NCBI GenBank assembly: GCA_019359125.1
Contig: JAHHHY010000001.1
Location: 186,001-250,000, forward strand
DNA length: 64,000 nt
DNA from: Pleurocapsa minor GSE-CHR-MK 17-07R
GTDB taxonomy: Bacteria > Chloroflexota > Anaerolineae > Aggregatilineales > Phototrophicaceae
Direction of reading: 5' to 3'
Shown one piece after another: positions 1 to 64,000 of this stretch (positions within the stretch are counted from its first letter, which is position 1; the number at the start of each line of letters is the position of its first letter). Below the pieces are notes generated by a model that saw only the letters and a program-made list of their open reading frames with translations, was not told the DNA's origin and ran no database searches. Position numbers and translations under genes: made by a program.

Positions 1-652
1 TCGATTCTGCTGCGGCGTGCCACACGTGTGTATTGCTGGTATTCAGTGATGCGATCAGCGACGGCATGCAGCTGGCATCGCCAATCTGACCCAGCGCGAC
101 CGCCGACGAAAACCGGACAAATTCGCTGTCGTCCGTCAGCAGGGCATACTCCAGCCCATCGAGCGCCGCCGCCGAGCGAATCAATCCCAGCGACTCGGCC
201 GCCGCATAACGCACATAGCTGTTTTCGTCGGCCGACAGCGCCTCCAGCAGCTCCGGGATAGCCTGTTCGCTGCCGAGGGTGCCCAGGGCCTTGGCCGCCT
301 CCCAGCGCACATAGCTGTTCTCGTCGCCCACCAGCACGGCGACTACGGGCGCAACCACTGGCTCCGTGCCGATGGCGGCAAGTGCGCGAACCGCCATGCG
401 GCGCACATGCCTGCTGGTATCGCTCAGCGTCTGAGCAATCGGCTGAATTGCCCAGGTGTTGCCAGACTTGCCAATATGCGTGATGACGGTCGCACGAATT
501 TCATTGTCGCTGTGGTGCAGGGCTTCAATCAGGCCCGCGCGTGCGCGCTCGTCGGACAGTGATGCCAGCCGATACGCCGCGTGGCGTGCCTTGCTGCGGT
601 CAGTGCCATGCAGATCTACCAGAAGCTGATTGATCAGGGCGCCATCTGCCAT
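1..652 (-). CDS. HEAT-repeat protein, C-terminus cut by window edge
   Basis: The reverse strand is open from an ATG at 652 to the window edge (217 codons). A GGAGG ribosome site lies just upstream. The translation begins MADGALINQLLVDLHG and continues as tandem repeats of about 31 residues. They carry the HEAT/PBS-lyase pattern of two short helices, e.g. YVRWEAAKALGTLG, YVRYAAAESLGLI and FVRFSSAVALGQIG. Such repeats form protein-binding solenoids and do not predict a reaction. The two repeats starting DENSYVR are nearly identical, suggesting recent internal duplication. No signal peptide is seen, so it is probably cytoplasmic. It is divergent from the marR gene with about 126 bp between them. 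The partner and function are unknown. Confidence 0.85.
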   Translation of the reverse strand, partial: MADGALINQLLVDLHGTDRSKARHAAYRLASLSDERARAGLIEALHHSDNEIRATVITHIGKSGNTWAIQPIAQTLSDTSRHVRRMAVRALAAIGTEPVVAPVVAVLVGDENSYVRWEAAKALGTLGSEQAIPELLEALSADENSYVRYAAAESLGLIRSAAALDGLEYALLTDDSEFVRFSSAVALGQIGDASCMPSLIASLNTSNTHVWHAAAES

Positions 653-709
653 AGTGCCTCCATTCAACTATCCTCACCCTTTGTGCAGGTGATTCGCGCA
701 TCAACTCTG

Positions 710-739
710 TTGACAAGTATAGCATGAGAGGTGTATCGT
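710..739 (+). promoter_or_regulatory. Probable promoter of the marR-ABC operon
   Basis: A perfect -35 TTGACA (710-715) is followed 18 bp later by TATCGT (734-739), a 4/6 match to the -10 box. The predicted transcription start falls on the tandem palindromes that follow, so a protein bound there would block initiation. Assigned by eye only. Confidence 0.45.
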
Positions 740-746
740 TGAAACG

Positions 747-772
747 CAAATGATTTGTTGGCAAATGATTTG
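747..772. promoter_or_regulatory. Tandem palindromic operators, likely MarR autoregulatory sites
   Basis: The 11-bp palindrome CAAATGATTTG (5-bp arms around a central G) occurs twice, at 747-757 and 762-772, with centres 15 bp apart. The second copy ends 6 bp before the marR ATG. MarR dimers bind short palindromes near their own promoters, so autoregulation and control of the downstream exporter is the simplest reading. Binding itself is inferred. Confidence 0.6.
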
Positions 773-778
773 GATCCA

Positions 779-1309
779 ATGAATAACGACAGCATCACAG
801 CACTGACGGCCGAGATACGCATCATGATTATGCTGCTGTCAAAGTCGCTCGTGCGCATGACGCAGGACAATCTGCGCGAAAAGGGCGTCTCGATCAGCAT
901 GATGCAGGTTGGGCTGGTGCGCGCTATCAGCCGCCACAACTTCACCATCAGTGAGCTGAGCAAGCTGTTTGTGCTTGATCCGTCCACGCTGGTGCCGCTG
1001 GTGGATGACCTGGAGCGCAAAGGTCTGATCACACGCACGAAAGACCCGAACGATCGCCGGCGTACGCCGCTGGTGGTGACGCCAGCTGGTTCTGACCTGC
1101 TTCGTGAGGCGGATGTGGCGCATGAAACCCCGGAGATGCTGACTGCCATCGAGTCGATGGGCGTGGACCAGGCGCGGCGGCTGGCTGGCCTGCTGGGCGA
1201 GCTGATGCAGCATATCCCGGAAGCCCACGAGGCCATGTGTGCCGCGCACGAGCATCTGCGCACGAGCCTGAGCACGCAAAACCCTTCATCTGAAAATAAC
1301 CCTTCATAA
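779..1309 (+). CDS. MarR-family transcriptional regulator
   Basis: A 176-residue winged-helix regulator of normal MarR length. The core shows the family pattern: a helix-turn-helix region (FTISELSKLFVLDPSTLVPLVD) followed by ERKGLITRTKDPNDRRRTPLVVTPAG, where DPNDRR is the typical wing DxRxR motif. I chose ATG 779; an upstream in-frame TTG at 755 would place the start inside the operator palindromes and has no ribosome site. The gene lies 61 bp upstream of two ABC-exporter genes on the same strand, the usual layout for a ligand-responsive repressor of a drug efflux pump. The ligand cannot be told from sequence. Confidence 0.9.
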   Translation: MNNDSITALTAEIRIMIMLLSKSLVRMTQDNLREKGVSISMMQVGLVRAISRHNFTISELSKLFVLDPSTLVPLVDDLERKGLITRTKDPNDRRRTPLVVTPAGSDLLREADVAHETPEMLTAIESMGVDQARRLAGLLGELMQHIPEAHEAMCAAHEHLRTSLSTQNPSSENNPS

Positions 1310-1370
1310 ACATGTGTTCGACAGCCATATAGCAGCAGCGCGCAGATGGTGCGCGCCCAGGGGGTGACAC

Positions 1371-3293
1371 TTGCAAGCACAGGCAGCAAGTCCAGTTTCA
1401 GGAAGGCGAGGCCGCGGGGCAGCGCCGAAAGCGGGTCCGGGGGGATTGGCGCGTTCAATCCGCTACCTCGGCAAGCAGCGCAATTATGCCATTGTGGCGT
1501 ATATCGCGCTGATTATCGCGTCGCTGGCACAGCTTGCCGTGCCGCGTCTGACCCAGATGATGATTACGGCCGTTACGGAAGGCTTCATCGCCAGCCTGCC
1601 GCCGATCCAGCGCACGTTTGCGGCTGCCCAGCAGGGCTATACCGCCGAGCAGCTCGCCAGCTTCGAGGCCAATTCGCAGAACGCGCTGATTCTGGCGTCG
1701 CTGATTATCGTCGGCTTCGCGATTATCCGCGGCATCTTCTCGTTCGTGCAGGCCTTTTACTCCGAGAAGATGAGCCAGGGCATCGCCTTTGACATGCGCA
1801 ACGAGCTATTTACCAAGCTCCAGCGCCTGTCGTTTAGCTACTACGACCGCAATCAGACCGGTCAGCTGATGATTCGCGCCACGGACGACGTGGAAAAGGT
1901 TCGTTTATTCCTGGCGCAGGGCCTGGTTCTGGCGTTGCAGGCGCTGGTGCTGCTGGTGGCGACGTTGCTCATCCTGTTCCTGACAAACTGGCAGTTGACG
2001 CTCGTCATCCTGCCGATTCTGCCGGCTGCCATTGTGCTGTTTGGCGTGTTTGGCAAGATCAGCCAGCCGCTGTTCATCGAGGTGCAGAAGCGTATTTCCG
2101 CCTTGAACACCGTGCTGCAGGAAAACCTGGCGGGCATAAAGGTGGTCAAGGCCTTCACGCGTGAACGGCATGAGGCAAAGCGTTTTGACCGCACCGCTGT
2201 GGACCTTTATGCACAGCAGGTGAAGGTCTCGCGTACGTTCGCCTTCCTGTTCCCTGTCATCTTCCTGCTGGCGCAGATCGGCCAGGCGGCGCTGCTGTAT
2301 GTCGCCGGTCGCGGCATCATCGCCGGGGATGTCACGCTGGGCGTGTATCAGGAATTCAGCCTGTACGTGATTTACCTGTTCTTCCCGCTGGGACAGCTGG
2401 GCTTCATCATCTCGCTGATGGCGCAGGCCAGCGCATCGGCCACCCGCGTGTTCGAGATTCTGGATGCCAAGGCGGACGTGGCCAATCGCCCGAACGCGAC
2501 CGAATTGCCTTCGATCCAGGGTGAAGTTGAATTCAAAAATGTCACGTTCAAATACTTTGGTTCTGGCGACCCGGTGCTGAAGGATGTCAGCTTTGCCGCG
2601 AAGCCAGGGCAGACAATCGCGCTGCTGGGCGGCACCGGCAGCGGCAAGACCACGATCATCAACCTGCTGCCGCGTTTTTACGACGTGAGCGAAGGTGCTG
2701 TGCTGATCGACGGCAAAGATGTGCGCGACGTCACGATTGACAGCCTGCGCTCGCAGATTGGTATCGTGCTGCAGGAAACCAACCTGTTCAGCGGCTCGAT
2801 TCGCGACAACATCGCGTTTGGCCGGCCGGATGCCAGTGATGAAGAAGTGATTGCAGCGGCGAAGGCTGCGGCTGCCGATGACTTCATCACAACCTTCCCC
2901 GAAGGTTATGACACCCCGGTGGGCGAGCGCGGTACCACGCTTTCAGGTGGCCAGAAGCAGCGTATCGCCATCGCGCGCGCGCTGCTGCTTGATCCGCGCC
3001 TGCTGATCCTGGACGATTCCACCAGCAGCGTTGACCTGATGACCGAATCGAAAATTCAGAAGGCGCTCGACCTGCTGATGAAGGGGCGCACCAGTTTCGT
3101 AATCGCACAGCGCATCACCACTGTGCTGAATGCCGATCAGATCATCGTGCTGGATAAGGGCCAGGTGGTCGCGGTCGGAAAGCATCACGATCTGATGGAA
3201 GACAGCGCGATCTATGCTGAAATTTACAACTCGCAGCTGGTGGGCGATGTTGCAGTCGAAGAAGTATTGCCCGAGACGGCGCAAGGGAACTAA
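1371..3293 (+). CDS. ABC exporter half-transporter, degenerate ATPase subunit
   Basis: 640 residues: an N-terminal six-helix ABC transmembrane domain (about residues 40-340) followed by a nucleotide-binding domain. Walker A is GGTGSGKTT and the signature is LSGGQKQR. The Walker B region reads LILDDSTSSVD, with Asp549 where the catalytic Glu normally sits, and the switch His is replaced by Gln580 (IAQR). This pattern is known for the degenerate subunit of heterodimeric exporters such as TM287/288, BmrCD and LmrCD. The start is a TTG preceded by a GGGGG-rich stretch; no in-frame ATG or GTG lies nearby. It is 21 bp upstream of its partner. Substrate is unknown; drug or lipid export is typical. 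Confidence 0.9.
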   Translation: MQAQAASPVSGRRGRGAAPKAGPGGLARSIRYLGKQRNYAIVAYIALIIASLAQLAVPRLTQMMITAVTEGFIASLPPIQRTFAAAQQGYTAEQLASFEANSQNALILASLIIVGFAIIRGIFSFVQAFYSEKMSQGIAFDMRNELFTKLQRLSFSYYDRNQTGQLMIRATDDVEKVRLFLAQGLVLALQALVLLVATLLILFLTNWQLTLVILPILPAAIVLFGVFGKISQPLFIEVQKRISALNTVLQENLAGIKVVKAFTRERHEAKRFDRTAVDLYAQQVKVSRTFAFLFPVIFLLAQIGQAALLYVAGRGIIAGDVTLGVYQEFSLYVIYLFFPLGQLGFIISLMAQASASATRVFEILDAKADVANRPNATELPSIQGEVEFKNVTFKYFGSGDPVLKDVSFAAKPGQTIALLGGTGSGKTTIINLLPRFYDVSEGAVLIDGKDVRDVTIDSLRSQIGIVLQETNLFSGSIRDNIAFGRPDASDEEVIAAAKAAAADDFITTFPEGYDTPVGERGTTLSGGQKQRIAIARALLLDPRLLILDDSTSSVDLMTESKIQKALDLLMKGRTSFVIAQRITTVLNADQIIVLDKGQVVAVGKHHDLMEDSAIYAEIYNSQLVGDVAVEEVLPETAQGN

Positions 3294-3314
3294 TCCCACG
3301 GGAGGATAGCAACT

Positions 3315-5210
3315 ATGATGGGTGGACTGGACGGCGCGCGCCGTCTGTTTGAGAGTGATGTCAGCAAGCCAAAGTCGGTCAGCGAGACGCTGCGCCGCTT
3401 CTGGGGCTACTTTTCGAAGTACTGGTATGGGCTGGGTCTGGCCCTGCTGCTGATCGTGGCCAGCACGTGGACGCAGGTCGTCTCGCCGGACTATATCGGC
3501 CAGGCGGTGGACTGCTATCTGTTCCCGAATCCGATGACGCCGGATGCGTGCTGGTACACCGATATCGGGGCCGATGCGCCGCTTGAGGAAAAACTGTCCG
3601 GGCTGACTGGCCTGGTCGCCATTCTGGTGGGGCTGTATGTGGCTGGCTCGATCATCACTGGCCTGTCGTTTTTCGTGATGTCGCGCACCGGACAGCGCGT
3701 GCTGCTGAATATCCGAACGGACCTGTTCAAGAAGTTGCAGAACCAGACGTTGGGATACTATGCCGAGAATGAGTCGGGCAATCTGATGAGCCGCCTGACC
3801 AGCGACACCGACACGATTCAGCAGGTGTTCAGCTTCGCGCTCGTCAGCGTGGTCAGCGGCTTCCTGCTGATGCTGTGGATCGGCGTGAAGATGCTGCAGG
3901 CCAACTGGATTTACGCGCTGCTCAGCCTGGCGGTCGTGCCGATTATGTATGTCGCCACGGTGTACTTCTCCGGCCAGGCGCGTAAGGCCTTCCGCAAGAG
4001 CCGCCAGGAAATGGGCTCTGTGAATGCCAATCTTCAGGAGAGCATCGCCGGCATGCGCGAAGTGCAGGCCTTCAACCGCGAGGAAGAATCCATTGAAAAC
4101 TTCCGCGCCACGAATGCCGCCAACCGTGACGCCAATGTGCGCGCCTCGGCCTTCACCAGCGCTCTGAACCCGACGCTGGAGGCGCTGGGCTATGTGGCCA
4201 TCGCTGTAGTCGTGGTAGTGGGCGGTCTGTCGGTCATCAATAACCAGCCGCTGCTGGGCATCGGCACCGCCGTCATCAGCCTTGGCACGGTATTCGCCTT
4301 CCTGCAGTACGTGCAGCGCTTCAACCAGCCGATTCAGCAGATCGCCGTACTGTGGACCAACCTGCAAAGCGCGATCGCGGGTGGCGAGCGTATTTTCAGC
4401 CTGCTGGATGCGGACATAGATATTGTAGACAAGCCCAATGCGCGCCAGATGCCGCAGATTCAGGGCAAGGTCGTATTCAATAACGTGACCTCGGCCTACA
4501 AGCCGGGTGAGCTGGTGCTCAAGGGCGTCAGTTTTGAGGCAGATCCCGGCCAGATGATCGCGATTGTTGGGCCCACGGGCGCTGGCAAGACCACCATCAT
4601 CAACATGATTCCGCGCTTCTATGATGTCATCGAAGGCACTGTGACCATCGACGGTGTCGATGTGCGCGATGTGACGATGGAAAGCCTGCGCGCCCAGATC
4701 GGCATCGTGCTGCAGGACACCTATCTGTTCAGCGACACGGTGATGAACAACATCCGCTATGGCCGCCTGGACGCGACCGACGAAGAAGTGATCGCGGCTG
4801 CCAGAATGGTCTCGGCGGACACGTTTATTGAGCGACTGCCTGAAAAGTATGAGACGGTGCTGGGCGAGCGCGGCTCCGGCCTCAGCCAGGGCCAGCGCCA
4901 GCTCATCGCCATCGCCCGCGTCGCCCTGATGAACCCGCGCATCCTGATTCTGGATGAGGCGACCAGCAGTGTGGACACGCGCACCGAGCGCCTGATTCAG
5001 AAGGCCTTCGAGCGCATCATGGAAGGTCGCACCACGTTCGTGATCGCGCACCGCCTGAGCACCATCCGCAATGCCAATAACGTGCTGCTGCTGCGCGACG
5101 GCGTGATCGTGGAATCCGGCACGCACCATGAGCTGCTGGAACAGAAGGGCGCATACTACGAGCTGTATATGAGCCAGTTCCGCCACGAGGAAACGGCCGA
5201 GGCGGTCTAG
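3315..5210 (+). CDS. ABC exporter half-transporter, catalytically complete subunit
   Basis: 631 residues with a transmembrane domain (about 30-340) and an ATPase domain. Walker A is VGPTGAGKTT, Walker B is LILDEATSSVD with the catalytic Glu548, and the switch histidine is His579 (IAHR). The signature motif is LSQGQ rather than LSGGQ. In heterodimeric exporters the deviant signature pairs with the deviant Walker B of the partner to make the non-hydrolysing site, so the two genes complement each other exactly. Residues about 60-95 form an extra extracytoplasmic loop between the first two helices with two Cys residues (DCYLF, DACWY). The ATG follows a GGGAGGA ribosome site. It is translated with the preceding gene and ends at a terminator. 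Confidence 0.92.
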   Translation: MMGGLDGARRLFESDVSKPKSVSETLRRFWGYFSKYWYGLGLALLLIVASTWTQVVSPDYIGQAVDCYLFPNPMTPDACWYTDIGADAPLEEKLSGLTGLVAILVGLYVAGSIITGLSFFVMSRTGQRVLLNIRTDLFKKLQNQTLGYYAENESGNLMSRLTSDTDTIQQVFSFALVSVVSGFLLMLWIGVKMLQANWIYALLSLAVVPIMYVATVYFSGQARKAFRKSRQEMGSVNANLQESIAGMREVQAFNREEESIENFRATNAANRDANVRASAFTSALNPTLEALGYVAIAVVVVVGGLSVINNQPLLGIGTAVISLGTVFAFLQYVQRFNQPIQQIAVLWTNLQSAIAGGERIFSLLDADIDIVDKPNARQMPQIQGKVVFNNVTSAYKPGELVLKGVSFEADPGQMIAIVGPTGAGKTTIINMIPRFYDVIEGTVTIDGVDVRDVTMESLRAQIGIVLQDTYLFSDTVMNNIRYGRLDATDEEVIAAARMVSADTFIERLPEKYETVLGERGSGLSQGQRQLIAIARVALMNPRILILDEATSSVDTRTERLIQKAFERIMEGRTTFVIAHRLSTIRNANNVLLLRDGVIVESGTHHELLEQKGAYYELYMSQFRHEETAEAV

Positions 5211-5241
5211 CCGACACAGCGAACACAACAAAGCGTCAATG

Positions 5242-5278
5242 ACGGCCATAGTGAATTTTGCTGTGGCCGTTTTGTTTT
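5242..5278 (+). terminator. Rho-independent terminator after the ABC exporter
   Basis: A 10-bp stem (ACGGCCATAG with CTGTGGCCGT, one mismatch) around a 9-base loop is followed by a T-rich run (TTTTGTTTT). It closes the marR-ABC operon. Confidence 0.8.
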
Positions 5279-5346
5279 CGAACGGCACATGAGCATTTCA
5301 GAAAAAACGACCGCATTTTGGTTTGGCAAAGCCGATAATCAGGGAT

Positions 5347-6387
5347 ATGACTGCAAATATTGAATTGACTGAGCGCGGCTTATACTGCCCGCAGGGCGAC
5401 TTCTATATCGACCCGTGGCGACCTGTGCCGCGTGCCGTCGTCACCCATGCCCACGCTGACCATCTGACGAGCGGCTGCGGGCGTTATCTGGTCTCGCGCG
5501 CGGGCGATCGGGTGACGCAGGCTCGCCTGGGTCCTAATGCGAATCGTGTGCAGACTGCCGTATATGGCGAAACGGTCACCATCAACGGCGTGCGCGTCTC
5601 ACTGCATCCGGCCGGGCATATCCTGGGCTCTGCCCAGGTGCGCATTGAGACGGGGGACGGGTTTGTCTCGGTTGTCACCGGGGATTACAAGACCGAACCC
5701 GACGCGACTTGCACGCCCTTTGAGCTGGTGCGCTGCAATTTGTTCGTGACCGAATCGACCTTTGGCCTGCCGATCTATCGCTGGCGGCCGCAGGCGCAGA
5801 TTTTCAGCGAGATCAATGCATGGTGGCGCGCCAATGCCGACGAAGGCAAGCCGAGCATGCTATTTGGTTATGCGCTGGGCAAGGCGCAGCGGCTGCTGGC
5901 CGGGCTGGATGCTACGATTGGCCCAATCCTGACGCATGGCGCGGTTGAACGGATGACGCGTGCGTATCGCGAGAGCGGCGTTTCGCTGCCAGATACGCAC
6001 TATGCGGGCAGCACAGACAAAACGATGTGGGGGCGGGCGATGATTGTCGCGCCGCCATCGGCACGCGGATCGACCTGGCTGCGGAAATTCGGCAATGTGG
6101 GTACCGCGTTTGCGTCTGGCTGGATGCAGATTCGCGGGGCGCGTCGGCAGCGTTCCGTGGATCGCGGCTTCACGCTCAGCGATCATGTCGACTGGCCCGG
6201 CCTGTTGGACGTCATCACTGCGACGGGCGCCGAGACCGTGTATGTGACGCACGGGTACACCTCGGTCGTGGCGCGCTGGCTGAACGAGCACGGCAGGCAG
6301 GCCTTTGTCGTCGAGACGCTGTTTGCGGGTGAACGCGAAGACAGCCCCGATAATCTGGCCGACTACGCGGACGAGGGGGCCGAATGA
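5347..6387 (+). CDS. Ligase-associated DNA exonuclease, metallo-beta-lactamase fold
   Basis: A 346-residue protein of the metallo-beta-lactamase/beta-CASP fold. It carries the metal motif HAHADH near residue 45 and the family-typical N-terminus RGLYCPQGDFYIDPWRPV. It is the first gene of the four-gene ligase-associated DNA-damage-response cluster and is predicted to trim DNA ends before ligation. The ATG at 5347 matches the usual N-terminus; an upstream in-frame TTG at 5323 has no better ribosome site. Its last codons overlap the ligase start by 4 bases (ATGA). The family role comes from general knowledge of this conserved operon; the exact substrate is inferred. Confidence 0.9.
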   Translation: MTANIELTERGLYCPQGDFYIDPWRPVPRAVVTHAHADHLTSGCGRYLVSRAGDRVTQARLGPNANRVQTAVYGETVTINGVRVSLHPAGHILGSAQVRIETGDGFVSVVTGDYKTEPDATCTPFELVRCNLFVTESTFGLPIYRWRPQAQIFSEINAWWRANADEGKPSMLFGYALGKAQRLLAGLDATIGPILTHGAVERMTRAYRESGVSLPDTHYAGSTDKTMWGRAMIVAPPSARGSTWLRKFGNVGTAFASGWMQIRGARRQRSVDRGFTLSDHVDWPGLLDVITATGAETVYVTHGYTSVVARWLNEHGRQAFVVETLFAGEREDSPDNLADYADEGAE

Positions 6388-7985
6388 AAGGGTTTGCTGC
6401 GTTATATGCCGAGCTGGACGCCACCACCAAGACCAATGACAAGGTGGCTGCGCTGGCGCGCTATTTTTCGTCTGCTTCGCCTGAAGATGCCGCGTGGGCG
6501 CTGTATTTCCTCAGCGGACGCCGGATCAAAAACCTGCTGAATTCGCGCAAGCTGCATGCCTGGGCCATCGAGCGGGCGGATGTCCCCGAATGGCTGTTTG
6601 GCGAATGCTACGACGCCGTCGGTGATATTGCCGAGACGATTGCCCATTTGCTGCCCGCGCCGGATCATACGGACGACAGGCCGCTGTCCTGGTGGGTAGA
6701 GACCCGCCTGCTGCCTTTAAAATCTGCCCCGGAGGAGGCCCAGCGCGAGATTATCCTTGAAGCGTGGGACGCGCTGGATGGCGTCGAGCGTTTCGTGTGG
6801 AACAAGCTGATTACGGGCGGGTTTCGCGTGGGCGTGAGCCAGCTGCTGATCACGCGGGCACTGGAAAATGTCACCCGTCTGCCAGGCGCGACGCTGGCGC
6901 ACCGCCTGATGGGCGAATGGCAGCCAGATGCTTCGTTCTGGGCGCAGCTTACGGCGCAGGAGGATGGCGCCGCGCAGATCAGCCGGCCGTATCCGTTCTT
7001 TCTGGCCTACGCCGTCGACGAGGACTTTACAGCGTTGGGCCCGTCGTCCGACTGGCAGGTCGAATGGAAATGGGACGGCATTCGTTCGCAGGTGATCGCG
7101 CGCGGCGGAGATATCTTCATCTGGTCGCGCGGGGAAGAACTGGTGACCGAGCGTTTCCCGGAGATTGCATCGGCGGCCCGTGCGCTGCCAGAGGGCACCG
7201 TCATCGATGGGGAAATCCTGCCCTGGAAGGACGGCCACGTGCTGCCATTTGCCCTGCTGCAACAGCGCATCGGCCGCAAAAACCTGACCAAACGCATCCT
7301 GCAGGATATCCCCGCGGTCGTGCTGGCGTATGATGTGCTGGAGTGGGGTGGCGTCGATATTCGTGAACGTCCACTGGACGAACGGCGAGCGCTGCTGGAT
7401 TCTATCGTCGGCGCGGCGAATAGCCCCAGCCTGCTGATGTCGCCCCTGGTGGGGGCGCAAAGCTGGGACGATCTGGCTGTGCTGATGCGCGATGCCCGCG
7501 CCCGCGGCGTGGAAGGCTTCATGCTCAAGCGCCGTACCAGCCCGTATCGGGTGGGGCGCCAGCGCGGCGACTGGTACAAGTGGAAGGTCAGCCCGCTGAC
7601 CGTGGACGCTGTGCTGGTGTATGCGCAGCGGGGCAGCGGCAAACGCGCCAGCCTGTACACCGATTACACGTTTGCGGTGTGGGACGAAAACCGCCAGTTG
7701 GTGCCGTTTGCCAAGGCCTATTCCGGCCTGACCGATGCCGAGATTCGCCAGGTGGATGCCTATGTGCGGCGCAGCACGATAGAGAAATTTGGCCCGGTGC
7801 GCACGGTGACGCCAGAGCTGGTCTTCGAGCTGGCGTTTGAGGGCATACAGCGGTCGGGGCGCCACAAGTCGGGCATCGCGGTGCGGTTTCCGCGCATCGC
7901 AAACTGGCGCCGCGACAAGTCGATCGAAGAAGCCGATACGCTGGAGACCATTCGCGCCATGCTGCCCCCGGAGTCCGCGGAGTGA
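6384..7985 (+). CDS. ATP-dependent DNA ligase (ligase-associated repair operon)
   Basis: 533 residues: an N-terminal DNA-binding region (about 1-210), the nucleotidyltransferase core and an OB-fold C-terminus. The adenylated lysine is in EWKWDGIR (motif I, KxDG). Motif III-like DGEILPW, motif IV-like EGFMLKR and motif V YKWK follow in the expected order. It is the ATP-dependent type (LigB/LigC-like, sometimes named cisplatin-damage ligase), not the NAD-dependent replicative LigA. It overlaps the exonuclease (ATGA) and the helicase (GTGA) by 4 bases each, so the proteins are made together. Likely role: sealing breaks left by end processing in a dedicated repair pathway. Confidence 0.93.
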   Translation: MKGFAALYAELDATTKTNDKVAALARYFSSASPEDAAWALYFLSGRRIKNLLNSRKLHAWAIERADVPEWLFGECYDAVGDIAETIAHLLPAPDHTDDRPLSWWVETRLLPLKSAPEEAQREIILEAWDALDGVERFVWNKLITGGFRVGVSQLLITRALENVTRLPGATLAHRLMGEWQPDASFWAQLTAQEDGAAQISRPYPFFLAYAVDEDFTALGPSSDWQVEWKWDGIRSQVIARGGDIFIWSRGEELVTERFPEIASAARALPEGTVIDGEILPWKDGHVLPFALLQQRIGRKNLTKRILQDIPAVVLAYDVLEWGGVDIRERPLDERRALLDSIVGAANSPSLLMSPLVGAQSWDDLAVLMRDARARGVEGFMLKRRTSPYRVGRQRGDWYKWKVSPLTVDAVLVYAQRGSGKRASLYTDYTFAVWDENRQLVPFAKAYSGLTDAEIRQVDAYVRRSTIEKFGPVRTVTPELVFELAFEGIQRSGRHKSGIAVRFPRIANWRRDKSIEEADTLETIRAMLPPESAE

Positions 7986-10495
7986 AGGGCGCAGCGCAGT
8001 CACTACCACAGGACGCCCTGCCTGATGCACGCCTCGCCCCTGCGCTGGACTGGTTTGCGCGGCACGGCTGGCGTCCGTTTGACTTTCAGCGTGAGGCATG
8101 GCTCGCCTATCTGGATGGGCAGAGCGGGCTGATTCACGCGGCCACCGGCTCCGGCAAGACGCTGGCGGCCTGGCTGGGTCCGCTGCTGGAATGGCGCCTG
8201 AATCATGCGGGTCCGCCGGGCAAGCTGGCGCCGCCGCTTCAGGTGCTGTGGGTGACGCCCATGCGCGCGCTGGCCGCCGACACGCTCAAATCGTTGGAAG
8301 CGGCCGTCGCCGGGCTGGGTGTGCCGTGGACAGCGGGAATCCGCACGGGGGATACCACCAGCGGCGAACGCGCCCGGCAGAAGAAACGCCTGCCCACGGC
8401 GCTGGTCACCACGCCGGAGAGCCTGTCGCTGCTGCTCAGCCATGCTGATGCACGCGAACAGTTCGCCGGGCTGAAGGCGGTCATCGTGGATGAATGGCAC
8501 GAGCTGCTGTCGAGCAAGCGCGGCGTGCAGCTTGAGCTGGCGCTGGCGCATGTTCGCGGCTGGGGGCCCGACCTGCGTACGTGGGGCGTCAGCGCGACGC
8601 TGGCCAATCTGCCGGATGCGCTGCGCACACTGCTGGGCACGGTGAATCCGCATACCGGCGAGATTCCGCAGGGGACGCTGATTCAGGGCGAACGCGACAA
8701 GACCTACGAGATTCGGGCCATCATTCCGCCACAGATTGAGCGCTTTCCGTGGGCGGGGCATTTGGGGCTGCGCCTGCTGCCGGAGGTCGTGCGCGTGCTG
8801 GAATCCAGCCAGTCTGCCTTGGTGTTCACCAATACCCGCTTCCAGACCGAGACCTGGTTTGGCGCGCTGCTGGATGAGAAGCCGGAATGGGCGGGAGAAA
8901 TCGCGCTGCACCACAGTGCGCTCAGCAAGAGCACACGTGAGTTTGTTGAGAATGGCCTGAAAGAGGGTACGATGCGCTGCGTGGTGTGCACCAGCAGCCT
9001 TGATTTGGGCGTGGACTTCGCGCCGGTGGACAGCGTGCTCCAGATCGGCAGCCCGAAAGGCGCGGCGCGTCTGCTTCAGCGGGCAGGGCGCAGCGGGCAT
9101 CAGCCTAATGCCGCCAGCCTGGTGACGTGCGTGCCCACGCATGCGCTGGAGTTGATCGAGGTGGCTGCTGCGCGGGACGTGATAGCCAGCGGGGTACTGG
9201 AATCGCGCCCAGGATGGCGACTGCCGCTCGATGTGCTGGCCCAGCATCTGGTGACGATGGCGCTGGGCGGCGGCTTCACAGGCGACGCGATGCGCGATGA
9301 AGTGCGCAGTACGACGGCGTTCCGCGATTTATCTGATGAGGCGTGGACGTGGGTGCTGGACTTCGTGTGCAGTGGCGGGGCGGCGTTGACCGCTTATCCT
9401 GAGTATCACCGCGTCGAGCGTGATGAAATGGGCCGTTTTGTCGTGCACAACCCGCACATTGCGCGGCTGCACCGGATGTCTGTGGGCACGATCGTCAGCG
9501 ACGCCATGCTGAAGGTGAAATATCTCAAAGGCGGCGATGTTGGCTTCGCGGATGAGTCTTTTCTGTCGCGGCTGAAGCCGGGCGACCGTTTCACGCTGGG
9601 CGGCAAGGTGCTGGAATTCGTGCGCATTCGCGAGATGACCGCGTGGGTGCGGCGCGCCAGCTCGGTTCGCGGGGTGATTCCGCGCTGGGGCGGGGGGAAT
9701 CTGCCGCTGTCAGCCGAGATGACCGATGCCGTGCGTGCCCGGCTGGAACAGGCGCGATCGGGCATGTTCGAGGGTGATGAAATGCGTGCGGTGCGCCCGA
9801 TCATGGACGTGCAGGCACGCTGGTCGCGCATCCCTGCCAGAGATGAGCTGCTGATCGAACGCACGCACACGCGCGAAGGTTTTCACACGCTGGTGTATCC
9901 GTTCGCGGGCAGGTTGGTACACGAGGGACTGGCTGCACTGTGCGCGTATCGGCTGTCACGCGTCCGACCGGGCACGTTCTCGATATCTGTCAATGATTAT
10001 GGCTTTGAGCTGCTGAGCGCGGATGAGCCGCCGCTGGATGCCGTGCTGGGGACGCTGTTTTCGCCGGAAAACCTGTTGGATGATATCATCGCCAGCCTGA
10101 ACGCGTCCGAGATGGCGAAGCGGCAGTTTCGCGAAATTGCGCGGGTGGCTGGGCTGGTGGTCGAGCGATTCCCCGGCGGACAGAAATCGGCGCGCCAGCT
10201 TCAGGCGACGACCGGTCTGCTGTACGATGTGTTTGAAAAATACGACCCTGAGAATCTGCTGCTGGAGCAGGCGAAGCGCGAGGTGCTGGAGCGCCAGCTT
10301 GAAATTACGCGGCTGGAAGATGCGCTGCGGCACATTAATGCGGGTACGCTGACGGTCATGTTTACGGCGCGGCCCACGCCGTTTGCCTTTCCCCTGCTGG
10401 TGGAACGCATGCGGGCCACAATCTCCAGCGAGACAGTGGACGAGCGCGTGCGCAAAATGCAGCTCATGCTGGAACGGGCAGCCGATGACTTCTGA
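7982..10495 (+). CDS. Ligase-associated DEXH-box helicase, Lhr-type
   Basis: 837 residues with the full set of superfamily 2 helicase motifs. These are Walker A AATGSGKTL, DEWH in place of DExH, SATL, and motif VI QRAGRSGH. A C-terminal Lhr-type extension follows (about 440-837). This is the shorter Lhr-like form that travels with the ligase and nucleases. The start is a GTG overlapping the ligase stop. The last 11 bases overlap the start of pdeM in a different frame. The protein probably unwinds or remodels damaged DNA for the neighbouring nuclease and ligase; direction and substrate are not visible in the sequence. Confidence 0.92.
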   Translation: MKGAAQSLPQDALPDARLAPALDWFARHGWRPFDFQREAWLAYLDGQSGLIHAATGSGKTLAAWLGPLLEWRLNHAGPPGKLAPPLQVLWVTPMRALAADTLKSLEAAVAGLGVPWTAGIRTGDTTSGERARQKKRLPTALVTTPESLSLLLSHADAREQFAGLKAVIVDEWHELLSSKRGVQLELALAHVRGWGPDLRTWGVSATLANLPDALRTLLGTVNPHTGEIPQGTLIQGERDKTYEIRAIIPPQIERFPWAGHLGLRLLPEVVRVLESSQSALVFTNTRFQTETWFGALLDEKPEWAGEIALHHSALSKSTREFVENGLKEGTMRCVVCTSSLDLGVDFAPVDSVLQIGSPKGAARLLQRAGRSGHQPNAASLVTCVPTHALELIEVAAARDVIASGVLESRPGWRLPLDVLAQHLVTMALGGGFTGDAMRDEVRSTTAFRDLSDEAWTWVLDFVCSGGAALTAYPEYHRVERDEMGRFVVHNPHIARLHRMSVGTIVSDAMLKVKYLKGGDVGFADESFLSRLKPGDRFTLGGKVLEFVRIREMTAWVRRASSVRGVIPRWGGGNLPLSAEMTDAVRARLEQARSGMFEGDEMRAVRPIMDVQARWSRIPARDELLIERTHTREGFHTLVYPFAGRLVHEGLAALCAYRLSRVRPGTFSISVNDYGFELLSADEPPLDAVLGTLFSPENLLDDIIASLNASEMAKRQFREIARVAGLVVERFPGGQKSARQLQATTGLLYDVFEKYDPENLLLEQAKREVLERQLEITRLEDALRHINAGTLTVMFTARPTPFAFPLLVERMRATISSETVDERVRKMQLMLERAADDF

Positions 10496-11156
10496 TGGTT
10501 CACTGACGATCACCTGGCACGGAGAAGACTTCGTGCTGCTGCGCGAACGGGCCGTATACTGGCCGGCGCAGCACCTGCTGATCGCCACCGACCTGCATCT
10601 GGGCAAGGATGCCGCGTTTCGGGCGCATGGCCTGCCGCTGGGCGCGGATACCACGCAGTCTGATCTGGCGCGGCTGTCGGTTGTCATTAAGCGCATTCGG
10701 CCGGATGGCGTGGTTATGCTGGGCGATGTGTTTCACTCGCATGCAGGCAGCGACGAGCGCACGCTTTCGGCCTGGCGGTCGTGGCGCGCCAGCCACGCCC
10801 AGCTTGCCCTGACGATCGTGCTGGGCAATCATGACACCGCCGCCGGGCCGGACGTGCTGGATGCCCTGCGCACTTCTCGCTCAGATGAAGTTTATAAAGA
10901 TGAAACCTATATAGTAAAAATTTTATTTAGGCATTATCCGGTATTGCGCCCCGATACTCCCCAGATGGCCGGCCATCTGCACCCGGCAGTGGTGCTGAAA
11001 TCGGCTGTTGACCGCCTCAAACTGCATGCGTTTATCTTCGGCCAGCCGATCGCAGTGCTGCCTGCCTTTGGCGAATTTATCGACGGCGGCATCATGCGCC
11101 TGCGGCCCGGAGACAAGGTATTTGGCATCACGCCGACGCAGGTGATCGCGCTCTGA
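10485..11156 (+). CDS. pdeM: Ligase-associated metallophosphoesterase PdeM
   Basis: 223 residues of the calcineurin-like phosphoesterase fold. Metal-binding motifs appear in order: TDLHLGK, LGDVFHS, LGNHD and GHLHP. It is the fourth gene of the ligase-associated repair cluster. The ATG at 10485 lies inside the helicase 3-prime end and gives the family-type N-terminus (LTITWHGEDFVLLRERAVYWP). Codons at about 10881-10938 are strikingly AT-rich (about 22% G+C by hand count) compared with the rest of the operon. They encode the linker before the final metal motif. No terminator is visible before the cobalamin riboswitch promoter. Confidence 0.9.
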   Translation: MTSDGSLTITWHGEDFVLLRERAVYWPAQHLLIATDLHLGKDAAFRAHGLPLGADTTQSDLARLSVVIKRIRPDGVVMLGDVFHSHAGSDERTLSAWRSWRASHAQLALTIVLGNHDTAAGPDVLDALRTSRSDEVYKDETYIVKILFRHYPVLRPDTPQMAGHLHPAVVLKSAVDRLKLHAFIFGQPIAVLPAFGEFIDGGIMRLRPGDKVFGITPTQVIAL

Positions 11157-11163
11157 TTGGTGT

Positions 11164-11192
11164 TTGACAAGCACAACAGGCAGTGCTATGGT
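11164..11192 (+). promoter_or_regulatory. Promoter of the cobalamin transport operon
   Basis: TTGACA (11164-11169), a 17-bp spacer and TATGGT (11187-11192, 4/6). It starts only 7 bp after the pdeM stop and lies just upstream of the riboswitch, giving a predicted leader of about 330 bases. Confidence 0.6.
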
Positions 11193-11219
11193 TTCAGCAT
11201 GCGTTAAAAATAAATGAGA

Positions 11220-11384
11220 AGGCAGTGGTGCACACTCACCCGGATGTGACGTGCACAATGGGGGAAACCGGTTCAAGTCCGGTGCTGTCGCGCAACGGTA
11301 ATGGCCAGCCTGCTCACCAGCGGCCAAAGCCCGAATACCCGCCATCGCCAATACTCGTTTACCACCTTCGCGCAAGAGGGGGTA
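11220..11384 (+). ncRNA. Cobalamin (adenosylcobalamin-type) riboswitch
   Basis: The leader contains the conserved cobalamin aptamer core: GGGGGAAACCGGTTCAAGTC (around 11260-11279), then CTGTCGCGCAACGGTAA, and the B12 box GCCCGAATACCCGCC (ending at 11343). Two GTGCAC elements at 11228-11233 and 11251-11256 can pair and fit a P2/P3-type helix. A further hairpin (TACCACCTT with AAGAGGGGGTA, about 11360-11384) follows. The element sits before the BtuFCD-like genes and ahead of a terminator, so bound cobalamin should turn the operon off. The exact 5-prime and 3-prime limits are approximate. Confidence 0.93.
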
Positions 11385-11414
11385 CGGGCTATGGGATGTT
11401 CTGTTTGCATTCTT

Positions 11415-11441
11415 ACCCGCCACTCCGGCGGGTTTTTTATT
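11415..11441 (+). terminator. Riboswitch-controlled terminator
   Basis: A 7-bp G/C stem (ACCCGCC with GGCGGGT), a 5-base loop and a run of six T lie between the aptamer and the btuF-like gene. This position makes it the expression platform of the cobalamin switch. A GGGTA just upstream (around 11378-11382) could pair with TACCC of the left arm as an antiterminator; that detail is inference. Confidence 0.85.
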
Positions 11442-11526
11442 TCAAACCCCAGCCGGCAGTGGCCATGTTTCCCCTTCCTGTGTGAAAGACGCAGACCATG
11501 TTTTCTATCCTGCAGAGGGGAATGCA

Positions 11527-12687
11527 ATGAAAAAGCTATCTGGTTTTCGGGTGCTGGCAGGGCTGGCAGCCATCGCGTCAATGGCTGGTCCGGTTCTTGC
11601 GCAGTCCACAGCGTGTTTACAGGACTATCAACCGGGGGTGAACTATTTCCCGGATGAGATGCAGGTGGAGCACGCGCAGGGGTTCACGATCGAGTATTTT
11701 GACCACTACAAGCTGGTGACGATTGCGCAGCCGTGGCAGGAATCAGACGATACCTTTGCCTATCTGCTGGTGCAGTGTGGCGCGCCCGTCCCTGAGGGAT
11801 ATGACGATGCGCTCGTCGTGGAGGTGCCTGTCGACACCGCTGTCTCGATGTCGACCACCTATCTGGCCGGGCTGGTTGAGCTGGGCCTGTCTGATGCTGT
11901 GGCGGCTGTCGATGAATTTGACTATATCTCCAGTCCGGAGATTCGTGCGCGCATCGAGGCAGGTGATATTGCCGAGGTGGGCAGTGGCTCCACCGTAAAC
12001 ATCGAGGCGCTGCTAGCGCTGGAGCCGGGCGTGATCTTCACCTATGGTGGTGGTGACACCGGCCCAGTGCTGCGCGATGCAGGCCTGACCGTGGCGCTCA
12101 ATTCTGACTGGATGGAGGCATCTCCGCTGGGGCGTGCCGAGTGGGTGAAATTCACCGCTGCTTTCTTTAACAGGGAAGCCGAAGCAAATGCGCTGTTTGA
12201 GGGCATTGAGTCGGAGTATCTCGCCTTGTCTGCCCTGACGACCGACCTGGAAAATCGCCCCACGGTGTTGCTGAACGCGATGTACAACGACACCTGGTAT
12301 GCGGCCGGGGGTGCCAGCTACATGGCCACGCTGGTGGCGGACGCTGGTGGTGATTATCTGTGGGCGGAGGATGAATCGACGGGAGCGCTGCCGCTGTCGT
12401 TTGAAACCGTATTAGACCGCGCCAGCGAGGCCGAGGTGTGGCTGAATCCGAACTACTGGTTCAGCCTTGCCGATGGCATGGCTGAAGACGAGCGTTACGC
12501 GCTGTTCATTGCTTTCCAGACGGGCGAAGTGTACAACAGCGTCGCTCGTGTAAACGAGACCTTCGGTAATGATTATGCGGAAAGCGGCGCGCTGCATCCG
12601 GAATGGATATTGGCTGACCTGATCGCGATTCTGCATCCGGAGCTGCTGCCAGACCATGACCTGTACTACTTTGTTCAGCTTCAGTAG
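11527..12687 (+). CDS. btuF: Cobalamin ABC transporter substrate-binding protein (BtuF-like)
   Basis: 386 residues with a classic Sec signal peptide (MKKLSGFRVLAGLAAIASMA, cleavage likely after VLA). There is no lipobox cysteine. The mature part is a class III periplasmic-binding-protein fold, with VEVPVDTAVSMSTTYLAGL at the start and LHPEWILADLIAILHPELLP at the C-terminus, as in iron-siderophore/cobalamin binders. The ATG at 11527 has an AGAGGGG ribosome site; an in-frame ATG 45 bases upstream does not. Assignment to cobalamin rather than siderophore rests mainly on the riboswitch in its leader. The protein should act outside the cytoplasmic membrane and feed the permease encoded next. Confidence 0.83.
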   Translation: MKKLSGFRVLAGLAAIASMAGPVLAQSTACLQDYQPGVNYFPDEMQVEHAQGFTIEYFDHYKLVTIAQPWQESDDTFAYLLVQCGAPVPEGYDDALVVEVPVDTAVSMSTTYLAGLVELGLSDAVAAVDEFDYISSPEIRARIEAGDIAEVGSGSTVNIEALLALEPGVIFTYGGGDTGPVLRDAGLTVALNSDWMEASPLGRAEWVKFTAAFFNREAEANALFEGIESEYLALSALTTDLENRPTVLLNAMYNDTWYAAGGASYMATLVADAGGDYLWAEDESTGALPLSFETVLDRASEAEVWLNPNYWFSLADGMAEDERYALFIAFQTGEVYNSVARVNETFGNDYAESGALHPEWILADLIAILHPELLPDHDLYYFVQLQ

Positions 12688-12705
12688 CGGGGTGGCTGCG
12701 GCGTT

Positions 12706-13812
12706 ATGACCACACTCCCGGTGACAACCGCCAGACTGGAAAGCGCGACGCGTGCGCAGGTGCGTGCGCACAAGCGTCGGCGCGCGCGCGTGTTTGCGCT
12801 GCTGATGGCGCTGTGTGCGGCCGCGTTTCTGCTCAGCCTGACGTTTGGTTCGGTCAGCATCCCGGTGCGGGATGTGCTGGCAGCGCTGACCGGGCAGGCC
12901 ACAGAACGCGCCAGCTGGACGGTCATTGTGGTCGATTACCGTCTGCCCAAGGCGCTGACCGCGCTGCTGGCCGGTGCTGCGCTGGGCGTCAGCGGGCTGA
13001 TGATGCAGACGCTGTTTCGCAATCCGCTGGCGGACGGGTATGTGATGGGGGTCAGCTCTGGTGCCAGCCTGGGCGTCGCGCTGGTGGTGCTGGGTGGCGG
13101 CGTCGGCAGTACGACCCTGCTGAGCGGCCTGTCGCTGGCGGGCGACGTGGGCGTGGTGACAGCCGCAGCGACGGGCGCGGCACTGGTGATGGCGCTGATT
13201 TTCGTGCTGTCGCGCCGCCTGCGCCACGTGACCGCGCTGCTGATCGTCGGGCTGATGCTGGGCTATGCAGTCAGCGCGATTGTGAGCCTGCTGGCGCACT
13301 TCACGATTCCGGAGCGCCTGCAGGCGTATACAAATTGGACATTTGGCTCATTTGGCGATACGACTAACGGACAGCTTGTGCTGTTTGCGCTCGTCGTCGC
13401 GGCCGGGATGGGGCTGGCGTTGGTGAGCGCCAAGCCGCTGAACGGCCTGCTGATGGGCGAAGACACGGCGCGCGGCCTGGGCATTCGTGTCCGCCGCACG
13501 CGGGTGCTGGTGATGCTGGGGGCGGCGCTGTTGGCGGGAGCGGTCACAGCGTTCTGCGGGCCGGTTGGATTTCTGGGCATCGCGGTGCCGCACATCTGCC
13601 GGACGCTGCTGAAGACGAGTGACCATCTGATCCTGTTTCCGGCATCGGCGCTGCTGGGTGGCATACTGGCTGTCAGCGCGGACATCATCGCGCAGGCGCC
13701 GGGGCTGGATATCGTGCTGCCGCTGAACGCGGTGCTGGCGCTGTTTGGTGCGCCGGTCGTGCTGTGGATTGTGCTGCGCCGGGGCAGCCTGATGCGCGGG
13801 AGTATGCTGTGA
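12706..13812 (+). CDS. btuC: Cobalamin ABC transporter permease (BtuC/FecCD family)
   Basis: 368 residues with about ten membrane helices of the FecCD family. Family motifs include VVDYRLPKALTALLAGAALGVSG with MMQTLFRNPLADGYVMG and SSGASLG, and later GPVGFLGIAVPHICR. An Arg/Lys-rich stretch near residue 20-30 precedes the first helix and fits the inside-positive rule. It is the second gene of the riboswitch-controlled operon, 18 bp after the binding protein. Its TGA overlaps the GTG of the ATPase gene. Substrate specificity is taken from the riboswitch; the family also carries haem and siderophores. Confidence 0.87.
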   Translation: MTTLPVTTARLESATRAQVRAHKRRRARVFALLMALCAAAFLLSLTFGSVSIPVRDVLAALTGQATERASWTVIVVDYRLPKALTALLAGAALGVSGLMMQTLFRNPLADGYVMGVSSGASLGVALVVLGGGVGSTTLLSGLSLAGDVGVVTAAATGAALVMALIFVLSRRLRHVTALLIVGLMLGYAVSAIVSLLAHFTIPERLQAYTNWTFGSFGDTTNGQLVLFALVVAAGMGLALVSAKPLNGLLMGEDTARGLGIRVRRTRVLVMLGAALLAGAVTAFCGPVGFLGIAVPHICRTLLKTSDHLILFPASALLGGILAVSADIIAQAPGLDIVLPLNAVLALFGAPVVLWIVLRRGSLMRGSML

Positions 13813-14567
13813 ACCGTCTGGATGCCGTCGACCTGACCATCGGCCACAAGGCAGGACGCAGGCTGGCCAGCGCGCTCAATCTGCATGTGGGTGAGGGCGA
13901 GCTGGTCTGCCTGCTGGGGCCGAACGGGTCGGGAAAGTCGACGCTGCTGCGTACGCTGCTGGGGCTGGTCGCTCCGCTGAGCGGCCACGTGCTGGTGGGA
14001 GGTGAAGCAGCGTCGGCGCTGGATGTGCGCGCTCTGGCTAAGCGCATCGCGGCTGTGCTGACTGACCGCGAGATTCCTTACGCGATGACGGCGCGCGAGC
14101 TGGTCGCGCTGGGGCGAATCCCGCACACCAACTGGATGAATCAATTCGGAGACGAGGATGAGAGCGCGATTGCCTGGGCGATGCAGTCGGCCGGTGTCAC
14201 AGCCTTCAGTGACCGCTGGGTGACCGATCTGAGCGACGGCGAACGCCAGAAAGTGCTGCTGGCGCGTGCGCTGGCACAACAGCCGCTGCTGCTCATCCTG
14301 GATGAGCCGACCGCCTATTTGGATTTGCCGCGCCGGGTAGAGATGATGGGGCTGTTTGCCCGGCTGGCACACGAGCATGGCCAGTCGCTGGTGGTTTCCA
14401 CCCATGATCTTGATCTGGCCATGCGTCACGCCGACCGCCTGTGGCTGATGGATGGCAACGGCAGCTTTTATCAGGGCACGACCGATGACCTGCTTGAACA
14501 GGGTGCGCTGCGCCGGGCGTTTGGGCCTGCCTTCGACGACTATGTGCGGGTGCCGCGACTGAGCTAA
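13809..14567 (+). CDS. btuD: Cobalamin ABC transporter ATP-binding protein (BtuD-like)
   Basis: 252 residues. Walker A is LLGPNGSGKSTLL, the signature is LSDGERQK, Walker B is LLILDEPTAYLD and the switch histidine is in VVSTHDLDLA. This is the standard ATPase for a FecCD-type permease. I chose the GTG at 13809, which overlaps the permease stop by 4 bases, over an upstream in-frame start inside the permease gene. The C-terminus (DYVRVPRLS) is short, with no regulatory domain. The operon ends at a strong bidirectional terminator 24 bp downstream. The protein is cytoplasmic and couples ATP hydrolysis to import. Confidence 0.87.
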   Translation: MNRLDAVDLTIGHKAGRRLASALNLHVGEGELVCLLGPNGSGKSTLLRTLLGLVAPLSGHVLVGGEAASALDVRALAKRIAAVLTDREIPYAMTARELVALGRIPHTNWMNQFGDEDESAIAWAMQSAGVTAFSDRWVTDLSDGERQKVLLARALAQQPLLLILDEPTAYLDLPRRVEMMGLFARLAHEHGQSLVVSTHDLDLAMRHADRLWLMDGNGSFYQGTTDDLLEQGALRRAFGPAFDDYVRVPRLS

Positions 14568-14591
14568 CGCCAGGCATCGAGTGAGATTAAA

Positions 14592-14636
14592 AGAGGGGCC
14601 GACAGTCTCACATGCACTGTCGGCCCCTCTTTGTTT
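14592..14636. terminator. Strong bidirectional terminator
   Basis: A perfect 15-bp stem (AGAGGGGCCGACAGT with its complement) has a 9-base loop. It is flanked by TTGTTT on the right and by TTTTAATC on the opposite strand. It separates the convergent btuD-like and cyclophilin genes and can serve both. Confidence 0.9.
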
Positions 14637-14667
14637 ATCGATGTGGTGTGCAGAGTGAGTGCTGAGA

Positions 14668-15885
14668 CTAGCGCAGTTCGGGCAGCAGCACGTCCGCGAA
14701 GATACGCTCGAAGTTCAGCCTGGCGAAATTGCTGACGAGAGCGCCTGCCGGGAATGAGCCGTCGTCGATGAAGCTGACCGTGGCGGTGGCCACGAAGCGA
14801 CCGACCTGATAGCTGAGCGTTTCGGTGGTCATCGGCTGGTCGCACAGCGTCGTCTGGGCAGTAAATACGTCAGACCCTTCAGCGGCTGTAAATCCATTGG
14901 CCACTTGCAGGCTGGCGAAAGCGCCGCTGTCCAGCGCGGCTGCCGCTGAGGCGGCATCCGGGAAGGCATCCAGCGCATAACCGAACGACCCAATCGGGAA
15001 CTGTTCAAGCTGGCAGTCGCTGTTATCGACCTGCGCGCCCACGTGATATTCCAGGCCGTTGTCGGTCAGTCCGGCGGCGGTCGCTTCTTCAAGCGTGGCA
15101 GCATAATCCGCGCCATCGCTGATGACCGAGACTTCTGCGTTCACCGTGAGAGGCGCGCCCACAGCCGAGCCAATTTCATCCAGTGCGTTCTGTACAATGT
15201 CACGCGAGGCGGGTTCCTGCGCCGGGAATTCCATGTCCAGCAGGGCAGGATCATCGACGATCAGCACGGTCAGCAGCTGGGTGCCGGGCGCGGTTGCTGT
15301 GGCCGGGTCGCGGATTTCAATCGCTTCCACGTTCTCGTAGCCCTGCACGACTTCGCCGAAAATGGTGTGGCGGTAGTCCAGCCAGTCGGTGGCCGCAGTG
15401 GTGATGAAGAACTGGCTGCCATTGGTATTCGGGCCGGCATTGGCCATCGCCAGCAGGCCGGGGCGGTCGAAATACAGCGCGCCGACGAATTCGTCACCGA
15501 ACTGATAGCCCGGCCCGCCGGAACCCGTCGCCGACGGATCGCCGCCCTGAGCCATAAAGTCCGGGATGACGCGGTGGAACGTGGTCAGGTTGTAATAGCC
15601 GTTCTGCGCCAGAAACACGAAGTTATTGACCGTTTCCGGCGTAGCATTTTCAAACAGATCCACGGTGACTGCCCCTGCGCCGGTGCAGAAAATCGCCACG
15701 TAGTCGATGCCGGGTTCCAGCACAGTCTCTGGTGCTTCAAACTCGCGCACTTCCGGGGGAAGAGGACGAACCCCGTCGCAGATGGCCTGCGGGGACTGGG
15801 CCTGTGCTGATGCGGGCAGAGCAGAAATGCCCAGCAGCAGCGAGGCGCCGGCAGCCAGGAGTCGACGGGTAATATTTACTTTCAT
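14668..15885 (-). CDS. Secreted cyclophilin-type peptidyl-prolyl isomerase
   Basis: 405 residues. The N-terminus is a Sec signal ([20 protein letters not shown]). The cyclophilin domain follows at about residues 55-215, with [35 protein letters not shown] and [10 protein letters not shown], which include the catalytic Arg and the Phe/Met/Gln active-site residues. The C-terminal half (about 220-405) is not a domain I recognise; it contains two conserved-looking Cys ([15 protein letters not shown]). The protein likely assists folding of exported proteins outside the membrane. The ATG follows a CGAGG ribosome site. It is monocistronic and convergent with the cobalamin operon. Confidence 0.88.
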
Positions 15886-16025
15886 CTGAAACCTCGGAAT
15901 GCAAATCCTGCGATGTGTTCATTGTAGCAGTTTGTGGCGACCTGCTGGCTATCTTATATGCTTTTTGAGCGAAATCGATACATACTTGAAAATAGTCGCC
16001 TGTCCTGCACGCAAGACGTGGTTAA

Positions 16026-18344
16026 ATGTTCATGTCTCCGAACTCGCAAAAGATTCCAGCAGGCACCTTGTTTGAAACGATACGCGCTGCGCTTCCGTCC
16101 GATTTTCAGACGCTGCGCTGTTCGAAAGCGACGCTGGTGCATCTGTCCCATACGCTGGAGGATATGATTCTCAGCCGCAGCATTCCGGCCATGTTGTTTA
16201 CAGGCTTTCAGGAAAGCAGTTACTGGCGCAGCGAATCCGAGCGCTACCAGCAGATCAGCGGGGTCGCTCGCATGGTCTGTATTTTTGTGGGGGCGCCCCT
16301 GCCAGAAGACACATCTGCTGATTACATCCAGGTCGCGCTGGGTGAAGACGATCCGTTGCGGCAGGAATGGTTTGTACTGGTTCTGAGCAATGTATTTTCC
16401 GCCGTGCTGTGCGGGCTGGACCGGATAGACCCCGGTATTCTTGATGACTCCATGCGCCAGTTTGATACGGTGTGGTCGTTTGATCCGAAAATTGTGTCGC
16501 TGGTGATTGATGTTGTCATGTCCACGGCACAGGAGTATGTGCCTGAAAAGGCATCGATGCTGCGCGAGGCTCGAAGCAGCTATGCGATTGGCCATCCAGA
16601 CCCCGATATCATCGGGCACTTTATCTATGAAATGATCCGCTTTGAGGAAGAAACCTCGCGTTCGTTGTTTCAGGTGCAGCGAGACCAAAACCTGCTGCTG
16701 GAGCGCGAACTGCTGATTTCAACGGTCGCCCGAACGTTTCTCGATCTGGCAGTATCTGACCTCGATATTGCAATTGATTCGGCGCTGATGGCCATTGGCG
16801 ACTTTGCCAAAGTGGACCGTATTCTGCTGTTTCATCTCCCCTATGACGAGGACACACTGCGTATCTCGCATCAGTGGTGTCAGGATAGGCTGGAAGAAAT
16901 TGCCGGGGATGTGTTTGCTGACGAAATTCCCGACATATTACCCCATATGTTGCCCGTGCATTGGGACAGGCAGGCTAATGCGCCGGCTGGGGTGGCTGGC
17001 CTGGCAGCGGCGGCAGCGGCGCTGGGTATGCCTGCCGTCGCCCTTCGCGACCTGTCGAGCAGCGGGCGCCGCCAGGGATTGCTGATATTTGCCTCCACCA
17101 GTCACCGGGACTGGAGTGAGCACGACATTTACCTGATCGATAACCTGGCGGAGATTCTGATCGGTCGCCTGGAACAAAGGCGGGTGGAGCTTGCCCTGCG
17201 CGAGAGCGAAGAGCGTTTTGAAAAAGTCGTAGAGAGCATCGCGCCTTATGTGTATGTCTACAGCATCCTGTACAACGGCGAGGTCGACAAACTGTACAAC
17301 TCCCCAACTGTCGAAAATCTGTTGGGCTATCCGGTCCAGAACATTCTGAATGACTTTGATTTCTGGGACTCACTGGTACATCCTGAAGATTTGCCAATGG
17401 CGAAAGGCATGTTTTATCGTATCTTGCAGGGCGAGAGCGGGCAGGGTGAGTATCGCATGCGCCGCAGCGACGGGGAATATGTGTGGGTGGAAGATGTGGT
17501 GCGCGTGGTGCCAGGTCGCGGAAAATGGAAGTACATCGTGTATGGCGCGATCAACGACATCAGCGAGCGCAAACGAAATGCGGAAATTGAGGCTGAAAGC
17601 CAGCGGCTGGCACTGGCGCTGGAGTCTGAGCGGGCGTTAGGGGAGGCGCGCAATCACTTCATGCTGGTGGTGTCGCATGAATATCGCACGCCGCTCAGCA
17701 TCATTATGACGTCTGCCAGCCTGCTGGAAGACTACTATGACCGCATGAGTGTGCAGGGCCGCAAAGAGCGCCTGCTCACGATACGTCGGCAGGTAGAGCT
17801 GCTGCGCGATATGATGGACGAGTTGGCCGTGGTCGTGCGCGCCGACATGGGCAGGCTGGACTTCAAGCCGCTGCCCACTGACCTGGTCAGCCTGTGCATG
17901 CAGATGCGCGATGAACTGCTGGTGATGATCGGTACCGATTATCAGATCGATGTGGTCGGGCCCGAATATCATCCGATGGCGAAGCTTGATCCCGGCCTAC
18001 TGCGCCACATCATCGCGAATCTGCTCTCGAACGCGATCAAATACTCGCCAGCAGGCTCTCGCGTGCGCGTATTCGTTCATTTCGATGCGCAACAGATCCG
18101 GTTGTCTGTCACCGATCAGGGCAGGGGCATCCCTGAAGAAGACCAGAGTCGCCTGTTCCAGCCCTTCGTGCGCGGCAGCAATGTGCAGGATACAGGCGGC
18201 ACTGGCCTGGGGCTGAAGGTGGTGAAGGACTGTGCCGAGCTGCATGGGGGGACGGTCAGCTTTGTCACTCAGCCCGGGCAGGGCACCACATTTACAGTGA
18301 CCCTGCCCTTTGTGCTGGTGCCGGATGAGCTTAGCGGGCTGTAA
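16026..18344 (+). CDS. Hybrid-sensor histidine kinase: DICT-GAF-PAS-HisKA-HATPase
   Basis: 772 residues, apparently cytoplasmic (no membrane helix). The N-terminal 150 residues resemble the DICT sensory domain (LVHLSHTLEDMIL, LFTGFQESSYW). A GAF domain spans about 230-395 and a PAS/PAC domain about 400-520 (YRMRRSDGEYVWVEDV). The HisKA H-box is VSHEYRTPL with His551. The ATPase has the N box LLSNAIKYSPAG, G1 DQGRGIPEED and G2 GTGLGLKVV. It lacks a receiver domain and no response regulator is adjacent, so the partner is unknown. The start could also be the ATG at 16032. Its 3-prime end overlaps the convergent amylase gene by 14 bp. Confidence 0.9.
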   Translation: MFMSPNSQKIPAGTLFETIRAALPSDFQTLRCSKATLVHLSHTLEDMILSRSIPAMLFTGFQESSYWRSESERYQQISGVARMVCIFVGAPLPEDTSADYIQVALGEDDPLRQEWFVLVLSNVFSAVLCGLDRIDPGILDDSMRQFDTVWSFDPKIVSLVIDVVMSTAQEYVPEKASMLREARSSYAIGHPDPDIIGHFIYEMIRFEEETSRSLFQVQRDQNLLLERELLISTVARTFLDLAVSDLDIAIDSALMAIGDFAKVDRILLFHLPYDEDTLRISHQWCQDRLEEIAGDVFADEIPDILPHMLPVHWDRQANAPAGVAGLAAAAAALGMPAVALRDLSSSGRRQGLLIFASTSHRDWSEHDIYLIDNLAEILIGRLEQRRVELALRESEERFEKVVESIAPYVYVYSILYNGEVDKLYNSPTVENLLGYPVQNILNDFDFWDSLVHPEDLPMAKGMFYRILQGESGQGEYRMRRSDGEYVWVEDVVRVVPGRGKWKYIVYGAINDISERKRNAEIEAESQRLALALESERALGEARNHFMLVVSHEYRTPLSIIMTSASLLEDYYDRMSVQGRKERLLTIRRQVELLRDMMDELAVVVRADMGRLDFKPLPTDLVSLCMQMRDELLVMIGTDYQIDVVGPEYHPMAKLDPGLLRHIIANLLSNAIKYSPAGSRVRVFVHFDAQQIRLSVTDQGRGIPEEDQSRLFQPFVRGSNVQDTGGTGLGLKVVKDCAELHGGTVSFVTQPGQGTTFTVTLPFVLVPDELSGL

Positions 18345-19965
18345 GGCGAAGCACCGTCGTGCTGTAAGGTGGCACAGTGGCGAAAGGTTGATATCCGCTG
18401 AAGCCGCCATCGTCTTCAAGGCCGGTCAGCGGCGCGGCCTCGCCTGCATCCCCAAAAATGACCTGCGCATCATAGGCCCCGCTGAGTGCGCTGCTGCGCA
18501 TTTCGCAGTCCAAAACCTCTTCCTCATCGCCCAGATTAATGAGAATCATCAGCAGGTCGGTTTCTGTCTGGCGCAGGAAGGCGTACACCGGCCGGGCGTT
18601 GCAGTCAACAGCCGCGTAGTCGCCGTGGCGCAGCGTTGGCTCGCTGGCACGCAGGCGGATCAGCTCGCGGTAGCTGCTCAGCAGTGACCCTGGATCGCCC
18701 GATTGATCTTCGACATTCACGCCGTCTTCATTGCCTTCTGACAGCGGCTGCCATGCGCGTGGCAGCGTGGTGAATCCGGCCGTCAGGCGCGTATCGTCCC
18801 ACTGCATCGGGGTGCGGATGCGCTCGTCTGGCTTGACGCCGCTCATGCCGATTTCCTCACCATAGTAGATGAAGGGCACGCCGGGGCCTGTCAGCAGCAG
18901 GGCCGCAGCGGCGCGGGCACGGTTGATATTTTCGCCCACCACATTAAAGACGCGATTCTGGTCATGGTTGGTCAGGAATGCTGAATATTGATTGGGCGGA
19001 TATTGGCCCCAGTCGCGCGCCTGAATCGAGGCGACGGCCTGGTTGCTTTCGCGGGTGGCGCTCTCCATCATCGCGCTGGCCAGATCAAAGCTGAAGACCA
19101 GATCGACTTCGCCATCCTCCACGTAATTGGCTGCGGCAAAGGTGCTCGTCCACACCTCGCCGACGGTCAGCGCATCTGGCGCGATGCTGTCGATATAGGC
19201 ATTGTAGTCGGCCAGCCACGCGTGCGTCGGGGTGGTATTTTCCTGTTCCTCACCATCCTCGATCAGATGTTTGATGGCATCCATGCGAAACCCATCGACT
19301 CCCACATCCAGCAGCCAGTACGCGCTAATGTCGTACAGCGCCTGCGTCACATCTGGATTGGTCAGGTTCAGGTCGGGCATGGAATCGACGAACAGGCCGT
19401 AATAGTAGCGGTCACCCAGCTGGTGCCACACGGTCTGGTTATCCGGGCCGCGCCATTCGGGCAGCGTATCTTCCCAGATATACCAGTCTGCATAGTCTGG
19501 ATCACCAGCAGCCGAAGCTTGAAACCATGGATGATAGTTCGAAGTATGATTAAGCACGATGTCGATGATGACAGCGATGCCGCGTTCGTGCGCGGCGTCC
19601 AGCAGGGCGCGAAAGTCATCCATTGTGCCATAGTCAGGGTTGATGCTGTAGTAATCGATCACATCGTAGCTGTGATAGCTGAGTGAATCCATGATCGGCA
19701 TCAGCCAGATACCAGTGATGCCCAGGTCGTCGGTTGTCGCCGGGTCACCGTCATTCAGGTAGTCCAGCTTCTCGATGATGCCGCGCAGGTCCCCCGTGCC
19801 ATCACCGTCGCTGTCGTAGAAGCTGCGCACGAAGATTTCATAGAAGATGCGGTCATTCCACCATCGGCCAGTCAGCGCTGTTTCATCCGGGTTCGCCTCT
19901 TGTGCCGTGGCGGGCAGGACGAGCAGCAGCAGTGCCCCCAGACAGATGGACAGAATGCGCAGCAT
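18331..19965 (-). CDS. Secreted alpha-amylase family (GH13) glucan hydrolase
   Basis: 544 residues with a signal peptide (LRILSICLGALLLLVLPATA, cut before QE). GH13 conserved regions are all present: DIVLNHTS, FRMDAIKHL (nucleophile Asp229), VGEVWT (acid Glu270) and LTNHDQNR (Asp335). A MPDLN motif lies between the first two, as described for the intermediary oligo-1,6-glucosidase/neopullulanase group (subfamily 36-like). A DSDGDGTGDLRG calcium-type loop is near the N-terminus. The ATG at 19965 has a GGAGGA ribosome site; an upstream extension to 20418 has no support. It acts outside the cell on starch-like or maltooligosaccharide substrates; exact specificity is uncertain. Confidence 0.92.
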   Translation of the reverse strand: MLRILSICLGALLLLVLPATAQEANPDETALTGRWWNDRIFYEIFVRSFYDSDGDGTGDLRGIIEKLDYLNDGDPATTDDLGITGIWLMPIMDSLSYHSYDVIDYYSINPDYGTMDDFRALLDAAHERGIAVIIDIVLNHTSNYHPWFQASAAGDPDYADWYIWEDTLPEWRGPDNQTVWHQLGDRYYYGLFVDSMPDLNLTNPDVTQALYDISAYWLLDVGVDGFRMDAIKHLIEDGEEQENTTPTHAWLADYNAYIDSIAPDALTVGEVWTSTFAAANYVEDGEVDLVFSFDLASAMMESATRESNQAVASIQARDWGQYPPNQYSAFLTNHDQNRVFNVVGENINRARAAAALLLTGPGVPFIYYGEEIGMSGVKPDERIRTPMQWDDTRLTAGFTTLPRAWQPLSEGNEDGVNVEDQSGDPGSLLSSYRELIRLRASEPTLRHGDYAAVDCNARPVYAFLRQTETDLLMILINLGDEEEVLDCEMRSSALSGAYDAQVIFGDAGEAAPLTGLEDDGGFSGYQPFATVPPYSTTVLRLTAR

Positions 19966-20076
19966 AGTGGTTCCTCCGATAAGCATATTCACTGAGAGAC
20001 TTGTGAAAAATTCAACAACCCTGTTTGTTTCTGCGTGATAATAGCAGAATCCGAAGCGAATCGTGTAAAGCTGACT

Positions 20077-21375
20077 ATGAACACCGAATATGATGTGATT
20101 GTCGTGGGCGGAAGGCCGTCCGGCGCGACGCTGGCTGCGCGGCTGGGCATGCAGGGGCTGCGGGTGCTGCTGGTGGAGCGGGCCACGATGCCCAGTCCGC
20201 CGGGCGCCAGTATGCCGATTATCTATGCCAGCACGATGGCGCTGCTGGATGAAATTGGCGCGCCGGAAGCAGCCTATGCGCGTAATACGCCGCGGGTGCG
20301 GCGCATGGTAAATGCCATGCCGGAGATGCAGATGGCGGTCTATCTGCCGGAATCGCGCGGGCGAAACTATGCCTATGCGGTCGATCGGGCGCGCTTTGAT
20401 GGGGCCCTGTTTGCACACTCGGGCACGATTTCCGGCGTGACAGCCGTCGACAATACTTCATTCATTGATTTCCTGCGCGAAGATGGCCGCATCGTCGGTG
20501 CTGTCTTGCAGCCTGCTGGCGGAGAGCGTCAGTCGGTGCGCGCCGCGCTGGTGGTGGGTGCTGATGGTCGTTTCAGCGCCGTCGCGCGCAAGGCAGGTGC
20601 ATCTGAGCGCGATGCCCGCGATGAACACCCAACCAGCCTGTTGTATGCGTACTGGAAAAATGTGCAGCCGTATGACGACCTGGGTGGTGTGGCTGTCGCC
20701 TATGGGGAAGGGGCCGGCATTGGCTATCTGCTGATGGACAGCGCCGATGGCACGACGGCCGTCGGCATTGAAGGACGGGCCGCTCTGCTGGAACCGCCTG
20801 CCGGAAAGGTCGAAGCCTTTTACCTGGAGCTGCTGCATCAGATTCCGGCTATTCGCGCGCGGCTTCAGGGTGCCGAGATGGTGACGGATGTGCGCGGCAT
20901 GCGCAAAATCGGTAACCTGTATCGTCAGCCGGGCGGGGAAGGCTGGGCGCTGGTGGGCGATGCCTATCACCAGAAAGACCCGATCGACGGACAGGGTGTG
21001 TATGACGCGGTATTCACGGCTAAACTGCTGGCGCGGGCGATTGCCAAATGGCAGGCAGGTTTGTCGTGGGATGAGGCGCTGGCGTGGTATGATGAGGCCG
21101 CGCGTGCGGAAACCTATCCGATGTATCGCGCCACATTGGATCGCGTGCAGTCGTCACTGTACTCGCAGATTCCGGAGTGGTTTACCCGTCTGGCCAGTCG
21201 CACGCTGTTCAAGTGGTTGATTGAAGATCCGAACACGCAGACGCAGCTGGGGCAGATGCTGGTGCGCGAAATTTCACCAACCGAGGTGATGTCCCCGCCG
21301 CTGGTGGTCGGTGCCCTGCTGAAAGGCCCGCTGCGCGACCTGAGCAATTTCCTGGACCGGCAGATTCGGGCCTGA
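20077..21375 (+). CDS. FAD-dependent monooxygenase-type oxidoreductase
   Basis: 432 residues of the PHBH/geranylgeranyl-reductase fold. The N-terminus has the FAD-binding motif DVIVVGGRPSGATLAARLG, and the second FAD motif is VGDAYHQKDPIDGQG near residue 290. A GADGRFS element occupies the position of the DG motif. No membrane segment or signal is seen. The ATG at 20077 starts directly before the Rossmann strand and is preferred over an upstream in-frame GTG at 20035. It lies 111 bp divergent from the amylase and 42 bp upstream of an MhqD-like esterase, followed by an MhqO-like dioxygenase. A role in aromatic or quinone chemistry is plausible, but the substrate is unknown. Confidence 0.83.
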   Translation: MNTEYDVIVVGGRPSGATLAARLGMQGLRVLLVERATMPSPPGASMPIIYASTMALLDEIGAPEAAYARNTPRVRRMVNAMPEMQMAVYLPESRGRNYAYAVDRARFDGALFAHSGTISGVTAVDNTSFIDFLREDGRIVGAVLQPAGGERQSVRAALVVGADGRFSAVARKAGASERDARDEHPTSLLYAYWKNVQPYDDLGGVAVAYGEGAGIGYLLMDSADGTTAVGIEGRAALLEPPAGKVEAFYLELLHQIPAIRARLQGAEMVTDVRGMRKIGNLYRQPGGEGWALVGDAYHQKDPIDGQGVYDAVFTAKLLARAIAKWQAGLSWDEALAWYDEAARAETYPMYRATLDRVQSSLYSQIPEWFTRLASRTLFKWLIEDPNTQTQLGQMLVREISPTEVMSPPLVVGALLKGPLRDLSNFLDRQIRA

Positions 21376-21417
21376 ATGCTGCCGACCGACACTGTTCTTT
21401 TCCTGTGGAGATAAGCA

Positions 21418-22065
21418 ATGGCTGACCGTATTCACGAAGGCGGACAAATTCTGGTGAGTGGCGTGCCGCTCGAGCAGGCGCAGGCCGCTGTCATCATGGT
21501 GCACGGGCGCGGCGCATCGGCGCGCGATATCCTCTCGCTGAGCCAGTATTTTCCGGTGCCGGGCGTTTCATTTCTGGCGCCTCAGGCGGCTGGCCATGCC
21601 TGGTATCCGTACAGTTTTCTGCAGCCGCTGGCGAGCAATGAGCCTTTTCTCTCGTCTGCACTGAATACGCTGAGCGAGTTGCTGGCGCATGTCGAAGCGC
21701 AGGGTATTGCGCGCGACAAAATTGTGCTGCTGGGCTTTTCGCAGGGCGCCTGTCTGGCATCGGAATTTGCGGCCCGCAACGCGTCGCGCTTTGGCGGGGT
21801 GGTCGCTTTCAGCGGCGGGCTGATCGGCCCGGATGGTACGCCGAGGGATTATGCCGGATCGCTCGCTGGCACACCTGCCTTCTTCGGGTGCAGCGACGTT
21901 GATTTTCATATTCCGAAGGAACGCGTCATCGAGAGCGCCGAGGTGTATCAGAAACTGGGTGCAGACACGACCATGCGGCTGTATCCGGGCATGGACCACA
22001 CGGTGAACGATGAGGAACTGGCCTGGGCACAGACTTTGCTTCAGTCCCTGGTTGCGCCCGCGTAA
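21418..22065 (+). CDS. Alpha/beta-hydrolase, phospholipase/carboxylesterase family (MhqD/YpfH-like)
   Basis: 215 residues, the usual size for small cytosolic carboxylesterases. The nucleophile elbow is GFSQG. The oxyanion region is VMVHGRGAS-like (MVHGRGASARD). The catalytic Asp lies around GCSDVDFHIP and the catalytic His in GMDHTVNDEE. The protein precedes an MhqO-like ring-cleaving dioxygenase by 65 bp. In Bacillus the paired MhqD and MhqO proteins help detoxify hydroquinones and electrophiles, and the same job is inferred here. The ATG at 21418 follows a TGGAG ribosome site. Confidence 0.85.
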   Translation: MADRIHEGGQILVSGVPLEQAQAAVIMVHGRGASARDILSLSQYFPVPGVSFLAPQAAGHAWYPYSFLQPLASNEPFLSSALNTLSELLAHVEAQGIARDKIVLLGFSQGACLASEFAARNASRFGGVVAFSGGLIGPDGTPRDYAGSLAGTPAFFGCSDVDFHIPKERVIESAEVYQKLGADTTMRLYPGMDHTVNDEELAWAQTLLQSLVAPA

Positions 22066-22130
22066 GATAGGCCTGCTTCGCATAGTCAATATACTAACAC
22101 AGCGCGATTGACCTCATCAGGGAAAGCTCG

Positions 22131-23213
22131 ATGACAATTCTGGGTCTTCATCACATCACACTCGTCACTTCAGATGGCCAGCGCACAGCGGATTTCTTCA
22201 CGCGTATGCTGGGATTGCGGCTCGTCAAGAAGACTGTCAATTTCGATGATCCGACGACGTATCACCTGTACTTTGGGGATGAGACGGGCAGCCCGGGCAC
22301 GGCGATCACGTACTTCGAGTGGAAGGGTGCGCGCCGCGGTCATTGGGGCATCGGTGGGACACATCACTTTGCCCTGCGCGTGGCCGACGAAAACGGCCTG
22401 CTGAAATGGAAGCGCCGCCTGACCGACCTCGGCCTCAAGGTCGATGGCCCGCTGGACCGCAACTATTTTCGCTCGATCTATTTCCAGGACCCGGATGGCG
22501 CTGTCATCGAGATTGCCACTGACGGCCCAGGCTGGGCCATCGACGAAGCTCCGGAGGATATCGGGACAGAATTCCGCGAACCACCGGCAGAAATGACGCT
22601 GCGCAACCGCGATGCCGCGGCGATTGCGGCGCGCACGTGGCCTGAGCCCGTGCCGGAGATCACCGCTGACATGGCGCTGCTGAAAGGCATGCACCACATC
22701 ACCGCGATTGGTGCCAGCATCCAGAACACGCATGCTTTCTTTGCCGATCTGCTGGGGATGCGCCGCGTCAAAATGACGTCCAATTTCGATGATCCGACGT
22801 CGGCCCACTGGTATTGGGGTGCTGGCGACAATCAGCCAGGCACGATCATCACCTATTTCGAGCGCAATCCGCTGCGCGTGCGGCGCGCCTCGATGGGAGC
22901 AGGCCAGACGCACCATTTTGCGCTGGCGGTGGCGGATGAGGACGTGCAGCTTGAATTCCGGGAGAAGCTGCTTGAGGCCGGTTTGCGCGTCTCCCCGGTG
23001 ATGGATCGAAACTACTTCAGGTCGATTTACACCAATGACCCCGACGGGCATATCGTCGAGCTGGCCACCGTGGGTCCGGGCTTTATGGTGGACGAACCCG
23101 TCGCCACACTGGGCGAGCAGCTGATGCTGCCTCCACAGTATGAATCGCAGCGGTCACAGCTTGAAGTCGCCCTGCCTCCAATCAGCGTGCCGCCGTGGAA
23201 GAAGCCCGTCTAG
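22131..23213 (+). CDS. Ring-cleaving dioxygenase, two VOC domains (MhqO-like)
   Basis: 360 residues made of two vicinal-oxygen-chelate domains (about 5-155 and 180-325). Each carries HHIT, FDDPT, THHFALRVADE/THHFALAVADE and a DPDG-x-x-IEIA/VELA motif. The histidines and the terminal Glu of each domain are the expected metal ligands. Sequence and length fit the MhqO/YkcA class of hydroquinone-type extradiol dioxygenases rather than glyoxalase I. It is last in the group with the FAD oxidoreductase and the MhqD-like esterase and ends at a terminator. A quinone/electrophile detoxification role is inferred. Confidence 0.9.
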   Translation: MTILGLHHITLVTSDGQRTADFFTRMLGLRLVKKTVNFDDPTTYHLYFGDETGSPGTAITYFEWKGARRGHWGIGGTHHFALRVADENGLLKWKRRLTDLGLKVDGPLDRNYFRSIYFQDPDGAVIEIATDGPGWAIDEAPEDIGTEFREPPAEMTLRNRDAAAIAARTWPEPVPEITADMALLKGMHHITAIGASIQNTHAFFADLLGMRRVKMTSNFDDPTSAHWYWGAGDNQPGTIITYFERNPLRVRRASMGAGQTHHFALAVADEDVQLEFREKLLEAGLRVSPVMDRNYFRSIYTNDPDGHIVELATVGPGFMVDEPVATLGEQLMLPPQYESQRSQLEVALPPISVPPWKKPV

Positions 23214-23241
23214 CTGGCACTGCGCTTCATCGATATCCCAG

Positions 23242-23284
23242 AAAAACAGGCCTGCTTTTCCACAAAAGCGGGCCTGTTTTTGAT
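23242..23284 (+). terminator. Rho-independent terminator after the dioxygenase
   Basis: An 18-bp stem with one mismatch joins AAAAACAGGCCTGCTTTT to AAAAGCGGGCCTGTTTTT through a 4-base loop, and the right arm ends in a T tract. It closes the MhqD/MhqO group. Confidence 0.85.
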
Positions 23285-23350
23285 TTCATAAGGGTGGCGA
23301 GACGGTTATACTGCTGAAATACCTTGCATACGCTGTTGAGAAGGTTTCCC

Positions 23351-24709
23351 GTGTCCGAAGCGTATAATCCCCTGATTACTGTCCATATCGCCACGTATAA
23401 CTACCCGGAAGTTCTGGCCTGCGCGATACAGTCCGTCCTGCAGCAGACGTATGCGAACTTTGAGCTGCTGATTACAGGCGATGGCTGTGACGATTCAACG
23501 GCGGCGTGTATCGCGCAGTTCAGCGACCCGCGCATCAGCTATAAAAACCTGCCGGAGAATCATGGGGCGCAATCGCAGGCCCAGAATGACGGCCTGGCGC
23601 GGGCCAAAGGCGAGTGGATCGCGCTGTTGGGGCATGACGACATCTGGCATCCCACCCATCTGGAGACGCTGGTGAATGCAGCGCGGCGCGATCCCGCGTG
23701 TGAATTCTTCTTTACATTCACGCATGCCATCCTGGACCCGGACACGAATGACGGCCGCACGCGCGCGCTTTATGGCTTTGCGCCAGACGGCCTGTTTGAA
23801 CCGTCGGTGGTGGCCCCGCCTGTGTCCTGGATGCATCGCCCGCATGTGGTGCAGCAGATAAGCGGCTGGCGGCCGTGGCAGCAGTTGTATGGTGCGACCG
23901 ACTATGACGTTATTCTGCGCGTGTGGGCCAGCGGCGTGCGTATTCAGAACGTGCCCGCGCTGACGGCTTATAAGGTCACGGCCTCGGTGCGAAAAGAAGT
24001 CTACAAGCTGCGCCCGAACAACGAGCAAAAGCTGCTGCTCCAGCGCATGGCAGACGAGCCGGATTTTCTGTATCGCGAATCGATGCTGATGTTTGAAAGC
24101 CTGACTCAGCCGTCGTTTGCGCGTATCGCCCGCGACCTGCCATCTTCATTTCGGCGCCCGGGAGACATCATGCGCAGGTATCTGAAGCGGCGCGGCCTGC
24201 CCGATGATCATCCAGTCACCATGTCACCGCACGAACCGCTGGCAAAGCAGCCCGCCCTGCTGGCGTACTTCAATTATGCTGATGACATCACCCCGCTGGA
24301 GTCGCGCCGGTCGCTGCATGAATCACGCCAGACCGCCCGCAATGGAGCCTATCTCGGCTACGGCTGGCGAGAACGTGAGCGCGACAGGTGGGGGCGGCCC
24401 TTTCGCTGGGCGCAGAACGGCGCCGAGCTTCTGCTGACGGGCTGGCAGGGCAAACATGCCTCGCTTGAATTTACCGCGTCGATCGAGGGTCGACTGCCCA
24501 GAAATGCGAAACTGACCGTGCAGGATGCGTCAGGGAGGGGGCTGCATACGCATGGCATTTTTCACGACACCCTCGTGCGTGTGCCGCTGGACCTTCCGCC
24601 GGCAGAGCTGCATACCCTGCGCATCACGACGACTGAGCAAGCGGAAAAGTCAAAAGTGGGGGACGGCCTGGTTGTGCTGATTCGAGACATCAGGCTGGTG
24701 ATGGGCTGA
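23351..24709 (+). CDS. Family 2 glycosyltransferase with C-terminal accessory domain
   Basis: 452 residues. The N-terminal GT-A domain (about 1-220) starts PLITVHIATYNYPEVL, with AIQSVLQQTYANFELLITGD, LARAKGEWIALLGHDDIW (HDD at the DxD position) and a late Trp-rich region. The C-terminal part (about 330-452) is beta-rich (HASLEFTASIEGRL, AKLTVQDASGR, RITTTEQA) and could be a carbohydrate-binding or acceptor-recognition domain. I chose the GTG at 23351, which has AGAAGG 7 bases upstream; an in-frame TTG at 23324 lacks one. No transmembrane helix is visible. Donor and acceptor cannot be read from sequence; cell-surface polysaccharide or glycolipid synthesis is most likely. Confidence 0.82.
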   Translation: MSEAYNPLITVHIATYNYPEVLACAIQSVLQQTYANFELLITGDGCDDSTAACIAQFSDPRISYKNLPENHGAQSQAQNDGLARAKGEWIALLGHDDIWHPTHLETLVNAARRDPACEFFFTFTHAILDPDTNDGRTRALYGFAPDGLFEPSVVAPPVSWMHRPHVVQQISGWRPWQQLYGATDYDVILRVWASGVRIQNVPALTAYKVTASVRKEVYKLRPNNEQKLLLQRMADEPDFLYRESMLMFESLTQPSFARIARDLPSSFRRPGDIMRRYLKRRGLPDDHPVTMSPHEPLAKQPALLAYFNYADDITPLESRRSLHESRQTARNGAYLGYGWRERERDRWGRPFRWAQNGAELLLTGWQGKHASLEFTASIEGRLPRNAKLTVQDASGRGLHTHGIFHDTLVRVPLDLPPAELHTLRITTTEQAEKSKVGDGLVVLIRDIRLVMG

Positions 24710-24711
24710 AT

Positions 24712-24747
24712 ATAAAAGAAGAGCGCGCTGATATTATCAGCGCGCTC
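24712..24747 (-). terminator. Terminator of tRNA-Asp
   Basis: A perfect 12-bp stem (GAGCGCGCTGAT with ATCAGCGCGCTC) around a 3-base loop is followed on the minus strand by TTCTTTTATA. It lies 4 bp beyond the tRNA 3-prime end and also sits after the glycosyltransferase gene on the other strand. Confidence 0.8.
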
Positions 24748-24750
24748 AGT

Positions 24751-24823
24751 CGGGGTCGACGGGTCTCGAACCCGCGATCTCTGCCTTGACAGGGCAGTAT
24801 GTTAACCGCTACACCACGACCCC
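24751..24823 (-). tRNA. tRNA-Asp (anticodon GTC)
   Basis: The minus strand folds into a full cloverleaf. The acceptor stem is GGGGTCG with CGACCCC, the D-arm is GTGTAGCGGTTAACAT, and the anticodon stem CTGCC/GGCAG encloses CTGTCAA with anticodon GTC. The T-arm GCGGGTTCGAGACCCGT carries the invariant TTCGA. The discriminator base is G, as expected for Asp. CCA is not encoded. A strong promoter lies upstream and a terminator downstream, so it is transcribed alone. Confidence 0.97.
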
Positions 24824-24835
24824 ACAACGGAGAGA

Positions 24836-24865
24836 AGTATAAAGGTCACACGAGAGGATTGTCAA
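24836..24865 (-). promoter_or_regulatory. Promoter of tRNA-Asp
   Basis: On the minus strand TTGACA (24860-24865) is followed after 18 bp by TATACT (24836-24841), 12 bp before the tRNA 5-prime end. It lies between the kinase gene stop and the tRNA. Confidence 0.8.
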
Positions 24866-24894
24866 GACCAATTTAAGGAATTTGGTGCCCAGAT

Positions 24895-27417
24895 TCAGGC
24901 CTGCGTGCTATCAGAAACGCCACCCGCCATGCCCCAGGCCTTGCCCAGTGCGCGGCTCAGCGCCAGGCTTTCCTGAAAGTACTGCGCGGCCGTGTCGTCT
25001 TCGCCCAGCTCGTAGGCCACATTGCCGAGGTTGTTCAGCACGCGCGCTTCCCCGGCCCCATCTGCCAGCCCGCGATACACGGCCAGGCTTTGCCCATACA
25101 ATGCCTGCGCCTGCGCAAATGATTCTGTGGCATAGGCGATGTCGCCCAGCCGCGACAGGATGCGCGCCTGCTCCGCTTCATCTGCGGCGTGCTGGGCACC
25201 CGCCAGCGCGGACTCAAACAGCACGGTGGCCGCCTGATACCCGCCCAGCCCAAGATGGGCCTCCGCGAGCTGCGCCTGAATATGGGCGATATTGACCTCT
25301 GGTGGCGTAATGCCCAGATCGGCCAGGGCCAGGATGCGCTCGTACAGCCTGAGGGCCTCGGTATACGACCCGTGGGGCAGGGCGTAGTCTGCGGCAAGAC
25401 GTGCGAACACAACTTCGCGCTCGTGGTTGCCGCTGGCGCCCCAGTGATATGCCAATGAGGCGAGCTTTTCCGGGGTGGGGCCATACTGCTGCTCGATAAT
25501 TTGCGCGATCTTTGCGTGCGCCGATCGCTGTTCATCTGGCGAGAGCTGTTCCTGCAGGCGATCACGCACGCGCTCGTGCGAGAAGCGCCAGACGGGATTC
25601 TGGTATTCCAGCACCGAGGCATTGGCACCGTCAGAAATCCAGTCATCAATCGGATAGTCCAGCGCGTCAAGACCGCCAAGCACACGAAAGTCGAGCGTGC
25701 GCCCGGCCACTGCTGCTATGCTGAGCAGCCTCAGCGCGCGCTGTGGCACCCGCCCGACGCGATGGGCGATGATGTTGTCGATGCTGCCGCTGGTGACAAT
25801 CGCCGGAATCTCGACGGTAGCGATTTTACCGAATTCACCGGCTTGGTTGGCCAGTGCGCGAATCATCTCGATCAGAAAGAAGGCATTGCCCTCGGTTTCT
25901 TCCTGCAGCACGCGAATCAGCCGTGGGCTGGCAAGCTGGTTGCCCAGGATGCCTGAGGCCAGCTGGCCCACTTCCTCGTTGGACAGGCGCATCAGCCGGA
26001 TTTCATTCATCCATCTCAGGTGCGCCGAGGCCGCCGCGATTTCCTCGTCGCGCACAGACGCGACGATCATCATGGGCAGGCTGCTGATATTCTGTGTCAG
26101 CAGCGCCAGCACAGCCAGATTATCCGGCGTGCTCCAGTGAATATCCTCAAGAATGACGACCACCACTCCAGACGCGCGCGCCAGGGACTTGCGCAGCAGA
26201 TTGGCCAGCTTCAGGGGGGTGATGCCCTGAGCCTGCGCTGTCTCAGTGGCGGAGAGTGCTTCGGTGCGCGTGATCGTGCTGACGATGGCGCGTTCCTCGT
26301 CGCTGAGTTCCGTCAGCATAGGCAGCCAGTTCAGCAGGGGCTGCCATAACTGAAACGGGCGCGCGCCCTGGTTTTCGGCATTGGCGCGGATGACGGTGGC
26401 CCCCGCCACCATCGCGTGGATGCGTGCTTCTTCCAGCAGGCGGGTCTTGCCGACGCCGCTTTCGCCGCTGACGACCCAGGCGCTCCCTGTGCCACGCCGT
26501 GCGCTGTCCAGCCCGCCCAGCAGCCGCTCAAACTCTGCACGGCGGCCTACCATCTGCACAGATTGCAGATAGCTTTCGCGCATCTCCAGTGTTTCGGGTG
26601 GGACGGGTATCTTCGCGGCCGATGCCAGCGCCAGAATCGCATGATTGGCGCTTTCGAAGCGTTCCTCAGGCAGCTTTGATAGCAGCTGGCGCACGACGAC
26701 GTTCAGCCCCAGCTCCATGTCCAGCGCCGATAAATCAGGCTCAGAGTACAGAATCTGCTTGATCATGCGGCTGACATCGCGCCGGTCATACGGGTGCTGG
26801 CCAAGCAGCATTTCATACATGATGATGCCGACCGAGTACAGGTCAGACGCGGGTGTAATGGCTCCGCCCGCCAGCACTTCGGGCGCCAGATACGCCAGCG
26901 TGCCGGCTGTCGTGTGCGACCCATCCTGTCGTTCTCCGCCCATCAGCGACAGGCCGAAATCGAGCACTTTCACCTGGCCGTTGTGCACCAGCACATTGCT
27001 GGGCTTGACATCGCAGTGCACGATTTTGCGGTGATGCAGGTAGGCCAGTGCCTCAAGAAGCTGCATAATCAGCTCGGCACGGCGTTTCAACGGCTGGCCC
27101 GCGGCAGCCTCCAGGATATTCTGGCCTTCGGGGATCAGCTCCATGGTGAAAAAAGGCTGCTTGCTGCTGTCGAATCCGTAATCGAGTACCTGGATGATAT
27201 GCGGATGATGCACCGATGCCAGCAGCTTGAATTCCTGGGCCAGGCTTAGCCGCAGGTCGGCACTGCTGTTGATCGATGAGCTATCCTCATCAGCAATCGA
27301 CTGATGCACCTGCTTCAGGGCAACATATTGCTGGGTCAGCTGGTCGTAGGCACGATAGACCGTACCCATGCCGCCTGATCCAATGGGTGCTTCCAGCACA
27401 TAACGGGTGTTCGTCAC
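24895..27417 (-). CDS. Serine/threonine kinase fused to AAA-type ATPase and TPR domain
   Basis: 840 residues. The N-terminal kinase domain (about 1-265) has the P-loop IGSGGMG, the VALK lysine, catalytic HCDVKPSN and LDFGLS. The HRD Arg is Cys, so activation-loop control differs from RD kinases. Around residue 317 an AAA/STAND-type ATPase begins with GESGVGKTR. The C-terminal third is TPR-like helical repeats (ALYGQSLAVYRGLADGAGEA). It has no membrane helix and no LuxR DNA-binding end. I chose the GTG at 27417, 8 bp after the response-regulator stop, over a start inside that gene. It forms a unit with two CheY-like genes and probably integrates signals in a large scaffold. Confidence 0.87.
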   Translation of the reverse strand: MTNTRYVLEAPIGSGGMGTVYRAYDQLTQQYVALKQVHQSIADEDSSSINSSADLRLSLAQEFKLLASVHHPHIIQVLDYGFDSSKQPFFTMELIPEGQNILEAAAGQPLKRRAELIMQLLEALAYLHHRKIVHCDVKPSNVLVHNGQVKVLDFGLSLMGGERQDGSHTTAGTLAYLAPEVLAGGAITPASDLYSVGIIMYEMLLGQHPYDRRDVSRMIKQILYSEPDLSALDMELGLNVVVRQLLSKLPEERFESANHAILALASAAKIPVPPETLEMRESYLQSVQMVGRRAEFERLLGGLDSARRGTGSAWVVSGESGVGKTRLLEEARIHAMVAGATVIRANAENQGARPFQLWQPLLNWLPMLTELSDEERAIVSTITRTEALSATETAQAQGITPLKLANLLRKSLARASGVVVVILEDIHWSTPDNLAVLALLTQNISSLPMMIVASVRDEEIAAASAHLRWMNEIRLMRLSNEEVGQLASGILGNQLASPRLIRVLQEETEGNAFFLIEMIRALANQAGEFGKIATVEIPAIVTSGSIDNIIAHRVGRVPQRALRLLSIAAVAGRTLDFRVLGGLDALDYPIDDWISDGANASVLEYQNPVWRFSHERVRDRLQEQLSPDEQRSAHAKIAQIIEQQYGPTPEKLASLAYHWGASGNHEREVVFARLAADYALPHGSYTEALRLYERILALADLGITPPEVNIAHIQAQLAEAHLGLGGYQAATVLFESALAGAQHAADEAEQARILSRLGDIAYATESFAQAQALYGQSLAVYRGLADGAGEARVLNNLGNVAYELGEDDTAAQYFQESLALSRALGKAWGMAGGVSDSTQA

Positions 27418-27424
27418 GCCTTTG

Positions 27425-27787
27425 CTAGCCTTTGCCCAGCAGGGCCTCGATTTTTTGAAGCAGGCTGTCAAACTTCACCGGCTTGGTTTCATAATCGTCG
27501 CAGCCGGCTTCAAGGCAGCGCTCACGATCGCCTGCAATGGCGTGGGCCGTGAGGGCGATGATAGGCATGGTGCCGCCAGCTGCGCGCACTGCACGTGTTG
27601 CCTCCCAGCCATCCATGATCGGCAGGCTCATGTCCATCAGCACCATATCTGGATGCTGTTCGATTGCCATCTTCACGCCCATCTCGCCATCGGTGGCGAT
27701 CAGGATTCCGAAACCACGTCGCTCCAGCCGCCGACTGAGCATGTCAAGGTTCATTTCGTTGTCTTCCACGATCAGAATTTTGTTCAC
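27425..27787 (-). CDS. Single-domain response regulator (CheY/DivK type)
   Basis: 120 residues comprising only a receiver domain. The acidic pair is in ILIVEDNEMN, the phospho-acceptor Asp in MVLMDMSLPIMDG, the Thr in IALTAHA and the Lys in YETKPVKF. There is no output domain, so it signals by protein contact. The start is a GTG with a GGCGGA-like ribosome site. It lies 8 bp before the multidomain kinase and about 55 bp after another receiver gene. That context suggests a common phosphorelay or scaffold, but no histidine kinase is encoded next to it. Confidence 0.9.
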   Translation of the reverse strand: MNKILIVEDNEMNLDMLSRRLERRGFGILIATDGEMGVKMAIEQHPDMVLMDMSLPIMDGWEATRAVRAAGGTMPIIALTAHAIAGDRERCLEAGCDDYETKPVKFDSLLQKIEALLGKG

Positions 27788-27842
27788 ACTCTATCCGCCT
27801 GAAACATAAACCAGTAAAGAAAAGCAGCGCGCAACACTACAG

Positions 27843-28403
27843 TTATAGTTGAAATTTCAGTTCTGCAAGAAATGCCTGAATATCCGCCAGCATTTCCTGT
27901 TGGTCGTTCGTAACGGGCCCAAGGTGTTCCCCAGCCAGATATTCAACTTTGCTGCGGATCGCATCAATCAGCATGAGCGCGGATTCCGTGTTGACCGGCC
28001 GAGCCGAGTCCGCCAGCATCCGTCGCCGTTCGAGGATGGCATTGACCCGCGCCTTCAGCAGGATCGGGTTAAACGGCTTAAACAGATAGTCTTCAGCGCC
28101 CAGCTCGATGCAGCGCACCACGCTGTCCAGCTCGTCCACCGCGGACACGACGATTACCGGGGTCGCGCGCAGTCGGCCTTCAGCTTTCATCGTTTCCAGC
28201 ACCTGATAGCCATTCATGCGCGGCATCATGATATCGAGCAGCATCAGGTCGTAGGTCGCCTGATCGATCATTTGCAACGCCTGATCGCCATCTTCGGCTG
28301 TATGCGCGTGGTGGCCCAGCCGCTCGACCCGGCGCTGCAGCACATCCCGATTCATTTCGTTGTCGTCAACAATAAGGATTAGTGCGCCAGACGATTCTGA
28401 CAT
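27843..28403 (-). CDS. Response regulator with short C-terminal helical extension
   Basis: 186 residues. The receiver domain (about 5-125) has LILIVDDNEMN, MLLDIMMPRMNG as phosphorylation site, VSAVDE and FKPFNP with the conserved Lys. The remaining 60 residues (MLIDAIRSKVEYLAGEHLGP) look helical and match no DNA-binding or enzymatic domain I know. I chose the ATG at 28403 (MSESSGA); the ORF extends 55 codons upstream without family similarity. It is 55 bp upstream of the second receiver gene on the same strand and belongs to the same signalling block. Confidence 0.85.
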   Translation of the reverse strand: MSESSGALILIVDDNEMNRDVLQRRVERLGHHAHTAEDGDQALQMIDQATYDLMLLDIMMPRMNGYQVLETMKAEGRLRATPVIVVSAVDELDSVVRCIELGAEDYLFKPFNPILLKARVNAILERRRMLADSARPVNTESALMLIDAIRSKVEYLAGEHLGPVTNDQQEMLADIQAFLAELKFQL

Positions 28404-28569
28404 AGTGGTGCATTTGCCTTTCGTGCACCCGGGCCGGGTATGATGCAGGATGTGCCCTGACTGCGCACAGCCGCAGCCTGTCCTATGATACAGCGTTGCA
28501 TCGCGAAAATTCTGTGAAAAATCACCGAATTTTATGAGATTCGTGCAGGCAATTGGCCGAATCACCACA

Positions 28570-28612
28570 AATTACAACAAAACCGACGCGTACGAGGGCG
28601 TCACGCGTCGGC
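28570..28612 (-). terminator. Terminator after the sigma-factor gene
   Basis: Minus-strand hairpin: CCGACGCGT pairs with ACGCGTCGG across an 11-base loop and is followed by TTTTGTTGTAATTTG. It lies about 45 bp after the sigma-factor stop and insulates it from the response-regulator genes. Confidence 0.8.
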
Positions 28613-28657
28613 TGAATCACATGTCAATAGGGGATGCCCGAAGCATCAAAAAGGATC

Positions 28658-29242
28658 CTAACTGGCCATAGCCAGCGGCATTGTCTCGCGCAGGTGGCGC
28701 ACCGCCAGGCTCTTTTCCTTGCGCACCAGGTCTTCGCTGATGCTGTACACGCGGGCAATCTCGTCAGTCTCGTAACCGGCCTGATACATCATCAGGATGC
28801 TGGCACGGCGCACAGGCAGTTCATCCAGCGCAGACTGCATGCTCTCGTTCTCTTTCCAGCGTTCCACGCGCGCATACTCGCGTGATGGTGCATGGTCTGG
28901 AAGATCGACATATTCTTCGATGGTCACCTCACGACGGTGCATCCGTGATGCCTCGAAGATCTTGTACTTGGCGATCACCTTCAGGAACGCATTGAAGGGC
29001 AGGTCGCGATCCTGATACTTGCCTGCTTCCACCTTCTGATATCCCGTGATGATTGTTTCCTGCAGGATATCGTCGTGATCGACATGCGTAAAATTCTTGA
29101 AGCGCAGAAAATTCATCAAAGCGTTGCGTCCGCCATTCTGCAGATACGCATTCCAGGCATCCTTGCGGTCCGCTGGATCGGGATTGTATACGGGGAGCAT
29201 GCGTTTGACATACTGGTCAAAGTGGACGGAATCATTCGCCAT
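28658..29242 (-). CDS. ECF-type RNA polymerase sigma factor
   Basis: 194 residues. Region 2 is visible at about 45-100 (HVDHDDILQETIITGYQKVE, FNAFLKVIAKYKIFEASRMHRRE). Region 4 is at about 130-185 (ALDELPVRRASILMMYQAGY, ETDEIARVYSISEDLVRKEKSLAVRHLRE), a helix-turn-helix that would read the -35 box. It lacks regions 1 and 3. The ATG at 29242 has AAGGAG upstream. It has its own promoter and terminator. No anti-sigma factor is adjacent; the nearby kinase/receiver block or the partner-switch genes could control it, which is inference. Confidence 0.85.
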   Translation of the reverse strand: MANDSVHFDQYVKRMLPVYNPDPADRKDAWNAYLQNGGRNALMNFLRFKNFTHVDHDDILQETIITGYQKVEAGKYQDRDLPFNAFLKVIAKYKIFEASRMHRREVTIEEYVDLPDHAPSREYARVERWKENESMQSALDELPVRRASILMMYQAGYETDEIARVYSISEDLVRKEKSLAVRHLRETMPLAMAS

Positions 29243-29405
29243 TTCGAGGAATCTCCTTAACACAGAATAGGACTATTCGACGTGCAAGGCGGGGACACAG
29301 CACCGGCAGCTTATCTGTATGACAAATGCCGCCAAATCTGTGACATGCGATCTACAAACGGGAACAGTGGCACGCACGAGCCTGTAGGCTGACTCGTATG
29401 CGCAC

Positions 29406-29434
29406 AGTATACATGCAGAACATAAATTCGACAA
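29406..29434 (-). promoter_or_regulatory. Promoter of the sigma-factor gene
   Basis: Minus-strand TTGTCG (29429-29434), a 17-bp spacer and TATACT (29406-29411). The predicted leader is about 155 bases and begins near a perfect 12-bp palindrome AGCCTGTAGGCT at 29379-29390, a possible operator. Confidence 0.6.
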
Positions 29435-29462
29435 GGGAGAAGTTATAACATCATGCTAACGG

Positions 29463-29480
29463 TTTCTGAGGGGTCAGAAA
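29463..29480. repeat. Perfect inverted repeat downstream of transglutaminase gene
   Basis: TTTCTGA and TCAGAAA arms flank a GGGG loop. It lies 33 bp beyond the transglutaminase stop and could end that transcript, but no T tract follows on the minus strand, so its role is open. Confidence 0.4.
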
Positions 29481-29513
29481 GGTTCACATTGTTTTTGTGT
29501 TCTGTGGCTGCCT

Positions 29514-30467
29514 TTACTGCTGGTGCTGGGCCTGCTGAGACTCGTCGTCATCCTCCGGCGTAATCGGATCCAGCGTCCAGCTTGTCACCGGCAGCAGGTC
29601 CTCGATGCGCTGTTCTACTTCCTCGCGACTGATTTTTACATCAACCGACAGGCTGCTTTCGGCGGTGCCCTTAAACAGGCCTTTGTTCGGCGGCACATCC
29701 AGATAGTCGCGGCCAATGGCGACGCGGATGTGTCGTTCTCCGGCGTGAATATTATTGGTAGGGTCAAAGCCGACCCAGCCAAGACCGGGCAGCATGGCTT
29801 CTACCCACGCATGTGATTCATCGGGCGTGGAGCGATCGGTCATGCGCTCATAGAACAGGTAGCCGCTGACATAACGCGCCGGAATACGCAGGCTGCGCAC
29901 CAGCGCGATCATAATCTGCGAGAAGTCCTGGCACACGCCTTTGCGCGATGCCAGCGCGACATCGATGGGGGAATCCACATCGGTGATGTCGCTGTCATAG
30001 GCAAACGACTCATAAATGCGCGAGGTTATTTCGCGCAGCAGCGAGAGCGGGTCGTCGCGCCGGACCACATTCAGCTCACTGGCCAGCGCCGCCAGCGCCG
30101 GGCTGGGCGCGGTATTCTGGCTGGGTGCGATGTAGTCGTAATAATCATGCGAGTCCACATGCGCGTCCAGTATGTCCCATGAATCAGGAGACAGTGCGTC
30201 GGGCAGATCGCTGGCGGGGTTCATCTCCACCAGCGACTCGGCCTGGATGAACAACTGCGCATGGCGGGCTGGCACGTCAAAGTAATGCACGATATTGCCC
30301 AGGTGATCGGCGTAGTTCAGCACGCGTGACGAAGGGTTGGTCGCCAGCTTGAAGCGCAGGCAGCGCTGGTGCGACTCCGTGCGCGGCTGCATCCGCACTT
30401 CCATCATGCTTTCGCTGACAGGCTGGGAATAGCGCAGGCGGGTGGTATGCATAATCTGATAGTACAT
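29514..30467 (-). CDS. Transglutaminase-like cysteine protease-fold protein
   Basis: 317 residues. An N-terminal beta-rich domain (about 1-130: IMHTTRLRYSQPVSESMMEV, a typical BTLCP-like start) precedes the transglutaminase core. The catalytic Cys179 is in KGVCQDFSQIM, His in DESHAWVE and Asp in GFDPTNN. This is the bacterial transglutaminase-like family that accompanies alpha-E and circularly permuted ATP-grasp proteins. The ATG at 30467 matches the family start MYYQI. It is the last gene of the three-gene operon. It is predicted to be a peptidase or amide-bond-forming enzyme acting on the product of the ATP-grasp protein; the product is unknown. Confidence 0.9.
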   Translation of the reverse strand: MYYQIMHTTRLRYSQPVSESMMEVRMQPRTESHQRCLRFKLATNPSSRVLNYADHLGNIVHYFDVPARHAQLFIQAESLVEMNPASDLPDALSPDSWDILDAHVDSHDYYDYIAPSQNTAPSPALAALASELNVVRRDDPLSLLREITSRIYESFAYDSDITDVDSPIDVALASRKGVCQDFSQIMIALVRSLRIPARYVSGYLFYERMTDRSTPDESHAWVEAMLPGLGWVGFDPTNNIHAGERHIRVAIGRDYLDVPPNKGLFKGTAESSLSVDVKISREEVEQRIEDLLPVTSWTLDPITPEDDDESQQAQHQQ

Positions 30468-30493
30468 GGGGCTGGCTCTCTCAGGATGCGCGG

Positions 30494-31456
30494 CTAATTG
30501 ACGAATTCGTCGGCGGGATACACGATAAACGCGCTGTAGATGGCGTTGTGAATCTGCGTGCACTGCGTCTGAATGGTCTCCAGATAATTGTGCAGCCCAT
30601 CGGCCAGGATTTCGTCCATCTGGGCGTAGTCCATCATGGCGCGCAGCTTGCCGGCCAATCGCGTGACATGGCGGGCGCGTTTGCTTTCGGTGCTGGCGGC
30701 AGCGGCCTGAATCGCGATTGTCAGGCGGTCGACCGAATAGCGCACCGTATGCGGGAAATCCGGATTGAGGATCAGGTATTCGGCTGTCAGGTCTGGTCGG
30801 ACGTCCGCAGTGTACACCTTGCAGTAGGCTTCATAGGCGGTGCAGCTCTTGAGCAGGCCCACCCATTCGAGGAAATTGAAATTGACCGTCTGGTCCAGGG
30901 CTGTCGCGGCAAACTGCTGATAGTGTGTGTCCACCAGCCGGGCGATCATATTCGCGCGTTCCAGAAAGCGACCCATCTGAATGAAGCTCCAGCCTTCGCC
31001 GTTGCTCATCGTGCTGTCGGTGATGCCCTGGAACAGATGGACGCCTTCTTTCACCGAGCGGAAAAACTCGTGCGGCTGGTCATTCCAGATGTCGCCGATG
31101 CTTGTCTGCTTCACCTGAAAGTACAGCCGGTTGATCTGCTCCCACATTTCCGAGCTGATCTGTTCACGCACATGGCGGGCATTCTCGCGCGCGGCTGAAA
31201 TGAATGACAGGATCGAGAACTCGTTGGAGGGGTCAAATGTCAGCCAGTGCGTCATCTCAAAGGCGTCCGGTTGGCCTGTCTCCAGCGGCGGCAAATGCAG
31301 GCTTTTGAGCAGGTGATTCCAGCGCCGCACCGGGTTGATTTCGGTCTGGTCCAGCATCAGATGAAGCTGTAGGTCAAGCAGCCGGGCGGTGTGTTCGGCA
31401 CGTTCCAGATAGCGGCTCATCCAGTACAGCGTGTCGCCAACGCGAGAGAGCATCAT
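30494..31456 (-). CDS. Alpha-E domain protein
   Basis: 320 residues, almost wholly alpha-helical. The N-terminus MLSRVGDTLYWMSRYLERAE is the signature of the alpha-E (DUF403) family. Other conserved elements are WSFIQMGRFLERANMIARL and NPDFPHTVRYSVD. No catalytic motif is known for the family. It occurs nearly always next to a type 2 circularly permuted ATP-grasp protein and a transglutaminase, and here lies between the two. It is thought to be a structural or substrate-binding partner. The start has two consecutive ATG codons after AAAGGAAAG. Confidence 0.92.
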   Translation of the reverse strand: MMLSRVGDTLYWMSRYLERAEHTARLLDLQLHLMLDQTEINPVRRWNHLLKSLHLPPLETGQPDAFEMTHWLTFDPSNEFSILSFISAARENARHVREQISSEMWEQINRLYFQVKQTSIGDIWNDQPHEFFRSVKEGVHLFQGITDSTMSNGEGWSFIQMGRFLERANMIARLVDTHYQQFAATALDQTVNFNFLEWVGLLKSCTAYEAYCKVYTADVRPDLTAEYLILNPDFPHTVRYSVDRLTIAIQAAAASTESKRARHVTRLAGKLRAMMDYAQMDEILADGLHNYLETIQTQCTQIHNAIYSAFIVYPADEFVN

Positions 31457-31484
31457 GACGGCTCTTTCCTTTTCATGCAGGTCT

Positions 31485-32954
31485 TTAGTTATTCAGCACC
31501 CAGGTATCTTTGCTGCCGCCGCCCTGTGACGAGTTGACCACCAGCGAGCCGCGCCGCAGCGCCACACGGGTGAGTCCGCCCGGCACGATCGTCACCTTGT
31601 CGCCGTCATACAGGATATACGGGCGCAGGTCGATGACGCGTGCCTCCACGCCGCTGTCAAACAGGCAGGGTGCGCGCGACAGCGCCAGGGTGGGCTGGGC
31701 AATATAATTGCGCGGGTCTGCGATCACGCGCCGGGCAAATTCTTCCTGCTCAGCTTTTGTGCTGTGCGGGCCGATCAGCATGCCATAACCACCGCTTTCA
31801 CCCACGGCCTTGACGACCAGCTTGTCGATGTTCTTCAGCACGTAATCCAGCGACTTCGGCTCATTCAGGCGATAGGTCTCGACATTGGGCAGGATGGCAT
31901 CTTCACCCAGGTAATAGCGGATGATCTCCGGCACATAGCTGTAAATGGCCTTGTCATCCGCGATGCCTGTGCCGATGGCATTGGCCAGCGCGACATTGCC
32001 CGCGCGATATACGTTGAGCAGGCCAGCCACGCCGAGGATGGAGTCGGAACGAAAGACCAGCGGATCAAGAAAATCGTCGTCCACGCGGCGATAAATCACA
32101 TCGACACGCTTCAGGCCGGCGGTCGTGCGCATGTACAGCACATTGTCGTGCACCAGCAGGTCGCGCCCTTCTACCAGCTGAATACCCATCTGGCGGGCCA
32201 GATAGGTATGCTCGAAATAGGCCGAGTTGTACACGCCTGGCGTGAGCAGCACGATGGTCGGGTCTTCGCGGCGGCGCGGGGCCAGGCTGCGCAGGGTGGC
32301 CAGCAGGCGCTGGCCGTAGTCATCGATCGGGCGCACGCCGTAGGCGCCGAAAATGCGCGGGAAGACATACTTCATCAGATGGCGATTGGCCAGCATATAC
32401 GATACGCCGCTGGGCACGCGCAGGTTATCTTCCAGCACGACGAACTGTCCGGTTTCATCGCGGACGATATCTGTGCCGGTCACCGCGGTATACACATCGT
32501 TCGGCACCGCGACGCCCTTCATCTGGCGCCGGTAGTGCTTGCAGGTGTAGATCATCTCGCGCGGGACGATGCCGTCATTCAGGATGTGCCCGTCGAAATA
32601 GATATCTTTCAGGAACAGATTGAGCGCGGTGATGCGCTGCGTCAGTCCGCGCTCGATCGTATCCCATTCGGCGCGGGTGATGATGCGCGGGATCAGATCG
32701 TAGGGGAATATCTTCTCCGTGCCGTCTTCATGGCCGTACACCGTGAAGGTGATGCCCTGATTGAGAAAGGTGATATCGGCGGCAGTCTTGCGGCGCTGAT
32801 ATTCTTCCGGCGTCAGGCGGATCAGCAGGTCATAGATATCCTGATAATGCGCGCGGGTGGAGCCATCTGCGGCGAACATCTCATCATAGGCATTGTCAAA
32901 TTCGTACTGCTGAAACGCGGGGACGCGTGGAATGGGCTGCGCGGGTTCGTCCAT
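31485..32954 (-). CDS. Circularly permuted type 2 ATP-grasp protein
   Basis: 489 residues of the CP-ATP-grasp (DUF404/DUF407) family. Visible family segments are [27 protein letters not shown] near the N-terminus, [20 protein letters not shown], and the C-terminal [18 protein letters not shown] and [17 protein letters not shown]-grasp enzymes join a carboxylate to an amine or thiol through an acyl phosphate. This type is predicted to make a peptide tag or small peptide together with the alpha-E and transglutaminase partners. It is first in the operon and divergent from the STAS gene. No substrate has been established for the family to my knowledge. Confidence 0.92.
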
Positions 32955-33168
32955 ATTGTTGGTTTCACGTTCTCCGGCGTGCAGACTGCTTTGCGGCGGC
33001 TTATAATATTGGCGGGATTGTAGCGCACAAAATTAAAGTGTGCGGGCGCATTTTGCCCAAAGGCGCTGCCTGGTTTTTTGTCAGGAATTCCAATCCGCTG
33101 TCACCAGTTGACGCGTACGCACGTAAAGGTGGTTGTTACTGTGATAAATAGCGATGCGGAAGTGCAGC

Positions 33169-33522
33169 ATGCAGATTAAGCAGCGTGTGGTGAATCATGT
33201 GCTGGCGCTGCGCATTGACGGCCGACTGGAAGCCGCGACGCTGCATCAGTTGAAGGCAGTGCTGGCCGACGATACCCAATCGACACATTTTGTGTTTGAT
33301 ATGGCCCATACTAGCTTTATCGATTCGATGGGGCTGTCTTCGCTGGTGAGCGCGCTGAAGCTGGCGCGGTCACGCGGTGGAGAGCTGATCCTTGTCAATC
33401 CATCAGATGAAGTGCGAACGATCCTGGAACTGACGGCGATGGACAAGGTGTTTGCGACAGCGTCGAATGTCCAGAGTGCTATGGAGATGGCCGGCAAACA
33501 TGATGACCGAACAGCTCCTTAA
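33169..33522 (+). CDS. STAS-domain anti-sigma-factor antagonist
   Basis: 117 residues forming one STAS domain (SpoIIAA/RsbV type). The phosphorylation loop reads SFIDSMGLSSLVSALKLAR, with the Ser after Asp being the expected phospho-acceptor. The start may be ATG 33169 or the in-frame ATG 33154; neither has a strong ribosome site. It overlaps the phosphatase gene by 23 bases. With the SpoIIE-like phosphatase and the RsbW-like kinase that follow it makes a complete partner switch. When dephosphorylated it should bind the kinase and free the kinase's target. Confidence 0.88.
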   Translation: MQIKQRVVNHVLALRIDGRLEAATLHQLKAVLADDTQSTHFVFDMAHTSFIDSMGLSSLVSALKLARSRGGELILVNPSDEVRTILELTAMDKVFATASNVQSAMEMAGKHDDRTAP

Positions 33523-34777
33523 CGAGAATGAAGCCCTGCGCCGCCAGATCATCCGCCTTGAAACGGACCTGGATGCGATGACGGCTGAGCTGGCCCAGGC
33601 CTATGACCAGCTTGTGCCGTTTTTACAGGACTCGCAGATCGACCTCGATTCCGCGCAGGACCTCTCTCGTTTCATCGGGATGATCATGTCTGCCGTGGGC
33701 GCGGATATGGGCGGCGTGTATCTGCTGCCCCAGAAAGGGCGTAAGGCTGCCTGGCGCACGGTGCCGGAAGACGTCGTGCATCTCCAGTCTGTGCGGCGCG
33801 TGGTGAGCCTGCTGGGTGTCGAAGGACAGCCGTCCGTCAAGGCCATTATCCGAAACCCTGCACAGGGGTCAAGCCTATGGCTGTTTACGCCGGTGATTGC
33901 CAATGGCGCGCTGGTGGCCGCCGTGGGCGTGGGCTTTCACGATATCAAACGCGAACTGAAGCAGTCAGACGCACAGCTGGTGCTGCAAATGACCATTCGG
34001 GTGTCGGGCCAGCTTGTGAACACCATGCTCCAGGAGATGAATGAGCGTGAGCTGAAGAATCAGCAGAGCCTGGCTATCGCCGGGGATATTCAGCGCTCGA
34101 TTCAGCCGGTGAAGCCGCCGAAGATTCAGCATCTGGAAGTGGACGCGGTGTGGGAACCTGCCGCGCAGGTCGGTGGCGATGCCTGGGGCTGGAGTATTCA
34201 GCCGAATGGGTCACTGGGCCTGTTCATGGTCGATATTTCAGGCAAGGGCGTCCCTGCTGCTATTGCGGCTGTGGCATTGCACACCAGCCTGCGCACGGCC
34301 TTGCAGCTGGGCCTGGCGCCCGCCGAAGTGCTGCGTTTTGGCAGCCTGCAATGGTCTGACACCCTGAGCGACTCAGAACTATTTGCCACGGCAGTTGTGA
34401 TGGTGATTGATCCAGCCACCGGCGACATCAGCGTCGCGAATGCCGGCCACACGCCCACGCTGCTGCGGCTGAGTGAACAATGGAAGACCTGGCGCGCCAG
34501 TGTGCCGCCGCTGGGTGTGCCCGGTTCGGTGGAGCCGCAGACCATGTCGGCCCGAATGAAGCCCGGTGATCTGGTGGTCTGTTTCAGCGATGGCATCTCC
34601 GAAATCCCGGTTGGCCGGTCGGTATGGGGTTATGATCAGATTATGGCCAGTGTTCCTGCCGAGACGCGTACAGCGTCCGATGCGCTGCGGGCGATTCAGC
34701 AGGCCAGCAGTGGCGTACGGGGCAGAAAACCTCGCCACGATGATGAGACGATATTTTGCGTGGGGTTTTTGCAGTGA
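33500..34777 (+). CDS. SpoIIE/RsbU-type PP2C phosphatase with GAF-like sensor
   Basis: 425 residues. A short N-terminal coiled coil (NENEALRRQIIRLETDLDAM) is followed by a GAF-like domain (about 50-185) and a SpoIIE/PP2C phosphatase domain (about 210-425). The metal-binding Asp residues are in QVGGDAWGW, FMVDISGKGVPAA and VCFSDGISE. It should dephosphorylate the STAS protein encoded just upstream in response to a ligand or stress sensed by the GAF domain. I chose ATG 33500, in frame before the coiled coil. Its stop overlaps the start of the next gene by 4 bases. Confidence 0.9.
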   Translation: MMTEQLLNENEALRRQIIRLETDLDAMTAELAQAYDQLVPFLQDSQIDLDSAQDLSRFIGMIMSAVGADMGGVYLLPQKGRKAAWRTVPEDVVHLQSVRRVVSLLGVEGQPSVKAIIRNPAQGSSLWLFTPVIANGALVAAVGVGFHDIKRELKQSDAQLVLQMTIRVSGQLVNTMLQEMNERELKNQQSLAIAGDIQRSIQPVKPPKIQHLEVDAVWEPAAQVGGDAWGWSIQPNGSLGLFMVDISGKGVPAAIAAVALHTSLRTALQLGLAPAEVLRFGSLQWSDTLSDSELFATAVVMVIDPATGDISVANAGHTPTLLRLSEQWKTWRASVPPLGVPGSVEPQTMSARMKPGDLVVCFSDGISEIPVGRSVWGYDQIMASVPAETRTASDALRAIQQASSGVRGRKPRHDDETIFCVGFLQ

Positions 34778-35172
34778 ACCGCGAATTGTCGTTGGATGCT
34801 GCCTTTGAGGCGCTTGAGGCGTTGTCAGAATTTCTGAACGATGCCGTCATGCCGTGTGAATCGCGTACACTGTATCAGGTGAAGCTGGCTGTGCACGAGC
34901 TGTGTATGAACATCGTGCAGCATGCGTATGCCGGGGAAGCCGGTGTAATCGTGCTGTCAGTAGAGCGTGAGCGCCTGAGCCTGAGCCTGGAGATTCGTGA
35001 TTTTGCCCGCCGCGGCCTGGAAGTCTCCCTGACCGGCAAGGCACCAGACCCGTTTGATCTGCCCGAAAGCGGCTGGGGGATGCCGATCGTGCACAGGGTG
35101 ATGGACACCGTGGTGTATCATCGCCTTGCAGATGGCAATCAATGGCTGCTGAGCAAGAAAATGGATTCATGA
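34774..35172 (+). CDS. RsbW/SpoIIAB-like anti-sigma ATPase (serine kinase)
   Basis: 132 residues of the GHKL ATPase fold. The N box is VKLAVHELCMNIVQHAYAG with the conserved Glu and Asn. The G1 box is degenerate (DFARRG instead of DxGxG). The G2-type segment is SGWGMPIVHRVMD. It starts at a GTG overlapping the phosphatase stop (GTGA). The length is normal for anti-sigma kinases. It should phosphorylate the STAS protein and hold a target, either a sigma factor or another effector. No sigma gene is adjacent; the nearest is the ECF-type gene 4.5 kb away. Confidence 0.87.
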   Translation: MNRELSLDAAFEALEALSEFLNDAVMPCESRTLYQVKLAVHELCMNIVQHAYAGEAGVIVLSVERERLSLSLEIRDFARRGLEVSLTGKAPDPFDLPESGWGMPIVHRVMDTVVYHRLADGNQWLLSKKMDS

Positions 35173-35187
35173 ACAGGAGATTATGGT

Positions 35188-35556
35188 ATGGCCCCAGCCA
35201 TTCTGGTTGTTGATGATGAAAGCACCACACGCCGCCTCGTCCACTATGTGCTGAAGCCACTTGGTGTCGACGTGCTGGAAGCGGGTGACCCCGAAGAAAC
35301 CATGGCGATTGTCGAGAACAACGTGGTGGAAATGATCCTGATGGACATCAATCTGCCGCGTATGAACGGCTTTGACCTGACGGTGCGCCTGCGCGCGATG
35401 GAAAAGCTGAAAGACGTGCCAATCCTGATTTTCACGGCGCGCAGCCACCCGAATGACGCCAAACGCGCGCTGGAATCCGGCGCGGTCGGCTTCCTGTACA
35501 AACCGTTCAGCACGACCGAGCTACGCCAAATTGTCACGAAATACGTTCGGCTCTGA
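35188..35556 (+). CDS. Single-domain response regulator (CheY-like)
   Basis: 122 residues, receiver domain only. Key residues are in ILVVDDEST (acidic pair), MILMDINLPRMNG (phospho-Asp), IFTARS (Thr) and LYKPFS (Lys). The ATG has an AGGAG site. It follows the anti-sigma kinase by 15 bp and ends the partner-switch operon at a strong terminator. Coupling of a receiver with STAS, phosphatase and kinase suggests that a histidine-kinase signal also feeds into this switch. No cognate kinase is next to it. Confidence 0.92.
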   Translation: MAPAILVVDDESTTRRLVHYVLKPLGVDVLEAGDPEETMAIVENNVVEMILMDINLPRMNGFDLTVRLRAMEKLKDVPILIFTARSHPNDAKRALESGAVGFLYKPFSTTELRQIVTKYVRL

Positions 35557-35563
35557 TGAAAAA

Positions 35564-35604
35564 ACAGGCCACCTGGATGCAAATTTCCAGGCGGCCTGTT
35601 TTGT
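35564..35604. terminator. Bidirectional terminator
   Basis: Stem of ACAGGCC-A-CCTGGA with TCCAGG-C-GGCCTGT and TTTTGTT on the right. The opposite strand has TTTTTT, so it can end both the partner-switch operon and the convergent acyl-CoA synthetase gene. Confidence 0.88.
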
Positions 35605-35624
35605 TGTCTGCGATTTAGCCCGCG

Positions 35625-38360
35625 TTATTCCACTGTCAGCTCGGCCCGCAGGATCATTTCCTTGTCGGTGGGCACGACCCGGAAGCCAAACTGCTTGACC
35701 AGCCGGATCATTTCCTCGTTTTCAGCGTACACATTGCCGTGAATCTGGCTGATCTTCTCGGCCTTACCCACTTCAATGATGCGTCCCAGCATGGCGCGTC
35801 CCAGCCCCTGATGCTGGAAGCGGTCGCTGACAATGACCGCGTATTCAGCAGTCTTTGTGCCGGGAATCTTGGTCAGGCGGCCAATTGCCATAATTTCCGG
35901 CGCGTCATTGAATGGATTTCTGCGCACGGCCACCAGCGCCATTTCACGGTCATAGTCGATGAAGCACAGGCGCGACAGGCGCTCGTGGGCCACGCGTTCG
36001 CTGAGCTGCATCGCCTGCAGATAACGCAGGAACACAGTGCGTTCGCTCAGCGTTTCGTGGAAGCGCGCCACCAGCGGCTCATCGTCCGGGCGAATCGGGC
36101 GGAACGTGACGCTGGCGCCGTTCTTGCTTTCCCACTGCCCGACATACTGCGTCGGATATGGGCGAATAGCTGGTGTGGGCAGATCCTCAGGTTTGACATC
36201 TGGTCCGTACACCACCACGCGGGCATCCAGCGCAATTAGGCGTTCGGGCGAGGCCAGCAGCGGATTAATATCGATTTCACGGATCCAGGGCTGCTCGACG
36301 ACCAGCTGGCTGAAACGCTCCATCAGCCGCTCTAATGCCGCCAGATCGACCGGGTCGCGGCCGCGCACGCCCTGAAGCGCTTTGTAAATGCGCGTCTGCT
36401 CCATCATGCGGCGCGCATGCACCGAGTTCAGCGGGGGCAGGCCAAGCGCGCTGTCCTTGAAGACTTCCACCAGCTGGCCGCCGCTGCCGAACAACAGCAC
36501 CGGGCCAAACTGCGGGTCAATGCTGCTGCCGATAATCAGCTCGTAGCCATCCAGATTGGCCATCGGCTGCACGGTCACACCCTGGAAGTGTTCGGCGCCT
36601 GCTTTGGCTGTCACCGAGGTGCGTATGCCTTCAAACGCGTTGCGGACGGCTTCCTCAGTGCGCAGGTTGAGCTGCACGCCGCCGACATCGGTCTTGTGCG
36701 TGATCGTCTCGCTGTTCAGCTTCAGCACCACAGGATAACCGATTTCCCCGGCGGCATGTACGGCTTCCTCGAGCGTGAGGGCCACAGTCGTTGGCACGGT
36801 GGGAATGTAATAAGCGGCCAGCACCTGCTTCGACTCATACTCGGTCAGGATGGTGCGGCCGGTGGAACGCGCGTGCTGGATAATCTGCTCCACGCGCGCG
36901 CGGTCTGGCGTCTCGCCTGCGTCATCCGGCGGCAGCATGGGCGTCTCATACAGGCTCTTGAGATTGGCGTTGTACTGCCACATGTAGTTGAATACGCGGA
37001 TGGCCGTATCGGGAAACTGGAACGTAGGGATGTTTGATTTGTTGAGGATGGCCTCCCCAGCGGCGATGCCGGGGCCACCCATCCAGCTTGCCAGCACCGG
37101 CTTGTCCACAATCGTGTCAAAACCGCTCAGCTTTTCTGCGGTCAGCGTGGGGTCGGTCATGGCCTGGGGCGTCAGGATGACCAGCAGGCCATCGCTGTTC
37201 GGGTCGTTGCCTGCCGTGGCCAGCGTGCGTGCATACAGCTCAGGCGAGGCATCGCCGAGGATGTCGATCGGGTTGCTGTGGCTCCATGCAGCGGGCAGGA
37301 AGGCGTTCAGTTCCTTCATGGTTTCAGCGGAAATCTCGGTCAGTTCACCACCGCCCAGCACCAGCGTATCGGTCGCCAGCACGCCCGGGCCGCCGGCATT
37401 GGTGATAATCGACAGGCGATTGCCCTTGGGCAGGGGCTGCTTGGCCAGCACTTCGGCCATGTAAAACACGTGCGCGATATGCTCGACGCGCAGCACGCCA
37501 GACCGATTAAAGGCGGCGTCCAGCACATCATCGCTGCCTGCCAGCGAGCCGGTATGGCTGGCTGCTGCATGGGCCGCTGCCTCGGTGCGCCCGGCCTTGA
37601 TCAGGATGATCGGCTTGCGCAGGGCCACCTCACGCGCAGCGCTGAGAAAGGCGCGCGCCCCACCGACCGATTCCATGTAAATCACGATGCTCTGGGTGTT
37701 CGGGTCATTGCCGAAATAGTCGATCAGGTCACCCCAGCCAACATCCAGCATTGAGCCGATGCTGACAAACGCGCTGAAGCCGACATTTTCGCTGCGGCTC
37801 CAGTCGAGCACAGCCGTGCACAGCGCGCCAGACTGGCTGATGAAGGCGACGTTGCCGGGGCGAGCGATGCCGTCAGCAAAGGTGGCATTCAGGCCATAGT
37901 TCGGGCGCATCACGCCGAGGCAGTTTGGCCCGATCAGGCGGATATTGGCGCGGTGCGCGCTTTCCAGAATCTGCCGCTCCAGCTCCACACCGGCCGGCCC
38001 GACTTCCTTGAAGCCCGCAGAAATGACGATCACGCCTTTGGTGCCGGCCGCGATGCAGTCATTGATGACGCCAGGCACGCTGGGGGCGGGGGTGACAATC
38101 ACGGCCAGGTCGACGGGTTCGGGCACATCACTGATGGAGGGATAGGCGCGGATGCCAAGGATGCTCTGACGGGTAGGGTTGACGGGATACACCGTGCCGC
38201 CAAATGGACTGCTGATGAGGTTCCACAGGATGGTGCGCCCGACGCTGCCAACACGTTCCGTCGCCCCGATGACGGCCACACTGCGCGGGGCAAAGATTGC
38301 GTCCAGGCCGGACGGGCGGGTTGATTCCGCATCGATTGAAGGTATCTGATTGGTAGCCAT
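35625..38360 (-). CDS. ADP-forming acyl-CoA synthetase fused to GNAT acetyltransferase (PatZ-like)
   Basis: 911 residues. Domains in order: CoA-binding (about 15-150), succinyl-CoA-ligase-like (160-460) with the phospho-histidine motif [12 protein letters not shown]-grasp (490-710) and a C-terminal GNAT domain (735-911; [20 protein letters not shown] followed by LGRAML). This is the layout of PatZ/Pat protein acetyltransferases, but the His motif is intact, so ADP-forming acetyl-CoA synthetase activity may also remain. The ATG at 38360 gives the normal N-terminus. An AMP-forming acetyl-CoA synthetase, the usual target of Pat acetylation, is encoded 5 kb away. Confidence 0.9.
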
Positions 38361-38573
38361 GGGTTCCCACTTCCTAAGCTTTAGGCGGAGCGATGCAGAA
38401 ATCTGCTTCGCAACATGTCCTGATTTTGCCACATCGCACCCTCGTTCACAATCGATCCAGCCATGAATTAATGCCGTAATGTTGATTCAGAGGGATGTAG
38501 CGGGCCGGGAGGGTAAGATGTATAGTCTCCGTCCGGTCCAAGCCTGAAACGAATGATTGGAAACGAGAACATT

Positions 38574-40034
38574 ATGAGCCATGGGGCTGCGGATAGCACA
38601 ACCATTGTGATCTATGGCGCATCGGGTGACCTGACGCGCCGCAAGCTGATTCCTGCGCTGTACTCGTTATATGAACGCGGAAAGCTTCCCGAATCGATCA
38701 ATATCGTCGGCTATGCGCGCCGGCCATATTCCCACGACGACTTCAAAAATGAAGTGCATGGGCCGCTGCAGGATGTGCTGAAAGACAAGTACAAGCCAGA
38801 GGTATGGGAGAAGTTCTCGCAGCACCTGTACTATGTGCGCGGGGATTTGTCCACGAAAGCCGACCATGAGGAAGCCGAACACTTTTTGTCCAGCCTGGAA
38901 AACGGCGGCTCGAACCGCCTGTACTACCTGGCGACTGCGCCGGAGTATTACGCGCCTGTGGTGGAATGCCTGCGCGACCTGCACCTGAATGTAGAGGATA
39001 CGGGCTGGCGGCGCATTGTGGTCGAAAAGCCGTTTGGGCGCGACCTGAAAACGGCGACTGATCTGGACGAGGTGCTGCACACGGCCTTCAACGAGACGCA
39101 GATTTTCCGCATCGACCATTTCCTGGGCAAGGAAACGGTGCAGAACATCCTGTTTTTCCGCTTTGCCAATGCGATTTTTGAACCGCTGTGGAATCGCAAT
39201 TATGTCGACCACGTGCAGATTACGGCGGCCGAGTCGGTCGATATCGAGGGGCGTGCCGGTTACTACGACAAGGCCGGTGTGCTGCGCGACATGTTCCAGA
39301 ACCACATGCTCCAGCTGCTGTGCCTGGTGACGATGGAGCCGCCGCTGGCCTTCAATGCCGAGTCTCTGCGCCTGGAAAAGACCAAAGTGCTGCGGGCGCT
39401 GCGTCCGGCGCAGATGGGCAACACCGTGCGCGCGCAGTATGAGGGCTATCTCGATGAACCGGGAGTGGCCCCAAATTCGCAAACGCCGACGTACGCTGCC
39501 CTGAAGCTGTATATCGACAACTGGCGCTGGCAGGATGTGCCGTTCTATGTGCGTTCAGGCAAGGCGCTGGAGCGCAAGTCGAGCGAAATCTCGGTGCAGT
39601 TCCGTCGCCCGCCGCATTTGCTGTTTGACCTGCCCAAAGGCAAAAAGCTGAAGCCGAACGTGCTTGCGCTGTGCATCCAGCCGGATGAGGGCATCCATCT
39701 GCGTTTCGAGACCAAGACGCCGGTGTCCAGCGATATTCAGTCGGTGGATATGGAATTCAAATATACCGATTCGTTCCGCGATGTGTCGCTGCCCGATGCG
39801 TATGAGCGTCTGCTTCAGGATGCGCTGCTGGGTGACAACTCACTGTTCATCAGCGACCGTGAAATTAACCTGTCGTGGAAGCTGATCGACAACATCATCG
39901 AAGGGTGGGCTGGCCCGCAGGCACCGCCGCTGGTCACCTATGAACGTGGTTCGTGGGGGCCGAAAGAGAGCGATCTGCTGCTGGAAGATGATGGTCGCGT
40001 GTGGCGCATCCGCTGCGGCCAGAATCAGAAGTGA
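38574..40034 (+). CDS. zwf: Glucose-6-phosphate 1-dehydrogenase
   Basis: 486 residues, the usual length. The NADP-binding motif [16 protein letters not shown] is at the N-terminus, and the catalytic motif RIDHFLGKE(TVQNI) carries the conserved Asp-His pair. VVEKPFG and the C-terminal [16 protein letters not shown] are also typical. It oxidises glucose 6-phosphate to 6-phosphogluconolactone and makes NADPH, the first step of the oxidative pentose phosphate pathway. I prefer ATG 38574 over ATG 38553 because the upstream codon lacks a ribosome site and adds residues outside the family pattern. It is convergent with pfkA across a terminator. Confidence 0.95.
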
Positions 40035-40051
40035 GCCAACTCGTGAAGGTC

Positions 40052-40090
40052 AAAGGGGCAGGGCGAAATCGCGACTGCCCCTTTTTGTTT
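40052..40090. terminator. Terminator between zwf and pfkA
   Basis: AAAGGGGCAG pairs perfectly with CTGCCCCTTT across a 13-base loop and is followed by TTTTTGTTT on the plus strand. It mainly serves zwf; the opposite strand has only a short T run. Confidence 0.88.
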
Positions 40091-40093
40091 GCC

Positions 40094-41068
40094 TCAGCGG
40101 GCCAGCCGCTCCGCCAGCGCGTACAGGTCCGGCGAGATGCCCTTGGTGCGGCCGATGACTTCTTCATAGGGCGTCTCGGATACCTTGTTGGCGATGCGCC
40201 CGACGACGACGCCCTGCCTGCCGTTGATCAGCTTCTCGGCCGCGTTTGAGCCCAGCAGCGAGGCCAGGATGCGGTCGTAGGCGGTAGGTGCGCCGCCGCG
40301 CTGCACATGGCCAAGTGTAGTGGCACGGATCTCAAACCCCAGCGATTCTTCGCGCGAGTTGCAGTAAGCGAGCAGCTCTTCGGTGGACAGATGCGAGCCT
40401 TCGGCCACGACAATGATGCCGTTGGTCTTTCCGCGGGCATAGCTTTCCTTGAGCTGGTTGGCCACGAACTCCGCGGTGACCGGGATTTCGGGCAGCAGGG
40501 CTGCCTCGGCACCGCCGGCAATGGCGCTCATCAGCGCCAGATAGCCGCAGTCACGCCCCATGACCTCGACCAGAAAGGCGCGCTTGTGCGACGAAGCGGT
40601 CACTTTCAGCCGGTCAATCGACTCCAGCGCGATGTTCAGCGCGGTATCCACGCCGATGGTCATATCACTGCCGATCAGGTCGTTATCGATCGTGCTGGCC
40701 ACGCCGATGGTGGGGAAGCCCATCTTCCACAGCGCGTGGCCGCCGGTCTGCGAGCCATTACCGCCGATGACGACCAGTCCCTCGATGCCGTGTTCGGCCA
40801 TGTTGCTCAGGGCCTGATTGCGCCCCTCCACCGTCTTGAACTCAGGGCAGCGCGCGCTGCCCAGCATGGTGCCACCTGCCTGCAGGACGCCGCCGACTTC
40901 ACGCACGCCCATCTGCCTGATATCGCCATTGATCAGGCCGGAATAGCCATGCCTGACGCCAAAGACTTCGACGCCCATGTCGATGCCCGTGCGCACGACA
41001 GCGCGAATGGCTGCGTTCATACCGGGCGCGTCTCCGCCGCTGGTCAATACTGCAATACGCTTTAACAT
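40094..41068 (-). CDS. pfkA: ATP-dependent 6-phosphofructokinase
   Basis: 324 residues, normal for bacterial PFK. Motifs: VLTSGGDAPGMNAAIRA (ATP site), VVIGGNGSQTGG, PTIGVASTIDNDLIGSDMTIG with the TIDND catalytic Asp, and VEVMGRDCGYLAL. It phosphorylates fructose 6-phosphate to the 1,6-bisphosphate, the committed step of glycolysis. The GG to GN exchange in GGNGS is a small deviation from the usual GGDGS; Asp at this position favours ATP, so phosphate-donor preference deserves care. The gene is divergent from the MFS transporter and convergent with zwf. Confidence 0.94.
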   Translation of the reverse strand: MLKRIAVLTSGGDAPGMNAAIRAVVRTGIDMGVEVFGVRHGYSGLINGDIRQMGVREVGGVLQAGGTMLGSARCPEFKTVEGRNQALSNMAEHGIEGLVVIGGNGSQTGGHALWKMGFPTIGVASTIDNDLIGSDMTIGVDTALNIALESIDRLKVTASSHKRAFLVEVMGRDCGYLALMSAIAGGAEAALLPEIPVTAEFVANQLKESYARGKTNGIIVVAEGSHLSTEELLAYCNSREESLGFEIRATTLGHVQRGGAPTAYDRILASLLGSNAAEKLINGRQGVVVGRIANKVSETPYEEVIGRTKGISPDLYALAERLAR

Positions 41069-41221
41069 GATATGTTCTCGATTCCGGGATCCCCCAGGTT
41101 GTTATAAGTCCTATTGTAACAATCTCGATGCGGCAGGAAAACGGGAACGGCCTTAACATAACCATAATCCATTTCGCGTTACTATTGCCCGGAATTATTT
41201 GCCCAAGCGAAAGAATCCTTC

Positions 41222-43210
41222 ATGACGACCGCGCCTGCTCCGCTGATTACCCCTGAAGAAAAGATTTATCGCCAGCGCGTGTTCGCCTGGACGATGTATG
41301 ACTGGGCCAACAGTGCTTTTGCGACGACGATTCTGGCAGCGGTGCTGCCGGTCTATTTCTCGGCAGTGGCGGCAGCCACACTGCCCAGTGAAGCGCGTGC
41401 GACCGCCTACTGGAGCCTCGGCCTGAGTATCTCGCTGCTGATTGGCGCGCTGCTGGCCCCGCTGCTGGGCACCATCAGCGATGTGTCGCGCTCGAAGAAA
41501 CGCCTGCTGGGCATCTTCACGGTGATTGGCGTGGTGCCCACCGGCCTGCTGGTGCTGATTGAACGTGGGGACTGGATCCTGGCGCTGGGATTGTTCATCA
41601 TCGCGCGTGTTGGCTTCCTGGGCGCGTATTCATTCTACGATGCGCTGCTGCCGCATGTGGCGAAGCCGGCCGACCAGGACCGGGTCTCGGCGCGCGGCTA
41701 TGCGATGGGCTATCTGGGTGGTGGCATCCTGCTGGCGGTGAATATCGTCATGCTGCAGGTGTTTCCGGGCACTCTGGGCGCGCGCCTGTCTTTTCTGAGC
41801 GTGGCGATCTGGTGGGCGGTATTCAGCATTCCGCTGTTTCGCCGGGTGCCAGAGCCGGGCAAGACGGTCCCGCTTCCCCCTGGCGAGACCGTGCTCAGCG
41901 CAAGCTGGAAGCAGCTCGTTGGCACATTCCGCGAGGCGCGTAAATACCGCGAATTGTTCAAGTATCTGATCGCCTTTCTGATTTACAACGATGCCATCGG
42001 CACGATTATCGGTCTGGCTGCGATTTATGGTGCTGAGCTGGGATTTGGCGCCACCGAGCTGATTCTGGCGCTGCTGCTGGTTCAGTTCGTGGGTATCCCG
42101 TTCAGCCTGATGTTCGGGCGTCTGCCGTCTGCGGCGTCCACACGGCGGGCGTTTTACCTGGCCTTCGTGATTTTTAATCTGGTGGCACTGCCGCTGGTCG
42201 GCCTGATTGGCGGGCAGGTGCTGCCAGCAGCGCTGATTGGCGCGCAGCCCCCGCCGTATGAAGGCGACGACGTCGCGCTGGGCCAGGGCAATTATCCGGC
42301 TGGCGATGCACGCGTAGCGTACACGGGCACGTGGCAGGAACAGCTCGTCAGCGCGGCTGAAGCTGGTCTGGATGCCGATTTCATGCAGTGGATCGCGCCT
42401 GAAGGGGCCGCCGATACGCCGGCACTCAGCTATACCTTCAACGGCCTGACGTCGAGCATCCTGTATACCGTCGGGCCGGATATGTCCGGTCAGTGGGCGG
42501 TGCTACTGGATGGCGTCCCCGCGCTGGACGAGGATGGCCAACCGCTGCTCATCGAAGTGGCCAATGACGTGCGCCGCTTCAACGAGACGGTCGATGTGAC
42601 CGCAGCGGAAGCCGGTCGCCATGTCGTCACGCTGTCGCCTGCCACGCCGGGGTCTGCTTTCCGGCTGGATGGCGTGCGCGTGGCCGAACCAGAGCGAGAG
42701 AGCAGCCTGGTCTCCATCCTCGGTATTCTGCTGGGGCTTCAGGTGATCGGCCTGGGCTTCGCCTTCTTGACGCAGCGCTTCTTTGCACCGCTGGCCGCCA
42801 CGCTGGATACCCGCCGTTCAATCCTGCTGTCATTGGTGATGTACTCGGCTGTCGCGATGATGGGCTTCGTGCTTAATTCATCGATTGAATTCTGGTTCCT
42901 CGCCTGGATGGTGGCGATTGTGCAGGGGGGCAGCCAGGCCCTCAGCCGCAGCCTGTACGCCAGCCTGTCACCCGCGAAGAAAAGCGGGGAATTCTTCGGC
43001 CTGTACGGCATCATGGAGAAATTCTCCTCGATCCTGGGGCCGCTGGTGTTTGCCGTGGCGATTGCGATCTTTGGCAGCAGCCGCCCCGCCATCGTCAGCC
43101 TGATCGTGTTTTTCATCGTGGGCGGATTCCTGCTGACACGGGTGAATATCGCCGAGGGTCAGCGCGTGGCCAGGGAGGAAGACGCGCGCGATCAGGCTGT
43201 CGCTGCCTGA
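41222..43210 (+). CDS. UMF1-family MFS transporter with large inserted domain
   Basis: 662 residues. The family signature FAWTMYDWANSAFATTILAAVLP opens the first helix, and about twelve helices follow. Residues about 340-492, between two membrane segments, form a long hydrophilic insert without helices. It is rich in beta-type sequence (LSYTFNGLTSSILYTVGPDM, VAYTGTWQEQ) and would lie outside the membrane. UMF1 proteins of about 420-450 residues normally lack it. The insert looks like a carbohydrate-binding-type beta-sandwich, but I cannot name it. Transport substrate is unknown; Atg22-like relatives export amino acids. The gene is monocistronic and ends at a hairpin. Confidence 0.88.
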   Translation: MTTAPAPLITPEEKIYRQRVFAWTMYDWANSAFATTILAAVLPVYFSAVAAATLPSEARATAYWSLGLSISLLIGALLAPLLGTISDVSRSKKRLLGIFTVIGVVPTGLLVLIERGDWILALGLFIIARVGFLGAYSFYDALLPHVAKPADQDRVSARGYAMGYLGGGILLAVNIVMLQVFPGTLGARLSFLSVAIWWAVFSIPLFRRVPEPGKTVPLPPGETVLSASWKQLVGTFREARKYRELFKYLIAFLIYNDAIGTIIGLAAIYGAELGFGATELILALLLVQFVGIPFSLMFGRLPSAASTRRAFYLAFVIFNLVALPLVGLIGGQVLPAALIGAQPPPYEGDDVALGQGNYPAGDARVAYTGTWQEQLVSAAEAGLDADFMQWIAPEGAADTPALSYTFNGLTSSILYTVGPDMSGQWAVLLDGVPALDEDGQPLLIEVANDVRRFNETVDVTAAEAGRHVVTLSPATPGSAFRLDGVRVAEPERESSLVSILGILLGLQVIGLGFAFLTQRFFAPLAATLDTRRSILLSLVMYSAVAMMGFVLNSSIEFWFLAWMVAIVQGGSQALSRSLYASLSPAKKSGEFFGLYGIMEKFSSILGPLVFAVAIAIFGSSRPAIVSLIVFFIVGGFLLTRVNIAEGQRVAREEDARDQAVAA

Positions 43211-43235
43211 CAAAAAGGTGTCTTGATACGAATAG

Positions 43236-43284
43236 GGTGCATCGCGCGATTGGACATAAATCCGCCCGATGCACCTTTGTGTTT
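43236..43284 (+). terminator. Terminator after the UMF1 transporter
   Basis: GGTGCATCG pairs with CGATGCACC across a loop of about 22 bases and is followed by TTTGTGTTT. The long loop makes it less certain than the others. Confidence 0.6.
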
Positions 43285-43301
43285 CAACGCGTAGTGCACG
43301 C

Positions 43302-43307
43302 TATAAT
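43302..43307 (+). promoter_or_regulatory. -10 box of the acetyl-CoA synthetase gene
   Basis: A perfect TATAAT lies 41 bp upstream of the acsA start. The -35 region is weak (TTGTGT about 19 bp upstream), as is common for regulated promoters. Confidence 0.5.
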
Positions 43308-43347
43308 TCTGCCGATACGCTTTGTTTTGAAGGAGCTTTATTAGATT

Positions 43348-45252
43348 ATGTCACAGGAATTTTCACCCCCCACCAGCGAATGGTATTACCCGTCAGATGC
43401 GGTCAAAAAACAGGCGATCGTGAGCGATTATGAAGCGCTCTATCGCAAGTCGATGGCGGATATTGAGGCTTTCTGGGACGAGCAGGCGCAGAAACTGCAT
43501 TGGTTCGAGCCGTGGGAGAAAGTGCTCGATACCTCTGATGCGCCGTTCTACAAGTGGTTTGTGGGCGGCAAGACCAATATCGCCTATAACGCGCTTGACC
43601 GTCACGTCAAGACCTGGCGGCGCAACAAGCTGGCGATCATCTGGGAAGGTGAGCCGGGTGACAAGCAGACGTACAGCTACTGGCGCCTGTGGCGCGAGGT
43701 GAACAAGTGCGCCAATGTGCTCAAGAGCCTGGGCGTGAAAAAAGGCGACCGCGTCACGATTTACATGGGGCGCATCCCCGAGCTGGTCATCTCGATGCTG
43801 GCCTGCGCCAAGATTGGCGCGGTGCACAGCGTGGTCTACGGCGGATTCAGCGAGCACGCGCTGGCCGATCGCATCGAAGACGCCCAGAGCAAGGTGCTGA
43901 TTACGGCGGACGGCGCGTGGCTGCGCGGCAATATCGTCAAGCTGAAGGATATCGTGGACGAGGCCGTGCATCGCTCGCCGATTGTGGAGAGCGTGCTGGT
44001 GGTGAAGCGCACCGGCCACGACGTGAAGATGCAGCAGGGGCGCGACTACTGGTATCACGACCTGATGGGGCTGCCGATCGCCAGCCCGCAGTGCGAGACG
44101 ACCGTCATGGACGCGGAAGACCCGCTGTTCATCCTGTATACCAGCGGCACGACCGGCAAGCCGAAGGGCATCCTGCACACGCATGGCGGCTACAGCGTGT
44201 ATACCAGCACGACGCTGCAATGGGTGTTTGACGTGAAGGATGATGACCGCTACTGGTGCGCGGCTGACCCCGGCTGGATCACGGGACACAGCTATATTGT
44301 GTACGCGCCGCTGATTATCGGTGCGACCGAGATCATTTATGAAGGTGCGCCGAATCATCCTTATCCGGACCGCTGGTGGCGGCTGGTGGCGGAGTATGGC
44401 GTGACGATCCTGTATACCGCGCCGACGGCCATCCGCGGCCTGATGCGTTTTGGTGATGCCTGGCCGAATCGCCATGACCTGAGCAGCATTCGCCTGCTGG
44501 GGTCGGTGGGCGAGCCGATTAATCCGGAGGCCTGGCGCTGGTTCCACAAAGTAATCGGCAAGGAAAAATCACCCATCATGGACACCTGGTGGCAGACAGA
44601 AACGGGCGGCTTCATGATCGCTCCGATGCCGTCTGTGCCGCTGAAACCGGGCAGCGGGACCCGTCCGTTCCCTGGCATTGAGGCCGATGTGGTGGACGAG
44701 CATGGCGTGTCGTGCCCGCCGGGCGTCGACGGGAATCTGGTCATCAAGGGGCCGTGGCCGGGCATGCTGCGCACGATCTACGGTGACCCGGAACGCTTCA
44801 AGAAGCAGTATTTCAGCGCGTATGAAAAACAAGGCTGGTATCTGACAGGCGACAGCGCGCGCAAGGACGAGGACGGCTACTTCTGGATCATCGGCCGTAA
44901 CGATGATGTCATCAAGGTCAGCGGCTACCGGCTGGGCACAGCGGAGGTCGAGAGCGGGCTGGTCAGTCATCCGGCGGTGGCCGAGGCGGCAGCTATCGGC
45001 GTGCCCGATGACGTGCGCGGAAATGTCATTTATGCGTACTGCATGCTGAAAGCGGGCGTAACGGGTTCACCGGAACTGGTCGATGCGCTGAAAGACCACA
45101 TCCGCCATGAGATTGGCCCGATTGCCGTGCCGACCAAGATTGAATTTGTGACGGCGCTGCCCAAAACGCGCAGCGGCAAGATTATGCGCCGTGTGCTGAA
45201 AGCCCGTGCGACTGGCGCGCCTGAAGGCGACCTGAGCACGCTGGAGGAATAG
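43348..45252 (+). CDS. acsA: Acetyl-CoA synthetase (AMP-forming)
   Basis: 634 residues, typical for Acs. The adenylation motif is [20 protein letters not shown], with [30 protein letters not shown] and the C-terminal catalytic lysine in TRSGKIMRR. Acs converts acetate, CoA and ATP to acetyl-CoA through acetyl-AMP. The SGK lysine is the residue that Pat-type GNAT enzymes acetylate to switch the enzyme off, and a Pat-like fusion protein is encoded 5 kb upstream. The ATG follows AAGGAG. A strong terminator follows. Confidence 0.95.
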
Positions 45253-45281
45253 GCGGGGCAGGGGATTTGCAGGCGAATATA

Positions 45282-45325
45282 AAAGGCCAGCCCGTCATCA
45301 ATTCGAGACGGGCTGGCCTTTCTTT
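45282..45325. terminator. Bidirectional terminator after acsA
   Basis: A perfect 15-bp stem (AAAGGCCAGCCCGTC and complement) with a 10-base loop is followed by CTTT. It lies between convergent acsA and the SDR gene; the opposite strand runs into TTTTATATT. Confidence 0.9.
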
Positions 45326-45372
45326 ATCTGCATCGTGTTGCTCGTCGATACGACGTGCCTGAAGCAGACCGT

Positions 45373-46272
45373 CTAGCGCACCGCTGCAATTTCCGGCACG
45401 GGGAAATCCACACCCGATGCTTTAACGCTGACGTCCCACAAGCGCCGTGCCACATCCAGGTCTTTGGCAATCGGATTTTGCGGCTCGATTTTGCAGTCCC
45501 CGAAGTATTCGCCATTCACGCCGTTCACGTCCGGCGACGAGGCGATGTAAATGCTGGTGCGCGCGCCTTTCTCAGGGTTGGCGACGAACTTGCTGTATAC
45601 CCAGTTGAAAATTGGGCCATAGGCACGGGTGAGTGACGTGGCCACCACACCCGGATGGAGCGAATTGGCTGTGGTGTGTTCGCCACTCGCCGCCAGACGC
45701 CGCGCCAGCTCGTTGGTGAACAGCACGTTCATCAGCTTGGTGTTGCTGTAGTGGCCCCAGCCTGGGCCGGACATTGACCGCGCGTAGAGGCGTTCCCCTT
45801 GCAGGTTGTCAAACTCGATGACGCCATTGTGATGCAGACCAGACGAGACATTGACCACTCGCCCGGCCGCTGACTGGCGCAGGGCGGGCAGCAGCAGATT
45901 GGCCAGCATGAAATACGACAGATGATTGACCATAAACTGCATCTCAAGTCCGTCGGGCGTCAGCGTGCGCTGCGGCGGGATGATGGCCGCGTTGTTGACG
46001 AGGATGTCCAGCGCCCCGACGCGCTTCAGCACGTCATCGGCCACGCCCCGCACCTGGGCCAGCACCGACAGGTCCCCCGCCACGCCTTCGGCCAGTTTGC
46101 TGCCGGATGCAGCATTGACCTGCTGCGCCGCCGCCGACGCTTTGTCACGGTTGCGGGCATGCACCAGCACGCGCGCGCCCATTTTCGCCAGCGCGATGGC
46201 TGTCGCCAGCCCGATACCGCCTGCCGCGCCGGTCACCAGCGCTGTCTTGCCTGTCAGATTTGGATTGGTCAC
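45373..46272 (-). CDS. Short-chain dehydrogenase/reductase, second copy
   Basis: 299 residues. The cofactor motif is TGAAGGIG, the strand-4 motif is NNAA (ILVNNAAII), and the catalytic Tyr-Lys pair is in YSNTK. It is of the retinol-dehydrogenase-like SDR subgroup (NLTGKTALVTG start). The start is a GTG at 46272 with GGAGA upstream. It is a close paralogue of the gene directly upstream, sharing the same order of motifs such as GLEMQFxVNHLSY and EKGARTSIY. It is the second gene of the TetR-divergent operon. Substrate unknown. Confidence 0.88.
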   Translation of the reverse strand: MTNPNLTGKTALVTGAAGGIGLATAIALAKMGARVLVHARNRDKASAAAQQVNAASGSKLAEGVAGDLSVLAQVRGVADDVLKRVGALDILVNNAAIIPPQRTLTPDGLEMQFMVNHLSYFMLANLLLPALRQSAAGRVVNVSSGLHHNGVIEFDNLQGERLYARSMSGPGWGHYSNTKLMNVLFTNELARRLAASGEHTTANSLHPGVVATSLTRAYGPIFNWVYSKFVANPEKGARTSIYIASSPDVNGVNGEYFGDCKIEPQNPIAKDLDVARRLWDVSVKASGVDFPVPEIAAVR

Positions 46273-46321
46273 GTTAATTCTCCACGATTCACGATACGAA
46301 TTTGGTGATGCGTTACTGCGT

Positions 46322-47200
46322 TTATACGGGGAAGTCCACGCCGGAAAGCCGGGCACTGATGTCCCACAGGCGGGCGGTTGCCTCAGGGTTACGGGCATGT
46401 TTCGACATGGTGCCCAGTGCGCTGTCCTGATAGTACTCGCCGGAGGTGCTGGCCACGTGAGCTGACGATGCCAGGTAGATGCTGGTGCGGGCGCCTTTTT
46501 CAGTGCTGCCGATCATCCGCTTGTAGATGCTGTTGAACCAACCGGACTTTGTGCGCGTCAGGCTGCTGCCGATCAGGCCGGGATTGAGCGCATTGGCCGT
46601 CACCTTATCGCCGTTGGCCTTCAGTCGTTTCGCCAGCTCGGTCGTGAACATCACATTCATCACCTTGGTGTGCGCGTAGGTGCCCCAGCCCGGGCCCATA
46701 ATCATCCCGCCATAGGACTTCTCTGCCTGTAAATTGTCAAAGTCTATGGGCACCCATGTGTTCAGAAATGACGAGACATTGACGATGCGTCCTGACGGGG
46801 ACCGGCGCAGCAGCGGCAGCAGCAGATTGCCCAGCATGTAGTACGACAGGTGATTGACGGCAAACTGCATCTCCAGCCCGTCCTCTGTCAGCGTCCGCCG
46901 TTCCGGGATGATGGCGGCATTGTTGATGAGCACATCCAGCGCATCATGCGCCCCCACCTGGTCTGCCAGCCCGCGAACCTCGCGCTGGCTGGACAAGTCG
47001 CCAATGACCAGTTCGATCTGGTTGCTGCCAGATTTTTGCCTGGCTTCATCCAGGGCCGGCGCGCCGCGTTTTTCATGGCGGGCATGCAGGAGTACCCGTG
47101 CGCCCATCTTTGCCAGCCCGACGACGGTCGCCAGCCCGATACCCGTGCTCGATCCTGTGACAAGTACTGTCTTTCCGGCCATGCTTCCTGAAACCATCAT
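46322..47200 (-). CDS. Short-chain dehydrogenase/reductase, first copy
   Basis: 292 residues with TGSSTGIG cofactor motif, LDVLINNAAII and the catalytic YAHTK. It is a paralogue of the following gene, 49 bp downstream, and the pair probably arose by tandem duplication. The start could be ATG 47200, 47197 or 47182; the GGGGGGA just before the first two and AGGAAG before the third are all possible ribosome sites. It is divergent from a TetR-type regulator whose operators lie in the 119-bp gap, so expression is likely inducible by the regulator's ligand. The substrate is unknown. Confidence 0.87.
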   Translation of the reverse strand: MMVSGSMAGKTVLVTGSSTGIGLATVVGLAKMGARVLLHARHEKRGAPALDEARQKSGSNQIELVIGDLSSQREVRGLADQVGAHDALDVLINNAAIIPERRTLTEDGLEMQFAVNHLSYYMLGNLLLPLLRRSPSGRIVNVSSFLNTWVPIDFDNLQAEKSYGGMIMGPGWGTYAHTKVMNVMFTTELAKRLKANGDKVTANALNPGLIGSSLTRTKSGWFNSIYKRMIGSTEKGARTSIYLASSAHVASTSGEYYQDSALGTMSKHARNPEATARLWDISARLSGVDFPV

Positions 47201-47255
47201 TCCCCCCAAAGTTATTGGACTGTTTGCAGACGTATAAAGTTCTGTTATGCTGTAA

Positions 47256-47314
47256 ACATGAGCAATAACTCATGTCCTTATGATGTGAGCATTTGCTCAT
47301 ATTTTCAAATGAGC
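47256..47314. promoter_or_regulatory. TetR-type operators between tetR and the SDR pair
   Basis: ACATGAG-N6-CTCATGT (47256-47275) and TGAGCA-TT-TGCTCA (47286-47299) are perfect palindromes sharing the half-site TGAG/CTCA. A third TGAGC half-site follows at 47310-47314. Placement in the divergent promoter region points to the neighbouring TetR protein as their ligand-sensitive binder. Confidence 0.7.
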
Positions 47315-47319
47315 GATTT

Positions 47320-47964
47320 ATGAGAGATCCCATGCGCCATCAGCCACGCCAGGAACGCGCACGACAGCGGGTAGATGCCATCTTGCAGGCGGCCGAGTAT
47401 CTTCTTCTGCGCGCGGATACCAGCGACCTGAATACCAATATGATTGCCGAGCTGGCACAGGTGCCTGTTGGGTCGGTCTATCAGTATTTCAGCGATAAAG
47501 ACCAGGTCGTGATCGCGCTGCTCGAGCGCTTCCGCGACGACATTGTCCGCCACTATCAGCAGCAGGGGACAATGCCGCTGGTGGATGCCCTCGTCACCCC
47601 CATGTTTACCTACGGTGGACAGCATTTTGGCACCTCGCGCGTGCTGATGACGCCCCCTGCTAATCCGGTCGTGCTGGAGGCTGTCCAGCGGGTGCGGGGC
47701 GATATCCAGCAGGAATGGGCGGCGCTCATCCGGCTGCATCTGCCCCGCCTGCCTGAAGACCAGGTGCTGCTGGCCGCAGACATCAGCCTGACGGCGGCCA
47801 GCAGCCTGATCGTGCACGGGTCGCGCGCCAAACAGACCGCCTCCAGCGAAGCCGAAATGGCGCTGGCAGAGTCAACGGCGACGCGCATCATCAAGCAGGT
47901 GTATCCGCTGCTGAATGGCTACTTCGCGCAGATCAGCGCGCAGCATCAATCATCGCCTGAATGA
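47320..47964 (+). CDS. TetR/AcrR-family transcriptional regulator
   Basis: 214 residues from ATG 47320 (210 from the in-frame ATG at 47332). The N-terminal helix-turn-helix is typical (QERARQRVDAILQAAEYLLL, then IAELAQVPVGSVYQYFSDKDQV). The C-terminal ligand domain has no recognisable family. It is divergent from the two SDR genes and overlaps the convergent MocA-type gene by 32 bp at the 3-prime end. It most likely represses the SDR genes and itself through the palindromes in between. Confidence 0.9.
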   Translation: MRDPMRHQPRQERARQRVDAILQAAEYLLLRADTSDLNTNMIAELAQVPVGSVYQYFSDKDQVVIALLERFRDDIVRHYQQQGTMPLVDALVTPMFTYGGQHFGTSRVLMTPPANPVVLEAVQRVRGDIQQEWAALIRLHLPRLPEDQVLLAADISLTAASSLIVHGSRAKQTASSEAEMALAESTATRIIKQVYPLLNGYFAQISAQHQSSPE

Positions 47965-49051
47965 AGCGCGCATGCTGCGCGGCCTCGCGCACATCGGTGA
48001 CTGGCTGCGTGCCGTTGACGACGTTGGCGTGAAAGGCCAGTAGCTCATTTTTGAACGCTTCCTCGTAATTGACGATGATGCGCTTCTCCCAGGCCAGCTC
48101 GCCCTCGTGCCCCTGCACGATGATCGGCGTCGGCATATTCTTGAAATAGGGTGACGGGAAGGTCAGGTACAGGCGCTCGTCGTTCGAGAAAAAGGCATAC
48201 TCTTCTTTGTAATCTTTGAGATAGCCTAAATAGTGCCAGTCCAGCGTAATGCGCAGGTCGTTGGGATACTCAATCAGGCTGTTGATCGACAGGCCGCCGC
48301 GCCAGATATCGGTGTGCAGCACGCGCGTTGGCTCGCCCAGCAGGCCAAACAGCATGTATGTCTGGTGGATCAGGCTGACGGTCATCATGCCATAGGCCAG
48401 GCGCAGGCGCGGGTCGGCGCGTCGCTCGCCCAATGCCTCGTCCACCAGCCCGGCCAGCTCGCCCTCGGCCAGCGCATGGCGCGAGCCTTCCACCACGTCG
48501 CCAAATGCAGGCGCATCACGATGCCCCTCCACAACTACGCCATTGCCGCGGCGGATGCGATGAGCGGCCCAGCCCAGCGTGTCATCCGGGTGCAGCACGG
48601 TGATACGCCCGTAGCCAGGCTCATTCATCTTCAGCAGGTGTTCGCGGAACAGGCTGAACGCCGGATCATAGCGCTTGTGGTAGCCCATTTGCAGAATAGC
48701 GGGGCTCGATGACGCCTTATGCAGGATGGTCTCTACCTCGCGCACATTCCATGCCAGGGGCTTTTCGCAGAAGACATGCTTGCCGGCCTCCAGCGCATCT
48801 ATGACCGTCTGGAAATGCGATCCGCCGTGGAAGATGCCGACAGCGTCGATGGATGGGTCGTTCAACAGGTCGTGGTAATCGGCGGTGCGCCTGCTGATGC
48901 CATAGCGGTCACCCACCGCGTTCAGCGTCGGCGCATGTGGGTCGGCCAGCCCGGCGACTTCAAAGTATTCGTCGTACTCGGTCAGGTGGGGCAGGTGCAT
49001 CATCTGGGCGACTGCGCCACAGCCGATCACACCGATGCGAAGCCGTCTCAT
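47933..49051 (-). CDS. Gfo/Idh/MocA-family oxidoreductase
   Basis: 372 residues. The N-terminal Rossmann motif is RIGVIGCGAVAQMMHLP, and the family lysine is in HVFCEKPLAWN. The C-terminal alpha/beta domain begins around residue 130. The chosen ATG at 49051 follows GGGAGGTAAGGAA and begins directly before the Rossmann strand; an upstream in-frame ATG adds 11 residues. The family oxidises or reduces sugars, inositols and related compounds with NAD(P). The specific substrate cannot be told. It is monocistronic, convergent with tetR and divergent from the stress operon. Confidence 0.9.
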   Translation of the reverse strand: MRRLRIGVIGCGAVAQMMHLPHLTEYDEYFEVAGLADPHAPTLNAVGDRYGISRRTADYHDLLNDPSIDAVGIFHGGSHFQTVIDALEAGKHVFCEKPLAWNVREVETILHKASSSPAILQMGYHKRYDPAFSLFREHLLKMNEPGYGRITVLHPDDTLGWAAHRIRRGNGVVVEGHRDAPAFGDVVEGSRHALAEGELAGLVDEALGERRADPRLRLAYGMMTVSLIHQTYMLFGLLGEPTRVLHTDIWRGGLSINSLIEYPNDLRITLDWHYLGYLKDYKEEYAFFSNDERLYLTFPSPYFKNMPTPIIVQGHEGELAWEKRIIVNYEEAFKNELLAFHANVVNGTQPVTDVREAAQHARFIQAMIDAAR

Positions 49052-49156
49052 GAATTCCTTACCTCCCTGTGAGTCTGTCATCACACACGCTGATTACACT
49101 GAATGCTGGTTTTGATAGTAACGCGTTTTAACCCGCGCAGATGAGCTGAATTCAGC

Positions 49157-49627
49157 ATGTCACACAGAATTTTCACGCACAAGTCAGTCATTCCGACCAC
49201 CATGGACAGGATGATGGCTTTTCACTCAGATAAAAACGCCTTCTCCCGGCTGACGCCGCCTCCCATTTTCATGCAGCTGCATCGCGATGACCGCACCAGC
49301 ATCACCGCCGGGGAGCTGGAATTCACACTGTGGTTTGGGCCGATTCCTGCCCGCTGGACCGCCGTGCACGAGCCTGGTGCGATTGAGACCTCGTTTGCCG
49401 ACCGGATGCTCAAAGGCCCGATGAAGTATTGGCGGCATGAGCATCAGTTTCGCGAGGTGCCCGGCGGCATCGAGCTGACCGACCGCATCGAGTACGACTA
49501 CATGCCGTCCGGCTTCTGGGCGGTGTTTGGGCGGCTGTTTTTCAGCCCGCTTCCGCTGAAGGGGTTGTTCTTTTACCGGCATCTGCGTACGCGGCTGGGC
49601 ACCCGTGTCCCGGCGACTGGCGGGTGA
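49157..49627 (+). CDS. SRPBCC-family ligand-binding protein
   Basis: 156 residues. The N-terminus (ATG 49157; FTHKSVIPTTMDRMMAFHSD) and the central EHQFREVPGGIELTDRIEYDY match the START/SRPBCC cavity fold often annotated as cyclase/dehydrase-like. The C-terminal FFYRHLRTRLG is typical. There is no catalytic signature. It starts a run of seven co-directional genes and its stop overlaps the next GTG by 4 bases. In light- or stress-induced gene sets of other bacteria SRPBCC proteins sit beside photolyase and carotenoid-type oxidoreductases; a lipid- or carotenoid-binding role is inferred. Confidence 0.8.
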   Translation: MSHRIFTHKSVIPTTMDRMMAFHSDKNAFSRLTPPPIFMQLHRDDRTSITAGELEFTLWFGPIPARWTAVHEPGAIETSFADRMLKGPMKYWRHEHQFREVPGGIELTDRIEYDYMPSGFWAVFGRLFFSPLPLKGLFFYRHLRTRLGTRVPATGG

Positions 49628-51171
49628 CCGTGGCTGCGCGCAGGACTGAATCCCCAAAGATTGTCATCATTGGCGCGGGCGTGGGCGGGCTGACGGCTGG
49701 CGCGCTGCTGGCGCAGGCGGGCTGCGATGTCACCGTGCTCGAAGCCCAGCTGTACGCGGGCGGCTGTGCTGGCACGTTCTATCACCAGGGCTATCGGTTT
49801 GAGGCTGGCGCGACTGTCGCGGGCGGTTTTCAGCCCAACGGCCCGCATTACGTCGTTGGCAAGCGGCTGGATATCGACTGGCCAGTACACGTGCATGACC
49901 CTGCCTGGGTGGTGCATATGCCCACGCGTGAAATCGCGCTGACGCAGGACAATGCCAACGTGCTGGAAAATTTCCCGCGCAGCGCATTCTTCTGGAATGA
50001 GCAGTCGGCGCTGGCTGATCTGGGCTGGTCGCTGTCCGCGCAGGGGCTGCCGTGGCCGCCCACCAACGGGCATGAATGGGCGCAGCTCATCAAAGTGGCA
50101 CTGAAGAATTTCCCGCGTGATGTGCGCATGGCGCCATTTGCGTTGGGCACCGCCTACCAATGGCTGCGCGTGCGCGGTCTGGCCGATGATCCGGAGCTGG
50201 TGCGTTTTCTGGATGCCCAGTTGTTGATTTCGGCGCAGACGACCACGCGTGGCGCGAATGCCATTTACAGCGCCACCGCGCTTGATCTGGCGCGGCAGGG
50301 TGTTTACCATGTTGAGGGCGGCATTGGCGGCATCGCCGACACGCTTGTGAAAAAGCTGGAATCGCTGGGCGGACGCGTGCTTTTCCGCCAGAAGGTGCAG
50401 CGCATCAACGTCAGCGAGGGCCGCGCCGTCAGCGTGACCACCAAAAAAGGCGAGACGTATGCGGCGGACTGGGTGCTGGGCAACCTGACGCCGTGGTCGC
50501 TGGACAGTCTGCTGGAAGATGCCAGCCCGAAGCAATTGCGCGAGGAAGTCGCCAGGCGTAAGCCGGGCATGGGTGCATTTGTGCTGCATCTGGGCATCGA
50601 TGGCGCAGCTTTTCCCGCTGAAATGCCCGATCATCATCAGTTTATCGACAGCATCGACGGCCCGCTGGGCGAGGGACACAGCATCTTCATGTCTGTTTCC
50701 CCGGCGTGGGATAGTTCGCGTGCGCCGCAGGGCAATCGTGCCGTCACCGTGACCACGCACACCCGGGTGGGTGACTGGTACGCGGCTGCCGAGCAGGGGC
50801 AGGATGCGTATGAGGCGCGTAAGGCCGAGTATCAGGCGATGGTGCTGGACGGCATCTCGCGCTATATCCCCGGCTTCAAAGAGGCCGTGCGCTTCAGCAT
50901 GGCGGGATCGCCTACATCGTATGCCTTTTGGACCGGTCGCGCGCAGGGCATGGTCGGCGGGTTCCCGCAGACCAGCCTGTTTAAGGCGCGTGGTCCGCTG
51001 ACCGGCATCCCCAACGTGCGGCTGGTAGGCGATTCGATTTTCCCTGGTCAATCAACGGCGGGTGTGTCGCTCGGTGCGATGCGCGTGGCCGATGACCTGA
51101 TTCGGCGCATGCCCGCTGCGTCTGCCATGCGCCGCGAACGCCAGTCTCCACAGGGAGCTGTGGGTTCATGA
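49624..51171 (+). CDS. CrtI-like FAD-dependent desaturase/isomerase family protein
   Basis: 515 residues. The dinucleotide-binding motif is KIVIIGAGVGGLTAGALLAQ with VLEAQLYAGGCAGT. The C-terminal FAD motif is LVGDSIFPGQSTAGVSLGAM. These fit phytoene desaturase, carotenoid isomerase or related NAD(P)/FAD oxidoreductases. No phytoene synthase is in the window, so a carotenoid substrate is not certain. The GTG start overlaps the SRPBCC stop, and its stop overlaps the photolyase start, both by 4 bases. This places it firmly in the same transcription and translation unit. Confidence 0.85.
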   Translation: MTVAARRTESPKIVIIGAGVGGLTAGALLAQAGCDVTVLEAQLYAGGCAGTFYHQGYRFEAGATVAGGFQPNGPHYVVGKRLDIDWPVHVHDPAWVVHMPTREIALTQDNANVLENFPRSAFFWNEQSALADLGWSLSAQGLPWPPTNGHEWAQLIKVALKNFPRDVRMAPFALGTAYQWLRVRGLADDPELVRFLDAQLLISAQTTTRGANAIYSATALDLARQGVYHVEGGIGGIADTLVKKLESLGGRVLFRQKVQRINVSEGRAVSVTTKKGETYAADWVLGNLTPWSLDSLLEDASPKQLREEVARRKPGMGAFVLHLGIDGAAFPAEMPDHHQFIDSIDGPLGEGHSIFMSVSPAWDSSRAPQGNRAVTVTTHTRVGDWYAAAEQGQDAYEARKAEYQAMVLDGISRYIPGFKEAVRFSMAGSPTSYAFWTGRAQGMVGGFPQTSLFKARGPLTGIPNVRLVGDSIFPGQSTAGVSLGAMRVADDLIRRMPAASAMRRERQSPQGAVGS

Positions 51172-52598
51172 CCTGTGTCATTCACTGGTTTCGGCGTGAT
51201 CTGAGGCTGGACGACAATACCGCGCTGAGCCAGGCGTCCGCGACCGGCCTGCCAGTCGTCCCCGTGTTCATCCTCGATCCTGCCCTGCTGAGCGGGGAGC
51301 GCTTCAGCGCACGGCGCATGGCTTTCCTGCTCGACGGCCTGCGCGCGCTGCATGAGGATCTTCTCGCGCTTGGCTCGCGCCTGCTGGTGTTGCAGGGCCA
51401 TCCGGAAGATGTGCTGGGCGCCCTGATTCATGAGCTGGGCGCGTCGGCCGTGTATGCCAACGAAGACTATTCCCCTTATGCCCGTAAACGTGACAGCGCG
51501 CTTGCCCAACGACTGGGGGTACCGCTGCATCTGTCGCCCGATCAGTTGATTCATGCGCCCGGCCAGGTGACCAAAAGCGATGGCAAGCCGTATACCGTGT
51601 ACACGCCCTTCCGCCGCGTGTGGGAGTCGCTGCCCAAGCTGCCCCCTGTGCAGACGGTGTTGCGCGGCAGGCTGCATCCGCTGAGTGATCGGCAGGGTGG
51701 CGACGTGCCGGATATGCGCGCGCTTGGCCTGAACGAGAGCGTCGCGCTGCCGATTCGCGCTGGTGCCGTTGAAGCGGCACGCAAAATGGACTCGTTCCTG
51801 CGCGGCGCAATCTACAATTATGCCGATGGCCGTGATGCGCTGGTCGCGGACCCGTTTGACGGGGGCGGCATGTTTGGCGGGGCCTTCGGCACGTCGTATC
51901 TGTCGCCCTATATCCGCTTCGGCATGATTTCCCCGCGTGCTCTGGTGCAGGGCGCTCAGGCCGCCCGCGACGCTGCGCCCAATGCCGGCGCACGCAAAGG
52001 CGTCGATGTGTGGGTGAGCGAGCTGGCCTGGCGCGACTTTTACGCGCACATCCTGTATTTCTTCCCGCATGTGACCTCGCGCAGCTTCAAGCCCGTGTAT
52101 GACAAGGTGGCCTGGCGCGCGGACAAGTCTGAACTGGAGCGCTGGCAGACCGGGCAGACCGGCTTTCCGGTGGTGGATGCCGCCATGCGCCAGATGAATA
52201 CGCTGGGCTGGATGCATAACCGGGCGCGCATGATCGTCGCCAGCTTCCTCACCAAGGACCTGCTGGCGTACTGGCGCGAAGGTGACGTGTATTTCATGCA
52301 GCAGTTGCTGGATGGCGACCTGGCCGCGAACAACGGCGGCTGGCAGTGGGCCGCCAGCACAGGTACCGACGCGCAGCCGTATTTCCGTATTTTTAATCCG
52401 GTATCGCAGTCCGAGCGTTTTGACCCCAACGGCGACTATATCCGTCACTGGGTGCCTGAACTGCGCGACGTGCCCGCAAAACATATCCACGCGCCGTGGC
52501 TGATGACATCCCCGCCGCCTGCGTATGCGCGGCCGATGGTCGACCATGCTTTCGCGCGCGAGCGCACACTTCAGGCCTTCAAGGAGGTGACCGCATGA
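51168..52598 (+). CDS. phr: Deoxyribodipyrimidine photolyase
   Basis: 476 residues, class I CPD photolyase length. N-terminal WFRRDLRLDDNTAL (antenna domain), then the FAD-binding region with VWVSELAWRDFYAHIL, GFPVVDAAMRQMNTLGWMHNRARMI and DGDLAANNGGWQWAASTGTD. These include the Asn that contacts FAD N5 and the Trp electron chain. It repairs UV-induced pyrimidine dimers with blue light. It overlaps its neighbours on both sides (ATGA each). Its presence in the unit supports a light or UV response. A 6-4 or cryptochrome function is less likely because the DNA-repair residues are retained. Confidence 0.95.
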   Translation: MTCVIHWFRRDLRLDDNTALSQASATGLPVVPVFILDPALLSGERFSARRMAFLLDGLRALHEDLLALGSRLLVLQGHPEDVLGALIHELGASAVYANEDYSPYARKRDSALAQRLGVPLHLSPDQLIHAPGQVTKSDGKPYTVYTPFRRVWESLPKLPPVQTVLRGRLHPLSDRQGGDVPDMRALGLNESVALPIRAGAVEAARKMDSFLRGAIYNYADGRDALVADPFDGGGMFGGAFGTSYLSPYIRFGMISPRALVQGAQAARDAAPNAGARKGVDVWVSELAWRDFYAHILYFFPHVTSRSFKPVYDKVAWRADKSELERWQTGQTGFPVVDAAMRQMNTLGWMHNRARMIVASFLTKDLLAYWREGDVYFMQQLLDGDLAANNGGWQWAASTGTDAQPYFRIFNPVSQSERFDPNGDYIRHWVPELRDVPAKHIHAPWLMTSPPPAYARPMVDHAFARERTLQAFKEVTA

Positions 52599-53617
52599 AG
52601 ATTAGGTTTCTGAAATGGACAGTGCGTATTGTACTGGTCCTGCTGTTCATTATCTTCGTGCTGCCGCTGCTGATTCCGCTGCCGCCGGACGGCGTGGCCG
52701 CCAGCACCTTTGCCGACCCCGACGGCCGCTTCATCACGGTAAACGGGCTGGACACGTATGTGCGTGAGCGCGGTGAGCCGGACGAGCCGGTTGTGCTGCT
52801 GCTGCATGGCTGGGGCGGCAGCACGTTCTCGTGGCGTGAACAGTTTGATGCGCTGGACGAGGCTGGCTACCGCGTGATTGCCTTCGACCGCCCGCCCTAC
52901 GGCCTGTCGCAGAAGACGGGTGAGCTGCCGCTTTCCCAGCGCCAGCAGGCCGAATTCAGCATTGCTGTAATGGATAGCCTGGACCTCGACAGCGCCACGC
53001 TTGTGGGGCACAGTATGGGAGGGGGTGTGATCGGCTACATGGCCGCGCTGGCCCCGGAACGCGTCGAAAGGCTGGTCTTTGTGGACGGCGTGCCGCGTGT
53101 GGAGGAGCCTGCACCTGCCGCTGCAACAGGCTCGAACCGCCTGAGCAGCACGGTGGGTATTCCGCCATTTCTTGTCTCCGCGATAGATTTTCCGCCGGTG
53201 AACCGCTGGATTCGTATCGGCCTGCGTACATTTCTGCAGCCGGATACCTTCACCAACATGCAGCGTACCGCCTATTACGATCCCGCCACCGTGACCGACG
53301 AAGTCGCCGCCGGCTATCAGCAGCAGCTTCAGGTCGTCGGCTGGGACGAAGCCATGATAGATATCGTGGCCGGACGCGGTTTTGCAGACGCGCCGCTGAC
53401 CGAAGCCGAAGTTCAGGCCATCACCGCGCCCACATTGATTGTGTGGGGCGATAATGACACCTGGGTGCCGATTGCGTCGGGCGAGCGGTTTGCCGACGTC
53501 ATGGCCGGGGAGACCTTTGTCACGTTTTCAGAGACGGGCCACATGCCGATGGAAGAGCATCCGGCCCGGTTCAATGAAGAGCTATTGCGCTTTCTTGCAG
53601 CAGGAACGGAGTCGTAA
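52595..53617 (+). CDS. Membrane-anchored alpha/beta hydrolase
   Basis: 340 residues. An N-terminal hydrophobic segment (WTVRIVLVLLFIIFVLPLLI) anchors the protein, leaving the hydrolase outside. The fold is typical: oxyanion LLLHGWGGS, nucleophile GHSMGG, acid near WGDNDTW and His in ETGHMPMEEHP. The ATG lies after a full AAGGAGGTGA ribosome site and overlaps the photolyase stop. Family members include epoxide hydrolases, esterases and lipases; the exact reaction is unknown. Membrane location with photolyase and TspO neighbours suggests a role on lipids or lipid-derived oxidation products, which is inference. Confidence 0.87.
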   Translation: MKIRFLKWTVRIVLVLLFIIFVLPLLIPLPPDGVAASTFADPDGRFITVNGLDTYVRERGEPDEPVVLLLHGWGGSTFSWREQFDALDEAGYRVIAFDRPPYGLSQKTGELPLSQRQQAEFSIAVMDSLDLDSATLVGHSMGGGVIGYMAALAPERVERLVFVDGVPRVEEPAPAAATGSNRLSSTVGIPPFLVSAIDFPPVNRWIRIGLRTFLQPDTFTNMQRTAYYDPATVTDEVAAGYQQQLQVVGWDEAMIDIVAGRGFADAPLTEAEVQAITAPTLIVWGDNDTWVPIASGERFADVMAGETFVTFSETGHMPMEEHPARFNEELLRFLAAGTES

Positions 53618-53620
53618 ATC

Positions 53621-54406
53621 ATGAACAGAGACAGTGTGCGTCAGATCGCGAATATTTCTGGGGTGGTGGGCACGCTCATCATCAACGCTTTGTCGCAGAT
53701 TCTGCCATTCAACGGGAAGACCAGCGCGATCATCGCGAATCAGTTCAATCCGAACAACTACTTTCTGCCGGCTAACTTTGTGTTCAGCATCTGGAGCGTG
53801 ATTTACGTTGGGCTGATCGCGTTCGCCGTGTGGCAGGCGCTGCCCGCCCAGAAGGAAAACCCGCGTCTGCGCAGCGTCGGCTACTGGTTCGTGGCATCGT
53901 GCGTGGCCAACTGCGTGTGGCTGTTCCTGTTCCACTGGGACCAGTTTGCGCTCAGCACTGTCGCGATGGTCGTGCTGATTACTTCTCTTGTGGTGATTTA
54001 CCGCAAGCTGCGCTCCGGCAACCCGGCCGTCTCGATGGCCGAGAAGATTTGCCTGCGTGCGCCGTTCAGCGTTTACCTGGGCTGGATCACGGTCGCGCTG
54101 GTGGCCAATGTCACGTTCGTGCTGCTGGATGCTGGCTGGGACGGCTTCGGCATCGCGTACAGCACATGGGGCGTCATCATGGTCGTGGTGGCCGGGCTGA
54201 TCGCGGGTGCGTTTGCCTTTATCAACCGTGACGTGATCTACGCAGCGGTGCTGCTGTGGTCGTTCTTCGGCATCAACCAGCGCTTCCCGAATGTCAGTGA
54301 ACTTGCCCTGATTGCCGTGGTCGCTGGTGTGCTGATAGTTATCGGCGCGGTGCTGAGCATGTTCCTCGGCCGTTCTGGCAATCAGATGAGCTCGGCACGC
54401 GCCTAG
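53621..54406 (+). CDS. TspO/MBR-related tryptophan-rich membrane protein
   Basis: 261 residues with about seven predicted membrane helices. Segments such as LPANFVFSIWSVIYVGLIAFAVW and GYWFVASCVANCVWLFLFHW match the longer tryptophan-rich sensory (TspO-like) proteins of bacteria. Classical TspO has about 160 residues and five helices; this longer form is a relative. TspO proteins bind porphyrins and cholesterol-like molecules and act in oxygen- and light-dependent regulation. It begins 3 bp after the hydrolase stop and precedes the selenoprotein gene. Function here is inferred from family and location. Confidence 0.82.
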   Translation: MNRDSVRQIANISGVVGTLIINALSQILPFNGKTSAIIANQFNPNNYFLPANFVFSIWSVIYVGLIAFAVWQALPAQKENPRLRSVGYWFVASCVANCVWLFLFHWDQFALSTVAMVVLITSLVVIYRKLRSGNPAVSMAEKICLRAPFSVYLGWITVALVANVTFVLLDAGWDGFGIAYSTWGVIMVVVAGLIAGAFAFINRDVIYAAVLLWSFFGINQRFPNVSELALIAVVAGVLIVIGAVLSMFLGRSGNQMSSARA

Positions 54407-54424
54407 CAGAATAAGGATTCATGA

Positions 54425-54985
54425 ATGGCAGCAAGACTACAGCCTGGCGATCAGGCGCCCGATGTGTCGCTGGTGGGCATCACCGGCCAGCCAGCGACAC
54501 TGTCTGAATACTGGAAGAATGGCCCGGTGCTGATCAGCTTTCTGCGCCACTTTGGCTGACCGTTCTGCCGCGAGATGCTTTCCAGTCTGGAGAGCCACCA
54601 CGGAGAACTGGAACGGGCAGGGCTGACGGTGCTGGCAGTGGCACAGGGTGAGCCGAAACACAACGAACGCTACTGCGGGTCACTGGCGCCCAATATCACC
54701 TGCCTGAGCGACAGCACGACAGACTCGTATCACACCTGGGGATTGCAGCAGGGCAAGCTTGGTGAGCTGCTGAATGTGGGTGTGATTATGGGCGGCGTGC
54801 GTGCCGCGTCGAAGGGACATGTCGGCGGGCCAGTCATTGGCGACGCCCGCATGATGCCGGGCACGTTCATTGTCGATGGGGCGGGTATCGTGCGCTACGC
54901 ATTCTATGCTACGCATGCCGCTGATCATCCGCCCATCGCAGATTTGTTGCATGCTGCGTCGCTGCTCGGCAGCGCCAGCAACTAG
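54425..54985 (+). CDS. Peroxiredoxin-like selenoprotein (in-frame TGA = Sec45)
   Basis: The frame from ATG 54425 (AAGGA upstream) encodes 186 residues if TGA at 54557-54559 is read as selenocysteine. The active site is then LRHFGUPFCREM: Sec45 and Cys48 form a UxxC redox motif exactly where relatives have CxxC. Sequence on both sides of the TGA belongs to one AhpC/TSA thioredoxin-fold protein of the SelU/PRXL2-like type (VLISFLRHFG before; VIGDARMMPGTFIVDGAGIVRYAFYA after). A hairpin fitting a bacterial SECIS follows the TGA. Without Sec reading, the protein would end after 44 residues. Predicted role: thiol-dependent peroxide or disulfide reduction. The gene lies between the TspO-like and SDR genes of the stress operon. 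Confidence 0.85.
54557..54559 (+). other. Selenocysteine codon (UGA), Sec45
   Basis: TGA in frame between GGC and CCGTTCTGC. It replaces the first Cys of the redox motif. The reading frame stays open for 141 further codons with family-typical sequence, which argues against a decayed gene. Confidence 0.82.
54577..54595 (+). promoter_or_regulatory. Candidate bacterial SECIS hairpin
   Basis: GCUUUCC pairs with GGAGAGC (7 bp, one G-U) and closes a 5-base loop AGUCU; an A-U pair can extend the stem to 8. The loop G lies 26 bases after the TGA. Bacterial SECIS elements, as I recall, need a hairpin within about 16-37 bases of the UGA with a G in the first two loop positions, and this one fits. The E. 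coli fdhF loop GGUCU is nearly the same. Confidence 0.7.
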
Positions 54986-55000
54986 ACGAGGAGAAGTTTC

Positions 55001-55633
55001 GTGCCAGAAGCACTCATCTTTGGCGCTTCAGGGGGTATCGGTGCGGCTCTGGTGACGACGCTCAAAGCGCGCGGCTGGAAGGTGTATGCAGCCGCGCGCG
55101 ACGAGTCTCGAATTCCCGATGTGGCGGACACGACCTTCGCATTTGAGGCGGGGAAACCGTTCACCTTCAGCCATATCGCCATGATGATCGCGCAGGAATC
55201 AGACGGGCTGGACTTGGTGGTGTATGCTGCCGGGTCGATGCAGCCGCTGCTGGTCGATCAGTTTGACGGTGACGCGTGGGCGGAGGTATTCGCTGCTAAT
55301 CTGGGCGGGGCACAGCAGGCGGCGCGCGCCAGCATCCCGCTGCTGCGCGAAGGCGGACATTTTATGGCCATCGGCGCGTATACTGACAAGCTGGTGCTGC
55401 CCAAATTTGGCGCGTATGCCGCGGCCAAGTCTGCCCTGGCGACGATGCTGGGCGTGCTGGCGAAGGAAAATCGCCGCTTTAAGTTCACGGTTGTGCGCCC
55501 GGGAGCCGTCGATACCGGCTTCTGGAGCCGTGTGCCCTTCAGCCTACCGAAGAGTGCAATGCAGCCCGCGCAGGTGGCCGAGGCCATCGCAGCGCACGTC
55601 GAAGCAGGCGGTTCGGGCACGCTGGACCTGTAG
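55001..55633 (+). CDS. Short-chain dehydrogenase/reductase
   Basis: 210 residues, shorter than classical SDRs. The cofactor motif is IFGASGGIGAA, LDLVVYAAGSMQP stands in place of NNAG, and the catalytic YAAAK is present. The GTG start follows GGAGA. It is last in the seven-gene stress run, 15 bp after the selenoprotein gene. SDRs often occur beside photolyase and SRPBCC genes in light-responsive sets; the substrate is unknown. A hairpin with a weak T-rich tail follows. Confidence 0.85.
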   Translation: MPEALIFGASGGIGAALVTTLKARGWKVYAAARDESRIPDVADTTFAFEAGKPFTFSHIAMMIAQESDGLDLVVYAAGSMQPLLVDQFDGDAWAEVFAANLGGAQQAARASIPLLREGGHFMAIGAYTDKLVLPKFGAYAAAKSALATMLGVLAKENRRFKFTVVRPGAVDTGFWSRVPFSLPKSAMQPAQVAEAIAAHVEAGGSGTLDL

Positions 55634-55636
55634 CGG

Positions 55637-55665
55637 TTGACAAAAAACTTCAGCAACCGTACCAT
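55637..55665 (+). promoter_or_regulatory. Possible promoter upstream of the nad operon
   Basis: TTGACA (55637-55642), 17-bp spacer and TACCAT (55660-55665, 4/6). It begins 3 bp after the SDR stop. The hairpin at 55679 would then lie in the leader of this transcript rather than only end the previous one. Confidence 0.45.
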
Positions 55666-55678
55666 CTCAAAAGGTAAT

Positions 55679-55707
55679 AGAGCGCGTTCACAGGCGCTCT
55701 AATTTTA
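55679..55707 (+). terminator. Hairpin with T-rich tail, terminator or attenuator
   Basis: AGAGCGC pairs with GCGCTCT across an 8-base loop and is followed by AATTTTAT. It probably ends the stress operon. Because a promoter-like sequence lies upstream, it could also attenuate nad transcription. Confidence 0.6.
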
Positions 55708-55717
55708 TGCGCGGACA

Positions 55718-55736
55718 TAGTGTAAAAGTGACACTA
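55718..55736. promoter_or_regulatory. Palindrome upstream of nadC, candidate NrtR-type operator
   Basis: TAGTGT-N7-ACACTA is a perfect inverted repeat ending one base before the nadC GTG. Its inner part is GT-N7-AC, the core I recall for NrtR repressors of NAD metabolism. The repressor is not encoded in the window, so the assignment is inferential. Confidence 0.5.
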
Positions 55737-55737
55737 A

Positions 55738-56601
55738 GTGGATCAAGCGACATTTCTAACGGGTCAGAAGCTGATTGAGCTGGCGCTGCGCGAAGACCTG
55801 GGGCAGGCCGGTGATGTGACCAGCCTGGCCACGATTGGCCCGGCGGAAAAGCTACGCGCCCGGATTACTGCCAAACAGTCCGGCGTGGTTGCAGGGCTGG
55901 CCATGGTCGTGGGCACGTATGCGCAGGTGGATGCCAGCATCCGCTACTTTGGCGAGGCCACCGACGGCAGCTTCATTCAGCCGGGCACAGTGGTTTGCGA
56001 GCTGGAGGGGTCAGCGCGGTCGATCCTGTCCGGCGAGCGCACGGCGCTAAACTTCCTACAGCGGCTGAGCGGCGTTGCCACCCTGACGCGCCAGTTTGTC
56101 GACGCGGTAGCCGGCACCAATACGGCCATTCTGGACACGCGCAAGACCACGCCCGGCTGGCGCCTGCTGGAGAAATACGCGGTGCAGGCCGGCGGCGGCG
56201 TCAATCATCGGATTGGGCTGTACGACGCCGTGCTGATCAAGGACAACCATATTGCCGCGGCGGGCGGTGTGACAGCCGCCGTACAGGCGGTCAGGCGCTA
56301 TGCCCCGGCCACCGGGCTGGATGTGGTCGTCGAGGTGGAGAACTTTGATCAGCTTGATGAAGTGCTGGCGCTGCCGGGCATCACGCGCATCCTGCTCGAC
56401 AATATGTCGCTGAAAGAGATGCAGGCAGCCGTAGAGCGTGTGGCTGGGCGCCTGCCGCTGGAGGCCAGCGGGAATATGTCGCTTGAGCGCGTGCGCGCAG
56501 TCGCGGGGACAGGCGTCAATTTCATCAGCGTTGGCGCATTGACGCATTCCGCCCCGGCGTTCGACTTTTCCATGCGTGTGACAAAAGTGAAGCACGACTA
56601 G
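55738..56601 (+). CDS. nadC: Nicotinate-nucleotide pyrophosphorylase (quinolinate phosphoribosyltransferase)
   Basis: 287 residues, normal length. Motifs: GDVTS, SGERTALNFLQRLSGVATLT, ILDTRKTTPGWRLLEKYAV and GGGVNHRIGLYDAVLIKDNH, with the Arg and Lys residues that bind quinolinate and PRPP. It turns quinolinate into nicotinate mononucleotide in de novo NAD synthesis. The start is a GTG with no ribosome site, directly behind a palindrome, so translation may be leaderless or the operator occupies the usual place. It is first in a nadC-nadA-nadB-desulfurase operon. Confidence 0.95.
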   Translation: MDQATFLTGQKLIELALREDLGQAGDVTSLATIGPAEKLRARITAKQSGVVAGLAMVVGTYAQVDASIRYFGEATDGSFIQPGTVVCELEGSARSILSGERTALNFLQRLSGVATLTRQFVDAVAGTNTAILDTRKTTPGWRLLEKYAVQAGGGVNHRIGLYDAVLIKDNHIAAAGGVTAAVQAVRRYAPATGLDVVVEVENFDQLDEVLALPGITRILLDNMSLKEMQAAVERVAGRLPLEASGNMSLERVRAVAGTGVNFISVGALTHSAPAFDFSMRVTKVKHD

Positions 56602-56635
56602 AACCTTCGGTGGGCATAGCGATGTGGAGGAAACC

Positions 56636-57757
56636 ATGACATCCGCTCCCGTACTGATAGATGAAGTGCCCGTTCAGGGCGAAGATACCCTGATTGATGC
56701 GGAGGCCGCGGCCGTTGAGCGCATTCGCCGCGCCCGCGAAATTCTGGGCGATCAGGTGGTCATTCTGGGCCATCATTACCAGCGCGACGCGGTCGTGCAG
56801 TTTGCCGACTATGCGGGCGACAGCTACCAGCTCAGCCGCGATGGCGCGCGCGTGAATGCCAAATACATCATATTTGCCGGCGTGCATTTCATGGCCGAAA
56901 GCGCGGTGATTCTGGGTCGGCCGGACCAGGTCGTCATCCTGCCGAATATGAATGCCGGTTGCAGCATGGCCGACATGGCCAATCTGGAGCAGGTGCTGAC
57001 GGCCTGGGACGAGCTGGGCATGGTGCTGGGCTATGACCCGGTCGAGCACATCATGCCGATCACCTACATGAACAGCGCGGCCAACCTGAAGGGGTTTGTG
57101 GGCGAGCGTGGCGGCACCGTGTGCACCAGCTCGAACGCGCGCGGCGCGCTGGAATGGGCGTTCAACCAGCGCGAGAAAGTGTTCTTCTTCCCTGACCAGC
57201 ACCTGGGCCGCAACACCGGCAAGGCGATGGGCATTCCGCTGGAAGAAATGGTGCTGTGGAATCCGTTCAAGCCGTTTGGCGGCCTGACGGACGAGCAGAT
57301 CCGTAACGCGAAAATCATCCTGTGGCAGGGACATTGCAGCGTGCATCAGCAGTTCCGCCCGGAGCACATCGATATGTGGCGCCGGATGCACCCGGACATC
57401 AACATTATTGTGCATCCCGAATGCGCGATGGAAGTGGTCGACAAGGCCGATTTCACCGGCAGCACCGCGCACATCCTGAATGTGATCAACGCTGCGCCCG
57501 CCGGCTCGAAGTGGGCTGTTGGCACCGAGATTCATCTGGTCAACCGCGTGAAGCAGGCCAATCCCGACAAGATGGTCACGCTGCTGTCACCGTTCTCGTG
57601 CCTGTGCAGCACCATGTATCGCATCAGCCCGCTCGACCTGGCCAACGTGCTGGAAAATCTGGTCGAAGGGCGCGTCATCAACCAGATCTTTGTGCCCGAA
57701 GATGTGCAGCGCGGCGCCCGCCTGGCGCTGGACAGGATGCTGTCGATTCCCAAATGA
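56636..57757 (+). CDS. nadA: Quinolinate synthase
   Basis: 373 residues. It carries ILGHHYQRDAVVQFADYAGDS at the N-terminus and three iron-sulfur cysteines at about Cys109 (NAGCSMAD), Cys163 (TVCTSSNA) and Cys322 or Cys324 (SCLCSTMYR). HPECAMEVV and AVGTEIHLVNR are also family-typical. It condenses iminoaspartate with dihydroxyacetone phosphate to quinolinate and needs a 4Fe-4S cluster. ATG 56636 with GGAGG upstream is preferred to an in-frame GTG four codons earlier. Its stop overlaps nadB by 4 bases. The desulfurase at the end of the operon may supply sulfur for its cluster. Confidence 0.96.
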   Translation: MTSAPVLIDEVPVQGEDTLIDAEAAAVERIRRAREILGDQVVILGHHYQRDAVVQFADYAGDSYQLSRDGARVNAKYIIFAGVHFMAESAVILGRPDQVVILPNMNAGCSMADMANLEQVLTAWDELGMVLGYDPVEHIMPITYMNSAANLKGFVGERGGTVCTSSNARGALEWAFNQREKVFFFPDQHLGRNTGKAMGIPLEEMVLWNPFKPFGGLTDEQIRNAKIILWQGHCSVHQQFRPEHIDMWRRMHPDINIIVHPECAMEVVDKADFTGSTAHILNVINAAPAGSKWAVGTEIHLVNRVKQANPDKMVTLLSPFSCLCSTMYRISPLDLANVLENLVEGRVINQIFVPEDVQRGARLALDRMLSIPK

Positions 57758-59367
57758 ACACTGACCTGCGCACCCATACCCTGATTATCGGCTGCGGCAT
57801 CGCTGGCGCGACGACTGCGCTGCGCCTGAGCGATGATCCAAATCATCACATCACGATTATCACCCGCGCCCGCGAGGCCATCGACAGCAATACCGGCTGG
57901 TCACAGGGCGGGATCGTCACGCGTGGGCTGGATGACTCGCCAGCGCTGCTGGTGGAAGACATTCTGCGCGCAGGTGCCGGGCTCAGCTCTCCGCGTGCAG
58001 CCCAGATTCTGGCTGACGAAGGCCCTGGCCTGGTCAACGACGTACTGATCGACCGCTGCGGCGTGAAATTTGATGCAGAGCCGGACGGCGACCTGAAGTT
58101 TGGCCTGGAGGCCGCGCACAGCACGCGACGCATCGTGCATGTGGGCGACAAAACCGGCGAGGCCATCATCAATCACCTGCTGGATACGCTGGCGTTGCGT
58201 CCGAATGTGCATCTGCTGACCAATCACACAGCAGTGGACATCATCACTTTCCCGCACCACAGCCTCGACCCGCTGGATGCGTATGAGCCGATGACCTGCC
58301 ACGGCGCATATGTGCTGGATCGCAAGACGGGTGAGATCATCCGCGTGCTGTCGGCCCACACCGTGCTGGCTACTGGCGGGCTGGGGCAGATTTACCGGAA
58401 TACCAGCAATCCGCGTGGCGCACGAGGCGATGGCCTGGCGATGGCCTGGCGGGCGGGCGCGCGCGTGGTGAATGCCGAATACGTGCAGTTTCACCCGACG
58501 ACGCTCAGCGTTCGTGGTGCGCCTAATTTGCTGATTTCCGAAGCTGTGCGCGGCGAAGGTGCGGCACTGCTGACGCCCAACGGTGAGCCGTTCATGGAGA
58601 AATACGACCCGGTGTGGAAGGAACTCGCGCCCCGCGATGTGGTCGCGCGTGCCATTCACATGGAGATGCTGGAACAGGGTTATGAGAATGTGCTGCTGGA
58701 TATCGCCAGCAAGCGCCCGGCCAGCTATATCCGCGAACGCTTTCCGCAGCTCATCGAGACGACAGCCCGTTATGGCATCGACCCGACGACCCAGCCGATT
58801 CCTGTCGTGCCTGCCGCGCACTACTTCTGCGGGGGGGTACTCGTGGATGACTGGGGGCGCACCAACTTTGCCAATCTGTATGCCGTGGGGGAAGTGAGCT
58901 GTACCGGCCTGCACGGGGCGAATCGCCTGGCCAGCACCAGCCTGCTGGAAGGCCTGGTGTGGGGTGACCGCGCCGCGCGCGATATTGCAGCGAACCGCCG
59001 CGACGCCGTCACTTTTGACCGTGTGCCCGCGTGGGAATATCGGGGCAATCTCGACCCTGACCCGGCGCTGCTGGAAGGCGACTTCTCGGCGCTGAAGACG
59101 CTGATGTGGCATTATGTCGGGCTGGTGCGCACGCAGGAGCGCCTGGCACGTGCTGACCGCGAGCTGCGCCATCAGATTCATGAAATCGAGTCATTTTATC
59201 GCAGTGCGCGCCTGAATGACCAGCTCATTGGCCTGCGCAACGCCATCCAGTCCGCCCGCATTGTCGCGTTTGCGGCCTACCGCAACCCGACCAGCCGCGG
59301 CACCCACTATCGCGCCGACAGCCATGAGTCGAACGCTGGCGATGTGCTGCTAAGAAGACAGGGGTAG
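57754..59367 (+). CDS. nadB: L-aspartate oxidase
   Basis: 537 residues. FAD motif THTLIIGCGIAGATTALRLS, substrate-side NTGWSQGGIV, HVGDKTGEAI, EYVQFHPTTL, EAVRGEGA and VVPAAHYFCGGV are all present, with ANRLASTSLLEGLVWG near the C-terminal FAD site. It oxidises aspartate to iminoaspartate for NadA. It begins at ATG 57754 overlapping the nadA stop. A longer open frame reaches back to 57322 within nadA in another frame and is not real. The helical C-terminal domain is complete. Confidence 0.95.
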   Translation: MNTDLRTHTLIIGCGIAGATTALRLSDDPNHHITIITRAREAIDSNTGWSQGGIVTRGLDDSPALLVEDILRAGAGLSSPRAAQILADEGPGLVNDVLIDRCGVKFDAEPDGDLKFGLEAAHSTRRIVHVGDKTGEAIINHLLDTLALRPNVHLLTNHTAVDIITFPHHSLDPLDAYEPMTCHGAYVLDRKTGEIIRVLSAHTVLATGGLGQIYRNTSNPRGARGDGLAMAWRAGARVVNAEYVQFHPTTLSVRGAPNLLISEAVRGEGAALLTPNGEPFMEKYDPVWKELAPRDVVARAIHMEMLEQGYENVLLDIASKRPASYIRERFPQLIETTARYGIDPTTQPIPVVPAAHYFCGGVLVDDWGRTNFANLYAVGEVSCTGLHGANRLASTSLLEGLVWGDRAARDIAANRRDAVTFDRVPAWEYRGNLDPDPALLEGDFSALKTLMWHYVGLVRTQERLARADRELRHQIHEIESFYRSARLNDQLIGLRNAIQSARIVAFAAYRNPTSRGTHYRADSHESNAGDVLLRRQG

Positions 59368-59374
59368 AGCCATC

Positions 59375-60544
59375 ATGAGCGACGAGATCGTCTATCTGGA
59401 CCACAGCGCCACGACGCCCACCGACCCCCGTGTGGTGGAGGTGATGCTGCCGTATTTCACCACCCAGTTTGGCAATCCGGCCAGCCTGCACAGCATCGGC
59501 AAGGCCGCTGGCCGGGCGGAGCAGGAGGCCCGTGCCAAGATTGCCGCGGTGCTGGGCTGCGACCCCAGCGAACTGATCTTCACCAGCGGCGGTACCGAGA
59601 GCGATAATCTGGCGCTGATCGGCGTGGCCCATGCCATGAAGGCGCGCAACCGGGGCAACCATATCATCACGACCAGTGTGGAACATCACGCGGTGTATGA
59701 TGTGGCGAAAATGCTGGAGACGGATGGCTTCGAGGTCACCTATCTGCCGGTGGATGCGTATGGGCGGGTGATGGCCGCGCAGGTGGCCGACGCCTTGCGC
59801 CCTGAGACCGTGCTGGTCAGCGTGATGTATGCCAATAACGAAGTGGGCACGGTGAATCCGATTGCAGAAATTGGCGCGCTGCTGCGTTCAAAACGCGTGC
59901 TGTTTCATGTGGACGCGGTGCAGGCGCCTGGCCTGCTGCCGCTGAATGTGAAGGCGCTTAGCGTCGACCTGATGAGCCTGTCGTCACATAAGTTCTATGG
60001 GCCTAAGGGGATAGGCCTGCTGTATACCCGCCGTGCGACGCCGTTGGCTCCGCAGATGATTGGTGGCACGCAGCAGGCGCATCGTCGCGCCGGCACCGAG
60101 CCGGTCGTGCTGATCGTGGGCATGGCCGAGGCGCTGGCCCTGGCCGAGGCCGAACGCGAAGAGACGGTGGCGCGTTTGCTGCCGCTGCGCGATGCGCTGA
60201 TCGAAAAGGTGCAGGCGGCTGTGCCTGAAGCCCTATTGACCGGCCATCCCACCGAGCGCCTGCCCGGGCACACCAGCTTCGCGCTGATGGGCCTGAATGG
60301 TGACTCGCTGCTGCTGGACCTGAATGAGATGGGCATCGCGGCTAGCGGTGGCAGCGCCTGCACGACCGGCCAGCAGGAGCCCAGCCATGTTTTTCTGGCG
60401 ATGGGGGTCGATCCCGACCGGCTGATGGGGCAGGTGCGCTTTGTGCTGGGTAAACACAGCACCATGGCCCATGTGGACAGGCTGGTCTATCAACTGGCCG
60501 CCCTGGCCGAGCGCCACCGCAAGATGGTCCCCGATGTGCGCTGA
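59375..60544 (+). CDS. Cysteine desulfurase (NifS/IscS type)
   Basis: 389 residues. It starts YLDHSATTPTDPRV and contains TSGGTESDNLA, SVEHHAV, the PLP lysine Lys206 in SSHKFYGPKG, RAGTEP and the catalytic Cys329 in GGSACTTG. It releases sulfur from cysteine for iron-sulfur clusters. The place behind nadC-nadA-nadB suggests service to the NadA cluster, as with nadB-linked NifS genes in Bacillus relatives. It could also handle selenocysteine-derived selenium, which would be of interest beside a selenoprotein, but nothing in the sequence shows it. A terminator follows. Confidence 0.94.
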   Translation: MSDEIVYLDHSATTPTDPRVVEVMLPYFTTQFGNPASLHSIGKAAGRAEQEARAKIAAVLGCDPSELIFTSGGTESDNLALIGVAHAMKARNRGNHIITTSVEHHAVYDVAKMLETDGFEVTYLPVDAYGRVMAAQVADALRPETVLVSVMYANNEVGTVNPIAEIGALLRSKRVLFHVDAVQAPGLLPLNVKALSVDLMSLSSHKFYGPKGIGLLYTRRATPLAPQMIGGTQQAHRRAGTEPVVLIVGMAEALALAEAEREETVARLLPLRDALIEKVQAAVPEALLTGHPTERLPGHTSFALMGLNGDSLLLDLNEMGIAASGGSACTTGQQEPSHVFLAMGVDPDRLMGQVRFVLGKHSTMAHVDRLVYQLAALAERHRKMVPDVR

Positions 60545-60568
60545 GTCGAAACCAAAGCGATGAAAAAA

Positions 60569-60601
60569 TGGGCTGTCCGTCACGGGCAGCCCAATTTTAT
60601 T
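60569..60601 (+). terminator. Terminator of the nad operon
   Basis: TGGGCTGTCC pairs with GGGCAGCCCA (one mismatch) around a short loop, followed by ATTTTATT. Confidence 0.8.
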
Positions 60602-60682
60602 GGCTCTATCAAGCATTCACTACTTGCAGCATGCTCTATGTAGCTTCTATACTAAATATATTATGGCAGAGGAATTTATAAG

Positions 60683-61270
60683 ATGACGAACCAGGACGAT
60701 TTTCATAAACTGCTGGCTTATTTCAAAGTGATGGCAAATGAGAACCGGCTGCGCATCGCCGGCCTGCTGGCGGATGCCGAGATGAGCGTGGGCGACCTGG
60801 CCGATGTGCTGGACCTGCGCGAGCCCACGGTCAGCGAGCATCTGTCGATGATGCGCGATCACAACCTGGTCAGCGTGCGTGCCGAGGGCACCAAGCGCTT
60901 TTATAAGCTCAATGCCAAGACGCTGTATGCGCTGAACAAGGAGCTGCTGTCGCGCACGAAGCTGTCCGAGATTGTGAATGCGGGCGAGCCCGAGGACGAG
61001 GAAACGCGCGTGCTGAATACCTATCTGCGCGATGGCAAGCTCTCGCGCATTCCCAGCGGGCGCAAGAAACTGCTCATCGTGCTGAAGTGGCTGGCCGGGC
61101 ATTTTGAGGTTGGTGAGCAGTACAGTGAGAAGCGTGTCAACAAGATTCTGGGCCAGTTCAATCCGGATACGACTACGCTGCGTCGCGAGCTGGTCGATTT
61201 TCATTTCATGGAGCGCGACAAGAATGTGTACTGGCGCGTGCAGCGCGAAGACAGCGTGGATGCGACTTGA
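60683..61270 (+). CDS. ArsR-family regulator fused to DUF2087
   Basis: 195 residues. The N-terminal winged helix (about 8-85) is of ArsR type: LAYFKVMANENRLRIAGLLA, MSVGDLADVLDLREPTVSEH and LVSVRAEGTKRFYKL. The metal-binding Cys motif (CVC) of metal sensors is absent. The C-terminal part (about 110-190; LSRIPSGRKKLLIVLKWLAG) is a DUF2087 domain of unknown function. The ATG follows AGAGGAA, with an AT-rich promoter region upstream (TATACTAAATATATTATG). Its stop overlaps the arg promoter, but no operator links it to the arg genes. Confidence 0.88.
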   Translation: MTNQDDFHKLLAYFKVMANENRLRIAGLLADAEMSVGDLADVLDLREPTVSEHLSMMRDHNLVSVRAEGTKRFYKLNAKTLYALNKELLSRTKLSEIVNAGEPEDEETRVLNTYLRDGKLSRIPSGRKKLLIVLKWLAGHFEVGEQYSEKRVNKILGQFNPDTTTLRRELVDFHFMERDKNVYWRVQREDSVDAT

Positions 61271-61294
61271 CAGGCGCGCGCCATCGGCTAATAT
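61267..61294 (+). promoter_or_regulatory. Promoter of the arg operon
   Basis: TTGACA (61267-61272), overlapping the preceding stop codon, with a 16-bp spacer and TAATAT (61289-61294, 4/6). Transcription would start at about 61301, only a few bases before the leader-peptide ATG. Confidence 0.65.
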
Positions 61295-61302
61295 TAGGCG
61301 CT

Positions 61303-61356
61303 ATGAACACAGCAACCACGCTTACCCGCGTCATCCGTCGTCGCCGCACTGCATAA
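61303..61356 (+). CDS. Arginine leader peptide of the argGH attenuator
   Basis: A 17-residue open frame reads MNTATTLTRVIRRRRTA. Five Arg codons include four in a row (61336-61347), just before the stop. A peptide loaded with the end product's codons, ahead of a terminator and a biosynthetic gene for that amino acid, is the hallmark of ribosome-mediated attenuation. The ribosome site is weak or absent; the message may be almost leaderless. The peptide itself probably has no other function. Confidence 0.87.
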   Translation: MNTATTLTRVIRRRRTA

Positions 61357-61420
61357 CAGTCCGGGGAGCGGTGCCACGCGCCAACGCGTAATGCACAGAG
61401 TTGAACACAAGACCTCGGAC
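61346..61420 (+). promoter_or_regulatory. Attenuator: pause and antiterminator structures
   Basis: GCACUGC (61346-61352, within the last leader codons) can pair with GCGGUGC (61368-61374). The segment between contains GUCCGGGG (61359-61366), which can pair with CCUCGGAC (61413-61420), 8 bp with one G-U. The second pairing uses the left arm of the terminator and so would be the antiterminator. A ribosome stalled at the Arg codons covers 61346-61352, leaves GUCCGGGG free and favours read-through. A further hairpin ACGCG-CCAA-CGCGT lies at about 61375-61390. Structures were found by eye; energies were not calculated. Confidence 0.7.
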
Positions 61421-61445
61421 AGTAACGGACGAGGTCTTTTTATTT
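61409..61445 (+). terminator. Arginine-attenuator terminator
   Basis: AAGACCTCG pairs perfectly with CGAGGTCTT across a 12-base loop and is followed by TTTATTT. It lies between the leader peptide and argG, 25 bp before the argG start. Confidence 0.88.
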
Positions 61446-61469
61446 GGCAGGTCCCTGGGAGATAAGCGC

Positions 61470-62738
61470 ATGGCACACGGCAAGAAAGACGTCAAGAAGA
61501 TCGTCCTGGCCTACAGCGGTGGTCTGGACACCTCGGTCATCCTGAAATGGCTGCAGAACAACTACGGCGCAGAGGTCATCTGTTTCACGGCAGACCTGGG
61601 CCAGGATGATGAACTGGAAGGGCTGGAAGAAAAATGCCTCAAGACCGGCGGCAGCAAGCTGTATATCCGTGACCTGCGCGAAGAATTCCTGACCGACTTC
61701 GTCTATCCGACCATGCGCGCTGGCGCCGTCTACGAGCGCGAGTATCTGCTGGGCACGTCGTTTGCGCGCCCGCTGATCGCCAAGCATCTGGTCGAAATTG
61801 CCGATGCTGAAGGTGCCGATGCGATTGCCCACGGCTGCACGGGCAAGGGCAACGACCAGGTGCGCTTTGAAGTGACGGCGATGGCGCTGAATCCCAAGCT
61901 GAAGGTGATCGCCCCGTGGCGCGAATGGGACCTGAAGAGCCGCGAAGACTGCATCGCCTATGCCGAAGAATTCGGCGTGCCGGTGACCAGCACGCTCAAG
62001 TCGATTTATAGCCGCGACCGCAACCTGTTCCACATCAGCCATGAGGGTGGCCCGCTGGAGAATCCGTGGCTGGAGCCGGAAGAAGCGATGTTCAAGCTGT
62101 CGGTCTCGCCGGAAAATGCGCCTGACCAGCCCGAATATGTGGAAGTGGAATTTGAAAGCGGCACGCCAGTAGCGGTCAATGGCGAGCGCCTGGCGCCCGT
62201 CGCGCTGTATGAAAAGCTGAACGCATTCGGCGCGAAGCATGGCGTGGGCCGTATCGACATGGTGGAAAACCGCCTTGTGGGCATGAAGAGCCACGGCGTG
62301 TACGAGACGCCGGGCGGCACGATCGTGCACAAGGCGCATCAGGCGCTGGAAAGCATCACGCTGGACAAGCACACCGTGCACTATAAGGATATTCTGGCGG
62401 TGAAGTATGCCGAGCTGGTCTACAACGGCCTGTGGTATGGCCGCCTGCGCGAGGCGCTGGACGCGTTCGTCAATGTGACGCAGGAGAACGTGACCGGTAC
62501 TGTGCGGGTCAAGCTGTATAAGGGCAATGTGATCATCGTGGGCCGCAAGAGCCCGACCAGCCTGTACCGCGAGGACTATGCCTCGTTTGGTGAGGAAAAT
62601 GTGTACGACCAGCGCGACGCTGAAGGCTTCATCCAGTTGTTTGGCCTGCCCATGAAGGTTGAGGCGCTGCTGGATATCGACGGCGGCGGAGCCAGTCGGT
62701 ATCGCCAGCCGGACTACACCAAGTTCAAGCGCGACTAA
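61470..62738 (+). CDS. argG: Argininosuccinate synthase
   Basis: 422 residues. The ATP-binding P-loop is [12 protein letters not shown], and [31 protein letters not shown] and [12 protein letters not shown] are family-typical. It joins citrulline and aspartate with ATP in the second-last step of arginine synthesis. The ATG at 61470 follows GGGAGAT; an upstream in-frame ATG at 61401 lies inside the terminator region and is rejected. Expression is predicted to be controlled by the attenuator just upstream. It is followed by argH after a hairpin. Confidence 0.96.
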
Positions 62739-62743
62739 GTCGG

Positions 62744-62791
62744 ACTTTCCTGCGCCCGTGGGCTTGTTTCATGGGTGCAGGAAAGTTATTT
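62744..62791 (+). terminator. Hairpin between argG and argH
   Basis: ACTTTCCTGCGCCC pairs with GGGTGCAGGAAAGT (one G-U) around a 15-base loop, followed by TATTTC. It could be a partial terminator that lowers argH expression, or an mRNA-stabilising structure. Confidence 0.55.
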
Positions 62792-62828
62792 CAGCACTCC
62801 GCAATCCCTAGCACGAAAGGCAAATGTC

Positions 62829-64000
<1,172 letters not shown>

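Follow-up and report, generated by a model that had tools for sequence, protein, structure and literature searches.

The locus and its reading frame

Within the window, by which we mean the whole 64-kb stretch of DNA analysed here, the reading frame that runs from the ATG at 54425 to the TAG at 54985 contains a single internal stop: a TGA at codon 45, after which 141 codons follow before the TAG (Table 1). Translation thus bears out the earlier note, which had described the TGA as the sole break in a frame otherwise open to its end. A mechanical list of open reading frames under the standard bacterial code contains only 54575-54985, corresponding to 136 amino acids from an ATG. Since the listed frame begins at the ATG at 54575, ordinary gene calling would lose 50 residues, rather than the 44 given earlier.

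Table 1. Coordinates of the selenoprotein candidate, its predicted signals and the neighbouring genes in the window.
Position	Strand	Feature	Basis
49157..49627	+	Polyketide_cyc-type protein, first gene of probable operon	
49624..51171	+	FAD-dependent amine-oxidase/CrtI-like oxidoreductase	Pfam Amino_oxidase
51168..52598	+	DNA photolyase	Pfam
52592..53617	+	Alpha/beta hydrolase	Pfam; start codon chosen by hand, ORF list start 52496
53621..54406	+	TspO/MBR-like membrane protein	Pfam
54413..54417	+	Likely ribosome-binding site (AAGGA) with 7 nt spacing to ATG 54425	Inference from sequence
54425..54985	+	Very probable selenoprotein gene, 186 residues with Sec45, SelL-related / AhpC-TSA redox protein	Translation, Pfam, NCBIfam, alignment
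54557..54559	+	In-frame TGA; very probable selenocysteine codon (Sec45 in U-P-F-C)	Translation, family and phylum comparison
54566..54568	+	TGC, Cys48, second residue of UxxC; invariant in 25-row alignment A1	
54577..54595	+	Predicted bacterial SECIS-type hairpin; stem 54577-54583 / 54589-54595, loop AGUCU 54584-54588	
55001..55633	+	Short-chain dehydrogenase (SDR)	Pfam

The gene lies in a run of seven genes (49157-55633) that form a probable operon and resemble a light-stress operon. We take the product of 49624..51171 to be CrtI-like. Further downstream, the region 55738-60544 presumably contains nadC-, nadA- and nadB-like genes of NAD synthesis, followed by a cysteine-desulfurase-like gene.

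The host genome (4.85 Mb in 23 contigs, 98% complete) encodes the components of selenocysteine decoding. SelA (537 bits), SelB (382 bits) and SelD (379 bits) all score above their curated cut-offs, and a single tRNA-Sec exceeds the Rfam cut-off with 66.4 bits and is called by ARAGORN as tRNA-SeC with the anticodon TCA. The earlier note had made its reading depend on selA, selB, selD and tRNA-Sec being present in the genome, and all four were found. The SelD gene (locus L017) has one internal TGA itself, at about 1531 in the context ASCAG-U-AAK, and is thus a second Sec gene of the genome. No formate dehydrogenase alpha subunit was found above the curated cut-off in the host genome; small redox proteins like the Sec45 protein may therefore help to keep the Sec system.

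The TGA is followed by the hairpin GCUUUCC-AGUCU-GGAGAGC of 7 bp, whose first base lies 17 nt after the TGA at 54557, as had been described. For the 54-nt stretch, the folding energy is -21.1 kcal/mol compared to a mean of -12.9 kcal/mol for shuffled sequences (z -3.2; 1/200 shuffles as low). A stem-loop just after the TGA, with a small loop holding a G, is present in the window and in its relatives; such a structure immediately 3' of the TGA is given as a mark of bacterial selenoproteins in the available part of PMC1088965. The hairpin of the window scores 7.5. Under the same scoring, hairpins of at least 6.5 in the SECIS position follow 34 of the 2260 TGA trinucleotides (1.5%) on both strands of the window, and the hairpin alone is therefore weak evidence. 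The case for the putative recoding is carried by conservation across genomes.

TGA and cysteine forms among relatives

Relatives of the gene were searched for in 98 genomes of the family (E <= 1e-10) and in 400 genomes of the phylum (E <= 1e-30). The family search returned 26 matches in 22 genomes, 16 with TGA and 10 without; the phylum search returned 24 matches, 14 of them with TGA (the gene of the window is counted in both cases). In the relatives' loci the TGA occupies the same position of the motif. All 19 readable loci without TGA (9 in the alignment, 10 recognised by pattern) encode cysteine opposite to it, which was the expectation behind the alignment check proposed earlier. In one further locus, L037 (G016:C382), the orthologue ends at the contig end at Cys48, and the Sec/Cys position lies beyond reading. 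Five of the family loci also appear under public names, all of them Anaerolineae MAGs. A second, distant TGA paralogue with the motif FLRHFG-U-IFC and a weak hairpin occurs at L041 (G013:C9:111977-112456), in a genome that also contains an orthologue.

The predicted hairpin is where synonymous codon choice in the gene is constrained most strongly. Among 13 TGA orthologues including the window, the identity of codons for the same amino acid at residues 51-56 is 0.86 compared to 0.40 expected (357 pairs). This excess is the largest in the gene: the median excess over 178 segments is 0.03. In an alignment of 13 relatives with the window left out (A3, 12 distinct rows), a 6-bp helix emerges from RNAalifold and direct counting, with base pairing in each of its 72 cells, and one of its pairs occurs as UA, AU and GU. 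The covariation score of A3 is matched by 3 of 500 shuffles; just one of the six pairs has changed on both sides, a number reached by 491 of 500 shuffles. Across all pattern-recognised loci, a hairpin scoring at least 5.5 was detected at 27 of the 29 TGA loci versus 2 of the 18 Cys loci. The corresponding means in synonymously recoded controls are 15% (TGA) and 13% (Cys), with maxima of 34% and 33%. The two TGA loci under the threshold are L041 and L072; among the 27 that reach it, three (L035, L036 and L091) have their best score in a shifted hairpin. Compared to the hairpins of the family relatives, that of the window has other letters and lies one base nearer to the TGA; the phylum-level hairpins occur in the same place with quite different letters.

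A covariance model (R1) was built from A3, that is, from relatives without the window. Its top match in the 64-kb window is 54557-54610 (E 9e-4, the next match having 0.11). The alignment leaves out 12 central bases, which are the hairpin itself; the match therefore shows homology of the flanking coding sequence and not the hairpin of the window, and it was dropped as support for the latter. The evidence from codons, hairpin counts and Sec machinery is independent of this match. Across 23 sources, R1 gave weak matches on three Cys loci (L028 with 18.4 bits, L023 with 13.7 and L025 with 13.1), and at E <= 1 it matched neither the distant TGA loci L073, L074, L078, L086 and L092 nor SelD.

The TGA form goes with the machinery. 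Among the family genomes with TGA, tRNA-Sec was found in 15 of 15 and SelA in 14 of 15; in the phylum, the numbers are 12 of 13 and 13 of 13. The two exceptions are G025, which has no SelA match, and G481, which has no tRNA-Sec match, and each has the other component. In the four genomes with close Cys orthologues (G003, G010, G012 and G015, drafts with completeness of 88, 76, 96 and 87%), neither tRNA-Sec nor SelA was found (0/4 for each). For tRNA-Sec, the difference between the family TGA genomes and these close Cys genomes has a Fisher p of 0.0003 with relatedness ignored, at a baseline of 70 of the 98 family genomes. A cysteine form does not imply absence of the machinery, because 9 of the 10 phylum genomes with Cys have tRNA-Sec as well as SelA; a general link between the Cys form and lost machinery was accordingly rejected. 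In the tenth phylum Cys genome, G325 (80% complete), neither component was found. The genomes carrying five distant family Cys paralogues (L038, L039, L042-L044) have tRNA-Sec.

In a tree of 41 proteins, the four close Cys rows are nested in a Sec group on starred branches. Starred branches require at least three Sec/Cys changes, and the nesting of G325 depends on unstarred forks. Because the root of the tree is its midpoint, we can only infer that the close Cys forms arose in the direction from Sec to Cys, which fits the missing machinery. A scan of viral contigs confirmed no relative.

For 17 orthologues of the family, we examined the flanking sequence, at most 1.5 kb on each side. A TspO-like protein is present in 11 of the 17, a similar hydrolase in 8 (some of these matches are only 26-36% identical) and an SDR in 6. 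The photolyase and the CrtI-like oxidase were each found in one; the photolyase lies farther off and would often fall outside the 1.5 kb. The TspO-like neighbour is kept at the four close Cys loci, and the close Cys and Sec forms are therefore one gene at one location. None of the window's neighbour genes was found next to the 23 phylum-level loci.

Interpretation and alternatives

We consider it very likely that the gene encodes a selenoprotein of Prx fold, in which the UGA at 54557 is recoded as selenocysteine through the hairpin and SelB. The recurrent TGA, the Cys homologues, the hairpins and the Sec machinery support what the earlier note had regarded as a probable selenocysteine. SelB on the hairpin 54577-54595 would bring Sec-tRNA to the UGA; Sec45 would be inserted and the ribosome would continue to 54985, as the conservation suggests. 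As a UxxC redox pair, Sec45 and Cys48 would then sit at the N terminus of the first long helix. Judging from fold and motif, the protein would most likely reduce peroxides or disulfides via a Sec-Cys selenenylsulfide, with thioredoxin or a small thiol restoring the reduced state.

The predicted structure (Sec as Cys, 15-row alignment) has a mean pLDDT of 89 and a Prx fold, with the best fold matches to Bcp4 (Z 21.1), human PGFS (20.2), Bcp1 (20.2) and AhpE (19.9). There is an appreciable chance, somewhat short of even, that the same selenoprotein acts mainly as a thiol-disulfide oxidoreductase or a prostamide-synthase-like reductase and not as a peroxidase: UxxC is a thioredoxin-type motif, and the second-ranked fold is that of human PGFS (PDB 9usa, the C44S/C47S mutant), whose CxxC aligns with UxxC. 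Against this, the majority of the nearest solved folds bear the names of peroxidases (Bcp, AhpE, Prx), although function does not follow from fold.

Readings without selenocysteine fare far worse. Very little probability attaches to a functional product of 136 amino acids from the ATG at 54575, with the TGA truly ending an upstream peptide. This is the protein given by the mechanical list, but it would be left without the first strands and the entire redox motif of a Prx fold that is predicted with confidence, and the residues before the TGA (FLRHFG) are conserved and can be aligned with Prx proteins. We find it equally hard to credit that the TGA stands for another amino acid, by a change of code such as TGA=Trp, or is subject to general read-through. 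The frame would indeed be open whichever residue the TGA gives, but the other readable loci have cysteine at position 45, a Sec system with a TGA-holding SelD is present in the genome, hairpins accompany TGA forms and are rare after Cys forms, and the four close Cys forms occur in genomes with no match to tRNA-Sec or SelA. A nonsense mutation or an error of sequencing or assembly in an ordinary Cys gene is the least credible of all. A one-base change in a Cys codon would give the same picture in one genome, and Cys forms do exist, but TGA recurs at this codon in many genomes throughout the phylum, the frame is open for 141 further codons, and the relatives show conservation of silent sites over the hairpin.

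For the selenoprotein reading, the genes around the locus suggest that its product is used during light or oxidative stress. A role of the operon in photo-oxidative stress is plausible because, according to the available text of PMC7074977, singlet oxygen in Rhodobacter elicits a response from photolyase genes, a crtIB-tspO operon and a peroxiredoxin. A literature search for a selenoprotein together with photolyase and TspO found nothing on the subject. As a tentative picture, to which we give somewhat less than even likelihood, a Chloroflexota photo-oxidative-stress operon with a CrtI-like oxidase, photolyase, TspO-like protein and SDR would include a Sec-dependent peroxidase or disulfide reductase; those species in the family that have lost Sec decoding would have kept the gene in place through a change from Sec to Cys.

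The gene offers a natural comparison: one gene with a TspO-like neighbour in a Sec or a Cys form, with Cys in four related genomes in which the machinery was not found. There is perhaps a second case of a Cys form in a genome without a found tRNA-Sec or SelA. Since ordinary ORF calling shortens the TGA form, annotation of Chloroflexota genomes that have it could overlook the redox enzyme or label it hypothetical.

Relation to known systems

The Sec45 protein is a further member of a kind already known, since Prx-like selenoproteins with UxxC had been published by 2005. In the available parts of the sources, they are among the families already known in the Sargasso Sea paper of that year (PMC1088965), recur in 2008 with pfam00578 (PMC2398784) and are included in reviews of 2022 (PMC9312934) and 2026 (PMC13188914). 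None of these four sources, as far as their available text extends, names a Chloroflexota clade of such proteins; the text of the 2026 review contains neither 'Chloroflexi' nor 'Chloroflexota', and that of the 2022 review does not contain 'Chloroflexi'. In its accessible portion, a 2006 survey assigns three selenoproteins, from three families, to Chloroflexi.

The best named family for the protein is the SelL-related one, with which it shares the profile NF040769 of NCBIfam ('SelL-related redox protein'): the match scores 136.9 bits at a curated cut-off of 120 and covers positions 2-172 of 173. SelL proper has a UxxU motif, which differs from the U-P-F-C of the Sec45 protein. Among the Pfam models, AhpC-TSA (PF00578) scores 61.9 bits (cut-off 26), Redoxin is above its cut-off, and AhpC-TSA_2 (PF13911) reaches 30.7 bits (cut-off 27), less than PF00578.

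We take AhpC-TSA_2 to be the marker model of PRXL2/SelU, and human prostamide/PGF synthase (PGFS; PDB 9us9, 9usa) presumably is a member of this group. The CxxC of PGFS aligns with UxxC (LRRFGC versus LRHFGU), and its fold matches with Z 20.2 over 157 residues; the identity with PGFS, however, is about 20%, and the PRXL2/SelU score lies below those of AhpC-TSA and NF040769. The SelU/PRXL2 likeness proposed in the earlier note is thus real, as the AhpC-TSA_2 match and human PGFS indicate, but weaker in sequence than that to the SelL-related family.

Bcp/PrxQ and AhpE resemble the protein in fold (Z 18.4-21.1 among the matches listed), and Cys48 falls on the Cys of their TxxC; in the alignment with the TPGC of ordinary Bcp-type proteins, Sec45 falls on the T and Cys48 on the C. 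They have T/SxxC, whereas in the Sec45 protein Sec occupies the place of T/S, and the sequence accordingly departs from the typical Prx active site PxxxT/SxxC by having Sec at the T position. The Prx-like thiol:disulfide oxidoreductase selenoproteins are defined, in the available text of PMC9312934, by PF00578 with UxxC or UxxU. The Sec45 protein combines the same PF00578 domain with UxxC, a likeness by domain and motif only.
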